A DNA stretch of 40,431 bases from Paludibacteraceae bacterium (GTDB lineage: Bacteria; Bacteroidota; Bacteroidia; Bacteroidales; Paludibacteraceae): the NCBI GenBank assembly GCA_017417025.1, contig JAFPZY010000050.1, forward strand, positions 1-40,431, in the 5' to 3' direction. This document shows, piece after piece, positions 1 through 40,431 of this stretch (position 1 is its first letter; each line of letters begins with the position of its first letter). Below the pieces are notes generated by a model, which did no database searches, was not told the origin of the DNA, and saw only the letters and a list, made by a program, of their open reading frames with translations. The position numbers and the translations under genes are program-made.

Positions 1-497
1 AGTTTAAACTCATTATTTAATTTTTCCGCAGTAAGTGTTCGAATAAAACCATTTAAGTGTATTATTAAATTTTGCTTGTCTTTTGCATTGATATTTTGAT
101 ATTTATCCGACAAGGTTACAGGAGTGCATATTTTTTTGTTTAATGCATATCCTTTTTCTAAAATATCATCATAATTAGTCGTATAAACACGCAGCCAATT
201 CATACTAGTGATAAATTTTTGGTCATCACTAATAGATGAGACTACAAATTCTTTCTTCAGGAAATTTACCAATTCGTCTGCACTATGTCTCGCAATATAG
301 ATTTGGGAAGCCTTAGTCAAATCAACTCCTTTCTGATTTACACCACATTCGCCCAATAATAAATCACTTAGGCTTGTGCTACTTTTCATTTTGTCATCTA
401 CAGGATTAGAGTTCGTAGCGCCGAATGAAAATCCAGATCCCACAAACAAAATACTTTCTCCATTAAAAATGCCTTCTATAGCTTCTTTAATATCCAT
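1..497 (-). CDS. SIR2-domain protein, N-terminal 165 codons (cut by window edge)
   Basis: The reading frame is open from the ATG at 497 to the left edge, so only the N-terminus is visible. Residues 14-27 contain the Rossmann-type nucleotide-binding stretch ILFVGSGFSFGA. TTNYDD is at 106-111 and IHLNG at 146-150, the equivalents of the NAD-binding and catalytic-site motifs of SIR2-like (SIR2_2) proteins. Proteins with this N-terminal domain commonly act as NAD+-depleting effectors of anti-phage systems. That role is inferred here from the domain and from the AbiC and DUF1016 neighbours on the same strand. The C-terminal partner domain, which would decide the system type, lies outside the window. 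No consensus promoter was seen between 498 and 593. Confidence 0.8.
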   Translation of the reverse strand, partial: MDIKEAIEGIFNGESILFVGSGFSFGATNSNPVDDKMKSSTSLSDLLLGECGVNQKGVDLTKASQIYIARHSADELVNFLKKEFVVSSISDDQKFITSMNWLRVYTTNYDDILEKGYALNKKICTPVTLSDKYQNINAKDKQNLIIHLNGFIRTLTAEKLNNEFK

Positions 498-593
498 AAC
501 TAAATCAATACGTAAAATTTAAGATAATAGTTTTATTTTGTGCCACTTTAAGGTCACATGATTTTATTTTGCATATTTTTTTTGGTCAGTGTT

Positions 594-640
594 TTTGTCT
601 CGCTCTTGTCTCGGTCATCTCCCGCTCATCGCTCGGTGGG
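594..640. repeat. Dispersed TCTCGGTCATC repeat, copy A
   Basis: Built of imperfect units (TGTCTCG, TCTCGGTCATCTCCCGC, TCATCGCTCGG). Related copies in the same orientation occur near 1563, 3462, 22760 and 23787. This copy lies just 3' of the broken AbiC gene. The rest of 498-715 shows no gene. Confidence 0.65.
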
Positions 641-715
641 AATTATCATCTCCTTATGACCTTTTTGCCCGAGCCTATCTCAACCATTATTTGCAGCCTT
701 CAGTCCTAAAGCAGT

Positions 716-1503
716 TTAGTTGTACTTTTGGGCATCATCTTCGTTTATTAATAGTTCTAGTCTGAGATTCTTAAGTAATACATATTTCTCTACCAACGGC
801 TTGAATTTGTCTTTTCCATACTCAGACAAATAATTATAAAATAGCCAGACCAATTCATAACGCGACAAAGTGCTCCGCAAGATTGCTACATATTCGTATT
901 TCTTTTCAAACGGGCTATCCATATTGTCAAAGACCTTTGTCTCGTCAACATATTTGACAATCCTATACATATTTCGGGAATAATGATCAAAATATGCCGG
1001 TAGTTGATATGATTCGTATGAATCCCAGCCATTCTCCCGTAAGAGAGTTCGCATACTTTTCTCTTTATATTTTTTTTCTTCTATTTGATTAACAGCTGCC
1101 TTGTTCTCAAATGCATAATAAAAAAATCTCTGCCTTTATGACTAATCGGGTTTTCATCTTGGCGAGGTATAGTAAATTCCAAAGAGTCAGTTATCTGCTC
1201 ATGTATATCCATCAAACTGAAAAAAGTTTGATTAAACCGCTCCATCGCGATATCATCGCGCTGTTGTTTATTTGCGTAATATTGAACCCAGAAAGCGATA
1301 AATGTTAGATATGCAGCAATCATTGCTACGAAAGGTCCCATTATACCGCCAATAGTGTCGCCGATTTGCCCTGTTTTAATAAAATCCACAATACTTCCTC
1401 CTTGCGTAAGAATGGCAGGGATTGCACATACTATTAAGCACACACAAATATAAATGATGGAGAATACCAAAAACTTCTTACCAAACATTCCAAATGATTT
1501 CAT
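716..1503 (-). pseudogene. AbiC-like 'putative phage abortive infection' membrane protein, frameshifted
   Basis: Two open frames match consecutive parts of one protein. The first (1503 to 1081) has two membrane segments at about residues 10-32 and 48-72, followed by the conserved FFSLMDIHEQI and KGRDFF stretches. The second (1054 to 716) has YSRNMYRIVKYVDE and LSRYELVWLFYNYLSEYG. Both parts resemble the putative phage abortive infection (AbiC-type) family. The frame breaks in a run of seven A at 1120-1126 (seven T in the coding strand). One added base gives a continuous protein of about 262 residues, reading DFFYYAFENKAAVN across the joint, a normal length for the family. It may be a decayed gene, a phase-variable tract, a programmed slip or a sequencing error. 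Immunity to phage is inferred from the family only. Confidence 0.75.
1120..1126. repeat. A7 homopolymer at the AbiC frame break
   Basis: Seven consecutive A on the + strand sit exactly where the two AbiC half-frames must be joined. Eight would restore the frame. Homopolymers of this kind are candidate slippage sites. Confidence 0.8.
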
Positions 1504-1562
1504 CTTAAAATTTATTTTATCATTATAGTTCCATATCTGTCCCTTAAGCGAGTCATATTTGC

Positions 1563-1606
1563 ATCTCGGTTGTGAGTGATTATCTCCCGCTGCTCATCGC
1601 TCAGTG
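1563..1606. repeat. Dispersed repeat, copy B
   Basis: Contains ATCTCGGTTGTGAGTG followed by ATCTCCCGCTGCTCATCGCT, the same unit order as copies A and D. It abuts the 3' end of the DUF1016 gene, whose stop codon is at 1608-1610. With copy A it brackets the AbiC gene. Confidence 0.6.
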
Positions 1607-1607
1607 A

Positions 1608-2843
1608 TTACTTATTTGCTTTCATCAGTCGTTTTGTCTCGCGCATTTCTTTTTGCAGGAGTTCCATGCGTTCCTTCAGTTGCTCTTGCGTCGGGAGCAT
1701 GTCTTTGATGCGGATGTTGTTATATGTTGCCACTCCCATTGGAGTACTGATACCGCGGAAAGACCATTGCACATCTGCCTTATTCATATCCGAACAGATA
1801 AGCAAGCCTATAGTAGGATTATCATCATCGGCTTTCAATAGGTCATCCACTGCATTGACATAGAAATTCAGTTTGCCGGCAAACTCCGGTTCAAAAGCTT
1901 TCGCTTTCAGTTCGCATACCACATAGCAGCGCAAGCGGATATGGTAGAAGAGCAAATCAATCTTACGCGTCGTATCTCCGACTATCAGTTCCTTCTGTCG
2001 TCCAATGAAAGCAAAGCCGGTTCCGAGTTCCAATAACAAATCCGTTACACTTTTGCTCAACGCTTCTTCTAACTCCTGCTCGTCGTAAATCTCGTGATTA
2101 ACCGTCGCAAAACCAAAATCATAATTCTCCTTGAGCACCTCTTGCACCAGCTTGCTTTGCAATGCCGGCATGTGCTCGGCAAAATTATTGAGAATCTTCC
2201 CTTGATGCTCGTATAAGTTCGCCTTGATACAATTTACCAATGCTGCCCGACTCATACCCTGCTCTATCGTCTTTCCTATATAGAACAACGCTTCATCTAC
2301 GGATTTGCATTTGGAGATAATCTCTACATGGTGTCTCCAAGGAACTAATGCAAATGGAGCAGGAAATTCTGCACCAGTCTGGTGCAGTTTTGTATTTGGA
2401 ATTTCTCTACCAGGCTGGTAGAGTTTTGAGTTGGGTAATTCTCTAACAGGCTGTAAGAGTTTTCCCGTCTCTATTTCTCCACCAAGTTGGTAGAGTCTTT
2501 CTTGAGCCTCTGGAGATGAATAAAACAGATACCATTTCTTCATGAACCAAAGGTTCTTGGCAGAGAATCCTTCAGCATTCGGGAACTCGCGTTGGAGATC
2601 AAGGCTCACTTGCTCCACCACTCCTGCGCCCCAACGTTCTTCAGCTTTCTTTTGCACCAAGTCACGTCCCAATTCCCAATTGAAGAGCAACTTCTCTGCA
2701 TTCACACGCACAGAAGCCTTTACTTGCGCTGAACGATACCGATGCTTCAAATCAGCAATCCATTCCGCGTAAGCAGTATCAATACGTATATCGTGAGATT
2801 TCACGATACGTGCCGTTGGGAATATTTCGTTTTCTTCATTCAT
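1608..2843 (-). CDS. DUF1016/YhcG-family PDDEXK nuclease-domain protein, full length
   Basis: 411 residues. The N-terminal DUF1016_N winged-helix-like part (about 15-120) includes VRVNAEKLLFNWELGRDLV and FSAKNLWFMKKWY. The C-terminal PDDEXK-type domain (about 180-400) includes FIGRQ, RKIDLLFYH and CYVVCELKA, which carry the D...ExK catalytic signature. Between them, residues 115-165 hold four degenerate repeats of the type LYQPGREIPN, visible as short inverted repeats in the DNA. YhcG-like proteins often accompany restriction and defence loci; the substrate is not established. The gene starts inside the preceding DUF1016 fragment with a 4-base ATGA-type overlap, so the two are translationally coupled. 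It is followed at once by repeat copy B. Confidence 0.85.
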   Translation of the reverse strand: MNEENEIFPTARIVKSHDIRIDTAYAEWIADLKHRYRSAQVKASVRVNAEKLLFNWELGRDLVQKKAEERWGAGVVEQVSLDLQREFPNAEGFSAKNLWFMKKWYLFYSSPEAQERLYQLGGEIETGKLLQPVRELPNSKLYQPGREIPNTKLHQTGAEFPAPFALVPWRHHVEIISKCKSVDEALFYIGKTIEQGMSRAALVNCIKANLYEHQGKILNNFAEHMPALQSKLVQEVLKENYDFGFATVNHEIYDEQELEEALSKSVTDLLLELGTGFAFIGRQKELIVGDTTRKIDLLFYHIRLRCYVVCELKAKAFEPEFAGKLNFYVNAVDDLLKADDDNPTIGLLICSDMNKADVQWSFRGISTPMGVATYNNIRIKDMLPTQEQLKERMELLQKEMRETKRLMKANK

Positions 2844-3283
2844 TTTCTAATTGTTTGGCTGTCGCCTTGTACTTTATCAATAATCTTTTGATGGTGAGTC
2901 CAAGGAATACAGAATAGCAAATCCAATTCTTCGGCAGGTTGCCGATAAATTGCGTCATTCAAATCATCGGCAGGTTGCCGACGATTCTCCGATAAAGGGG
3001 AATATAGGTTATAAAAATACTTTGTGTACTTCAGGTTTGTAGGAGAAACCCCTTTCTTGATATTAAGTGCAGCAACCAGATCTTTACTCAAATTCTCATA
3101 GAAATGTGAGCCGTATTTATTATCAAATTGCCGCTCTGCTATATCCTTTCCAACTGACCAATATAAACGGAGCATCTCACTATTCACCCGAATAGATGCC
3201 TTAATCTGGTTCCGGCGATAGCGCAGACTCAGCGCTTGAATCCACTGTTTGTACCCGGCATCTATATGTAATAATTGGCTCAT
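2840..3283 (-). CDS. Stand-alone DUF1016 N-terminal domain protein (147 aa)
   Basis: Residues 8-95 align by eye with the N-terminal domain of the downstream gene (IRVNSEMLRLYWSVGKDIAE, VSPTNLKYTKYFYNLY). The repeat linker follows, with two RQPA units. The frame then stops just after the conserved WTHHQKIIDK, so the whole PDDEXK domain is missing. The stop overlaps the next start by 4 bases. It may be a truncated paralogue, or a functional split subunit that pairs with the full-length protein; the tight overlap and intact promoter favour expression. It is the first gene after the promoter at 3347-3377. Confidence 0.75.
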   Translation of the reverse strand: MSQLLHIDAGYKQWIQALSLRYRRNQIKASIRVNSEMLRLYWSVGKDIAERQFDNKYGSHFYENLSKDLVAALNIKKGVSPTNLKYTKYFYNLYSPLSENRRQPADDLNDAIYRQPAEELDLLFCIPWTHHQKIIDKVQGDSQTIRK

Positions 3284-3297
3284 ATCTATATTACTTT

Positions 3298-3333
3298 ATA
3301 ATCGCACGATAGGCATAATATAATCACACGATA
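3298..3333. promoter_or_regulatory. Pair of 14-bp direct repeats in the DUF1016 leader
   Basis: ATAATCGCACGATA (3298-3311) recurs as ATAATCACACGATA (3320-3333). The repeats differ at one base and are 22 bp apart, about two helical turns. They lie between the promoter and the start codon at 3283. A binding site for a regulator is plausible but unproven. Confidence 0.4.
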
Positions 3334-3346
3334 TACAATTTGCGCA

Positions 3347-3377
3347 CAAAAGTAGTAAAAAAATCCCATGTATGCAA
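3347..3377 (-). promoter_or_regulatory. Bacteroidetes promoter for the DUF1016 pair
   Basis: Read leftwards: TTG, exactly 20 nt, then TACTTTTG, matching TAnnTTTG. Transcription would begin near 3340, about 57 nt before the start codon. Confidence 0.75.
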
Positions 3378-3461
3378 GCATATACCGGAAATTTTTGATT
3401 TTTTCTTATTTTATGCTATTTCTGTCGCTCTGCCAGCTGCCATTTATTTCCCAGCGAGTCG

Positions 3462-3545
3462 TGTTTGTCTCTTGGTCATCTTCCGGTCATCTTGGCTTAA
3501 AGGCGTTCTTTATTCGCTCTGCGAATTCGCGCGGCGCACTTACGT
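3462..3545. repeat. Dispersed repeat, copy C (long form)
   Basis: Starts with GTTTGTCTCTTGGTCATC and TTCCGGTCATCTTGG. It continues with CTTAAAGGCGTTCTT, CTCTGCGAATTCGC and GGCGCACTTAC, which correspond to parts of copy E near 23836-23912. It lies 3' of the acyltransferase gene. The rest of 3284-3569 contains only the DUF1016 promoter and leader. Confidence 0.6.
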
Positions 3546-3569
3546 CTGTGATAATCAGAGTTTGTGTGG

Positions 3570-4157
3570 TCAGGAAGGGAGGTTGCGGCGTTGTTGGGTG
3601 GTTTTTGGGAGGAGGAAGCGGTCGGGGTATTTGGCGGTTACGTCTTTGTAGGCTTCGGCGAGTTGCAGGGTTATGCTGTCGGCATCGTCAAGGTCGCGGA
3701 TGATTCCTTTGAAGCCTCCCTCGCGCTTTTTGTAGTCCATAAAGCCTATAACTACAGGCACTTCCGCGCGCCGTGCCATGGCAAGGTAGCCCGGGTTCCA
3801 GTGGTCGGTGGGGGCAAAGCCCGCTTCGGGGCAGATGACGAGATGCATACTATCGTTTTCGCGCAGCAGCCGTACAGCCTTAAGGACTGAGTTGTCGTTC
3901 TTCAGGCCGCGGATAGGCACAATGCCGAGCAGGTGCATGACCGGGGCAAAGGGGAAGCGGAACAACTCTTTCTTGCCGAGCAGCAGGTGCGGCAGGCCGA
4001 AAGCGCGCAGTATGAGTTTGCCTATTACTGCATCTGCGTATGCTGTGTGCGGGGCCATCACTATTATGCTTTTCTTTACATCGGCAGGGAACTGCCCTGC
4101 TGCCTTCCAGCCAATCAGCCGCAAAAGGCGTTGTGCTTGTTTTTCTGTCAGTTGCAT
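3570..4157 (-). CDS. PlsC-like 1-acylglycerol-3-phosphate acyltransferase family protein
   Basis: 195 residues. The HX4D catalytic motif appears as HTAYAD at 37-42. A PEAGFAP motif near 109-115 corresponds to the substrate-binding EGTR-like block, and VPVVIGFMDY corresponds to the last conserved block. The family transfers acyl groups to lysophosphatidate or related acceptors at the cytoplasmic membrane. The protein is shorter than classical PlsC and lacks an obvious N-terminal membrane helix, so the acceptor is uncertain. It lies 17 bp downstream of the YifB/ComM-like gene and probably shares its transcript. Confidence 0.8.
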   Translation of the reverse strand: MQLTEKQAQRLLRLIGWKAAGQFPADVKKSIIVMAPHTAYADAVIGKLILRAFGLPHLLLGKKELFRFPFAPVMHLLGIVPIRGLKNDNSVLKAVRLLRENDSMHLVICPEAGFAPTDHWNPGYLAMARRAEVPVVIGFMDYKKREGGFKGIIRDLDDADSITLQLAEAYKDVTAKYPDRFLLPKTTQQRRNLPS

Positions 4158-4174
4158 GTGTTCAAGTTGTTGTG

Positions 4175-5719
4175 TTATAGGCTTCTTTCCGCCCAGTCGT
4201 CACGGTCGAGAATCCTGTATCCGAGTGCTTCTGCTATGTGCTGCGGGCGTATGTCGTTTGCGCCGTCAAGGTCGGCTATGGTGCGTGCCACTTTGAGTAT
4301 GCGGTCGTAGGCTCTGGCGGAGAGCCCGAATCGCTCCATGGCAATGCGTATCAGGCTGTCGCCGGCTGCATCTACGGCGCAGAAGGTGCGCACCTGCCGC
4401 GGCGACATCTGGGCGTTGCAGTGTATGCCCGTACCTCTGAAACGCTCTTCCTGTATGCGCCTTGCGCTGACCACGCGCTCCCTCACGACGGCCGAAGGCT
4501 CGCCCTGTTCCTTGCTGCGCAACTGGTCGTAAGGCACTGCCTGCACTTCACACTGAATATCTATTCTGTCGAGCAGCGGACCGCTTATTTTGCTTTTGTA
4601 GCGCTGTATCTGTGCCGGTGTGCAGGTGCATTTGTGCAACGGGTCGCCATAGTGTCCGCAGGGGCACGGGTTCATGGCCGCCACAAGCATGAAAGAGGCG
4701 GGGTATTCGACGGTGAGTTTGCTGCGCGCCACTGTTATCTTCCTGTCTTCCAGCGGCTGGCGCAGCACTTCGAGTGTGGAGCGCTTGTACTCCGGCACCT
4801 CGTCAAGAAAGAGTACTCCGTTGTGTGCAAGGCTTATCTCTCCCGGGCGCGGATTGGTGCCTCCTCCTATGAGCGCCACGTCAGTGACGGTGTGGTGCGG
4901 CGAGCGGAAAGGCCGGCGCGTCATGAGCGACTGTCCTGCTGCAAGCAGTCCTGCGACAGAGTGAATCTTTGTGGTCTCCAGCGCTTCGTCTTTAGTCAGC
5001 GGCGGCAGGATGGTAGGCAGTCTTTTGGCAAGCATTGATTTGCCTGCGCCCGGAGGTCCGGCCATGAGCATGTTGTGTCCTCCGGCCGCCGCCACTTCCA
5101 TAGCGCGGCGCACGTTCTGCTGCCCGCGGATGTCGGCAAAATCTACGTCTTCCGCAGGGCGGGCGGCATCTTCCAAGTCTCTGTCGGTCAGCGTGGTGGG
5201 GGGGATGTCCTGCATGCCGTTGAGGAACCTCACCACATCGGAGAGCGTCTCTACGGCAATCACTTCGATGCCTTCCACCACGGCCGCTTCGCGTGCATTG
5301 GCAGCCGGCACTATCACTCCCCGCATGCCGTGCTGTTTGGCGCACAGGGCTATGGGCAGCGCCCCCCGCACTGGCTGCACCGTCCCGTCAAGCGAAAGCT
5401 CGCCCGCCATTATGTATTCGGTGAGCTTCGTGCCGTGTATCTCCTCTGCTATCCAGAGCAAACCCGCAGCCAGCGGCAGGTCGTAGCCGCCGCCTTCTTT
5501 CTTAAGGTCTGCGGGAGCCATATTGATAGTGAGCCGCTTTACAGGAGTCTTGTATCCGTTTACGAGCATGGCAGCGCGTATGCGGTCGCGGCTTTCTTTG
5601 ACAGTGTTGTCAGGCAGTCCCACGAGCGAGAAATCGGAGCCTGAAACCGCGTGCATCTCTATTGTGACGAGTTCGGCCTGTATGCCCAGCAGGGCTGCTG
5701 AATAACATTTGAGTAGCAT
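4175..5719 (-). CDS. YifB/ComM-family AAA+ ATPase (Mg-chelatase-like)
   Basis: 514 residues, usual family length. An N-terminal ChlI/Lon-protease-like domain (about 20-145) is followed by the AAA+ core. Walker A is GPPGAGKS at 221-228 and Walker B is VLFLDEVPE at 302-310. A cysteine cluster (PCPCGHYGDP...CTC) lies at 351-366, and a C-terminal Mg_chelatase_C domain follows. In other bacteria ComM is a helicase that promotes branch migration during natural transformation. In Bacteroidales the role is not established, but DNA processing is likely. The gap to tamB upstream is 8 bp and to the acyltransferase downstream 17 bp, consistent with a tamB-yifB-plsC operon. Confidence 0.92.
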   Translation of the reverse strand: MLLKCYSAALLGIQAELVTIEMHAVSGSDFSLVGLPDNTVKESRDRIRAAMLVNGYKTPVKRLTINMAPADLKKEGGGYDLPLAAGLLWIAEEIHGTKLTEYIMAGELSLDGTVQPVRGALPIALCAKQHGMRGVIVPAANAREAAVVEGIEVIAVETLSDVVRFLNGMQDIPPTTLTDRDLEDAARPAEDVDFADIRGQQNVRRAMEVAAAGGHNMLMAGPPGAGKSMLAKRLPTILPPLTKDEALETTKIHSVAGLLAAGQSLMTRRPFRSPHHTVTDVALIGGGTNPRPGEISLAHNGVLFLDEVPEYKRSTLEVLRQPLEDRKITVARSKLTVEYPASFMLVAAMNPCPCGHYGDPLHKCTCTPAQIQRYKSKISGPLLDRIDIQCEVQAVPYDQLRSKEQGEPSAVVRERVVSARRIQEERFRGTGIHCNAQMSPRQVRTFCAVDAAGDSLIRIAMERFGLSARAYDRILKVARTIADLDGANDIRPQHIAEALGYRILDRDDWAERSL

Positions 5720-5727
5720 AGGTGTGT

Positions 5728-8700
5728 CTATTTGTCAGGTTGTTCGGTCTCTTTCTTGCGTTTGCGTGCTTCTCTTTTCCGTTTGGTGTCTCCTGCATTG
5801 AAGTCGTGGCGGAAGATGAATCCTACGCCCTGTACTGTGCTCGCCTGCTTGAGCGAGTATTTGTCCACGGTGTGTGTGAACGCTCTTGCCCGCAGTTTGC
5901 CATCGGCTGTAAGTTCGTATTCTATGTCCACGTCCCCGAAGAACGGGCGGTTGCTGAGGTCGTTGTATCTGTAGCCTACGTTGCCGTTGATACTCAGCCT
6001 GTTCACGGGCTGAATCCTGAACTGCGTTTCGTACTCCTGACTCGCATTCGCCCCTTCGCCGTCGGTGCGGAAGTTGAAACCTACCGACACCACGTCGGTG
6101 AGGCGGGACAGCCATGAGTTGATTTGCCCTGTGACGGTGGAGGAGAGCAGGGAATAGGTCTCGTTAGCGGCCACTGTGGTGTTCTGCAGGTACTCGGGCG
6201 TGAAGAAGCGGTTGAAGACAAGCAGATAGACCACCTGGCGCATTAGCATCTCGTCGGAGTTGATGACGGACTTGACCTGCGACGCGACCGCTTCGTCGGA
6301 CTGCGGCAGCTCTATGCCGAAACGCAGGGTGGGGTTGAGCAGGCGGTCGGTGATGTAAAGCATGCACTCCACGGGCACGGAGGTCCTGTTGGTGGCAAGC
6401 GAGGATATGTCTTTGCCGAAGAGGTCTTTGAGCGAGGCTGTGACTTTGTATTTGGCTGTGACGTTCAGCGTCGGCGTAAGCGGATTGCCCGCCCAGCTGA
6501 TGGACGAGCCTTCGGCAATGGTGAAGTCGCGCCTGATGATGTTGCCCAGGGCATACGAGAACTTCCCGCTCAGCAGCGAGTAGGTGCCGAAGAGCTGCAC
6601 GTCGCTGTCTCCGTCCATGAGCAGGCGCAGGCTGCCTTCGCCTCGTCCGGTGATGCCGTCGCCGCTGTGAGGGTCGAGCGTGACGTTGATAGTGGCATCT
6701 GGAGTCGCCTCTATCAGCAGCGACAGGAGCAGCTTGGCAGCGGGTGTCGCAACGGTCTCTTTCTTCTTGTTCCTGCGCCGGTTGCGCTGTTGTCCGGCAA
6801 CGGGCGGGGGAGTCTTGTCCACAAACTCTATGAAACTGTTGTCGCGCGCGTCTGACGCAGTATTGACGCAGACGTAAAAGTCGGTGTTCTTGCGTGTTGT
6901 GGCGTTTACGTCAATCTTGGTCAGCTGCTCGTTGCCTTTTATCTCTACGTGTCCTGAGGCATAGGCTTTGCCATAGAACATGGCTTGTGAGGAGTAGGGT
7001 ATATCGAGCGCGAGCAAGTTCTCCACATCAGCAGTGATGTGGTATTTGAAGTCCTTGAACAACTCGTGTGTCAGTTCGCCCCGCACCATGCCGGTGTTGC
7101 CCTGCGCATCGCGTATCCTCACGTGCGGGAAGGAGATGCGCGTGGTGTCCAGAATGACAGAGTCCGACAGATAGTACCTCGCTCCTGTGTAAGGAATGGT
7201 GAGCGCCGCGTCTTTGGCGAGGAGTTGCGCCGTGACCCATGTGTCCATACGTCTGCCGAAGACGTGTACGTCGCCGTAGCCCCGTCCCGTAATGTCCTGC
7301 AGCATTCCCTCTGTCCAGAAATTGACAAGGGCTATATCAGCCGAGTCGGCATGTATGAAGAGCTCCCAGTACTTGTCTTCGGGGATGACATTGCCGTCGA
7401 GGTGCACAATATGCCTTCCGTCCTGCACGGCATCCGCCTCTATGAGTACATGGTTAGTGCCGTGTTCGAGCATCGCCTTTGCTTTGAGCTTGCCTATTGA
7501 GGTGTGGTTGAGCCGCGCATCAGGTATTTCCACGTCAGCCTCGAATACGGGTGTGCCGAACAGCCCGTAGAGAGTGGCCCAGCCGCTTATGGCACCTTCG
7601 GCAGAGAGGCTCTTTTCAAGCCCGAGGTACTGCATGAAGTAGTCTAGATTGATGTTCTGCAGGGCTATGTGTATGGAGTCGTTTGTGCTGGCGGAGGCTG
7701 TGCCGTTGGCGCGTATGTGCTGCGAGGCGCTCTGTATGCCGAAGCCGTTCACCGAGAGCATGGTGTCGGCTGCGGCGTATTCTATCATGGCGTCGCTTGT
7801 GGTCCAGGCAGTGTCGCGCAGATAGAATACGGAGGGCAGTATATGTACGCTTACAAAAGGCTTGCGGGCATACTTGCCTATGTGGGTGTGTATGTCTATC
7901 TCGCTGTCGTCGTGCAGGTTGTCAGCGTCGTCGAACCGGAAAGCGGTGAGGAGCGAGTCGTTCCTGGCATGTGTGGTCATCGATATGGCTATGTCGCCGA
8001 GTTTCAGTTGGGTGGCGCTGAGGTCGATGGTGTGTTCGGTCATCGAGAGGGCCACCAGCCCCTCATCATGCCTCTGGCCGGCGAAGAGCGTAATGTCCTT
8101 GAGCTCGGCGTTGCCTTTCTCCACCGACGGCACATAGACACGCAGCTCATATTTGTCCTCCGACTCTGTGACATGGCCTTTTATGGTAGGCGGCATGCTT
8201 ATGTACATGCTGCTTCCGGCGAACTGCAGCAGGCTGTCAAGCTCACGCATGTAGCAGTAGAACTCAAAGTCGTTGGGCTTCCGCGGTTTGGGCCGTGCCG
8301 GCACGCTTGTGGGGAAGAGGCTGTGTAAGAAGCGTGCAAAGGTGGCCGGCAGTGTCGTCCAGTTGTAGGTGCCGCTCATGCCGGCATTGAGGAAGTCCGA
8401 TTGAATGCGCAGCGAGGTTCTGCTGTCGCTGTCAATCAGTATCTTTAGCTCTTTCATCCGTATCTCTTCGCCGTTGTTGGTGGCTATAAGCGAGTCGGTT
8501 ATGATGTGCCCGTTGAGGCGGTCGAGCCAGGGGCCGTTGCCCTTGCCGGTGGTGAAACTGATGTCGCTTCTGAACCGGAGGTCCTGGTCCTGCAGGTTCT
8601 CCGCCAAATGCAGTTCGCGCAGCCGCAGGTGCTCCAGCACCAGATTGATATCCGCCATCGGCGCTTCTTTGGAGAAGTCCGCCACGCCGTTCAGGGCAAA

Positions 8701-9936
8701 GGTCAGGTTGTCGTCCTTGATGTGCATGCTGCCTTTGAAAACGCTGTCGGCTAATTGTCCGCTGATGCGGAGGTTGCGGTAGGTGTATTTCCTGTAGGTG
8801 AGTGCCTGTACGTTCATTTTGCCCTTGATGAAGAAAGGCATGTCTTTTCTGTATCTCGTATCGACTTCCGCCGCCATGCTGAGGTTGCCCAGGCCGTATC
8901 CTTTGAGCACTTTGCCGAGGCGGAAACGCCGCGTAGAGACTTTGCCTTGCAGCCTTATGTCGCGGAAAGTGGTGTCCATGCTCACTGAGCAGTCGGTGCT
9001 GACCGTGCCTGCGTCGGTGAGGAAAGCGCCGTGCAGGCGCAGGTCATCCAGTCCTCCGCTGAGGGTGCCTTTGTAGTGTATCTCTCCGAGGCGGCGCACT
9101 TCCTGCGGCAGGCTTACGGGTTTGCGCAGGATGTCGGCAAGCAGGTCCTGAAGCAGCGACTGATTGCAGTATAGGTCGCGGCAGTCCACCAGAGTGCGCA
9201 TGCTGTCCGCAACAAGCGGATAGGCAATGCTTGCCGAGCCGAGCAGCAGCCGCTGCCCTCTGTAGCGGACCTCCAGATTGTCGGCACTGACAGTGTCAGC
9301 CGAGCCGTGGAACTCTCCGTCTATGTACGCGTCCACGCCGTTCAGCTGCGCACGCAGACGGAGTCTGGTGAGTTCCGCCTCCACTGTGTCTGCGCTTATC
9401 AGCGGCAGGCGTGCGCTGAGATTGACGCGGCTGACAAGCACATCGCGGTCGGAGGGCAGGTGGCGGTAGCGTATGCGGGCGTCGCGTATGTCTATCCGGT
9501 CCATGTTCACCGTCATGGTCATCGGCTCTGATGAAGGCTCTTGCGGGGCAAAAGCGCGCATGATGAAATCGAGGTTGGTGGATGCGGAATCCTGCTTGAT
9601 GTTCACATACGGGCGGTCGATAACTATAGAGGGGAAGGTCAGCCTGTTTTCCTCAAGTGTGAAAGGATTGAAAGCCACTTCTGTGGCAGGCATCCATAGC
9701 AGGGTGTCGCCAATCTGGTCGCTGATATACAGCCCGCGCACGTCCAGTTTGTTGAAGAAGCGGAACTTGACACTCTCGACTTTTACATCGGCATGAAGCC
9801 CGCGCGACAGCTCTTCTGTGAGTATCTGCACCATTGCCGTCTGCACCCGTCCGGAGCGGGCGAGAGCAATGAGTGCAGCCACTGTCATCAGGGTGCAGCA
9901 CAGCACTGTGAGCAATATGTAGAACAGGCGTTTCAT
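5728..9936 (-). CDS. tamB: TamB-like translocation and assembly module protein (DUF490)
   Basis: About 1402 residues. One N-terminal membrane anchor (KRLFYILLTVLCCTLMTVAALIALA) precedes a very long periplasmic region of repeated beta-strands. The C-terminal DUF490/TamB domain (about the last 330 residues) includes LLIEATPDATINVTLDP, GKFSYALGNIIRRDFTI and VPVECMLYITD. TamB-type proteins bridge inner and outer membrane and serve phospholipid transport and outer-membrane protein assembly. I prefer the ATG at 9936 to the one at 9951, because the -7 element ends at 9960 and would leave almost no leader for the longer form. It is the first gene of the leftward run. Confidence 0.92.
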   Translation of the reverse strand: MKRLFYILLTVLCCTLMTVAALIALARSGRVQTAMVQILTEELSRGLHADVKVESVKFRFFNKLDVRGLYISDQIGDTLLWMPATEVAFNPFTLEENRLTFPSIVIDRPYVNIKQDSASTNLDFIMRAFAPQEPSSEPMTMTVNMDRIDIRDARIRYRHLPSDRDVLVSRVNLSARLPLISADTVEAELTRLRLRAQLNGVDAYIDGEFHGSADTVSADNLEVRYRGQRLLLGSASIAYPLVADSMRTLVDCRDLYCNQSLLQDLLADILRKPVSLPQEVRRLGEIHYKGTLSGGLDDLRLHGAFLTDAGTVSTDCSVSMDTTFRDIRLQGKVSTRRFRLGKVLKGYGLGNLSMAAEVDTRYRKDMPFFIKGKMNVQALTYRKYTYRNLRISGQLADSVFKGSMHIKDDNLTFALNGVADFSKEAPMADINLVLEHLRLRELHLAENLQDQDLRFRSDISFTTGKGNGPWLDRLNGHIITDSLIATNNGEEIRMKELKILIDSDSRTSLRIQSDFLNAGMSGTYNWTTLPATFARFLHSLFPTSVPARPKPRKPNDFEFYCYMRELDSLLQFAGSSMYISMPPTIKGHVTESEDKYELRVYVPSVEKGNAELKDITLFAGQRHDEGLVALSMTEHTIDLSATQLKLGDIAISMTTHARNDSLLTAFRFDDADNLHDDSEIDIHTHIGKYARKPFVSVHILPSVFYLRDTAWTTSDAMIEYAAADTMLSVNGFGIQSASQHIRANGTASASTNDSIHIALQNINLDYFMQYLGLEKSLSAEGAISGWATLYGLFGTPVFEADVEIPDARLNHTSIGKLKAKAMLEHGTNHVLIEADAVQDGRHIVHLDGNVIPEDKYWELFIHADSADIALVNFWTEGMLQDITGRGYGDVHVFGRRMDTWVTAQLLAKDAALTIPYTGARYYLSDSVILDTTRISFPHVRIRDAQGNTGMVRGELTHELFKDFKYHITADVENLLALDIPYSSQAMFYGKAYASGHVEIKGNEQLTKIDVNATTRKNTDFYVCVNTASDARDNSFIEFVDKTPPPVAGQQRNRRRNKKKETVATPAAKLLLSLLIEATPDATINVTLDPHSGDGITGRGEGSLRLLMDGDSDVQLFGTYSLLSGKFSYALGNIIRRDFTIAEGSSISWAGNPLTPTLNVTAKYKVTASLKDLFGKDISSLATNRTSVPVECMLYITDRLLNPTLRFGIELPQSDEAVASQVKSVINSDEMLMRQVVYLLVFNRFFTPEYLQNTTVAANETYSLLSSTVTGQINSWLSRLTDVVSVGFNFRTDGEGANASQEYETQFRIQPVNRLSINGNVGYRYNDLSNRPFFGDVDIEYELTADGKLRARAFTHTVDKYSLKQASTVQGVGFIFRHDFNAGDTKRKREARKRKKETEQPDK

Positions 9937-9959
9937 GCCGGAAGTCTGCATTTAATCTG

Positions 9960-9991
9960 CAAAAATACTGCTTTTTCGTCATTTGTGCAAA
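9960..9991 (-). promoter_or_regulatory. Promoter of tamB
   Basis: Read leftwards: TTTG, exactly 20 nt, TATTTTTG. Both elements fit the Bacteroidetes consensus. Confidence 0.8.
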
Positions 9992-10190
9992 AAAAAAGTG
10001 TTTTTCTTGCATTTTTCTGTCTTTTTTGCCGTCTTCAGCTGCTCCGCAGTCACCGTAACGCCTGTAGAGATATAGCGCAACACGCAGAAGAAAGGCAAGT
10101 ACTGCGATTGCAAGTACTGCGCACGCCATTTGTTACAACTCCGCCACATTGTAACAGTCAATCAGCCACTCTCGCGCCACTCTCGCGCCA

Positions 10191-10306
10191 CTTTTAACCT
10201 TTTACCTTTCCACCTTCTACCTTTTACCTTCTACCCTTTACTTTTTACTTTTTACCTTTTGACTTTTACATTTTGACTTTTTACTTTTTACTTTTTACTT
10301 TTTACT
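10191..10306. repeat. Degenerate heptanucleotide array (TTTTTAC-type)
   Basis: About 115 bp of units such as CTTTTTA, CTTTTGA and CCTTCTA with a 6-7 base period. The right end is the most regular (four adjoining ACTTTTT units near 10275-10305). A short direct repeat, CACTCTCGCGC, lies just left of it. It marks the change from GC-rich core to AT-rich sequence. No coding frame fits. Confidence 0.75.
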
Positions 10307-10419
10307 TAATATCCCCCCTCTATATATAGATTTTTTGTCAAGACCTAAAGTTCTGTTCGGCTGTTCTATTTGCGAACTAAAGTGCTAAAACAGACACTTT
10401 TTTTCTATATTTTTGAATA

Positions 10420-10448
10420 TGTAACGCGCCTATTCTCAGTGCGTTACA
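10420..10448. repeat. Inverted repeat TGTAACGC / GCGTTACA
   Basis: Perfect 8-bp arms at 10420-10427 and 10441-10448 with a 13-nt loop, immediately before the next hairpin. Could be a stem in a transcript or an operator. Confidence 0.5.
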
Positions 10449-10451
10449 AAG

Positions 10452-10477
10452 AAAATGCATGTTATGTGCATTTTTTT
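10452..10477 (+). terminator. Terminator-like hairpin with T7
   Basis: Arms AAAATGCA (10452-10459) and TGCATTTT (10467-10474) enclose 7 nt and run into seven T at 10471-10477. The stem is AT-rich, so efficiency is uncertain. No gene ends nearby on the + strand, so it may close a lost or non-coding transcript. Confidence 0.45.
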
Positions 10478-10756
10478 ATCCTCATAGGCATCCGTTAGCC
10501 GTCAAAGATGGTCTCAATTCCCCTCCATATAGATGTCATAAAAAACCTCCACACGTACTAATCGTTCCCTTGTGGATAAGACATCTATCACCTCGTTTGC
10601 AACTTTTTTTACTTTTAAAATAAATTATGAGTTTATTCAGTCACCACAATAATCTTTTATATGTTTGAAATATTGTGCACAGAAAGTGATTTTTCAGGAA
10701 TAAATTCCTTAAAAGTTATGATTTTTATAGATCTCTCTCCGAAAAAGTTAATTTTA

Positions 10757-10788
10757 TTTGGCTGTTTCATTTATTTTTTGTATATTTG
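10757..10788 (+). promoter_or_regulatory. Orphan perfect promoter facing the truncated alkyltransferase gene
   Basis: TTTG (10757-10760), exactly 20 nt, TATATTTG (10781-10788). No rightward gene follows; transcription would run antisense through the truncated methyltransferase gene. It ends at the point where homology of that gene stops, so it probably belonged to DNA that was later lost or rearranged. Confidence 0.65.
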
Positions 10789-11138
10789 CAGCCGACCATC
10801 CGGGCTAACTCTCCGTAACTGACCGTCTTGCCGTACGGAATGGTCAAAAGAGCCTGCCAAACACGTTGCTGAAACAGGGTGCCTTTCGGTTGGACTGCAA
10901 TCCGTCCGTCTGTTTTTCCGTCCATAATGGCATTCTCCGTCTGCCTGCCCGCAAAATAATCGTCCAGCCATCGGATTGCTTCATCAAAGATAGGGAGAGA
11001 AGAGGTTGCTTGCGTTGGCATGAGGTGGAGAGCTTTCCCGATGCCGGAATCCCCGAACCGCAGGCCGGTTAGTGCTTCTCCGTCGCTCTCTATGATGATG
11101 GGTCCCAATAGCGAGTTATATATGGCGAAAAATACCAT
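10767..11138 (-). pseudogene. Truncated methylated-DNA-[protein]-cysteine methyltransferase
   Basis: 123 residues. The N-terminal ribonuclease-like part and the start of the DNA-binding part are present (FQQRVWQALLTIPYGKTVSYGELARMVGC). The family should continue through a helix to the active-site PCHR motif. Here it ends after GC with the foreign tail KYTKNK, so the alkyl-accepting cysteine and about 45 C-terminal residues are missing. The missing half was not found nearby. The break coincides with the orphan promoter at 10757-10788. The protein cannot repair O6-alkylguanine. It lies 6 bp after the ATPase gene and is likely cotranscribed. Confidence 0.85.
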
Positions 11139-11144
11139 CTTCGG

Positions 11145-12323
11145 TTAATAGGCAAAACCGAACATCCAAAGCGGTATAATATTGCCTACAGCACGCTCGA
11201 CATCATCCTTCACTATAAATCCTTTCCCTTGTGGCACAGAGGCTATTTGCGCTTGCCCTTTTTTCCGTCCGCCGACCTCAAAGACATATTCTTCCACCTC
11301 AAAATCAGCCACTTTGGAGGATGAGATAAAATATCGCTCTTGCAGCCATGCAAAGAAAATCGTCTCGCGGATATTACCTATATCTGCGTTATTGGGAGAG
11401 AGCGCATAGGCAAAATTAGGATTTTGCAGGTATATTTTCTCCACCTTTTCCAGAATCTTCATGCCTGCCGCTTTCTCGCGCAATGTAGAAATCAACCCTG
11501 CTTTCTCCAGATACAACATGTATTGTGGCAAGGTATTACGGCGAATATCCAGATCTGCCGACAACTTGGAGTAATTGGGTTTGAATGGCACACTCTGCGA
11601 GAGCACATACATCAGTTTGCGCAACTTCTGTACCGAAGCGATCTCCATCTCGGCAAAAATAGGGATGTCTGTTTCTATCGTTTGCTTGATAATTCCTTGT
11701 ACCCTCTGGTTATAATGATCTTCTTGGAAGAAAGGGAAATAGCCTTCATGCAGATACTGCGTGAACAACTGCAAGGGGCGCAGGTCTTTGTATGGGAACT
11801 GCACTTTGCCCGCCAAAATATCCTCCAGAGTATATGCCGGAAGATTCAGTCCCTGCGAGATATTCACATATTCGCGGAATGAAAGCCCGGGCAGCTTATA
11901 CTCAATCTTTCTGCGTGACAAATCGGCTCCGCCTTTCTCCAAGTCCAAGATGGAAGAGCCGGTATAAACCACATGCAGTTCCGGAAACTTGTCATAGATA
12001 TTCTTTATCTCTTGTGACCATCCTTTGTATTTATGGATTTCGTCAATGTACAGATATTTGCCTCCCTGTTGGTAGAATTGCTGCGCCAATCCGACTAAGG
12101 TATTTCGTGAGAAATACAAATCATCGGCCGTCACATACAAAGAGGACGGAACGGCATCGTTCAGTTTGATATGCTGCAACAGCAAAGTGGTCTTACCCAC
12201 TCCTCGCGTACCCAGAATGGCAATCAGGCGGCTATTCCAGTCGATCTCGTCATACAGATAGCGAACAAAACGCATATCTACTCTGTCAATTAAGTCTCTG
12301 AATGACAATAACAACTCTTCCAT
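11145..12323 (-). CDS. AAA_14/DUF4143-type ATPase
   Basis: 392 residues. Walker A GTRGVGKTT is at 38-46 and Walker B YLYIDEIHKYKGW at 90-102, followed by the sensor-like VVYTGSS. The C-terminal part carries the DUF4143 features SYSKLSADLDIRRNTLPQYM-like (a winged-helix segment near 250) and LFFAWLQER-like (here IFFAWLQERYF) before a nuclease-fold-like tail ending near GFIVKDD. Such ATPases are widespread in Bacteroidales and often occur near mobile or defence genes; their substrate is unknown. The promoter at 12490-12520 leaves a leader of about 160 nt. Confidence 0.85.
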   Translation of the reverse strand: MEELLLSFRDLIDRVDMRFVRYLYDEIDWNSRLIAILGTRGVGKTTLLLQHIKLNDAVPSSLYVTADDLYFSRNTLVGLAQQFYQQGGKYLYIDEIHKYKGWSQEIKNIYDKFPELHVVYTGSSILDLEKGGADLSRRKIEYKLPGLSFREYVNISQGLNLPAYTLEDILAGKVQFPYKDLRPLQLFTQYLHEGYFPFFQEDHYNQRVQGIIKQTIETDIPIFAEMEIASVQKLRKLMYVLSQSVPFKPNYSKLSADLDIRRNTLPQYMLYLEKAGLISTLREKAAGMKILEKVEKIYLQNPNFAYALSPNNADIGNIRETIFFAWLQERYFISSSKVADFEVEEYVFEVGGRKKGQAQIASVPQGKGFIVKDDVERAVGNIIPLWMFGFAY

Positions 12324-12489
12324 ATTGTGCTGTAATTAGATTGTTTTTTAGCATTGGCGTTGGCATTAATGGGGTCCCCGACACAAACCGAAACCTTGGG
12401 CTGTTTGTGGTGGGGAGAGCGTAGCGCAAGGCGAGTCTCCATTGAGCGGCAGAGCCGCGAGTCGTAACGAGCCTTAACGTAAGCGAGTG
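12324..12489 (-). other. Leader of the ATPase transcript
   Basis: No gene. Short CGAGTC/CGAGCC/CGAGTG direct motifs recur between 12443 and 12490, and GGAGA...TCTCC could form a small stem near 12412-12440. No known riboswitch was recognised. Confidence 0.35.
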
Positions 12490-12520
12490 CAAAGGTACAA
12501 CTTTTTTCTGAATTGCGCAA
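12490..12520 (-). promoter_or_regulatory. Promoter of the ATPase gene
   Basis: Read leftwards: TTG, 20 nt, TACCTTTG. Confidence 0.75.
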
Positions 12521-12638
12521 TAGAGTGAGCAACTTTTATGCAATTTTGTGCGTTTTAGTGTGCATTTAATTTGTTCCAATGGTTACTGTCTTTTGAGTTC
12601 GAATTACTTGAAAGTATGGCAAATGGAATTTCCGATTA

Positions 12639-13746
12639 TTGGTTTATGTAACATTTTGGGTACCTAAAAGTTGCTTAATCGTCTATAAATGATTATATTA
12701 GCGGCAAAAAAAATATTTTTAGCTGCTTTATGGTCAAAAAATGCCCTATTTGTGGAGGCCGGAAAACGATTAAGAAAGGTCTTAGTCATGGTAAAAAACG
12801 ATGGTATTGTAAGGACTGCCAGACCTATTTTACTCATGTCAATCACAAGGCATCGAGGTTGCAAAACAAGATAAGATATCTGTATTATGACAAGATGCTA
12901 CCGATGCAGGATATTGCGGATCTGTGTGGTGTATCTAAGATGACTATACATAGGCATATCAAGACGATGAGGGAATACCTGCCGTCTGTGGAAGACATAA
13001 CCATCTCGCAGCGCGGAATAGTCTTACAGATGGATGCAACATATTGGGGAAGACATTTTGGTGTGTTGGTAGCAAGAGATCATCATAGTGGCAAAATATT
13101 ATGGTACAAGTACATCTATACGCATGAAAAAGTAGAGGATTATATGGAAGGGATATGTGATTTGGCTGCGAAAGGTTATCCAATAATAGGAGTAGTCGGT
13201 GACGGTATACGTGGAGTGCCTAATGCCGTTAACTATCCGTACCAGTTCTGCCAGTTCCATGCCCGAAAGCGCTTTTTGGACAGACTCTCTATATGCCCGA
13301 AATCGGCTGCGAAAGAAGAATTGAAAAGCATCATACAGCTTCTATGCAAGACGGATAAAGAAAGTTTTACAGGCAGCCTGAATCGCTGGTATATCAAATG
13401 GAATGAATGGCTAAATGCAACCACCGGTAAGTGTAAAAAGAAGAAACGATATAAGCAGCGCGAGATCAGAAATCTTTGGCTTGAGTTACAGCGTGCTATG
13501 TCAATATTGTGGACCTATTATGATAAACCGGAACTTGGCATGCCTAATACAAATAATGACATGGAAGCATTATTTTCCGGTTTGAAAAGGAAAATGATAG
13601 CACATGCCGGAATAAGAATAGAACAACGAATAAAATTGATAGATGCCTATCTGACCAAATCACATCCGAAAAGGCGAAAGAAGATGAGAATAGAAATGAA
13701 TGGGTAAAAATATACTTTTAGGTACTCAAAATGTTACATAAACCAA
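12639..13746 (+). mobile_element. Insertion sequence with 33-bp terminal inverted repeats (IS256-like, Zn-binding variant)
   Basis: The ends 12639-12671 and 13714-13746 are inverted repeats with one mismatch in 33 positions, both beginning TTGGTTTATGTAACATTTTG. Length is 1108 bp with a single transposase gene. No clean target duplication flanks it (TCCGATTA on the left, ATATCTCC on the right), which suggests rearrangement after insertion or a divergent duplication. Confidence 0.88.
12730..13707 (+). CDS. Transposase, IS256-like with N-terminal zinc ribbon
   Basis: 325 residues. The N-terminal zinc ribbon (CPICGGRKT...WYCKDC, about 5-37) is followed by a helix-turn-helix (MQDIADLCGVSKMTIHRHI, about 59-77). 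The DDE core follows: first Asp in LQMDATYW near 98, second Asp in GVVGDGIRG near 157, then the QFCQFHARKR block, and the final acidic residue in NTNNDMEALFSGLKRKM near 277. This corresponds to the zinc-binding variant of IS256/Mutator-type transposases. The frame is intact and lies between matched inverted repeats, so the element may be active. Confidence 0.87.
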   Translation: MVKKCPICGGRKTIKKGLSHGKKRWYCKDCQTYFTHVNHKASRLQNKIRYLYYDKMLPMQDIADLCGVSKMTIHRHIKTMREYLPSVEDITISQRGIVLQMDATYWGRHFGVLVARDHHSGKILWYKYIYTHEKVEDYMEGICDLAAKGYPIIGVVGDGIRGVPNAVNYPYQFCQFHARKRFLDRLSICPKSAAKEELKSIIQLLCKTDKESFTGSLNRWYIKWNEWLNATTGKCKKKKRYKQREIRNLWLELQRAMSILWTYYDKPELGMPNTNNDMEALFSGLKRKMIAHAGIRIEQRIKLIDAYLTKSHPKRRKKMRIEMNG

Positions 13747-13857
13747 ATATCTCCGAATCTAGCAAGAACAATCTTTAAAAAGAAAAGGCTAAGACCTGAT
13801 AAAGGAGTATATGAACGCACTCTTTGCTTGGCGGTGCGCATATTAAAAGGAGAGTAA
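13747..13857 (+). pseudogene. Open C-terminal remnant of an unidentified gene interrupted by the IS
   Basis: Directly right of the IS, a frame of 36 codons (ISPNLARTIFKKKR at its start, ending LKGE) stays open to a TAA at 13855-13857. Left of the IS, a + strand frame of about 29 codons reads ...LLESMANGIS into the insertion. Joining the two at the shared TCCGA gives a continuous peptide. I recognise no family, so this is a weak proposal that the IS split a small gene. Confidence 0.3.
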
Positions 13858-13870
13858 TTATGGGCTGTTA

Positions 13871-14602
13871 TTACTTTTTTTTATTCTGATTTATAAATTT
13901 TTTTAAGTCGTTGGGATTCATAATTTTCCCATTATTGCGACGTAATAATCTATGCATCATTCTATGGCAATTAGGACATAGACAAACTAAATCTTCTTTA
14001 GGATCAACATTAACTTCCTCATTATTCGAATGTAATGGTTTTATGTGATGCACTTCTATAAAGTCTTTTCCTAATTCTCCATAAAATTTTTCAAAATCAA
14101 ATTCACATGCTTGGCAAATTAAACCATGAATTCGAATTGCCTCTAATCTATTTTGAGGATTTCTTTCATATTTCGTTGTGTAATATACTTTTTTCTTTCC
14201 TTCTTTTCTGCTCTCAATAGCAATTGTATCATCGAATACCTCATTTTCTATTTCATGAGGATTGATTACTGATAATTTATATGTATGTTTCTTTACTCTT
14301 TCTAAACGCAAATATACATCTTTTCCTTTATATTTGAGAATATATTCTTTTATATGAGGTTCTCTAAAGAAAAGGCGGGTCGTACCATTAAGGCTTCCAC
14401 TTCTTTGAATATATGTCTGATATCTTTCTCCGAGCAATATGATAGTTATGTACTGCTTCTTTGCGCATTCTAGATGCAGGACATCCCATAATGATAAAAG
14501 GCTTTTGTCTATTACGGTAACAGCATCAGTAGTAATCGACGAAAGTAAAGGCTTAATGAAAGTATTATTGTCGATTACACTCCATGAAGGTTTTCTTCCC
14601 AT
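13871..14602 (-). CDS. HNH endonuclease domain protein
   Basis: 243 residues from the ATG at 14602. The C-terminal HNH domain (about 168-225) has CQACEFDF, VHHIKPL, the DLVCLCPNCH zinc and catalytic block, and RMMHR. This arrangement is common in McrA-like and other type IV restriction nucleases. The N-terminal 150 residues have no family I recognise and might read DNA modification. A longer frame to 14710 exists, but its start would lie upstream of the -7 element at 14684-14691. The ATG at 14602 is preceded by AAGGACGAAG. Role in restriction is inferred from the domain and island setting. Confidence 0.75.
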   Translation of the reverse strand: MGRKPSWSVIDNNTFIKPLLSSITTDAVTVIDKSLLSLWDVLHLECAKKQYITIILLGERYQTYIQRSGSLNGTTRLFFREPHIKEYILKYKGKDVYLRLERVKKHTYKLSVINPHEIENEVFDDTIAIESRKEGKKKVYYTTKYERNPQNRLEAIRIHGLICQACEFDFEKFYGELGKDFIEVHHIKPLHSNNEEVNVDPKEDLVCLCPNCHRMMHRLLRRNNGKIMNPNDLKKFINQNKKK

Positions 14603-14629
14603 CTTCGTCCTTAGAAAAAAATAATACTG

Positions 14630-14663
14630 CCTCCACTTTACTATTCGGCTATCGGCAAACTCC
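14630..14663 (-). repeat. 34-bp leader repeat, copy 1
   Basis: Matches 18084-18117 at 31 of 34 positions in the same orientation. It sits in the leader of the HNH gene between promoter and start codon. Core on the coding strand: TGCCGATAGCC. Confidence 0.65.
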
Positions 14664-14683
14664 GATGGAATTATTCCACAATG

Positions 14684-14715
14684 CAAATATACGGCAAATC
14701 TTTCAAACAACCAAA
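14684..14715 (-). promoter_or_regulatory. Promoter of the HNH gene
   Basis: Read leftwards: TTTG, exactly 20 nt, TATATTTG. Its position fixes the start codon downstream at 14602. Confidence 0.75.
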
Positions 14716-14968
14716 TTTATTGCAGAAAATGATACAAAATAATACTGATCCAACAATACAATTCTAAGTTCAGATAAAAAAGATCAGAACATGTTTTGCA
14801 TTCCTGCTCAAATATCATCTGCCTAAAAAATTATTTTGATCAGAGGTGAAATAATCAATTTTTGGAAAATGTAGATTAAAATAAATTTAATGTAACGTGA
14901 GTTCGATATAATCAATGTTTTTATTTTAAGTCAAAGAACACTAATTCCGCCAACGGGTTTATGTCGAT

Positions 14969-16321
14969 TTAGATGATTTTTTTTAATTTATCTATCTGTT
15001 TTTTTATGTTTTCTATATGTTCCTGAGGAGCAATAGACTTGAATCGAGAGTAATAATCTTGTTTAGTAAAAAGTGATGCTTTCTTGCGTCTTGCCAATTC
15101 GTATGCATACGGTTCCTCCAGAGATAAAGCCCTCTGCTCCAACTTTGACTGTAACCCACCTAACATTCTGGCTTCCTGAACTTTATCATATGCTTGTTTT
15201 TTATCTTTAATGGTTTCAGCTATCTCTATTAGTTTCGTTTGTTTACGTATCTGATCTATTCTTTTATTCGCCTTGTATTCAGACTTTTTAGGAAAATTAG
15301 TTTCACGCGATAAGTATTCTTTATATGCCTCAATGTTATCTATTTTAGACGCTTGTTGCCAATAAAGTTTATCAATAACTATTTTTGCTTTATCAGTGTT
15401 TAGTCCTCCTTCGTTAATATATTTCATATATGCATCAATAGTATTAATACGGCTGGCAGTCTCCCAGTTCTGGTGTTCCTTTTTTATTTGATCGGAATAG
15501 TTTTTGCGCACTTTAACTAATATCTCCATATATAATTTTACATCTTTTGCTATTTGTTCTTCAGTAATAGAATAACCATATTTGAAAGGTCTTTTAGCGA
15601 ACACATCTGTACCTAAATTTTTATATTTTTTGAGAATTTTGTCCAAGTCTTGATTATTCCCATTTTTTATGAGAATATTGACAGTTGTGATAAAATTCTT
15701 ATCTATCTCTATCATTAGTGCAAGAGTCCGACCGGTTGTTATCCATCGGTTGTTCTCATCCATATCAAGATATAATTCATCTAGTAACTGATAAGAATAT
15801 GGTTGAGTACGTTTGAAAACCTTCTGCGCTGTTAATTGTTTTAATTTTGATATTCTATTTTTTTTCCATTGTTCCGGATGAAGATGTCGCTCTTTGTCAG
15901 CTGCTTCTATGCGTTTCCGTTCTGCCTCTTCTCGCGCTTTTTCACGTTCTTCTGCTTCGCGTTGAATACGTGCTTGTTCTGCTTCCTTGATTTTCCTTTT
16001 GCAGAAAGCGATTTTTTCTTTATACGTTTGTATAGCGTTTAATTCATACAATTGTGTGTACAATTCAGATGCTTTGGAATAAGAGTTGTTATTTTCTGCA
16101 CTTGTCGCAGCAGTAGATAATGAAATACATTTCTTTGCGTTTTGTACTTTCTGCGACACGTGCGAACTGGCTACACCTAATTCAATAGCCACATTGTATT
16201 TTTTTATCGCCTTCTCGTATTGGGCTTGCGCAAATAACTCATCACCTTGCTGCTCATAGTTTTGAGCAACTACCAAAAGAGGGAATAGGCATAACAATGC
16301 CATTAAAAGTTTTGTTTTCAT
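14969..16321 (-). CDS. Exported TPR and coiled-coil protein
   Basis: 450 residues. A clear signal peptide (MKTKLLMALLCLFPLLVVAQ, cleavage near 19) leads into TPR-like repeats (about 20-110, YEQQGDELFAQAQYEKAIKK and related). A highly charged Arg/Glu coiled coil spans about 112-145. A long helical C-terminus contains recurrent segments built around 'NIEAYKEYLS' and 'TIDAYMKYIN'. No enzyme motif was seen. It is predicted to be periplasmic, probably a scaffold. The start overlaps the preceding gene by 4 bases (ATGA), so it is coupled to the zinc-ribbon protein and likely acts with it. Confidence 0.8.
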   Translation of the reverse strand: MKTKLLMALLCLFPLLVVAQNYEQQGDELFAQAQYEKAIKKYNVAIELGVASSHVSQKVQNAKKCISLSTAATSAENNNSYSKASELYTQLYELNAIQTYKEKIAFCKRKIKEAEQARIQREAEEREKAREEAERKRIEAADKERHLHPEQWKKNRISKLKQLTAQKVFKRTQPYSYQLLDELYLDMDENNRWITTGRTLALMIEIDKNFITTVNILIKNGNNQDLDKILKKYKNLGTDVFAKRPFKYGYSITEEQIAKDVKLYMEILVKVRKNYSDQIKKEHQNWETASRINTIDAYMKYINEGGLNTDKAKIVIDKLYWQQASKIDNIEAYKEYLSRETNFPKKSEYKANKRIDQIRKQTKLIEIAETIKDKKQAYDKVQEARMLGGLQSKLEQRALSLEEPYAYELARRKKASLFTKQDYYSRFKSIAPQEHIENIKKQIDKLKKII

Positions 16322-17022
16322 TTGTCTCTCAGTTTTTTATAATAAATAGTTTCTTGTCTATCCGGATAAATCTCAATCATCTTGTCTAAGCAAGTATTAG
16401 ATAAATCATTGAACTCATTATCATCCGCATCTAATAGTATTTTCAATCTTTTCAAGGTCTTGTTATATTCACTTTCCGCAGCTTGGCTTGCTTCTTCTAA
16501 CTCTTTTCGCTTTTCCTGAATTTTTCGATGCACCTCATTGTCATCAGTGATACGGATTGCGGTGTCGTACAATTGTTTTGCTTCGTCAAATTTGTATGAG
16601 GGAATAAGCGCTTCACCTTGCTCTATCATTTCGTACGCTTTCGATACGGCGCGTTTTTTATCAATTACATTGATTACCTTTATAACGCCAATCGCTGCTG
16701 CGATAATGCAGATGAGAACAAGAATAGTTATTCCTATTTTCTTCTTGTTTACCGCCCACCATTCTGCACGTTTTTCTGCGCGAATACGTGCTTCTTCGGC
16801 TTCTTTGGCTTCGCGCTCTTTGCGGATACGCTCTTGCTCTGCCAAATACTCTTGACGTTGACGTTCACGCTCTGCCGCCTCCCGTTCATTAGCCAAACGA
16901 ATTTCCTCTTCTCTTTTTTGAATTAAGAGAAGAACTTCACCTTTAGAAATTCCGCATTGAGGACAAGCCTTTGCGTGTTCTGAAAATTGTTTCCCGCATT
17001 TGGGACATGTAATAAGTGCCAT
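16318..17022 (-). CDS. Zinc-ribbon membrane protein with TPR-like C-terminus
   Basis: 234 residues. An N-terminal zinc ribbon (C6, C9, C20, C23 in MALITCPKCGKQFSEHAKAC) is followed by a charged coiled coil at 35-88. One membrane helix spans about 96-118. The C-terminal domain of about 110 residues has TPR-like helices (FDEAKQLYDTAIRIT). Cytosolic ribbon and periplasmic C-terminus is the likely topology. Its first 80 residues closely resemble the LRR protein at 18139-18837. Unknown function; it looks like one variant of a modular set with a constant front and a variable back. Confidence 0.8.
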   Translation of the reverse strand: MALITCPKCGKQFSEHAKACPQCGISKGEVLLLIQKREEEIRLANEREAAERERQRQEYLAEQERIRKEREAKEAEEARIRAEKRAEWWAVNKKKIGITILVLICIIAAAIGVIKVINVIDKKRAVSKAYEMIEQGEALIPSYKFDEAKQLYDTAIRITDDNEVHRKIQEKRKELEEASQAAESEYNKTLKRLKILLDADDNEFNDLSNTCLDKMIEIYPDRQETIYYKKLRDK

Positions 17023-17093
17023 ATTGAAGTAAGTTTAATTTTAATTTATACTAAAAATCCCACCTAGATACTTCCTTGAATCGCTTCCCTTAT

Positions 17094-18062
17094 TTACCAA
17101 ACCTCATATCTTTCTTCTCCATTGCTCGTATATAATGAACGTCCTTCGATTTTAATCTTCACTGGAGTATTAAGTTCGTTAGTATAAAGATATAAATAGT
17201 TAGCATCAGACTCCACTTTGTATATAGAGAACTCCATTTTCTCTTCCAGGACGTTTGTGCCAGGATAGTTCCACCAAATAATATACTTTCCCTTGCCTAA
17301 ACTATTATAACTGAATGCATAATATTGATATCCTTTGTTTGTAAATTGAGAGGCTCTATAAGTAGTACCTGAAAAATCTTTCCATTTAATCCTTAAAGCG
17401 TTATATGCTTCTTTAGCCAGTCGCTCTTCCTCCTGCTTTTTCCTCATCTCCTCTCTTTCTCTTTGGGCTTGTTGCTCCTTTTGATATTGTTCCTGTCTTG
17501 CTTGTTCGGCAGCTTCTTGGACTTTATAATGAACAAAAGAGATTAAACCACCTATAATTCCTGTGATAATTAGAATTACTAAGATAGTAGAAAAAGAGCT
17601 TTTCTTTTGAATAGATGGGTTTTGCGGAACTCTTTCATCATGTTTCTTAAACTTGTCAGATGGACAGCCGCAATTAGGACAGTCTGCGGGTATGATCTCT
17701 GCAAAAACTTTCCCACAATCAGGACATTCGAGTTTTTCACCATGTACAAATTTTGTTTTCGCACGTTTTATGAACATATTTGAAGGGCATCCACATATCG
17801 GACAATCGGAATCCTCGTTCGTTATAACAGAATTGCAATCAGGACATATAGCATCATAATCTTTTGTCGGTTGAGCAGATAAATTACTACCAGATTCACT
17901 TTTTTGTTGTTCTGGACTTGAGGCACTATAGTTACTAGATGTAGTATCAGCCTCATCTATTACTATGAAATTATCTGTGGAGCACCCGCATTTAGGGCAT
18001 GCATAAAGTGTTTCACCCTCTGTCATCACATTTCCGCATTTGGAACATTTATATGTTTTCAT
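17094..18062 (-). CDS. Triple zinc-ribbon membrane protein
   Basis: 322 residues with three zinc ribbons: C6/C9/C22/C25, C73/C76/C87/C90 and C113/C116/C128/C131. Each ends in a 'CGC(P/S)S' motif. A membrane helix follows at about 158-178, then a Gln/Glu/Arg coiled coil (180-220) and a C-terminal beta-rich domain of about 100 residues (WKDFSGTTYRASQFTNKGYQ onward). No known catalytic motif. It lies 71 bp before the next gene and shares the ribbon-TM-variable-domain layout. Confidence 0.8.
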   Translation of the reverse strand: MKTYKCSKCGNVMTEGETLYACPKCGCSTDNFIVIDEADTTSSNYSASSPEQQKSESGSNLSAQPTKDYDAICPDCNSVITNEDSDCPICGCPSNMFIKRAKTKFVHGEKLECPDCGKVFAEIIPADCPNCGCPSDKFKKHDERVPQNPSIQKKSSFSTILVILIITGIIGGLISFVHYKVQEAAEQARQEQYQKEQQAQREREEMRKKQEEERLAKEAYNALRIKWKDFSGTTYRASQFTNKGYQYYAFSYNSLGKGKYIIWWNYPGTNVLEEKMEFSIYKVESDANYLYLYTNELNTPVKIKIEGRSLYTSNGEERYEVW

Positions 18063-18083
18063 AATTGATATTATTATGATTTA

Positions 18084-18117
18084 CCTCCACTTTACTAGTT
18101 GGCTATCGGCAGACTCC
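18084..18117 (-). repeat. 34-bp leader repeat, copy 2
   Basis: Copy of 14630-14663, placed in the gap just 5' of the triple zinc-ribbon gene. Together the two copies bracket the segment 14969-18062 as direct repeats. Confidence 0.65.
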
Positions 18118-18138
18118 AATCAATGTATTATTATACAA

Positions 18139-18837
18139 TCAATAATATATTACTTCTGTATAATCAGTTAATTCTAGTTTACCTCGAAATCTATATGGAA
18201 TTGTCAGTGTCCGTATTTTGCAATATTGGAAAGCCCAACTATCAATACTTGTGACGCTATTTGGTATTACCACAGAAGTCAAACTGGTGCATTTTTGGAA
18301 AGCAATAAATCCAATGCTTGTTACACTATTTGGAATAGTGACAGATGTTAAGCCTTTGCATCCCCTGAAAGCAGATACTCCGATACTTGTGACGCTATTG
18401 GGAATCTCAACCGAAGTCAACTCGATGCAATCTACGAAGGCATTATCTTCAATACTTGTGACATTATCTGGTATTTTCACAATGACAGATTCCTTTGAAA
18501 AACGCAGTGGATTGTGAAGTGCAGATAATAACTCTGCGCTATTTTTCGCAGATATAGGCATTGAATTTATATGGACCGTATATCCAGAAACAAGTACGAA
18601 TACTGCTATAACAACTGCGACTATCCACAAAGTAGTGCGTTTTTTTGCGCGAATACGGGCTTCTTCGGCTTCTTTGGCTTCGCGCTCTTTGCGGATACGC
18701 TCACGCTCAGCTGCTTCGCGTTCTGCTTGTTCTTTGATTAAGCGTTGTACTTCCTCTTTGGAAGTGCCGCATTGCGGACAAACTTGAGCGCGGTCGGAAA
18801 ATTCCTTGCCGCACTTCGGACATTTAATTAGTGCCAT
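18139..18837 (-). CDS. Zinc-ribbon membrane protein with BspA-type leucine-rich repeats
   Basis: 232 residues. Zinc ribbon C6/C9/C20/C23, charged coil 30-66, membrane helix 69-88. The C-terminus has about four BspA-like (LRR_5) repeats of 23 residues with the consensus LTSVxIPNSVTSIGxxAFxxC (about 112-215). BspA-type repeats are usually surface or binding modules. Here the topology puts them in the periplasm behind a cytosolic ribbon. About 57 bp encoding the coil is nearly identical to DNA in the gene at 16318-17022, evidence of recent module exchange. Confidence 0.82.
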   Translation of the reverse strand: MALIKCPKCGKEFSDRAQVCPQCGTSKEEVQRLIKEQAEREAAERERIRKEREAKEAEEARIRAKKRTTLWIVAVVIAVFVLVSGYTVHINSMPISAKNSAELLSALHNPLRFSKESVIVKIPDNVTSIEDNAFVDCIELTSVEIPNSVTSIGVSAFRGCKGLTSVTIPNSVTSIGFIAFQKCTSLTSVVIPNSVTSIDSWAFQYCKIRTLTIPYRFRGKLELTDYTEVIYY

Positions 18838-18842
18838 AATAA

Positions 18843-19409
18843 TTATAAATTTTCTTTAAGACATTGTAACATCGGTTTCAGATATTTCATAGCCTCTTGT
18901 GGATTAGATAAATGAAACGAAAACTGTGTCATTGAATTATGAGGTTTTATAACCAATATTCTATGCGCCCGTACAACAAATGCAATTATGCCAAAAATTG
19001 CACCTAAGATCATCATTATTATAGGCATTGTGTCAGACCACCATTGCATTTTTGCATATATGCCAAACAGGAATAATAATATTCCTATTATAAGCGGAAT
19101 CCACCAATATCTATTACGAGTAATATCTACGCAACTAATAGATTTAACAGGTATATACATGACTCCTGACATATTTGTATTTACCTCATCCCATCCTCCA
19201 AGACTCCATATTTTATTGGTTATATGCACTTTCCCATCTGAATAATACACTTTTTCTCCTGTAACTGTTGCGTCTACTGATCTTGCAACAGCAGTTAATT
19301 CTTTTTCTTTAAAAAAATCAGACGACGGGCATCCACAATTAGGACATGAGGCTGGCACATTGCCTTCTTCAAATGTTTTTCCACAATCCGGGCATACATA
19401 ATTTTTCAT
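18843..19409 (-). CDS. Zinc-ribbon protein with two membrane helices (DUF6232-like)
   Basis: 188 residues from the ATG at 19409, which follows GGGATAG; the frame extends to 19439, but the ribbon MKNYVCPDCG fixes the start. Zinc ribbon C6/C9/C22/C25 ends in the CGCPSS motif also seen in the triple-ribbon protein. A beta-rich segment (45-100) precedes two adjacent membrane helices (about 102-119 and 128-147). A further beta segment, ILVIKPHNSMTQF, follows. The layout resembles small DUF6232 proteins. First gene of the cluster, 5 bp before the LRR gene, behind a leader of about 540 nt. Confidence 0.72.
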   Translation of the reverse strand: MKNYVCPDCGKTFEEGNVPASCPNCGCPSSDFFKEKELTAVARSVDATVTGEKVYYSDGKVHITNKIWSLGGWDEVNTNMSGVMYIPVKSISCVDITRNRYWWIPLIIGILLFLFGIYAKMQWWSDTMPIIMMILGAIFGIIAFVVRAHRILVIKPHNSMTQFSFHLSNPQEAMKYLKPMLQCLKENL

Positions 19410-19460
19410 AATACTATCCCTAATACGTGTCGGGCGCAACGTTTATCGCCTACTCTTTGT

Positions 19461-19479
19461 CGGATTTTCGGCATTCTCC
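19461..19479 (-). repeat. Possible third copy of the leader repeat (partial)
   Basis: On the coding strand GGAGAATGCCGAAAATCCG resembles the first half of copies 1 and 2. It again lies in the leader of a cluster gene. Confidence 0.35.
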
Positions 19480-19630
19480 GCTAATATTGTTTATTTTTTG
19501 TTGGTGATGTTCTTGTTTAGTCCTCGCTCTTATCTTGGTTGTCACTATGTTGCATATATTTGTTTCAAGTGTTCTAAAAGTTATGTTGTCAGGAGATGAT
19601 CCCGTGATGATACTGTTTTTAACTCCACTT

Positions 19631-19843
19631 TCATTGCATACGATTATTTCTTATCCTCGCATCAATCCGGAACAGTTGCGAAAAAACTTCTGATTCACAC
19701 AGGATTGATTGTTGCAACAAAAAGCGACGACCAACTTTAACACAAAACAAAATACTGCTTCCGCTTTCATACATACGGGTGTCTGGCATAACCCAAGGAT
19801 AGAAAAGCAAAAGCAGCACATACAAAAGTATGCACTGACGCAT
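19631..19843 (-). CDS. Possible small membrane peptide in the long leader (70 aa)
   Basis: A frame of 70 codons from the ATG at 19843 begins with a hydrophobic stretch (ILLYVLLLLFYPWV) and then a basic/cysteine-containing region. No family recognised and codon use is unremarkable. It lies downstream of the promoter at 19958-19989 and could be a leader peptide or chance. The rest of 19410-19950 shows no other gene. Confidence 0.25.
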   Translation of the reverse strand: MRQCILLYVLLLLFYPWVMPDTRMYESGSSILFCVKVGRRFLLQQSILCESEVFSQLFRIDARIRNNRMQ

Positions 19844-19917
19844 TGCCAATCGTTTCCTTTTATAAGCTGCCAGACTTATGTATGTACAGATTGACTCGTC
19901 AGTAAATAATATATATG

Positions 19918-19954
19918 GTTCGCGTGTGCGAACCGATTATCCGCTGATAATCGC
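19918..19954 (-). promoter_or_regulatory. Two perfect hairpins at the 5' end of the zinc-ribbon cluster transcript
   Basis: GGTTCGC-GTGT-GCGAACC (19918-19935) and GATTATC-CGCT-GATAATC (19936-19953) are adjacent perfect inverted repeats. They begin within a few bases of the expected transcription start (about 19951). A related TTTCGCACACGCAAA lies upstream at 20039-20053. They may be an mRNA-stabilising or sensing leader, or operator sites. Confidence 0.55.
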
Positions 19955-19957
19955 TCG

Positions 19958-19989
19958 CAAAGTTACGACAACAAATCGGAATATGCAAA
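19958..19989 (-). promoter_or_regulatory. Promoter of the zinc-ribbon cluster
   Basis: Read leftwards: TTTG, exactly 20 nt, TAACTTTG. Confidence 0.75.
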
Positions 19990-20094
19990 TTATTGCAGAA
20001 TAAAAATGCTATTAAATGCATATTTTGTCGTTTTTTGCTTTCGCACACGCAAATTACATACTTTCGGATGTGCTGCTTAGCTCGGGGGGAGTTA

Positions 20095-20664
20095 TTACAG
20101 ATCTTTCTTGATGCCTTTTACACGGACAACATACTGACTTTGTAGCCATCCGGTATTGTCAAAGAGAACTGCTTCGTCTATCGCTTTTCTTTTTACATAG
20201 AAAATAGTATCACTTCCAAGATACTCCGCTGTAGATTCTAAACTAAAGTCCATATACTTTGCGCTTGGACATCTAATAGCTTGGTGTTCCTGATCGAATA
20301 TATAGTTGGCTTCCGCAATGGTTATCCATTTGGAATTAGCAGGGATATGCAAATACCCATCCGATTTGCGATACTCTCCTTTGTCTTTACCATTTACATT
20401 CACATATTGTACTTTTGAATTGCTTTTAATGTCAAAGTACCACAGTACATCGTATGTCTGTGCGTTGGGATCGTAGTTCCAATGGTAACTCTGTTGTCCG
20501 GTAAATATGTCATAAGTCAGATCATCGGACGCAATACAAGCCCAGATGCCCACGATAGAGGAACTGGTGAATGTAGTCGGATCTTCCGGTTTGATGGTTT
20601 CACGCTCACAAGCGGAGCAAATGAAGAGGGCTAAACATAGCCAAACAAAAGTTTTACTTTTCAT
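20095..20664 (-). CDS. Lipoprotein of unknown function
   Basis: 189 residues. The N-terminus MKSKTFVWLCLALFICSAC is a lipoprotein signal with the lipid-attached cysteine at 19. The mature part (SSSIVGIWACIASDD and later segments) is beta-rich, like lipocalin-type Bacteroidetes lipoproteins with a 'GxW' opening. It probably resides in the outer membrane or periplasm. It lies downstream of the kinase and LERLWGYV-type genes on the same strand, but has its own -7 element at 20729-20736. Confidence 0.78.
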   Translation of the reverse strand: MKSKTFVWLCLALFICSACERETIKPEDPTTFTSSSIVGIWACIASDDLTYDIFTGQQSYHWNYDPNAQTYDVLWYFDIKSNSKVQYVNVNGKDKGEYRKSDGYLHIPANSKWITIAEANYIFDQEHQAIRCPSAKYMDFSLESTAEYLGSDTIFYVKRKAIDEAVLFDNTGWLQSQYVVRVKGIKKDL

Positions 20665-20699
20665 TGTTGTAAAGTTTTATAAAGGGTTAATAAATAAAT

Positions 20700-20736
20700 C
20701 AGCGGAACTCCTTGTTTGAATTCCGCTGCAAAGGTA
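20700..20736 (-). promoter_or_regulatory. -7 element with an inverted repeat at the start site of the lipoprotein gene
   Basis: TACCTTTG (coding strand, 20729-20736) adjoins the perfect inverted repeat CAGCGGAA...TTCCGCTG (20700-20728). No good -33 TTTG is present. The repeat may be an operator, a 5' stem, or the terminator of the preceding gene. Confidence 0.45.
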
Positions 20737-20774
20737 GGGAGATTATTTGATATACGGTTAATTCTTGTTACTTC

Positions 20775-21350
20775 TTATTGCGTCAGGAGGGTGACGGACT
20801 GCAGTCCGCCGTTATTGCCTGCTACGTAAGAGACGGTGGTATGTCCTGTAAGGACAAGCTGGTCAATAAAGAGCGGTTGGCCGGTAAGGAAGAATGTAGA
20901 GACGAAAGTGTCTCCCGCGCTAAGCTTTGAGTTAACAGATTCCACTACCTCAAAACGCATATCGCCCAAATAGCGGAACACGCAACGGCGGTTCGGTAAC
21001 CAAGTCACTTCAATACTCTGTCCGGGTTGCAAGTCTTTCGTATGGATACCCTCTGCGATGAACGGATTACTACTGCCATGCTCACCTTCTTTCAAACGGT
21101 TAGTATAATCATTCCAGTCTCGCGAACCGACATACCGTGAAAGAATATTGAGCGTGGAAAGGCGTGTGTTATTGGCCCCATCCACGTAGCCCCACAGCCG
21201 TTCCAGCGTACTAAGCGCCAAGTTCTCATGCAGGCACAGCCATATTTGCGCAGTGAGAGATTCAAAATCGGCAGGTGTAGCCGGACGTGTACCAAAACGC
21301 GCTTCTACATCCTTGCGGAGCTGGATAACCTCGGGTGCACTTTTGTTCAT
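20775..21350 (-). CDS. Bacteroidetes 'LERLWGYV'-type protein
   Basis: 191 residues. The N-terminal 85 residues (RKDVEARFG, LTAQIWLCLHENLALSTLERLWGY, STLNILSRYVGSRDWNDY) form a helical domain found at the front of many Bacteroidetes proteins; it looks like a DNA- or protein-binding bundle. The C-terminal 100 residues are beta-rich (LQPGQSIEVTWLPNRRCVFRYLG onward) and of unknown function. No signal peptide, so cytosolic. It follows the kinase gene by 79 bp and may be a partner or substrate of the kinase. A -7 TACCTTTG lies at 21376-21383 without a clear -33 box. Confidence 0.72.
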   Translation of the reverse strand: MNKSAPEVIQLRKDVEARFGTRPATPADFESLTAQIWLCLHENLALSTLERLWGYVDGANNTRLSTLNILSRYVGSRDWNDYTNRLKEGEHGSSNPFIAEGIHTKDLQPGQSIEVTWLPNRRCVFRYLGDMRFEVVESVNSKLSAGDTFVSTFFLTGQPLFIDQLVLTGHTTVSYVAGNNGGLQSVTLLTQ

Positions 21351-21429
21351 CTGTATAACAATTTAAAATGTGCTGCAAAGGTACTGCTTTTTTCTGATAT
21401 ACACGTACTTCTTATTATTTCTTTCTTAT

Positions 21430-22689
21430 TCACTCCTCTGGTAAAACTCGGGCTAAGGAGTCGTACAATTGGTCATTCAAGTTGAAATATGAGAAATATG
21501 CCTGCATGAATTCTTCATGCAAAACGGGATCTTTGATTGATTGCTCCGTCCTCTTGAAATTTTCTCTCAGACCTCCATCATAGTCTCGGGCTTCTTTCAG
21601 AGTCTTAATTTCTCCGCGTTTGACGGCTCGGCGGATGGCTTTATGGCGTGCCAAATGGATGGAAGCCGCTTTGCTACGGACAGATTCATTAGGAGAAGGG
21701 GTATTCGCATTGAGAGCCAATGAATCAACAAGGCTTTTTAGCGAATCGAGAAGGTACTGCCGTTCCGCATTTTGCATACGGAGCGAATCGAGAAGGTGCT
21801 GCCGTTCCGCGTTTTGCATACGCAGCGAATCCATATCGGCAGAAAGGCTCTTCTCCTGCTCGCTATGCCTGAGTTCTGCTTGTCGGTATTCGGCATACAT
21901 ACCCCATCCCGCAAGACATAGTACTGCCACCAACAGAAGCGACGCCGGTAACCATATACGCACTCTGTCTATTCTACGGATAGCCCGTAACACCTGCGCA
22001 CAGGAAGAATACCGATCAGCAGAGTTAGTCCGCGTACACCGACGAGCGATACATCTATAGCGATGCGGAAACAGGAGATTGATGATTTTGCCGACCGAAT
22101 AAATATCCGCGCGGCTGTCAATAGGCATACCCGCCAACTGCTCTGGTGCAATAAAAGCCATCGAACCGGCGGGCTGCTTGAACGTGACATAATCATCCGT
22201 ATCAGACACACCAAAATCAATCAGTTTGACCGTAGAGCCGTTGCGGGTGATGAGGATATTGGTTGGTTTGATGTCGCGGTGAATAATCTGGCGCTCATGC
22301 AAAAAAGACAGCGCATCAAGTAGTTGCTTTAAGATGCGTCGGCGGATAGCGGCAGATGGTTTCGTCTCAAGAAACTGATCCAGCGTAATGCCATCAATAT
22401 ACTCCATTTGGATATACCAACCGATAGCATCCATATGCCCGAAATCCAACAGACGGACGATATTCGGATGATCCACAGCCACTCCAATAGAAAACTCCTT
22501 GCGAAGCAGTTCGATGTGCGGTGTGGACTCACGATAAGGCTCTGCCAAGGCTTTGAGCACATACTTGCGTCCGAAACGGGTTGCTACATATAGTGCGTTG
22601 TGCCCTTCCGGAGACAGCAATTCCGGCTCTGACCATACATCAGAGAAATCCGCCGACAGAGGCGATATGATAAATGAAGAATCAGTCAT
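21430..22689 (-). CDS. Membrane-anchored Hanks-type Ser/Thr protein kinase
   Basis: About 419 residues from the ATG at 22689; a TTG six bases earlier is less likely. The kinase domain spans about 18-240 in the frame counted from that TTG. The ATP-anchoring Lys is in YVLKAL (48), the catalytic loop is HRDIKPTN (139-146), the DFG motif is at 160-162 and the APE motif at 183-185. A glycine-rich loop is poorly formed. A membrane helix (about 248-266) separates it from a periplasmic coiled coil with two perfect-register 14-residue repeats (DSLRMQNAERQHLL and DSLRMQNAERQYLL). A helical C-terminus follows. The layout suggests that a periplasmic sensor region controls a cytosolic kinase. Confidence 0.88.
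   Translation of the reverse strand: MTDSSFIISPLSADFSDVWSEPELLSPEGHNALYVATRFGRKYVLKALAEPYRESTPHIELLRKEFSIGVAVDHPNIVRLLDFGHMDAIGWYIQMEYIDGITLDQFLETKPSAAIRRRILKQLLDALSFLHERQIIHRDIKPTNILITRNGSTVKLIDFGVSDTDDYVTFKQPAGSMAFIAPEQLAGMPIDSRADIYSVGKIINLLFPHRYRCIARRCTRTNSADRYSSCAQVLRAIRRIDRVRIWLPASLLLVAVLCLAGWGMYAEYRQAELRHSEQEKSLSADMDSLRMQNAERQHLLDSLRMQNAERQYLLDSLKSLVDSLALNANTPSPNESVRSKAASIHLARHKAIRRAVKRGEIKTLKEARDYDGGLRENFKRTEQSIKDPVLHEEFMQAYFSYFNLNDQLYDSLARVLPEE
21741..21824. repeat. Two 42-bp tandem repeats inside the kinase gene
   Basis: Units 21741-21782 and 21783-21824 differ at four positions; a partial third begins GCGAATC at 21825. The repeats encode the coiled-coil repeats, so copy-number change would lengthen the periplasmic stalk in frame. 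Confidence 0.8.
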
Positions 22690-22709
22690 TGCCAAACAAT
22701 TTTATGATG

Positions 22710-22740
22710 CAAAATTACAACAAAAAAACGACATACGCAA
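22710..22740 (-). promoter_or_regulatory. Promoter of the kinase gene
   Basis: Read leftwards: TTG, 20 nt, TAATTTTG. Confidence 0.7.
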
Positions 22741-22759
22741 GGGCATACGTCATTTTTAG

Positions 22760-22815
22760 CGATTTTTCTTGTCTCGGTCATCTCCCTGTCTTCTCCCGCT
22801 CATCGGTCGGTTGGA
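22760..22815. repeat. Dispersed repeat, copy D
   Basis: GCGATTTTTCTTGTCTCGGT begins this copy, and nearly the same string begins copy E at about 23786. It lies 3' of the AbiF-type gene. With copy E it brackets the AbiF-RNA module as direct repeats. Confidence 0.65.
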
Positions 22816-22877
22816 GAAGCAAAGGACGAACTATAGTTTCATTCTCCTGTTTTGCGTCTCGGAGAGGGACGTGTATT

Positions 22878-23579
22878 TTATTTGTCTTCGTTACTTTGTA
22901 CAATCTTCTTGCAAACGGCTTGCACGTGGTCGAGACCATAAAGCAACGCACGGCTGTCTATTCCCATCCACATAAAGAGAGTTTGGATTTTCTGATATTC
23001 ATTCAATATGTATGAGGTATCTACAGACACGGAATCATGCGTAAAACAAATTGGCTCATGGTGGGCAATTCGATTACGCAGCGTATTAACCTTATCCAAC
23101 TCGTTGAAGATGTATGTGTTGTTGCAGTTAAACTCAGCAGAGGAACGTGGTTTATTGGGAAATACCTTGAGTAAGCATTTACCACTTGCGCGGTATTGTA
23201 CGTTCGCAAACATATATTTCCATGTGCCCATATTCAGTGCTGACAGCAATTTGGAATGTTTGTATGTTCCGTCGTGCATCAATTTGTCGTACGCCTTCTG
23301 TATTTGCGACCTTGATTCATTCATTTTAGGATTGTCAAAGATACCTCCCGGCATGATAGCGTCACGCAACCATTCATTGCCAAAATGGGCAATCATCTGT
23401 TTGTCGATAGCATTGCGAAGTGCGACCTCGAAACAACTAACGACCGTGAACACTTCCTGCGAAAGGTGAAGATTTTCCCTGTACAGAGTCATCGCTTTGC
23501 TGGTATTCCCTCCACACGCAGCAAGGTATCTTCCCATTCTTTCGGGTGACATTATTGTTTCAAAATCGGCGTATTTCAT
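22878..23579 (-). CDS. AbiF/AbiD-type (Abi_2) abortive-infection HEPN protein
   Basis: 233 residues. The N-terminal pattern SPERMGRYLAACGGN...AMTLYRENLHLSQEV and EVALRNAID (51-59), the central WLRDAI and MGTWKYMF, and the C-terminal LRNRIAHHEPI (167-177) follow the Abi_2 family in order. RNRIAH at 168-173 is a HEPN RX4H motif, the likely RNase active site; R55 and H65 form a second RN...H pair. Abi_2 proteins cause growth arrest or abortive infection. AbiF members are known to be paired with a conserved non-coding RNA acting as antitoxin, and are considered relatives of the Cas13 ancestor. A structured RNA with its own promoter lies head to head at 23607-23743. No good consensus promoter for this gene itself was found. 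Confidence 0.85.
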   Translation of the reverse strand: MKYADFETIMSPERMGRYLAACGGNTSKAMTLYRENLHLSQEVFTVVSCFEVALRNAIDKQMIAHFGNEWLRDAIMPGGIFDNPKMNESRSQIQKAYDKLMHDGTYKHSKLLSALNMGTWKYMFANVQYRASGKCLLKVFPNKPRSSAEFNCNNTYIFNELDKVNTLRNRIAHHEPICFTHDSVSVDTSYILNEYQKIQTLFMWMGIDSRALLYGLDHVQAVCKKIVQSNEDK

Positions 23580-23606
23580 TAAAAATATTATTTTTTCGTC
23601 AAATTA

Positions 23607-23638
23607 TTTGGTAGTTACAAAAAAATGTAGTACCTTTG
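23607..23638 (+). promoter_or_regulatory. Perfect promoter of the AbiF-linked RNA
   Basis: TTTG (23607-23610), exactly 20 nt, TACCTTTG (23631-23638). No ORF with a plausible start follows for over 400 bp. It is divergent from the AbiF-type gene, whose ATG is only 28 bp away. Confidence 0.8.
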
Positions 23639-23644
23639 CGCTCG

Positions 23645-23693
23645 GAATTCCCGGTAGTCCCTGACGCAAGTCAAACTATCGGGTGTCGTTTTT
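23645..23693 (+). ncRNA. Candidate RNA antitoxin: GNRA hairpin RNA next to the AbiF-type gene
   Basis: Starting a few bases after the promoter, CCCGGTAGT (23650-23658) pairs with ACTATCGGG (23675-23683) in nine pairs, one of them G-U. Inside it, after an asymmetric CCC/A internal loop, TGAC (23662-23665) pairs with GTCA (23670-23673) across a GCAA tetraloop. The sequence TGTCGTTTTT follows, giving a T5 end at 23689-23693. A second weak hairpin, GCCA...TGGC with six T (23722-23743), offers an alternative 3' end, so the RNA is about 50 or 100 nt. The structure and the head-to-head position suggest the known AbiF-associated RNA. Expression and pairing with the protein are inferred. Confidence 0.65.
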
Positions 23694-23721
23694 ATAGTAC
23701 CCTTCCTGTTTTTCTGAAACC

Positions 23722-23743
23722 GCCAAAATTTATGGCATTTTTT
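23722..23743 (+). terminator. Weak hairpin with T6 downstream of the AbiF-linked RNA
   Basis: GCCA (23722-23725), 7-nt loop, TGGC (23733-23736), then A and six T. Possibly the end of a longer form of the RNA. Confidence 0.4.
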
Positions 23744-23786
23744 CGGTTGTAATCGCAGGAATTTCTATTTTTCAAGCAACTTTGGG

Positions 23787-23980
23787 CGATTTTCTTGTCT
23801 CGGTTGTCTCTCGGTCATCTCTCGGTATTGTCTCGGCCTTAAGGAGTTCTTATTTCGCATGGCTCAAACGATTATTTCTATGTTCGCCCTGCGAACTCGC
23901 ACGGCACACTTACTCCTTCGAGTGTCCAATGGATATTCGAAGGTGCGCCTTAATCGCTTCACGGTCATCGGTCGGTATTG
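23787..23980. repeat. Dispersed repeat, copy E (longest form)
   Basis: Begins TTTTCTTGTCTCGGTTGTC, repeats TCTCGGTCATC and TCTCGGTATTG units, then has CTTAAGGAGTTCTTATTTCG and CTGCGAACTCGC as in copy C. It ends with a further CGGTCATCGGTCGGTATTG. It fills most of the gap between the RNA and the gene at 24058; 23981-24057 shows nothing recognisable. Confidence 0.65.
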
Positions 23981-24057
23981 TGCTTTGAGGGTGAGCAGGA
24001 CATCCATAGCCGGAACAATAGGTTTGGATGCGCTCGATACCTTGTTCAGGAAGTGTG

Positions 24058-24546
24058 TCAGAACTGCATGGCTACGGACATGCCGCCGTTGCTGTTCACG
24101 CCGAATACCCATCTGAGGTCGGGGCGGTTCGCTTTCTCGATGTTGTAGAGGTGGACCGCCTTGTGCATACGCGTGTAGCCTACAGCGAGACATGTCACAC
24201 CGGCCACTGTAAGACCTGCTCCTGCGGAAGATAGAGTGTATCCTACATCATACATGGCATCTTTTTGGGCATTGTCGCGTATATATCGGCGCAGCATGGC
24301 ACTTCCGACCGAGTTGAATGCCAGTCCCACGCCGAAACAGCTCCAGCCGGCGATACTGAGTTTGTAACCATTGTTGAACAACCGGAAAGCCTCAGGGCTG
24401 GTGTTCTGCAGATAGCCTCTGAATTCCCGTTTGTTCATCATCTTGCCGTCCATCATGTACTTGTCTCCTACACGGTAAACAGGCGATTGAGCCATTACCC
24501 CGAGCGTAATCACGCTCAACATAAGCAGTGCGATTGTCTTTTTCAT
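24058..24546 (-). CDS. Small exported membrane-associated protein of unknown function
   Basis: 162 residues. Signal peptide MKKTIALLMLSVITLGVMAQ, then a short polar part (VYRVGDKYMMDGKMMNKREF). Two Gly/Ala-rich hydrophobic segments follow (about 63-86 and 101-125), and a polar C-terminus ends in VAMQF, a beta-strand-like ending with terminal Phe. The layout is common among uncharacterised Bacteroidales proteins. Base composition matches the core genome to the right, so the island probably ends just left of it. Confidence 0.72.
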   Translation of the reverse strand: MKKTIALLMLSVITLGVMAQSPVYRVGDKYMMDGKMMNKREFRGYLQNTSPEAFRLFNNGYKLSIAGWSCFGVGLAFNSVGSAMLRRYIRDNAQKDAMYDVGYTLSSAGAGLTVAGVTCLAVGYTRMHKAVHLYNIEKANRPDLRWVFGVNSNGGMSVAMQF

Positions 24547-24732
24547 AAATTTGCCGGATTAAAGGTTTGGCATTCAGGTTGTTTTTTCATTTGTTCGGTT
24601 ATGCCTGCGGCACATGCGGGAGACGCGGACGGAGAAAAAGGGGGCTGCACAGCAGCATTTTTGTCAGCATTAAGGCTGTATTACAGCAGCATGCGCCGCT
24701 TTTCAGACAGTATGCAGGCAGCCGCAGGGAGG

Positions 24733-25611
24733 TCAGAAGTACTTGGTTTCCTTGCCCTCGATGGATGTGAGGAGGTTGTTGGCGAGACGGCTTGCCCCGA
24801 AGCGGAACATGCTGTTGTTCAGCCATTCGGCTCCGAGCAGCTCCTTGACGATGGTGTAGTAGGTGACAGCTTCGTCGGTGGTGCTGACACCTCCTGCGGG
24901 TTTGAAGCCGACCTTGTCGCCGTTCTTCAGCTGCCACTGCCTGATGGCTGTGCACATGATGTAAGCCGCTTCGGGAGTGGCGTTTACGGCAATCTTGCCT
25001 GTTGAGGTCTTTATGAAGTCCGCTCCCGCCGCCATAGCGAGGATAGACGCGCGCCAGATGTTCTGCGCGGTGCGGAGCGCGCCTGTTTCAAGAATGACTT
25101 TCAGGTGCTTGTCGCCGCAGACCGATTTGAGTTCGCTTATTTCGTCGAAGACTTCCTGATACCTCTCTTCGAGGAACTTGCCGACAGGGAGGACGATGTC
25201 GATTTCGGTGGCTCCGCTGTGCAGTGCGAGTGCCGTTTCCGCCACTTTCACCTCGAGGAAAGTCTGCGATGCGGGGAATCCTCCGCTGACGCACGCCACG
25301 CCGATGCCGGCGGGCAGGTTCTTGCGCGCCGTTTCCGCCAAAGCGGGATATACGCACATGGCGGCGACGTTCTTGAGGGCGGGGAAGTGCTCGCCGAAGT
25401 GGGTGACGGCAGAAGCCATGCGCTCCACTTTCTGCACGGTGTCGTCGCCGTTGAGTGTGGTCAGGTCGATCTGGTTGAGGCACTGAATCCACACTTCGCG
25501 GTTGTTGTTTTCAGCAAAGTGCTTGTCTGTGAGGTCCTTGACGGCCTCTTTTACCTGCTCGTCCGTAAGCTGGAAGGGGTAGCAGGCAAAAAGTTCTTCA
25601 AACTTGTTCAT
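24733..25611 (-). CDS. deoC: Deoxyribose-phosphate aldolase
   Basis: 292 residues. The Schiff-base lysine is K201 in GADFIKTSTGK, and the second active-site lysine is K237 in VGFKPAGGV. The conserved VCVYP-like block (AMCVYPA, 85-91) and EIDIVLPVG (136-144) are present. The enzyme cleaves 2-deoxyribose 5-phosphate to glyceraldehyde 3-phosphate and acetaldehyde in deoxynucleoside breakdown. The start overlaps the end of psd by 14 bases. Last gene of a four-gene transcript from the promoter at 27501-27531. Confidence 0.93.
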   Translation of the reverse strand: MNKFEELFACYPFQLTDEQVKEAVKDLTDKHFAENNNREVWIQCLNQIDLTTLNGDDTVQKVERMASAVTHFGEHFPALKNVAAMCVYPALAETARKNLPAGIGVACVSGGFPASQTFLEVKVAETALALHSGATEIDIVLPVGKFLEERYQEVFDEISELKSVCGDKHLKVILETGALRTAQNIWRASILAMAAGADFIKTSTGKIAVNATPEAAYIMCTAIRQWQLKNGDKVGFKPAGGVSTTDEAVTYYTIVKELLGAEWLNNSMFRFGASRLANNLLTSIEGKETKYF

Positions 25612-26305
25612 CTGTGTCTGTTGTTTGCCGGTTATGTTTGTTCAGGCGTCCTATTACGGTCTGGTTCCCGCGGACGATGTCTCCGCTTTCGACGAACATT
25701 TCAGTGTCGAGGGGGAGGTACATGTCCACTCTGGAGCCGAACTTGATGAAGCCCATGTGTATGTTGCGTTTGGCCTCTGTGCCGGGTTTGGCATAGGTGA
25801 CGATGCGCCTTGCCATGGCTCCGGCAACCTGGCGTACCGCCACTAGGTCGCCGGTGTGTGTGCGTATGACGACGAGGCTGCGCTCGTTCTCGGTGGAGGA
25901 CTTGGGGAGCCATGCGCCTTTGTGCCGTCCTTTCTGGTGGGTGCTTTCGATGACCGTCCCATCCACGGGGTACCAGTTGGCGTGGACGTTGAAGGGAGAC
26001 ATGAAGATGCTGACCTGCAGGCGCTCTTCGTGGAAGTACTCGTTCTCCATTACGGGTTCTACAACCACAACGGTGCCGTCGGCAGGGGCGATGAGGCAGT
26101 GCGGGTCGTCCATGTCGAGCACTCTTTCGGGGTTGCGGAAGAAGAAGGTGACGAAGACGAGCAGCATGGCCGAGAGCACGAGCGTGACCGCAAAGAGTGC
26201 ATGCGGCGAATAGAGGTAGATGGGGACGTGGATGGCGAAGAGGAGCAGGCAGAGGAAAATGAGCAGCGTGCGGCCTTCACGGTGGATGCGTAGCGGGTGG
26301 TTCAT
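25598..26305 (-). CDS. psd: Phosphatidylserine decarboxylase proenzyme
   Basis: 235 residues, the short archaeal-type form. Two N-terminal membrane helices (about 13-31 and 36-56) precede conserved FFRNPER, APADGTV and FMSPFNVHANWYP. The autocleavage site is G190-S191 in FIKFGSRVDMYLP, which generates the pyruvoyl cofactor. It makes phosphatidylethanolamine at the inner membrane. It lies 3 bp after the SRPBCC gene and overlaps deoC. Confidence 0.93.
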   Translation of the reverse strand: MNHPLRIHREGRTLLIFLCLLLFAIHVPIYLYSPHALFAVTLVLSAMLLVFVTFFFRNPERVLDMDDPHCLIAPADGTVVVVEPVMENEYFHEERLQVSIFMSPFNVHANWYPVDGTVIESTHQKGRHKGAWLPKSSTENERSLVVIRTHTGDLVAVRQVAGAMARRIVTYAKPGTEAKRNIHMGFIKFGSRVDMYLPLDTEMFVESGDIVRGNQTVIGRLNKHNRQTTDTDEQV

Positions 26306-26308
26306 AGG

Positions 26309-26755
26309 TTATATGTTGTTAGTTGGTGACCATTGTTCGTAAGGAAACTGCGAGAGCATCTGCGCCGCATCGTCAATGCCTTTCTGTATTTTGGGGCCGA
26401 TCATCATGCGGAACATCATCGGTATTTCTGCATGCAGGGTGAGTTTTATCTTCGTGTCTCGCGGCGCAACCTGCTTGAGCTGTATCCAGAAGTTCATGTC
26501 GGCGGGAATGTTCTCCGCGCCGAACTTGATGGTGTCGTCCTCTTTGCGGTCGAGAATGCGTATGCATATTTTCTGTCCGAGTCCGTCCACTTTCATGCGT
26601 ACCGCGTCCTGCGATATCTCCAGTTCTTGGACTTTGTCCTGCGGAATAAGGTCGCGTACGCGGTTGAGGTTCTCGAGGTTGCTGAGGACGGAATAGACCG
26701 TATGTGCGTCTGCATTGATGGTGCAGACCTGGCTTTCGTATTTGGAGAGTGACAT
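26309..26755 (-). CDS. SRPBCC (START-like) family protein
   Basis: 148 residues with the usual helix-grip opening (YESQVCTINADAHTVYSVLSN), a central beta region (RMKVDGLGQKICIRILDR) and a long C-terminal helix (IQKGIDDAAQMLSQFPYE). Such proteins bind hydrophobic ligands or lipids. The position directly before psd suggests a lipid-related role, which is inference. It lies 4 bp after the lipoprotein gene. Confidence 0.82.
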   Translation of the reverse strand: MSLSKYESQVCTINADAHTVYSVLSNLENLNRVRDLIPQDKVQELEISQDAVRMKVDGLGQKICIRILDRKEDDTIKFGAENIPADMNFWIQLKQVAPRDTKIKLTLHAEIPMMFRMMIGPKIQKGIDDAAQMLSQFPYEQWSPTNNI

Positions 26756-26759
26756 GTTC

Positions 26760-27473
26760 CTATTGTTGTTTGGTTTGACGTTTTTCGTATTTCTGCACCT
26801 GCAGTGCGGCTACGTGCATAGCCCTCTCGAGGGTGGCTATGTCCCTCATTACGAGCGCGAGGCGGTAGGTTTCCGCGAGTGCTTTTTTCTCGTTGCTCTG
26901 GAGGTAGTAGGTGGCTTTCTGTGCTCCTGCCGCCGTTACGAGCAGCCTCTCGTCCTGCCTGTCCGCCACGAACTGCAGCAGCCTGACCGCCTCGTCGTCC
27001 TGCATGCTGAGGATCTCGTGCACGCCCTCCGCCTCGAAGATGTGGTTGCTGCCTGTGCTTTCGGCATAGAGGTCGCCCGCAGAGATGCGTACCCGCTCCT
27101 GGTGTATGGGCTTGGGGCCGTAGAAGAAGGACTGCAGCACCGTTATGCGGTCGTCTCTGACGGCAGCCTGCAGGTAGTTGCGGGCGGTGTTGCGGTCGGT
27201 GCGGAGCAGGTGGTGGACATAGCGGCCGTGGTCCTCATAGTCCTCCGCTTTCTCGTAGCGGAAATCGCGCAGCAGCGAGTCGGCCTGCGGGAGCAGGACC
27301 TTCAGCAGCGAGTCGGAGTAGGCTATGGTGCGCTGTGCGTGAGCCAGCGTGGTGCTGTCTTTGGCGGCTTTCTCCTGCCGCATTATTTCAACCTTTGAGG
27401 GCTTTTTCCCGCACGAGAAAAGGAGCGCCGCAGCGAGGAAAAGGACTGTATATAATGTCTGTTTTGCATGCAT
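26760..27473 (-). CDS. Lipoprotein of unknown function
   Basis: 237 residues from the ATG at 27473. A longer frame to 27503 overlaps the -7 element and is rejected. The lipoprotein signal ends LLFSC. The mature part is largely helical, with a central HGRYVHHLLRTDRNTARNYL segment. I recognise no family with certainty. First gene of the operon with the SRPBCC gene, psd and deoC. Confidence 0.78.
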   Translation of the reverse strand: MHAKQTLYTVLFLAAALLFSCGKKPSKVEIMRQEKAAKDSTTLAHAQRTIAYSDSLLKVLLPQADSLLRDFRYEKAEDYEDHGRYVHHLLRTDRNTARNYLQAAVRDDRITVLQSFFYGPKPIHQERVRISAGDLYAESTGSNHIFEAEGVHEILSMQDDEAVRLLQFVADRQDERLLVTAAGAQKATYYLQSNEKKALAETYRLALVMRDIATLERAMHVAALQVQKYEKRQTKQQ

Positions 27474-27500
27474 GGCCGCAGAGGATTGTGTTTTCCGCTG

Positions 27501-27531
27501 CAAAGATAAACAAAATTTACCGATTATGCAA
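27501..27531 (-). promoter_or_regulatory. Promoter of the lipoprotein-SRPBCC-psd-deoC operon
   Basis: Read leftwards: TTG, exactly 20 nt, TATCTTTG. Confidence 0.75.
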
Positions 27532-27547
27532 TATCTTATGCAAGTTT

Positions 27548-27579
27548 TTTGTACATTTGTGAAAAAAACACTAACTTTG
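27548..27579 (+). promoter_or_regulatory. Promoter of the rRNA methyltransferase-like gene
   Basis: TTTG (27548-27551), 20 nt, TAACTTTG (27572-27579). Back to back with the operon promoter at 27501-27531. Confidence 0.75.
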
Positions 27580-27609
27580 CAGCGTCAATCCGCAAAAACA
27601 GCATTTATT

Positions 27610-28800
27610 ATGGAACAGCACTTCGACATGGTGGCCAAAACATTCAAGGGTCTGGAAAGCGTACTCGCGCGCGAGCTTGAGCAGCTCGGTGCGGAGAATG
27701 TCAATATACAGCGGCGCGCCGTGGCTTTCACGGGCGGTTTGCGCATGCTCTACCGCGCCAACATGTGTCTGCGCACGGCCTCGAGGGTGCTGGTCCCTAT
27801 AGCGGCTTTCCGCGCCAATGACGCGGACGGCGTTTACGCCCGCGCCAAAGAGGTGGACTGGAGCCTGTTCATGTCGGTGTCGTCGTCTTTCAGCATTGAC
27901 GCTACCGTTTACAGCGAGGAGTTCCGCCACTCGAGATATGTGACCTACCGCGTGAAGGACGCTATAGCCGACTGGTGGACGGAGCATGCGGGCAAGCGTC
28001 CGTCGGTGCAGCTCTCCGACCCCGACCTGAGGCTCAATGTGCATATAGCAGGCACCGAAGTGACACTCTCGCTTGACAGCAGCGGCGAGTCGCTGCACAA
28101 ACGCGGCTATCGCTCCGCCACCACCGAAGCCCCTATCAACGAGGCGCTTGCTGCCGGCATGCTGCTGATGGCGGGCTGGCACGGGCAGTCGGACTTCTAC
28201 GACCCTATGTGCGGCTCCGGCACACTGCCCATAGAGGCGGCGCTGATAGCGCACAACATAGCTCCGGGCGTGTTCAGGCAGGGGTTCGCCTTCGAGAAAT
28301 GGCAGGACTTCGACCGCGGCCTCTTTGAGGAAATCTATAACGACGACTCGGCAGAGAGGGACTTCACGCACCGCATATACGGCAGCGACGCAAGCTTCTA
28401 TGCAGTGCAGGCGGCCCTGAAGAACGTGCAGTCGTCGGGCATGAAGCGCGACATCGACATAAGGCAGATACGCCTGCAGGAACTGCACGGCATCAACGCG
28501 CAGGGCGCAATGGTGATGATGAACCCGCCATACGGCGAGCGGCTCGCGCAGGACAAGAACGTGATGCAGCTCTACAAGGACATCGGCTCGTGCCTCAAGC
28601 ACCGCTTCCAGGGGGCGACTGCGTGGATAATCTCGTCCAACGAGGACGCGCTGAAGTGCATCGGACTGAAGCCCTCGCAGCGCATCCGCCTGCTGAACGG
28701 CGAACTGGACTGCCTGTTCAACAAGTACGAACTTTTCGGCGGAGGACGCAAGGACTTTATCAGCCGCACCAAAGGGTCAGGCGGCATTAAGACGGCCTGA
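27610..28800 (+). CDS. THUMP-domain class I SAM-dependent RNA methyltransferase (RlmL-like)
   Basis: 396 residues from the ATG at 27610; the frame runs upstream to 27349, but the promoter at 27548-27579 excludes that. A ferredoxin-like/THUMP N-terminus ([20 protein letters not shown] to about 155) precedes the methyltransferase domain. The latter has DPMCGSGT at 198-205 (SAM-binding) and NPPYGERL at 305-312 (N2-guanine methylation). Relatives methylate a guanine of 23S rRNA. The C-terminal cytosine/guanine MTase domain of the E. coli RlmKL fusion is absent. The 3' end overlaps clpX by 24 bases, convergently. Confidence 0.88.
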
Positions 28801-30015
28801 CTTCTTCAGTTTCTCTACGACGTAGGCGCGCGTAACGGTGAACTGCTTCGTGCTTGTTCCCGGCAGTTCGTACATCATGTCCATCATCACGGTCTCCGTC
28901 AGTCCGCGCAGTCCGCGTGCGCCGAGTTTGAACTCAATGGCCTTGTCCACAATGTAGTCGAGCGCCTCGGGCTCGAAGTCCAACGTCACGCCGTCCATGG
29001 CGAGCAACTTCTTGTACTGCTTGATGATAGCGTTCTTCGGCTCTGTCAGAATGGAGCGCAGTGCTGTCTTGTCAAGAGGCTTGAGGTAGGTCAGGACGGG
29101 CAGACGGCCTATTATTTCCGGTATCAGCCCGAAGGACTTCAGGTCCTGCGGCGCTATGTACTGCAGGAGGTTGTTCTTGTCCACATCCTGTGTCTTCTGT
29201 GCCGCCTCGAAGCCCACCACCTGCGTGTTGAGGCGCTGGGCTATCTTGCGTTCTATGCCGTCGAATGCTCCGCCGCAGATGAAGAGTATGTTCTGCGTGT
29301 TCACCTTGACGAACTCCTGTTCGGGGTGTTTGCGTCCGCCTTTGGGCGGCACGTTCACCACCGAGCCTTCCAGCAGTTTGAGCAGCCCCTGCTGCACGCC
29401 TTCGCCCGACACGTCGCGTGTGATGCTCGGGTTGTCGGTCTTGCGGGCTATCTTGTCAATCTCGTCGATGAAGACTATGCCTTTTTCGGCCTTGGCAACG
29501 TCGTAGTCGCTCTCCTGAAGCAGCCTCACCAGCGTGCTCTCTACATCTTCGCCCACATAGCCGGCTTCTGTCAGCACGGTGGCGTCCACCATGGCGAAAG
29601 GCACTTGCAGCATCTTGGCTATGGTGCGCGCCATGAGGGTCTTGCCCGTGCCCGTGGACCCGACGAGGATGATGTTCGATTTCTCTATCTCCACCCCGTC
29701 CTGGCCGGCGGGTTGCAGTATGCGCTTGTAGTGGTTGTAAACGGCGACGCTGAGGTACTTCTTGGCCTCGTCCTGACCTATCACATACTGGTCGAGGAAG
29801 GCTTTTATCTGTGCCGGAGCGGGCAGTTGGTCGAGCGACAGAGAGGCGCTGTTGCCCGCTGCGCCTGCCGCTTTTGTCATTTCGGCAATCTGTTCCTGCA
29901 CAATCTGGTGCCCCGTCTCGATGCAGTCATAGCAGATATAGGCATCGCCCAGGCCCTTGAACATGCCCCTTATTTCCCGTCCGCAGAACGAGCAGGTGTC
30001 TGTCTTTTTTCCCAT
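28777..30015 (-). CDS. clpX: ATP-dependent Clp protease ATP-binding subunit ClpX
   Basis: 412 residues. The N-terminal zinc-binding domain uses C8, C11, C28 and C31. Walker A GSTGTGKT is at 119-126 and Walker B VFIDEIDK at 181-188. The ClpP-contacting loop region and sensor-2 GARGLR near the C-terminus are present. It unfolds substrates and feeds them to ClpP. It is two bases downstream of clpP. The extreme 3' end is shared with the convergent methyltransferase gene. Confidence 0.97.
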
Positions 30016-30017
30016 TA

Positions 30018-30680
30018 TTACTGTTTTTTGCTATAGACTTTGTCTATCATGCCGTAGTCGAGGGCCTCTTTGGCTGTCATCCAGTAGTCGCGGTCGGCAT
30101 CTTTGCGTATGCGCTCGGCCGGTTGTCCTGAGTGTGAGGCTATAATCTGGTAGAGTTCGTCTTTGAGTTTGAGTATCTCTTTTGCGGTAATCTCTATGTC
30201 TGACGCTTGTCCCTGTATGCCTCCCATGGGCTGGTGTATCATTACGCGGCTGTGGGGTAGGGCGGCTCTCATGCCTTTTTCGCCTGCCACGAGCAGTACA
30301 GCCCCCATTGACGCGGCCATGCCGGTGCAGATGGTGGCAATGCGGCTGCGGACAAACTGCATGGTGTCGTATATGCCCAGGCCCGCATAAACCGACCCGC
30401 CCGGGGTGTTCAGGTAGATGCTTATGTCGCGGTCGTGGTCGGCCGAGTCGAGGTAGAGCAGCTGGGCCTGTATCACGTTGGCGGTGTAGTCGTTCACCTC
30501 CGTGCCGAGGAAGATGATGCGGTCCATCATCAGGCGCGAGAACACGTCCATCTGGGTCACGTTCAGCTGCCTTTCCTCAAGTATGGAGGGCGATATGTAG
30601 GAGGCGGAGGCGTTCATCACGTTCTCTACGTGCATGGTGTTGAGTCCCTCGGCCTTTGCGAATTTCAGAAAGTCGTTCAT
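30018..30680 (-). CDS. clpP: ATP-dependent Clp protease proteolytic subunit ClpP
   Basis: 220 residues. The catalytic triad is Ser124 (GMAASMGA), His149 ([10 protein letters not shown]) and Asp198 (DRDYWM). The stretch [20 protein letters not shown] is typical of the family. Forms the protease chamber with ClpX. The usual trigger-factor gene is not upstream; instead the secDF terminator lies 19 bp before the start. No consensus promoter was found in 30681-30748. Confidence 0.97.
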
Positions 30681-30698
30681 CTTTGTGTCTGAGGTTGA

Positions 30699-30732
30699 AA
30701 CAAGGAGTCATACGCAGGCATGACTCCTTGTT
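30699..30732 (-). terminator. Strong hairpin between secDF and clpP
   Basis: Perfect 13-bp arms AACAAGGAGTCAT (30699-30711) and ATGACTCCTTGTT (30720-30732) with an 8-nt loop. The U-tract is short, so it may terminate only part of secDF transcription or protect the 3' end. Confidence 0.65.
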
Positions 30733-30748
30733 ATATTATACGCGTGTG

Positions 30749-33700
30749 TTATTTGCCGAGTGCCTTGCGCTCGCGGCGGCGTTGCTGTGCGTCCTGTATG
30801 TCTTTGGCTATCATCGGAGCCACGCACATACTCGAGTAGGTTCCCACGATAACGCCGATGAGAAGGGCGAACACGAAGCCGCGGATGGTCTCGCCGCCGA
30901 AGCAGAAGATGGCCAGAAGCACTACAAACGTGGACATCGAGGTCGAGAATGTACGGCTCAGTGTCGCGTTGATGGCCTCGTTGATGTTCACGCCGCGGTC
31001 ACGCTTCGGATACAGGGTGTTGTATTCGCGGATACGGTCGAAGATAACCACCGTGTCGTTTATCGAATAACCTATAACCGTCAGTATCGCAGCTATAAAC
31101 GCCTGGTCTATCTCCATCGAGAAAGGCATTATCTTCCACAGCAGGGCGTAGGTTCCGAGCACAAGCACCGAGTCGTGGGCAAGGGCTGCCACTGCGCCTA
31201 CCGAGTAAGCGAAGTTGCGGAAGCGGAGCAGGATGTAGAGGAAGATGCCGATCAGCGCGCAGATGATGGCGATGAACGCTGCAGAGGTGATGTCGTCGGC
31301 TATGGCAGGACCCACTTTCTGCGACGACATGATGCCGAAGTCCGGATTCACCTCCGTCGATTTGAATTGCTCCAGGGTGGTCTGCTCGCTCATGAACGGC
31401 TTGCAGCCCTCGTAAAGCAGTGCCTCTATTTCGTCGTCTATCGTCTCCGAGTTCTCGTTAATCTTGAAGTTGGTCGAGATGCGCACCTGGTTCTTGTCGC
31501 CTATGGTGATTACGCGCAGGCTCAGGTTCTCGCCGTCCACGTTGTTGGCTGCGAACACGGCGCCTACCGACTTCTCAATCTCCTGGGTGTTCACGGGCTG
31601 CTCGAAGCGCACAATGTAGTTGCGCCCGCCCGAGAAGTCGATACCCAGGTTCAGCTTGCCGAAGATGTGGGGCTCCAGACCCAGAATGCCTATCGCTACA
31701 AGCGTGCAGGAGACAATGTAGAATATCTTCTTCATTCCCACGAAGTCGATGTTCATGTTCTGCAGGAAGTTCTTCATCAGGTTCGTGGTGAAGGGCAGCT
31801 GCTTGGCGTTCTCGCGCTTTGCATACGACTCCAGCCACAGGCGGGTGAGGAACACCGCCGTCAGGAACGACGAGATGATACCTATCATGAACGTCACGGC
31901 GAAACCTTTGATGGGGCCTGTGCCGAAAATGGCGAGTATCGCACCGGTCAGGAATGAGGTCACGTTGGCGTCCACAATGGCGGATATCGCGCCCTTGAAG
32001 CCGTCTTCTATGGCCTTGCGCATGCCTTTGCCCGCACGCATCTCTTCACGTATGCGCTCGTAAATCAGCACGTTGGCATCCACTGCCATACCCATCGTCA
32101 GCACTATACCTGCTATGCCGGGCAATGTCAGCACGGCCGAGAAAGATGCCAATATACCTACCAGCAGGAAGATGTTGCACAGCAGGGCTGCATCGGCTAT
32201 CAGGCCAGGGATAAGCCCGTAGTAGAACACCATGTAAATGAGGATGAGCACAAAGCCGAGAACAAAGCTCCACAAGCCGTTGCGTATAGCCTCCTTACCG
32301 AGCGACGGACCTACAACGTCCTCTTGCACAATGCGTGCGGGAGCCGGCATCTTGCCCGACTTGAGGGTGTTGGCAAGGTCTTTCGCCTCGTCCACGGTGA
32401 AGTGGCCGGTTATCTGGCTGTTGCCGCCGGCAATCTCGTTCTGCACGGTCGGGAAACTGTAGACATAGTCGTCAAGCACAATGGCGATGCTCTTGCCGAT
32501 GTTGTCTTTGGTGATGCGCTGCCACGACTTGGCTCCCTCGGCGTTCATCGACATTGACACATTGGCGTAGGCGCTCAGCTGCCCGAAGTCGGCGCGGGCG
32601 TCGGTTATCACATCGCCCTCAAGCGACGGACGGCCGTCGCGCTGAGCTTTCAGTGCTACAAGCTGGTACATCGAGTTGGCCTCGTCTATGGCTTTCACTG
32701 TCCATTTCAGGCGAAGGTCGCGCGGGAAAACCTGCTTGGCTATGGTCGAAGTCAGCATCGCGTTCACGCGCGCGGTATCCGTATAATGTACTGTACCTAC
32801 CACCGGACCCGGATATGCCTGCCCCGCCTGGTTGATGCTCGGGTTGAGGCGGGAGAACAGCGGGTTCTGCTTCTTGTAGTTCTCCATCGCTTTCTCCTGC
32901 TCCTCGCGGGCCTCTGCAAGGCTGTCGCTGCTCAGGTTCTCCACCAGCGAGTCTATGTCGCCGTCGGTCGGGGCCTGCTCCTCTGCCTTTTCTTCGGCTT
33001 TGGCGCTCTCGGTCTCAGGCATCTCCATGCGGGCGTACTCGTTGTTTATCTGGGCCAGCTGCGGCAGAATCTCCGCCAGCTCGTAGGTCTCCCAGAACTC
33101 CAGATTGGCGCTTCCCTGCAGCAGTTTGCGCACGCGCTCGGGCTCTTTGATGCCCGGAAGCTCTATCAGGATGCGGCCAGCCTGGCTCAGACGCTGTATG
33201 TTGGGCTGAACAACGCCGAAACGGTCTATACGGGTGCGCAATACGTTGAAAGAGTTGGTGATAGCCCCGTCCACTTCCTCGCGGATTACTTTCTCCACTT
33301 CCGCGTTGCTCGAGTTCAGTGTAACCTTGTCCTTCAGCTCGAAGGTGGAGAACACGCTTGCCAGCTGGGCGTTGGGGTCCACTTCTTTGTACGACTCTAT
33401 GAACAGCGTCACAAAGTCCGCGCCGCTGGTGCGCTGCTTCTGCTGCGCCAGCGCCATCGCGCTGTTGAAGGTCTCCGACGTGTTATGGCCGCTCAGCGAG
33501 CGGAGTATGTCCGGTACGCTCACCTCCATTATTACGTTCATACCGCCTTTCAGGTCCAGACCCAGATTGAGCTGCTTCTCGCGGCACTCTTTCAGAGTGT
33601 AGCCGAACCACACTTTCTGGGTGGCGATTGAGTCCTGATAGTAAAATTCTTTCGTGTCATCTCCCTGTGCGTAGTCTTTCGCTTTCTTGTCATAGTGTGA

Positions 33701-33784
33701 CACTATCACACTGAAAGAGAGATAAAAAGCGCATACCAGTGCCAAACACACTGCCAGCGTTCTTACAAGTCCTTTGTTTTGCAT
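30749..33784 (-). CDS. secDF: Fused protein translocase subunit SecDF
   Basis: 1011 residues, the Bacteroidetes SecD-SecF fusion. The SecD part includes LNLGLDLKGGMNVIMEV (53-69), a periplasmic domain with an acidic, low-complexity insertion (about 253-300), and a six-helix membrane bundle (about 510-670) containing TMGMAVDANVLIYERIREE. The SecF part follows from about 690, with LNLGIDFSGGRNYIVRF and a second bundle containing GYSINDTVVIFDRIRE. It uses the proton gradient to finish protein export. The leader from the promoter at 33913-33944 is about 125 nt. Confidence 0.96.
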   Translation of the reverse strand: MQNKGLVRTLAVCLALVCAFYLSFSVIVSHYDKKAKDYAQGDDTKEFYYQDSIATQKVWFGYTLKECREKQLNLGLDLKGGMNVIMEVSVPDILRSLSGHNTSETFNSAMALAQQKQRTSGADFVTLFIESYKEVDPNAQLASVFSTFELKDKVTLNSSNAEVEKVIREEVDGAITNSFNVLRTRIDRFGVVQPNIQRLSQAGRILIELPGIKEPERVRKLLQGSANLEFWETYELAEILPQLAQINNEYARMEMPETESAKAEEKAEEQAPTDGDIDSLVENLSSDSLAEAREEQEKAMENYKKQNPLFSRLNPSINQAGQAYPGPVVGTVHYTDTARVNAMLTSTIAKQVFPRDLRLKWTVKAIDEANSMYQLVALKAQRDGRPSLEGDVITDARADFGQLSAYANVSMSMNAEGAKSWQRITKDNIGKSIAIVLDDYVYSFPTVQNEIAGGNSQITGHFTVDEAKDLANTLKSGKMPAPARIVQEDVVGPSLGKEAIRNGLWSFVLGFVLILIYMVFYYGLIPGLIADAALLCNIFLLVGILASFSAVLTLPGIAGIVLTMGMAVDANVLIYERIREEMRAGKGMRKAIEDGFKGAISAIVDANVTSFLTGAILAIFGTGPIKGFAVTFMIGIISSFLTAVFLTRLWLESYAKRENAKQLPFTTNLMKNFLQNMNIDFVGMKKIFYIVSCTLVAIGILGLEPHIFGKLNLGIDFSGGRNYIVRFEQPVNTQEIEKSVGAVFAANNVDGENLSLRVITIGDKNQVRISTNFKINENSETIDDEIEALLYEGCKPFMSEQTTLEQFKSTEVNPDFGIMSSQKVGPAIADDITSAAFIAIICALIGIFLYILLRFRNFAYSVGAVAALAHDSVLVLGTYALLWKIMPFSMEIDQAFIAAILTVIGYSINDTVVIFDRIREYNTLYPKRDRGVNINEAINATLSRTFSTSMSTFVVLLAIFCFGGETIRGFVFALLIGVIVGTYSSMCVAPMIAKDIQDAQQRRRERKALGK

Positions 33785-33912
33785 AATTGTTTATTGGTTA
33801 TTTATATTGTTTTTCCGGCTTTGGCTCTGCTCCACGCAAATGGCACGGTGTTTTCCTGTGATTTTCACGCAGTTCACGTGCGGTTTTTACGTAGTTTGCA
33901 CAAATTAGCCTG

Positions 33913-33944
33913 CAAAGGTACTGCTTTTTTTTGGATTGTGCAAA
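33913..33944 (-). promoter_or_regulatory. Promoter of secDF
   Basis: Read leftwards: TTTG, exactly 20 nt, TACCTTTG. The gene-free stretch 33785-34255 holds this, two hairpin elements and the promoter of the next gene. Confidence 0.78.
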
Positions 33945-34015
33945 TAATTTAACATAAAAACACTCAAAAAATGAGTTTGGAGAGAATTGAGGGGGCGGAG
34001 GGTGGGGAAAATAGG

Positions 34016-34045
34016 GGGACTGGTCGTCATAGTCGTTCTAGTCCC
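34016..34045. repeat. Inverted repeat GGGACT ... AGTCCC
   Basis: Six-base arms enclose GGTCGTCATAGTCGTTCT, itself containing two GTCGT motifs. Intergenic, purpose unknown. Confidence 0.4.
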
Positions 34046-34059
34046 ACAGTGATTTATTA

Positions 34060-34080
34060 CAGGCAGAATGCCTGCGTACC
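34060..34080 (-). repeat. Single copy of the GGTACGCAGGC palindromic repeat
   Basis: On the minus strand GGTACGCAGGCATTCTGCCTG, the same element that forms the array at 40065-40421. It lies between secDF and the TPM gene. Confidence 0.7.
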
Positions 34081-34129
34081 TGGGGAGGCTGCTAAAAAGT
34101 ACGAAGCTGATTTATTTGCCGGTTTTTGG

Positions 34130-34161
34130 TTTGGATATATGAAAAAATATGCGTATCTTTG
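34130..34161 (+). promoter_or_regulatory. Promoter of the TPM-domain gene
   Basis: TTTG (34130-34133), 20 nt, TATCTTTG (34154-34161). Leader about 90 nt. Confidence 0.75.
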
Positions 34162-34255
34162 CAGCGAATTTCCAACCAACACGAAGTCACCAACACGCAC
34201 GGCTCTGCCGATCGTTCAGAGCGAAGCGGAGATAAGAAGTCACTAACATAAGATT

Positions 34256-35353
34256 ATGACAAAAAAGATTATTTATTGCCTTGCCGTGGCGGTTTGCGCT
34301 GCAACTGCGGTGCTGCGGGCAGCAACCTACGAGCCGAAGACTGTTCCCGACCCGAAAATCAAAGGGCAGTGGAACTATGTGAGCAATCCGGACTCCATCC
34401 TCTCGGCGGACGATGTTGATTACATCAACCGCTGCTGCCTCATGCTTGAGGACTCGAGCGGCGTGGAGCTGGCGGTGGTGGCGATAGAGAGCATAGGCGA
34501 TTATGCGCCCTTCGACTTCGGCTTCGAGCTGTTCCAGCGCTGGGGCATCGGCAAGGCAGGCAAGAACACCGGCGTGCTGATAACCTTCGCCTCCGCTTCG
34601 CGCAAAGTGCAAATCAACACCGGCACGGGCATAGAAGGCGTGCTGCCGGACGCGTTGTGCTCGCAGATAATTCAGGAGGACATGATCCCCCTGTTCAAGC
34701 AGGGTGATTACGGCGGCGGCCTGTGCCGTGGCGTGACCCGCATATACGAGAATTGCACCAGCGGCGACGCTCCGGAGGAGCTGCTGAACATGAAGTCGGC
34801 GACCAACAGAGGCGGCTTCGGCGGCAAGGGCACAGGAAAAGATGACGAGCCGTCGGACCTGATGGTAATCATTGTTGTTTGCATCATTGTCTTCCTTGTG
34901 CTGTTCCCGTTCCTTGCGATGGTGCTGTATCAGGGCAAGAAACAGAGCACTTTGGACGAGATTGCGCAGCGTGACGGCTGCTTCGCGAAGATGGCGGTGG
35001 TGTGCATAGTGTTCCCGTTCCTTATACCTACCATGGTGTGGTTCTGGCACAGAGCCAAGCGTCTGCGCTGCCCGCAATGCGGCAGGCAGAAATACAAGAT
35101 AGTAAGGACGGAGAAGTCCGCCGCCGGCGTGTCGCCAAAGACGAGGATGGACTTCTTCAAGTGCTCCGCCTGCGGCTACGAGCACATGGAGATGACCACG
35201 CTGCCCACCTATTCCGGCTTTTCCGGCTATTCGGGCGGTTCGTACTCAGGCGGCTCTGATTATGATAGCTCGGACTACAGCAGCTCGGACTCTGACAGCG
35301 GTTCGTGGGGCGGAGGCTCGTCATCGGGCGGCGGTGCAGGCGGCAGCTGGTGA
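34256..35353 (+). CDS. TPM-domain membrane protein with zinc ribbon and Gly/Ser tail
   Basis: 365 residues. Signal peptide (about 1-23), then a TPM domain (about 45-165: LSADDVDYINRCC, GVELAVVAI, GVLITFA, VQINTGTGIEGVLPDA). Two membrane helices lie at about 203-226 and 245-264. A four-cysteine ribbon (CPQCG...CSACG, about 275-310) and a Ser/Gly/Asp-rich tail ending in GGSW follow. TPM proteins occur in photosystem II repair and in envelope proteins such as YgcG; the role in Bacteroidales is unknown. Confidence 0.87.
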   Translation: MTKKIIYCLAVAVCAATAVLRAATYEPKTVPDPKIKGQWNYVSNPDSILSADDVDYINRCCLMLEDSSGVELAVVAIESIGDYAPFDFGFELFQRWGIGKAGKNTGVLITFASASRKVQINTGTGIEGVLPDALCSQIIQEDMIPLFKQGDYGGGLCRGVTRIYENCTSGDAPEELLNMKSATNRGGFGGKGTGKDDEPSDLMVIIVVCIIVFLVLFPFLAMVLYQGKKQSTLDEIAQRDGCFAKMAVVCIVFPFLIPTMVWFWHRAKRLRCPQCGRQKYKIVRTEKSAAGVSPKTRMDFFKCSACGYEHMEMTTLPTYSGFSGYSGGSYSGGSDYDSSDYSSSDSDSGSWGGGSSSGGGAGGSW

Positions 35354-35391
35354 TTGTGTAGCAGGGGGATACGTTTTTTATTGCGGATATA

Positions 35392-35423
35392 TTTGCAGGA
35401 ATAAAATATTTTCCGTAATTTTG
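35392..35423 (+). promoter_or_regulatory. Promoter of the dNK-xer-hpf-trx-antiporter operon
   Basis: TTTG (35392-35395), exactly 20 nt, TAATTTTG (35416-35423). It rules out the longer start of the first kinase at 35431. Confidence 0.75.
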
Positions 35424-35451
35424 CGGCGGATTGCGTGCTGCAGACATCGGG

Positions 35452-36078
35452 ATGTACATCGCCATTGCAGGAAATATAGGTGCCGGAAAAACAACGCTGA
35501 CCAAGATGCTGGCGCGTTACTACGGCTGGGAGCCGCGCTTCGAAAGCGTGGGCTTCAACCCCTATCTCGAGGACTATTACGGCGACATACCCCGCTGGTC
35601 CTTCTGCCTCGAGACCTACTTCCTCAAAGAGCGCTTCAAGGACATGCTGGCGGTCATGAAGGCCGACCACACCATCGTCCAGGACCGCAGCATCTTCGAG
35701 GGGGTGCATGTCTTCGTCACCAACAACTACATGCGGGGCGACCTCAGCAAGCGCGACTACGACACCTACATGGAGCTCTTCTCCCTCATGAAACGCCTCA
35801 TGCGCCTGCCCGACCTGATGATCTACCTGCGCAAGTCAGTACCCGCACTCGTCAGGCAGATTCAGAAACGCGGACGCGAATACGAGCAGGGCATGCAGAT
35901 TGACTACCTCCGCGACCTTAACAACCGCTACGAGGACTTCATCTACCGCCAGTACGAAGGCAAAGTGCTCGTCATCGAGTCCGACGCAATGGACTTTGAA
36001 AACAACCCCGCGGACTTCCGCATCATAACCGACAAAATAGACGCACAGCTCTTCGGGCTGTTCGCACAGAACAACTAA
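35452..36078 (+). CDS. Deoxynucleoside kinase, first copy
   Basis: 208 residues from the ATG at 35452. P-loop GNIGAGKTT near 7-15. The DRS-type motif is in VQDRSIFEG near 75, with the lid region KRGREYEQ near 140-147. It phosphorylates deoxynucleosides in the salvage pathway; specificity (dA/dG or dC/dT) cannot be read here. Followed after 12 bp by a paralogue with about 60% visible identity. Similar tandem kinases elsewhere form heterodimers, which may hold here. Confidence 0.9.
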   Translation: MYIAIAGNIGAGKTTLTKMLARYYGWEPRFESVGFNPYLEDYYGDIPRWSFCLETYFLKERFKDMLAVMKADHTIVQDRSIFEGVHVFVTNNYMRGDLSKRDYDTYMELFSLMKRLMRLPDLMIYLRKSVPALVRQIQKRGREYEQGMQIDYLRDLNNRYEDFIYRQYEGKVLVIESDAMDFENNPADFRIITDKIDAQLFGLFAQNN

Positions 36079-36090
36079 ATACTCAACATT

Positions 36091-36744
36091 ATGCACATAG
36101 CAATAGCAGGAAACATCGGCTGCGGCAAGACTACTCTCACCAACATGCTTGCCAAACACTACGGCTGGACACCACGCTTCGAAAGCGTGGACTTCAACCC
36201 CTATCTCGAAGATTTCTACGGCGACATGGCGCGCTGGTCGTTCAACCTGCAGGTCTATTTCCTCAACAAACGCTTCAAGGACGTGGTCGAAATATCGCAG
36301 TCCGACCAATACATCATTCAGGACCGCACCATCTACGAGGACGCGCGCATCTTCGCCCCAAACCTCCACGAGCAAGGCTATATGTCCGACCGCGACTTCG
36401 ACAACTACACCGACCTCTTCAACCTGATGATGACGCTCGTCAAGATGCCAGACCTTATGATATATATACGCTCCTCCATTCCCAATCTCGTCGCGCAGAT
36501 TCAGAAACGCGGACGTGAGTACGAAGCAAGCATGCGCATTGACTATCTGCAGGGCCTTAACGACAAGTACGAAGCCTGGATACGCGACTACAAAGGCCAA
36601 CTCCTCATCATCGACGGCGACCACGTCAAGTTCGCGCAGAACCCCGAGGACTTCCGCTTTGTCACCGACCGCATCGATGCCGAGCTCTTCGGACTCTTCC
36701 CCTTTGAGACTTCCGGAGACAGGGGCAAGGAAATTAACGACTGA
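36091..36744 (+). CDS. Deoxynucleoside kinase, second copy
   Basis: 217 residues. P-loop GNIGCGKTT near 7-15, IQDRTIYED near 75, and KRGREYEASM near 140. It differs from the first copy in the substrate-pocket stretch (RWSFNLQVYFL against RWSFCLETYFL) and has a 10-residue C-terminal extension (TSGDRGKEIND). Same operon; probably the other half of a kinase pair with distinct base preference (inference). Confidence 0.9.
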   Translation: MHIAIAGNIGCGKTTLTNMLAKHYGWTPRFESVDFNPYLEDFYGDMARWSFNLQVYFLNKRFKDVVEISQSDQYIIQDRTIYEDARIFAPNLHEQGYMSDRDFDNYTDLFNLMMTLVKMPDLMIYIRSSIPNLVAQIQKRGREYEASMRIDYLQGLNDKYEAWIRDYKGQLLIIDGDHVKFAQNPEDFRFVTDRIDAELFGLFPFETSGDRGKEIND

Positions 36745-36752
36745 CCGCACAC

Positions 36753-37646
36753 GTGATTGAACATTTCCTCACATATCTTGAAGTCGAGAAACGCTACTCG
36801 CCATGCACCGTCACTGCCTACCGCAACGACCTCTCCGAGTTCTGCGGCTGGCTCGGGTGGACCATTGACGAATACAACCCCGCCGAAGTGACCGAAGGAG
36901 ATGTCAAAGAGTGGATCGTCCATCTCATGGAGGAAAACAACAACTCGCCGCGCAGCGTCAAGCAGAAACTCGCGGCTCTGCACTCCCTCTACCGCTTCCT
37001 GCTGCGCACCGGCAAAGTGGACAAGGACATAACGCTGCGGGTACATGCACCCAAAACCGACAAACCACTCCCCGTCTTCTTCAAGCCGGCTGAAATGGAG
37101 GCGGCTGCCGCTTTCGACCACGACGCGGACGACAAGGAGAGCATACGCAACTGCCTCATCATACAGATGCTTTACCAGACAGGCATGCGCCGCGCGGAGA
37201 TGGCGGGACTCAAAGACTCCGACATCGACACACTCCAGGGACAGATACGGGTCTTCGGCAAACGCAGCAAAGAGCGCATCATACCCATCGGACGGAACCT
37301 GTGCGACATGATTGAACGCTACCGCGAAGCCAAAGGAGGTGACTATGGCACGTTTTTTGTACAATGGAAAAAGGACGGCTCCGCCGTGCCGCTTACGGCC
37401 AGCGCGCTTTACACCATCGTGCGAGGCCGAATGGGGGAAGTCTCAACGCTCAAAAAACACTCCCCGCACGTGCTCAGGCATACTTTTGCCACGGCCATGC
37501 TCGACAACGGGGCGGACATACGCACCATACAGCAGCTGCTCGGGCATGCCTCGCTCGCCGCAACCCAGATTTATACGCATACTACTTTCGAACAGATAAA
37601 AAATACATACAACAACGCCCACCCCAGGGCGAAAAACAAACAATAA
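36753..37646 (+). CDS. Tyrosine recombinase, XerC/XerD type
   Basis: 297 residues, GTG start at 36753, 8 bases after the previous stop. N-terminal SAM-like core-binding domain (about 1-90). Catalytic residues are R146 (TGMRRAEM), H239 and R242 (HVLRH), H265 (LLGHAS) and Y274 (QIYTH), with the K of GKRSKER in the beta-hairpin. Usual length for chromosome dimer resolution recombinases. The operon position next to hpf argues for a housekeeping Xer rather than an integrase; XerC versus XerD cannot be decided. Confidence 0.88.
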   Translation: MIEHFLTYLEVEKRYSPCTVTAYRNDLSEFCGWLGWTIDEYNPAEVTEGDVKEWIVHLMEENNNSPRSVKQKLAALHSLYRFLLRTGKVDKDITLRVHAPKTDKPLPVFFKPAEMEAAAAFDHDADDKESIRNCLIIQMLYQTGMRRAEMAGLKDSDIDTLQGQIRVFGKRSKERIIPIGRNLCDMIERYREAKGGDYGTFFVQWKKDGSAVPLTASALYTIVRGRMGEVSTLKKHSPHVLRHTFATAMLDNGADIRTIQQLLGHASLAATQIYTHTTFEQIKNTYNNAHPRAKNKQ

Positions 37647-37660
37647 AAAAGGAGGTTACT

Positions 37661-37948
37661 ATGAAACTTGACAGACAAGCCGTCAATTTCGACATCGCTG
37701 AACGACTGGAAAAGTACATCGAGAAAAAAACACGCCGTTATGAGAAACTGCTGCCCGAAGCCGCAGAACTCATCATACGCATGACTGTTGTCAAACCCGA
37801 AACCAACCTCAACAAGGAAACGCAGGTGCGTATCCTCGGAGTGGGGCAGGAACTCTTCGCCGAAAAAACATGCGACACATTCGAGCAGGGCATCGACGAA
37901 TGTCTCGAAGCGCTTGACCGGCAGCTCGAAAAACTAAAAGACAGATAA
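37661..37948 (+). CDS. hpf: Ribosome hibernation promoting factor, HPF/RaiA family
   Basis: 95 residues, the short form (FDIAERLEKYIEKKTRRYEKL, VQVRIL-like strand TQVRILGVGQELFAEKT, AL DRQLEKLKDR-type end). It binds the 30S subunit and inactivates ribosomes in stationary phase. The start has a near-perfect Shine-Dalgarno AAGGAGG seven bases before ATG, unusual in Bacteroidetes. It follows the recombinase by 14 bp. Confidence 0.86.
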   Translation: MKLDRQAVNFDIAERLEKYIEKKTRRYEKLLPEAAELIIRMTVVKPETNLNKETQVRILGVGQELFAEKTCDTFEQGIDECLEALDRQLEKLKDR

Positions 37949-37951
37949 ACC

Positions 37952-38404
37952 ATGCACCGCAGACTCCTTCTGTTCGGCACCTTGCTCTGTTGCGCGCTAC
38001 TGCTCATGCCGATGCGCGCAACAGCGCAGCAGGTGAACTATATCACCACCGACGACTTCAAAAAACTTGTTTTTGACTATACCAAAAACAAGGACTGGAA
38101 GTACGCCGGCAAAAAGCCGTGCGTCATCGACTTCTACACCACCTGGTGCGGACCATGCAAACGACTCGCCCCCATCATGGAGGAACTGGCGGAGCAGTAC
38201 AAAGGGAAAGTCCTTTTCTACAAAGCCGACACCGAGCGTGAACGCGAACTGGCATACGTCTTCCGGATTTCAAGCATTCCGCAGGTGCTCTATATCCCGC
38301 AAAACGGACAGCCCGTCCTCCTCAAAGGGCTCTACCCCAAAGAGAGCATCATACAGATTATCGACGAACACCTCCTCGGCAAGAAGCCCGATACGCAAAA
38401 ATAA
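37952..38404 (+). CDS. Exported thioredoxin-fold protein
   Basis: 150 residues. Signal peptide through about 26 (LLLMPMRATAQ), then a thioredoxin fold with the active site WCGPC at 65-69 and the cis-Pro in ISSIPQVLYI. Predicted periplasmic disulfide oxidoreductase. It starts three bases after hpf. Confidence 0.9.
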   Translation: MHRRLLLFGTLLCCALLLMPMRATAQQVNYITTDDFKKLVFDYTKNKDWKYAGKKPCVIDFYTTWCGPCKRLAPIMEELAEQYKGKVLFYKADTERERELAYVFRISSIPQVLYIPQNGQPVLLKGLYPKESIIQIIDEHLLGKKPDTQK

Positions 38405-38418
38405 TACACCCCGCACCT

Positions 38419-40050
38419 ATGGAAATAGAGTTCATGCTGCTCATATTGAGCCTGTTGTTCTTTGCCAGTATCTTCACCGACCGCATCGGCACCCGCTTCG
38501 GGGTGCCTGCATTGCTCTTGTTCCTCGCCGTCGGAATGATCTTCGGCCCCGACGGACTCGGCAAGTGGATTAGCGACGACGGGGCAGGCTTCATCTCGTC
38601 TATCAATATAGGCAGCGCACAGGCGATAGGAACCATCTCGCTCTGTGTCATACTCTTTTCCGGCGGTATGGACACCAGACTGTCCGACATCAAGCCCGTA
38701 CTCGGCCCGGGGGGCACACTGGCCACGCTCGGAGTGCTGCTCACGGCGCTTATATCCGGCACGCTCATCTATCTTGTCGTAGGCTGGGTGCAGGCCGTTC
38801 TCTCCGTGAGCTTTGCCACTGCCCTGCTGATGGCGGCCACCATGTCCTCCACCGACTCCGCAAGCGTCTTCTCCATACTGCGCACCAACAGCATGGGGCT
38901 CAAACACAATCTGCGCCCGCTGCTTGAACTCGAGTCCGGTGCCAACGACCCCATGGCGTATATACTCACCATCACTCTCATCGGCATCGTCACTGCCACA
39001 GCCACCGAGGTCACTGCACTCTCTATCGCGCAGGACATCGTCATTCAGCTGATTGTCGGAGCCTTCATGGGCTTTGCTCTCGGCAAAACGGCTGTCGCGC
39101 TCATGCGCAAGGTGCAGCTGACCAACGAGAGTCTTTACCCCATAATGATTCTCACCTTCTGCATCTTCATCTTCGCCGTCACCTATTTTATGAAGGGCAA
39201 CAGCTATCTCGCTGTCTATATAGGCGGACTGATGATTGGCAACAGCAAGTTCGTCCGCAAACGCCAGACCAAGTCCTTCTTCGACGGACTCACATGGCTC
39301 TGCCAGCTTATCATGTTCCTCATGCTCGGACTCATGGTCAAGCCGCACGAACTGGTGCAGCTCGAAGTCTGGCTGCCGGGAGTCATTATCAGTATTGTCA
39401 CTATCTTTATCTCGCGCCCCCTCTCTGTCTTCCTGTGCCTGTGGCCTTTCAAGGAGTTCCAGAACCGCGACAAACTCTTTGTCAGCTGGGTCGGGCTTAA
39501 AGGGGCGGTGCCTATCATCTTCGCCATACTCTGCCAGGCTAACAACGTGCCGCATGCGGGGCTCCTCTTCAATGTGGTCTTCCTCTGCACGCTTGTCTCG
39601 CTGCTCGTGCAGGGCACTACGCTCAGCGCCATGGCGCGGAGCCTCCACCTCGACATAAAGGCGGAGGAGAAGAACCGGCTACTTTATTTCGACATCGACC
39701 TGCCAGAAGAGATTGAGCAGTATGCACACGAAACGGTCATCACCGAAGATATGCTCGCCAACGGCAACTGCCTCAAGGACATGGCTATTCCGGGCAACGT
39801 GCGTGTTATGATGATGCGCCGCGGGGAGAACTTCCGTGTCCCCAACGGCTCCACTCCTCTCAAGGCGGGCGACCAGCTGCTGGTCATCACCGAGGAGGAC
39901 ATGGCGCGTGTGCAGCAGGTGCAGGACGAGGAGGACGACTACGCTCTCAACGAATGGGGCATGCAGCTCATCAACCACACCGGCTCTTTCTTCCGCGACC
40001 GCTGGCACCGCATCCAGCAAAACGAAAAGCGCCTCCTCCGCAAACCCTAA
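38419..40050 (+). CDS. CPA-type potassium/proton antiporter with TrkA-C domain
   Basis: 543 residues. About 12-13 membrane helices cover residues 1-400, including the conserved TMSSTDSASVFSIL and LELESGANDPMAYIL stretches (ND ion-binding motif). A C-terminal TrkA-C/RCK_C-like domain (about 455-500, IPGNVRVMMMRRGENF...GDQLLVITEEDM) probably binds a regulatory ligand. Resembles the NhaP2/CvrA group that extrudes K+ or Na+ for H+. Last gene of the operon. Confidence 0.88.
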   Translation: MEIEFMLLILSLLFFASIFTDRIGTRFGVPALLLFLAVGMIFGPDGLGKWISDDGAGFISSINIGSAQAIGTISLCVILFSGGMDTRLSDIKPVLGPGGTLATLGVLLTALISGTLIYLVVGWVQAVLSVSFATALLMAATMSSTDSASVFSILRTNSMGLKHNLRPLLELESGANDPMAYILTITLIGIVTATATEVTALSIAQDIVIQLIVGAFMGFALGKTAVALMRKVQLTNESLYPIMILTFCIFIFAVTYFMKGNSYLAVYIGGLMIGNSKFVRKRQTKSFFDGLTWLCQLIMFLMLGLMVKPHELVQLEVWLPGVIISIVTIFISRPLSVFLCLWPFKEFQNRDKLFVSWVGLKGAVPIIFAILCQANNVPHAGLLFNVVFLCTLVSLLVQGTTLSAMARSLHLDIKAEEKNRLLYFDIDLPEEIEQYAHETVITEDMLANGNCLKDMAIPGNVRVMMMRRGENFRVPNGSTPLKAGDQLLVITEEDMARVQQVQDEEDDYALNEWGMQLINHTGSFFRDRWHRIQQNEKRLLRKP

Positions 40051-40064
40051 CCCCCTCCTCTTCT

Positions 40065-40421
40065 GGGTACGCAGGCTTCCAGCCTGCGGTAGTAGTAGCG
40101 TTGCATTCTCAATTCTCAATTGCCAATTGCCCCTCCCCACCGGGTACGCAGGCTTCCAGCCTGCGGTAGTAGTAGCGTTGCATTCTCAATTCTCAATTGC
40201 CAATTGTCCCCCCTCCGGGTACGCCCACCGGGTACGCAGGCATCCTGCCTGCGGTTTCTCTTCGTTATGTTCGCGGAGCTTCAGCTCCGTGTTTTGAGTA
40301 TCGATTGCCCACCGGGTACGCAGGCTTCCAGCCTGCGGTTTCTCTTCGTTATGTTCGCGGAGCTTCAGCTCCGTGTTTTGAGTATCGATTCTCCACCGGG
40401 TACGCAGGCTTCCAGCCTGCG
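40065..40421 (+). repeat. Array of five CGCAGGC/GCCTGCG palindromes with two alternating spacer types
   Basis: GGGTACGCAGGCTTCCAGCC begins elements at about 40065, 40142, 40229, 40313 and 40397, spaced 77-87 bp; a truncated copy is at 40216. The first two elements are followed by TAGTAGTAGCGTTGCATTC and CTCAATTGCCAATTG; the fifth shows the same TAGTAGTAG at the window edge. The third and fourth are followed by TTTCTCTTCGTTATG and the second palindrome CGGAGCTTCAGCTCCG. The array runs past the window. No gene lies in 40051-40431. Confidence 0.85.
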
Positions 40422-40431
40422 GTAGTAGTAG

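What the first reader, a model, noticed from the sequence alone, without database searches (positions are those of the whole stretch)
22878..23743. AbiF-type HEPN toxin head to head with a small structured RNA: candidate RNA-antitoxin system
Seen: the gene at 22878-23579 has the Abi_2 order of motifs and a HEPN RX4H (RNRIAH). Its start is 28 bp from a perfect divergent promoter (TTTG, 20 nt, TACCTTTG) that drives no ORF. The expected RNA begins with a 9-bp stem, an asymmetric CCC/A loop, a 4-bp stem and a GCAA tetraloop, then a T5. Known: AbiF genes are stably linked to a conserved non-coding RNA that acts as antitoxin, and AbiF is proposed as the Cas13 ancestor. Inference: this is a Bacteroidales member of that class, with RNA on the opposite strand.
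Basis: partly seen in the sequence, partly recalled or inferred. Interest (0 to 1): 0.9.

Follow-up and report, generated by a model that had tools for sequence, protein, structure and literature searches.

The report
Divergent RNA beside an Abi_2 RNase
A small bacterial protein that looks like an RNA-cutting toxin is paired with a strongly conserved, so far unclassified small RNA made from the opposite DNA strand, which most likely holds the protein in check.

Summary
Window 22878-23579(-) encodes a 233-aa Abi_2 HEPN protein; a Bacteroidetes promoter (23607-23638, +) leads into a ~50-nt hairpin RNA (model match 23640-23694) on the other strand.

The RNA is conserved: in 34 aligned relatives 96.8% of base-pair cells are paired and 8 of 13 pairs change on both sides (0 of 500 shuffles as high on both). 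Of 51 distinct full-length homologues found by protein, 42 carry it within 400 nt: 36 upstream divergent, 5 downstream convergent, 1 downstream same-strand. Five of 6 held-out plasmid-record homologues fetched have it.

It is not Rfam's abiF RNA RF03085, which in 9 of 12 loci read precedes a longer AbiF gene or pieces of one on the same strand. Loci that keep the RNA with a broken or missing toxin are common, one differing from its relative by a toxin-sized gap.

Best explanation: a type III-like RNA antitoxin silencing a HEPN RNase, with a new RNA family and a divergent layout. In many relatives, not the window, a toxin-facing promoter would make the mRNA leader antisense to the RNA. Toxicity, expression and binding are untested.

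The parts
22878..23579 (-). Abi_2-family HEPN protein, 233 aa, predicted RNase toxin
   Evidence: Pfam Abi_2 35.9 bits vs cut-off 25.6; PADLOC PD-T4-5 1.3e-12 and AbiD 9.8e-8; profile match to five RF03085-linked AbiF proteins plus one plasmid Abi protein, hhalign probability 92.3, E 5.5e-7; dN/dS 0.15 against L006
23061..23078 (-). HEPN catalytic motif RNRIAH (R168-N169-x3-H173)
   Evidence: R and N in 60 of 60 aligned homologues, H in 59 of 60, the exception being a row cut at its contig end
23607..23638 (+). Bacteroidetes-type promoter TTTG-N20-TACCTTTG, predicted to drive the RNA
   Evidence: TAnnTTTG lies within 45 nt before the RNA model in 36 of 38 loci, 1.9 expected
23640..23694 (+). 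Hairpin RNA (family here called R1), predicted RNA antitoxin; 5' end probably near 23645 (recalled promoter rule), 3' end in the U tract
   Evidence: R1 covariance model 69 bits (the window row is one of the 34 in the model), only copy found in the held genome at E up to 1; covariation; fold
23650..23683 (+). Outer 9-bp stem, CCC/A asymmetric loop, inner 4-bp stem with GCAA tetraloop
   Evidence: per-pair counts
23689..23693 (+). U tract after the hairpin, probable own terminator
   Evidence: sequence; T-rich end conserved in alignment A1. The generic terminator scan did not report it

Best explanation
The locus is a two-gene toxin-antitoxin (probable phage-defence) unit. The Abi_2 protein is a dimeric HEPN ribonuclease toxin (inferred from family). 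The divergently transcribed R1 hairpin RNA, made from its own promoter and ended by its own U tract (both predicted), folds as shown by covariation and binds the protein to block its RNase site, as AbiFr does for PbAbiF and RCd22 for AbiFCd (inferred by analogy). Loss or dilution of the RNA, for example during phage infection, would free the toxin and stop growth (inferred). In many relatives, but not in the window, a toxin-facing promoter lies beyond the RNA gene, so the toxin mRNA leader would be antisense to the RNA and transcription would collide; this is a likely second layer of control, not the main one.
For: RNA fold conserved by compensatory change. Linkage: 42 of 51 distinct full-length homologues have R1 within 400 nt. 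The RNA may lie upstream divergent, downstream convergent or downstream on the same strand, so what matters is the RNA product near the gene, not one cis position. Held-out test: 5 of 6 plasmid-record homologues fetched have R1, none used in the model. RNA type and layout follow the protein tree: 9 changes, the least possible being 8, shuffled mean 29.6. HEPN motif invariant. RNA-direction promoter motif in 36 of 38 loci, toxin-direction motif in 24 of 38, each 1.9 expected. Toxin decays while RNA stays: of the 30 R1 loci fetched from 60 places in the family search, 9 have a full toxin, 5 a broken one, 16 none (2 of the 16 cut near the RNA by contig ends). One locus differs from its relative by a toxin-sized gap with the RNA kept (L104 vs L105). 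The cassette is accessory: none of 11 genus relatives with the neighbouring kinase shows the gene in the up to 1.5 kb held. Paper: AbiFCd toxicity neutralised by RCd22 through direct binding (PMC12373285, abstract and named sections read).
Against: No expression, toxicity or binding data exist here. One full-length homologue (L009, same locus as L060) has no R1 match in its flanks or in its genome, so the pairing is not absolute; it sits on a long branch. R1 does not significantly match RF03085 loci or the other Abi_2-linked RNA by covariance model, so the analogy with PbAbiFr rests on gene linkage and general shape. The window's cassette lacks the toxin-facing promoter motif seen in 24 of 38 loci, so how its toxin mRNA starts is unknown. 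Many solitary RNAs could also mean a function unrelated to the toxin, and gaps in draft genomes may add to their number. No structure model could be made.
Confidence: 0.8

Rival explanations
1. Type I-like antisense control: the RNA acts mainly by pairing with, and colliding with transcription of, the toxin mRNA leader that runs across it.
For: 24 of 38 loci have a toxin-facing TAnnTTTG within 90 nt beyond the RNA, against 1.9 expected, so the mRNA leader there would contain the RNA's complement.
Against: The window and 13 others of the 38 lack that motif. In 5 homologues the RNA is downstream on the opposite strand and in L063 downstream on the same strand, where pairing with the leader is not possible. 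Antisense pairing does not call for compensatory changes within the RNA's own stem or for invariant loop letters.
Confidence: 0.1
2. The RNA is a cofactor, sensor or activator of the HEPN protein (as a step towards crRNA use by Cas13) rather than its inhibitor.
For: The published lineage proposed from AbiF to Cas13 involves RNA bound by the protein (PMC12165695 and PMC12737573, passages read).
Against: Loci with a broken or missing toxin that keep the RNA are common, while an intact toxin of this branch without the RNA was seen once, L009 (L031 could not be judged): the pattern expected of an antitoxin, not an activator. The R1 RNA has no long variable guide-like stretch.
Confidence: 0.06
3. 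The hairpin is only a terminator or a dispersed repeat, and its linkage with Abi_2 is incidental.
For: The hairpin ends in a U tract, and solitary copies exist.
Against: Own promoter motif, invariant internal letters, strong covariation, and a 42 of 51 linkage with held-out confirmation. Single copy found in the own genome.
Confidence: 0.03

Closest known systems
AbiF / AbiFr (PbAbiF, PDB 8vz6) with RF03085 abiF RNA
   Same: HEPN Abi_2-family protein beside a short hairpin RNA with a CCC...GGG closing stem, a pyrimidine-rich internal stretch and a U-rich end; toxic RNase neutralised by the RNA (from papers)
   Different: R1 is not matched by RF03085 nor RF03085 loci by R1 (best E about 1); its gene is on the opposite strand; the protein is ~230 aa against ~300 aa and only remotely alike. 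Of 12 RF03085 loci read, 9 have the AbiF gene or pieces of it just downstream on the same strand and 3 (L072-L074) have none found
AbiFCd / RCd22 of Clostridioides difficile (PMC12373285)
   Same: Toxin neutralised by an adjacent RNA by direct binding; HEPN RNxxxH motif
   Different: RCd22 is ~100 nt with two RF03085 motifs, co-transcribed with the toxin; R1 is a single ~50-nt hairpin with its own divergent promoter
PD-T4-5 and AbiD (PADLOC models)
   Same: Best defence-model matches of the protein (45.6 and 30 bits)
   Different: These are protein models and say nothing of an RNA. That PD-T4-5 acts against phage T4 is recalled
Type III toxin-antitoxin ToxIN
   Same: RNA antitoxin that binds a ribonuclease toxin
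   Different: ToxI is co-transcribed with the toxin (PMC5772629, start of abstract in the search listing); that it is a repeat array and ToxN not a HEPN protein is recalled

Membership tests
Pfam Abi_2 (PF07751) | Score over the curated gathering cut-off | tested here: met
   35.9 bits vs 25.6; Abi_2 matched in 36 of 37 aligned members at E up to 0.01
HEPN RNase | R-N-x3-H motif | tested here: met
   RNRIAH at 168-173; R and N 60 of 60, H 59 of 60
abiF RNA RF03085 | Score over the Rfam gathering cut-off (37 bits) | tested here: not met
   no match in the window region at E up to 10; none in the own genome at E up to 10 with stricter filters
AbiF proper (PbAbiF-like) | Sequence kinship with PbAbiF 8vz6, ~300 aa, RNA gene on the same strand upstream | tested here: not met
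   phmmer none at E up to 10; profile E 0.019; separate branch on the tree; RNA on the opposite strand
Type III-like toxin-antitoxin | Conserved, folded RNA linked to the toxin gene | tested here: met
Type III-like toxin-antitoxin | Protein is toxic and the RNA neutralises it by binding | not testable with these tools
   needs bench work; only indirect support from toxin loss with RNA kept
Type I toxin-antitoxin | RNA pairs with the toxin mRNA | tested here: inconclusive
   toxin-facing promoter motif in 24 of 38 loci but not in the window; 6 homologues with the RNA downstream

The most novel reading that the evidence does not exclude
R1 is a distinct family of trans-acting RNA antitoxins for a separate branch of HEPN Abi_2 toxins, spread by mobile elements over Bacteroidota and into Neisseria. 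Solitary R1 copies that outlive their toxin persist under selection as anti-addiction RNAs, protecting cells from incoming R1-type toxins. Together with RF03085 and a third RNA type found beside another Abi_2 branch, it would show that HEPN toxins changed RNA partners repeatedly before Cas13 arose.
Probability: 0.3. Interest if true: 0.8.

Novelty: new variant of a known kind. Interest (0 to 1): 0.62.

Why it matters
AbiF and its RNA are the proposed root of Cas13 (PMC12165695, PMC12737573, passages). A second RNA family, not matched by the abiF model, paired with a different Abi_2 branch in a divergent layout, with natural toxin-minus RNA-plus loci, gives an independent case for asking how HEPN RNases came to be controlled by structured RNAs. 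It also supplies a covariance model that finds the RNA where Rfam finds none.

Tried and rejected
Rfam: no hit to any family for R1 in the window (the one hit, GNAS-AS1_3 at E 6.5, is elsewhere and looks like chance); nine homologue loci (L042, L039, L064, L158, L194-L198) had no Rfam match at E up to 0.1. R1 against six RF03085 loci and six loci of other Abi_2 RNAs with filters off: best E about 1, so kinship of the RNAs is not shown. Viral contigs: none with the single protein; with the alignment 36 loci, of which R1 was sought in 30 and found in one, L158. Five low-scoring phylum hits without Abi_2 (L096-L100, 31.6-33.3 bits) are about what chance gives over 395 genomes at E 0.01 and were not counted as members; a sixth, L095 (36.8 bits), lies by a toxin piece and was left out of the counts too. 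Direct repeats flanking the cassette were considered as insertion marks; the repeat core occurs 8 times in the genome at up to 2 mismatches and also lies by the kinase in L133, which shows no cassette, so they prove nothing.

Selection biases: alignment A1 was gathered with a text pattern that demands CC at the 5' and GG at the 3' end of the stem and fixes the CTG-type and TCA letters, so the outermost pairs and those letters count for less; the variable stem positions were free. A4 adds rows found by protein or by the R1 model. The 38 promoter loci come from 40 that I picked with the RNA upstream (one too short, one duplicate); they are not independent lineages, and the shuffles kept base make-up only. 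In the linkage count I used the hits with two weak ones dropped (L019 18.6 bits, L038 14.1 bits). Of the 9 full-length ORFs without R1, L031 is cut at its contig end, L009 has none found, and 7 (L023-L029) belong to a branch about 30% identical, six of them with another RNA type and L025 with a different hairpin. On the tree, RNA labels were set by me, four (L148, L149, L153, L154) by eye, and three fragment rows were left out. Of 15 plasmid rows listed (451 records matched) I fetched six.

Fold-based comparison could not be done: the structure tool was busy, then failed, then was switched off.

Full report
What is there. The gene at 22878-23579(-) encodes 233 aa with an Abi_2 match of 35.9 bits against a cut-off of 25.6 and a HEPN RNRIAH motif at residues 168-173. 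Best defence models are PD-T4-5 and AbiD.

The RNA is a real, conserved family. Homologues of the protein were found in 46 of 300 genomes of the window's family, its own included, and at 37 loci in named records, some of them the same contigs. Reading the DNA upstream showed the same hairpin in most close homologues. In 34 distinct sequences (A1), 96.8% of cells are paired against 86.2% in shuffles, 8 of 13 pairs have changes on both sides, and 48 cells show such changes against 13.5; 0 of 500 shuffles reach the observed value on four of five measures and 3 of 500 on the fifth, the number of pair types. Sliding the partner by one to three columns drops pairing to 25-40%. With 39 more diverse sequences (A4) the double-change cells are 71 against 22.0 (0 of 500); pairs with a double change are 9, reached by 2 of 500. 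Conserved outside the stem are the C-C/T-CTG internal stretch and the T-rich end. A covariance model (R1) scores the window RNA, itself one of its rows, at 69 bits, the only copy found in its genome, which is held at 89% completeness.

Linkage. Among the loci found by protein there are 51 distinct full-length Abi_2 ORFs. R1 lies within 400 nt of 42: 36 upstream on the opposite strand, 5 downstream on the opposite strand, 1 downstream on the same strand. The 9 without are L031 (contig end), L009 (no R1 in its flanks; its genome G225 is not among the R1-positive genomes), and 7 of another branch. As a held-out test, homologues on plasmid-collection records were sought by protein (451 records, 15 listed); six were fetched and five have R1 upstream on the opposite strand at 32.7-64.1 bits: Chryseobacterium, Hymenobacter, Riemerella, Phocaeicola and a Neisseria gonorrhoeae record; Rhodobacter (29% identity) has none. 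Of 30 viral-contig homologues searched, one has it (L158, 35% identity; the others are mostly at 30% or less). So R1 goes with one branch of Abi_2, not with all.

Other branches have other RNAs. RF03085 is over its cut-off in 25 of 200 family genomes. Of 12 such loci fetched, 9 have the AbiF gene or pieces of one just downstream on the same strand, and 3 (L072-L074) none found, so RF03085 too seems to occur alone. PbAbiF (PDB 8vz6) belongs with these proteins (E 2.7e-146 with L075). A third branch (RNRIFH motif, about 30% identical to the window) carries another hairpin, CCCGG...TTCCTCTCCC...CCGGG, on the same strand in some genomes and divergent in others; Rfam has no match at E up to 1 in the loci L023-L029. 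On a protein tree of 65 rows, RNA type and layout need 9 changes, the minimum being 8, shuffled mean 29.6 (quick tree, several long branches). R1 does not significantly match the other RNAs by model; their likeness in shape is an impression only.

Promoters. In 38 distinct loci, TAnnTTTG lies within 45 nt before the RNA model in 36 and in the toxin direction within 90 nt beyond the RNA in 24, each against 1.9 expected. Where present, the second promoter would make a toxin mRNA whose leader is antisense to the whole RNA. The window lacks it, so this cannot be essential.

Toxin lost, RNA kept. Over the same 300 genomes, 51 have R1 at E up to 0.1 and 46 have the protein; 28 have both, 23 R1 only, 18 protein only. 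Of the 23, 15 score 50 bits or more, 3 between 40 and 50, and 5 under 34, which may be chance. Of the 18, most belong to the other branches; G225 is L009. Of the 30 R1 loci fetched (of 60 places), 9 have a full toxin, 5 pieces of one, 16 none; 2 of the 16 (L114, L130) are cut too near the RNA to tell. A stub of the toxin start is clear in L121, which matches 22 of 24 first bases against a best of 19 in 300 shuffles; L109 and L119 seem by eye to keep about four codons but do not pass that test, and no other solitary locus gave a clear stub. In one genus, L105 has an intact toxin, L107 a frame-broken one, and L104 and L111 none: L104 and L105 are collinear at 94-99% on both sides of a stretch of about 670 bp that holds nearly all of the toxin gene and is absent from L104, with the RNA kept. 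Which state is ancestral was not tested. Elsewhere in the phylum the picture repeats: of 16 strong R1 loci other than the window's own, 3 have a full toxin, 4 a broken one, 9 none found, at least two of these (L082, L086) with short flanks. Incomplete assemblies can inflate the toxin-less class. The pattern is what an antitoxin predicts. Similarity of solitary RNAs against their flanks (RNA 94-100%, flanks 53-98% in nine chosen pairs) hints at continued selection, but the pairs are not all the same locus and recent common origin is not excluded.

Mobility. The kinase next door has orthologues in genus relatives, and none of the 11 fetched besides the window's own shows the Abi_2 gene in the up to 1.5 kb held. 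In the loci held, the six neighbouring proteins tested matched only the window's own loci. Homologues occur on plasmids. The protein is under purifying selection: dN/dS 0.15, 0.03 and 0.04 in the three pairs where dS could be computed, of six tried.

Mechanism. Shown: a folded, linked RNA with its own promoter motif beside a HEPN protein with an intact motif. Inferred: that the RNA is expressed, that the protein is a toxic RNase, that the RNA binds and inhibits it, and that phage infection is the trigger. The analogy is with AbiFCd/RCd22, where toxicity, neutralisation in cis and trans, and binding were shown (PMC12373285: abstract, sections 6, 7, 11, 12 and part 1 of 13 read), and with PbAbiF/AbiFr (seen through PMC12737573 passages and that discussion; the primary paper was not read). 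Changing position and strand of the RNA gene among homologues argues for a trans-acting RNA.

Novelty. In the library held, searches on AbiF, Abi_2, the abiF motif, PD-T4-5 and divergent RNA antitoxins showed no paper describing this RNA among the rows listed, judging by titles, abstract starts and the passages read. A catalogue of 3161 candidate RNAs from human microbiomes (PMC8040213, passages read) has no word beginning with Abi in its main text; its supplementary tables could not be checked and may hold it unlabelled. Most subscription papers are not held. I therefore call it a new variant of a known kind: same principle, different RNA family, protein branch and layout.

Noticed in passing
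L023, L024, L026-L029, L144-L154: A third hairpin RNA type beside another Abi_2 branch (RNRIFH motif), same-strand leader in some genomes and divergent in others; Rfam had no match in L023-L029 at E up to 1.
   Followed up: partly
L025:1480-2289: A more distant Abi_2 gene with yet another divergent hairpin after a TATCTTTG promoter (CCTCT core), not modelled.
   Followed up: no
L072-L074: RF03085 abiF RNAs without any AbiF gene found in the locus held, a parallel to the solitary R1 copies.
   Followed up: no
L197: A 39% identical homologue with an R1-type RNA in a Neisseria gonorrhoeae record, with no feature listed in the collection's incomplete table.
   Followed up: partly
window 19447-19481 (-): Rfam RF02914 DUF805b cis-regulatory RNA, 40.4 bits.
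   Followed up: no
window 22764-22798 and 23790-23824: Imperfect direct repeats (TTTTCTTGTCTCGGT...) flank the Abi_2/RNA cassette; the repeat core occurs 8 times in the genome at up to 2 mismatches.
   Followed up: partly
window 21430-22695 (-): Ser/Thr protein kinase-like gene next to the cassette, with matches at E up to 1e-30 in 63 of 121 genus genomes searched.
   Followed up: no
L009 / L060: Full-length homologue without any R1 RNA found; HEPN motif intact but the following HEPICF is NEPIIF.
   Followed up: partly
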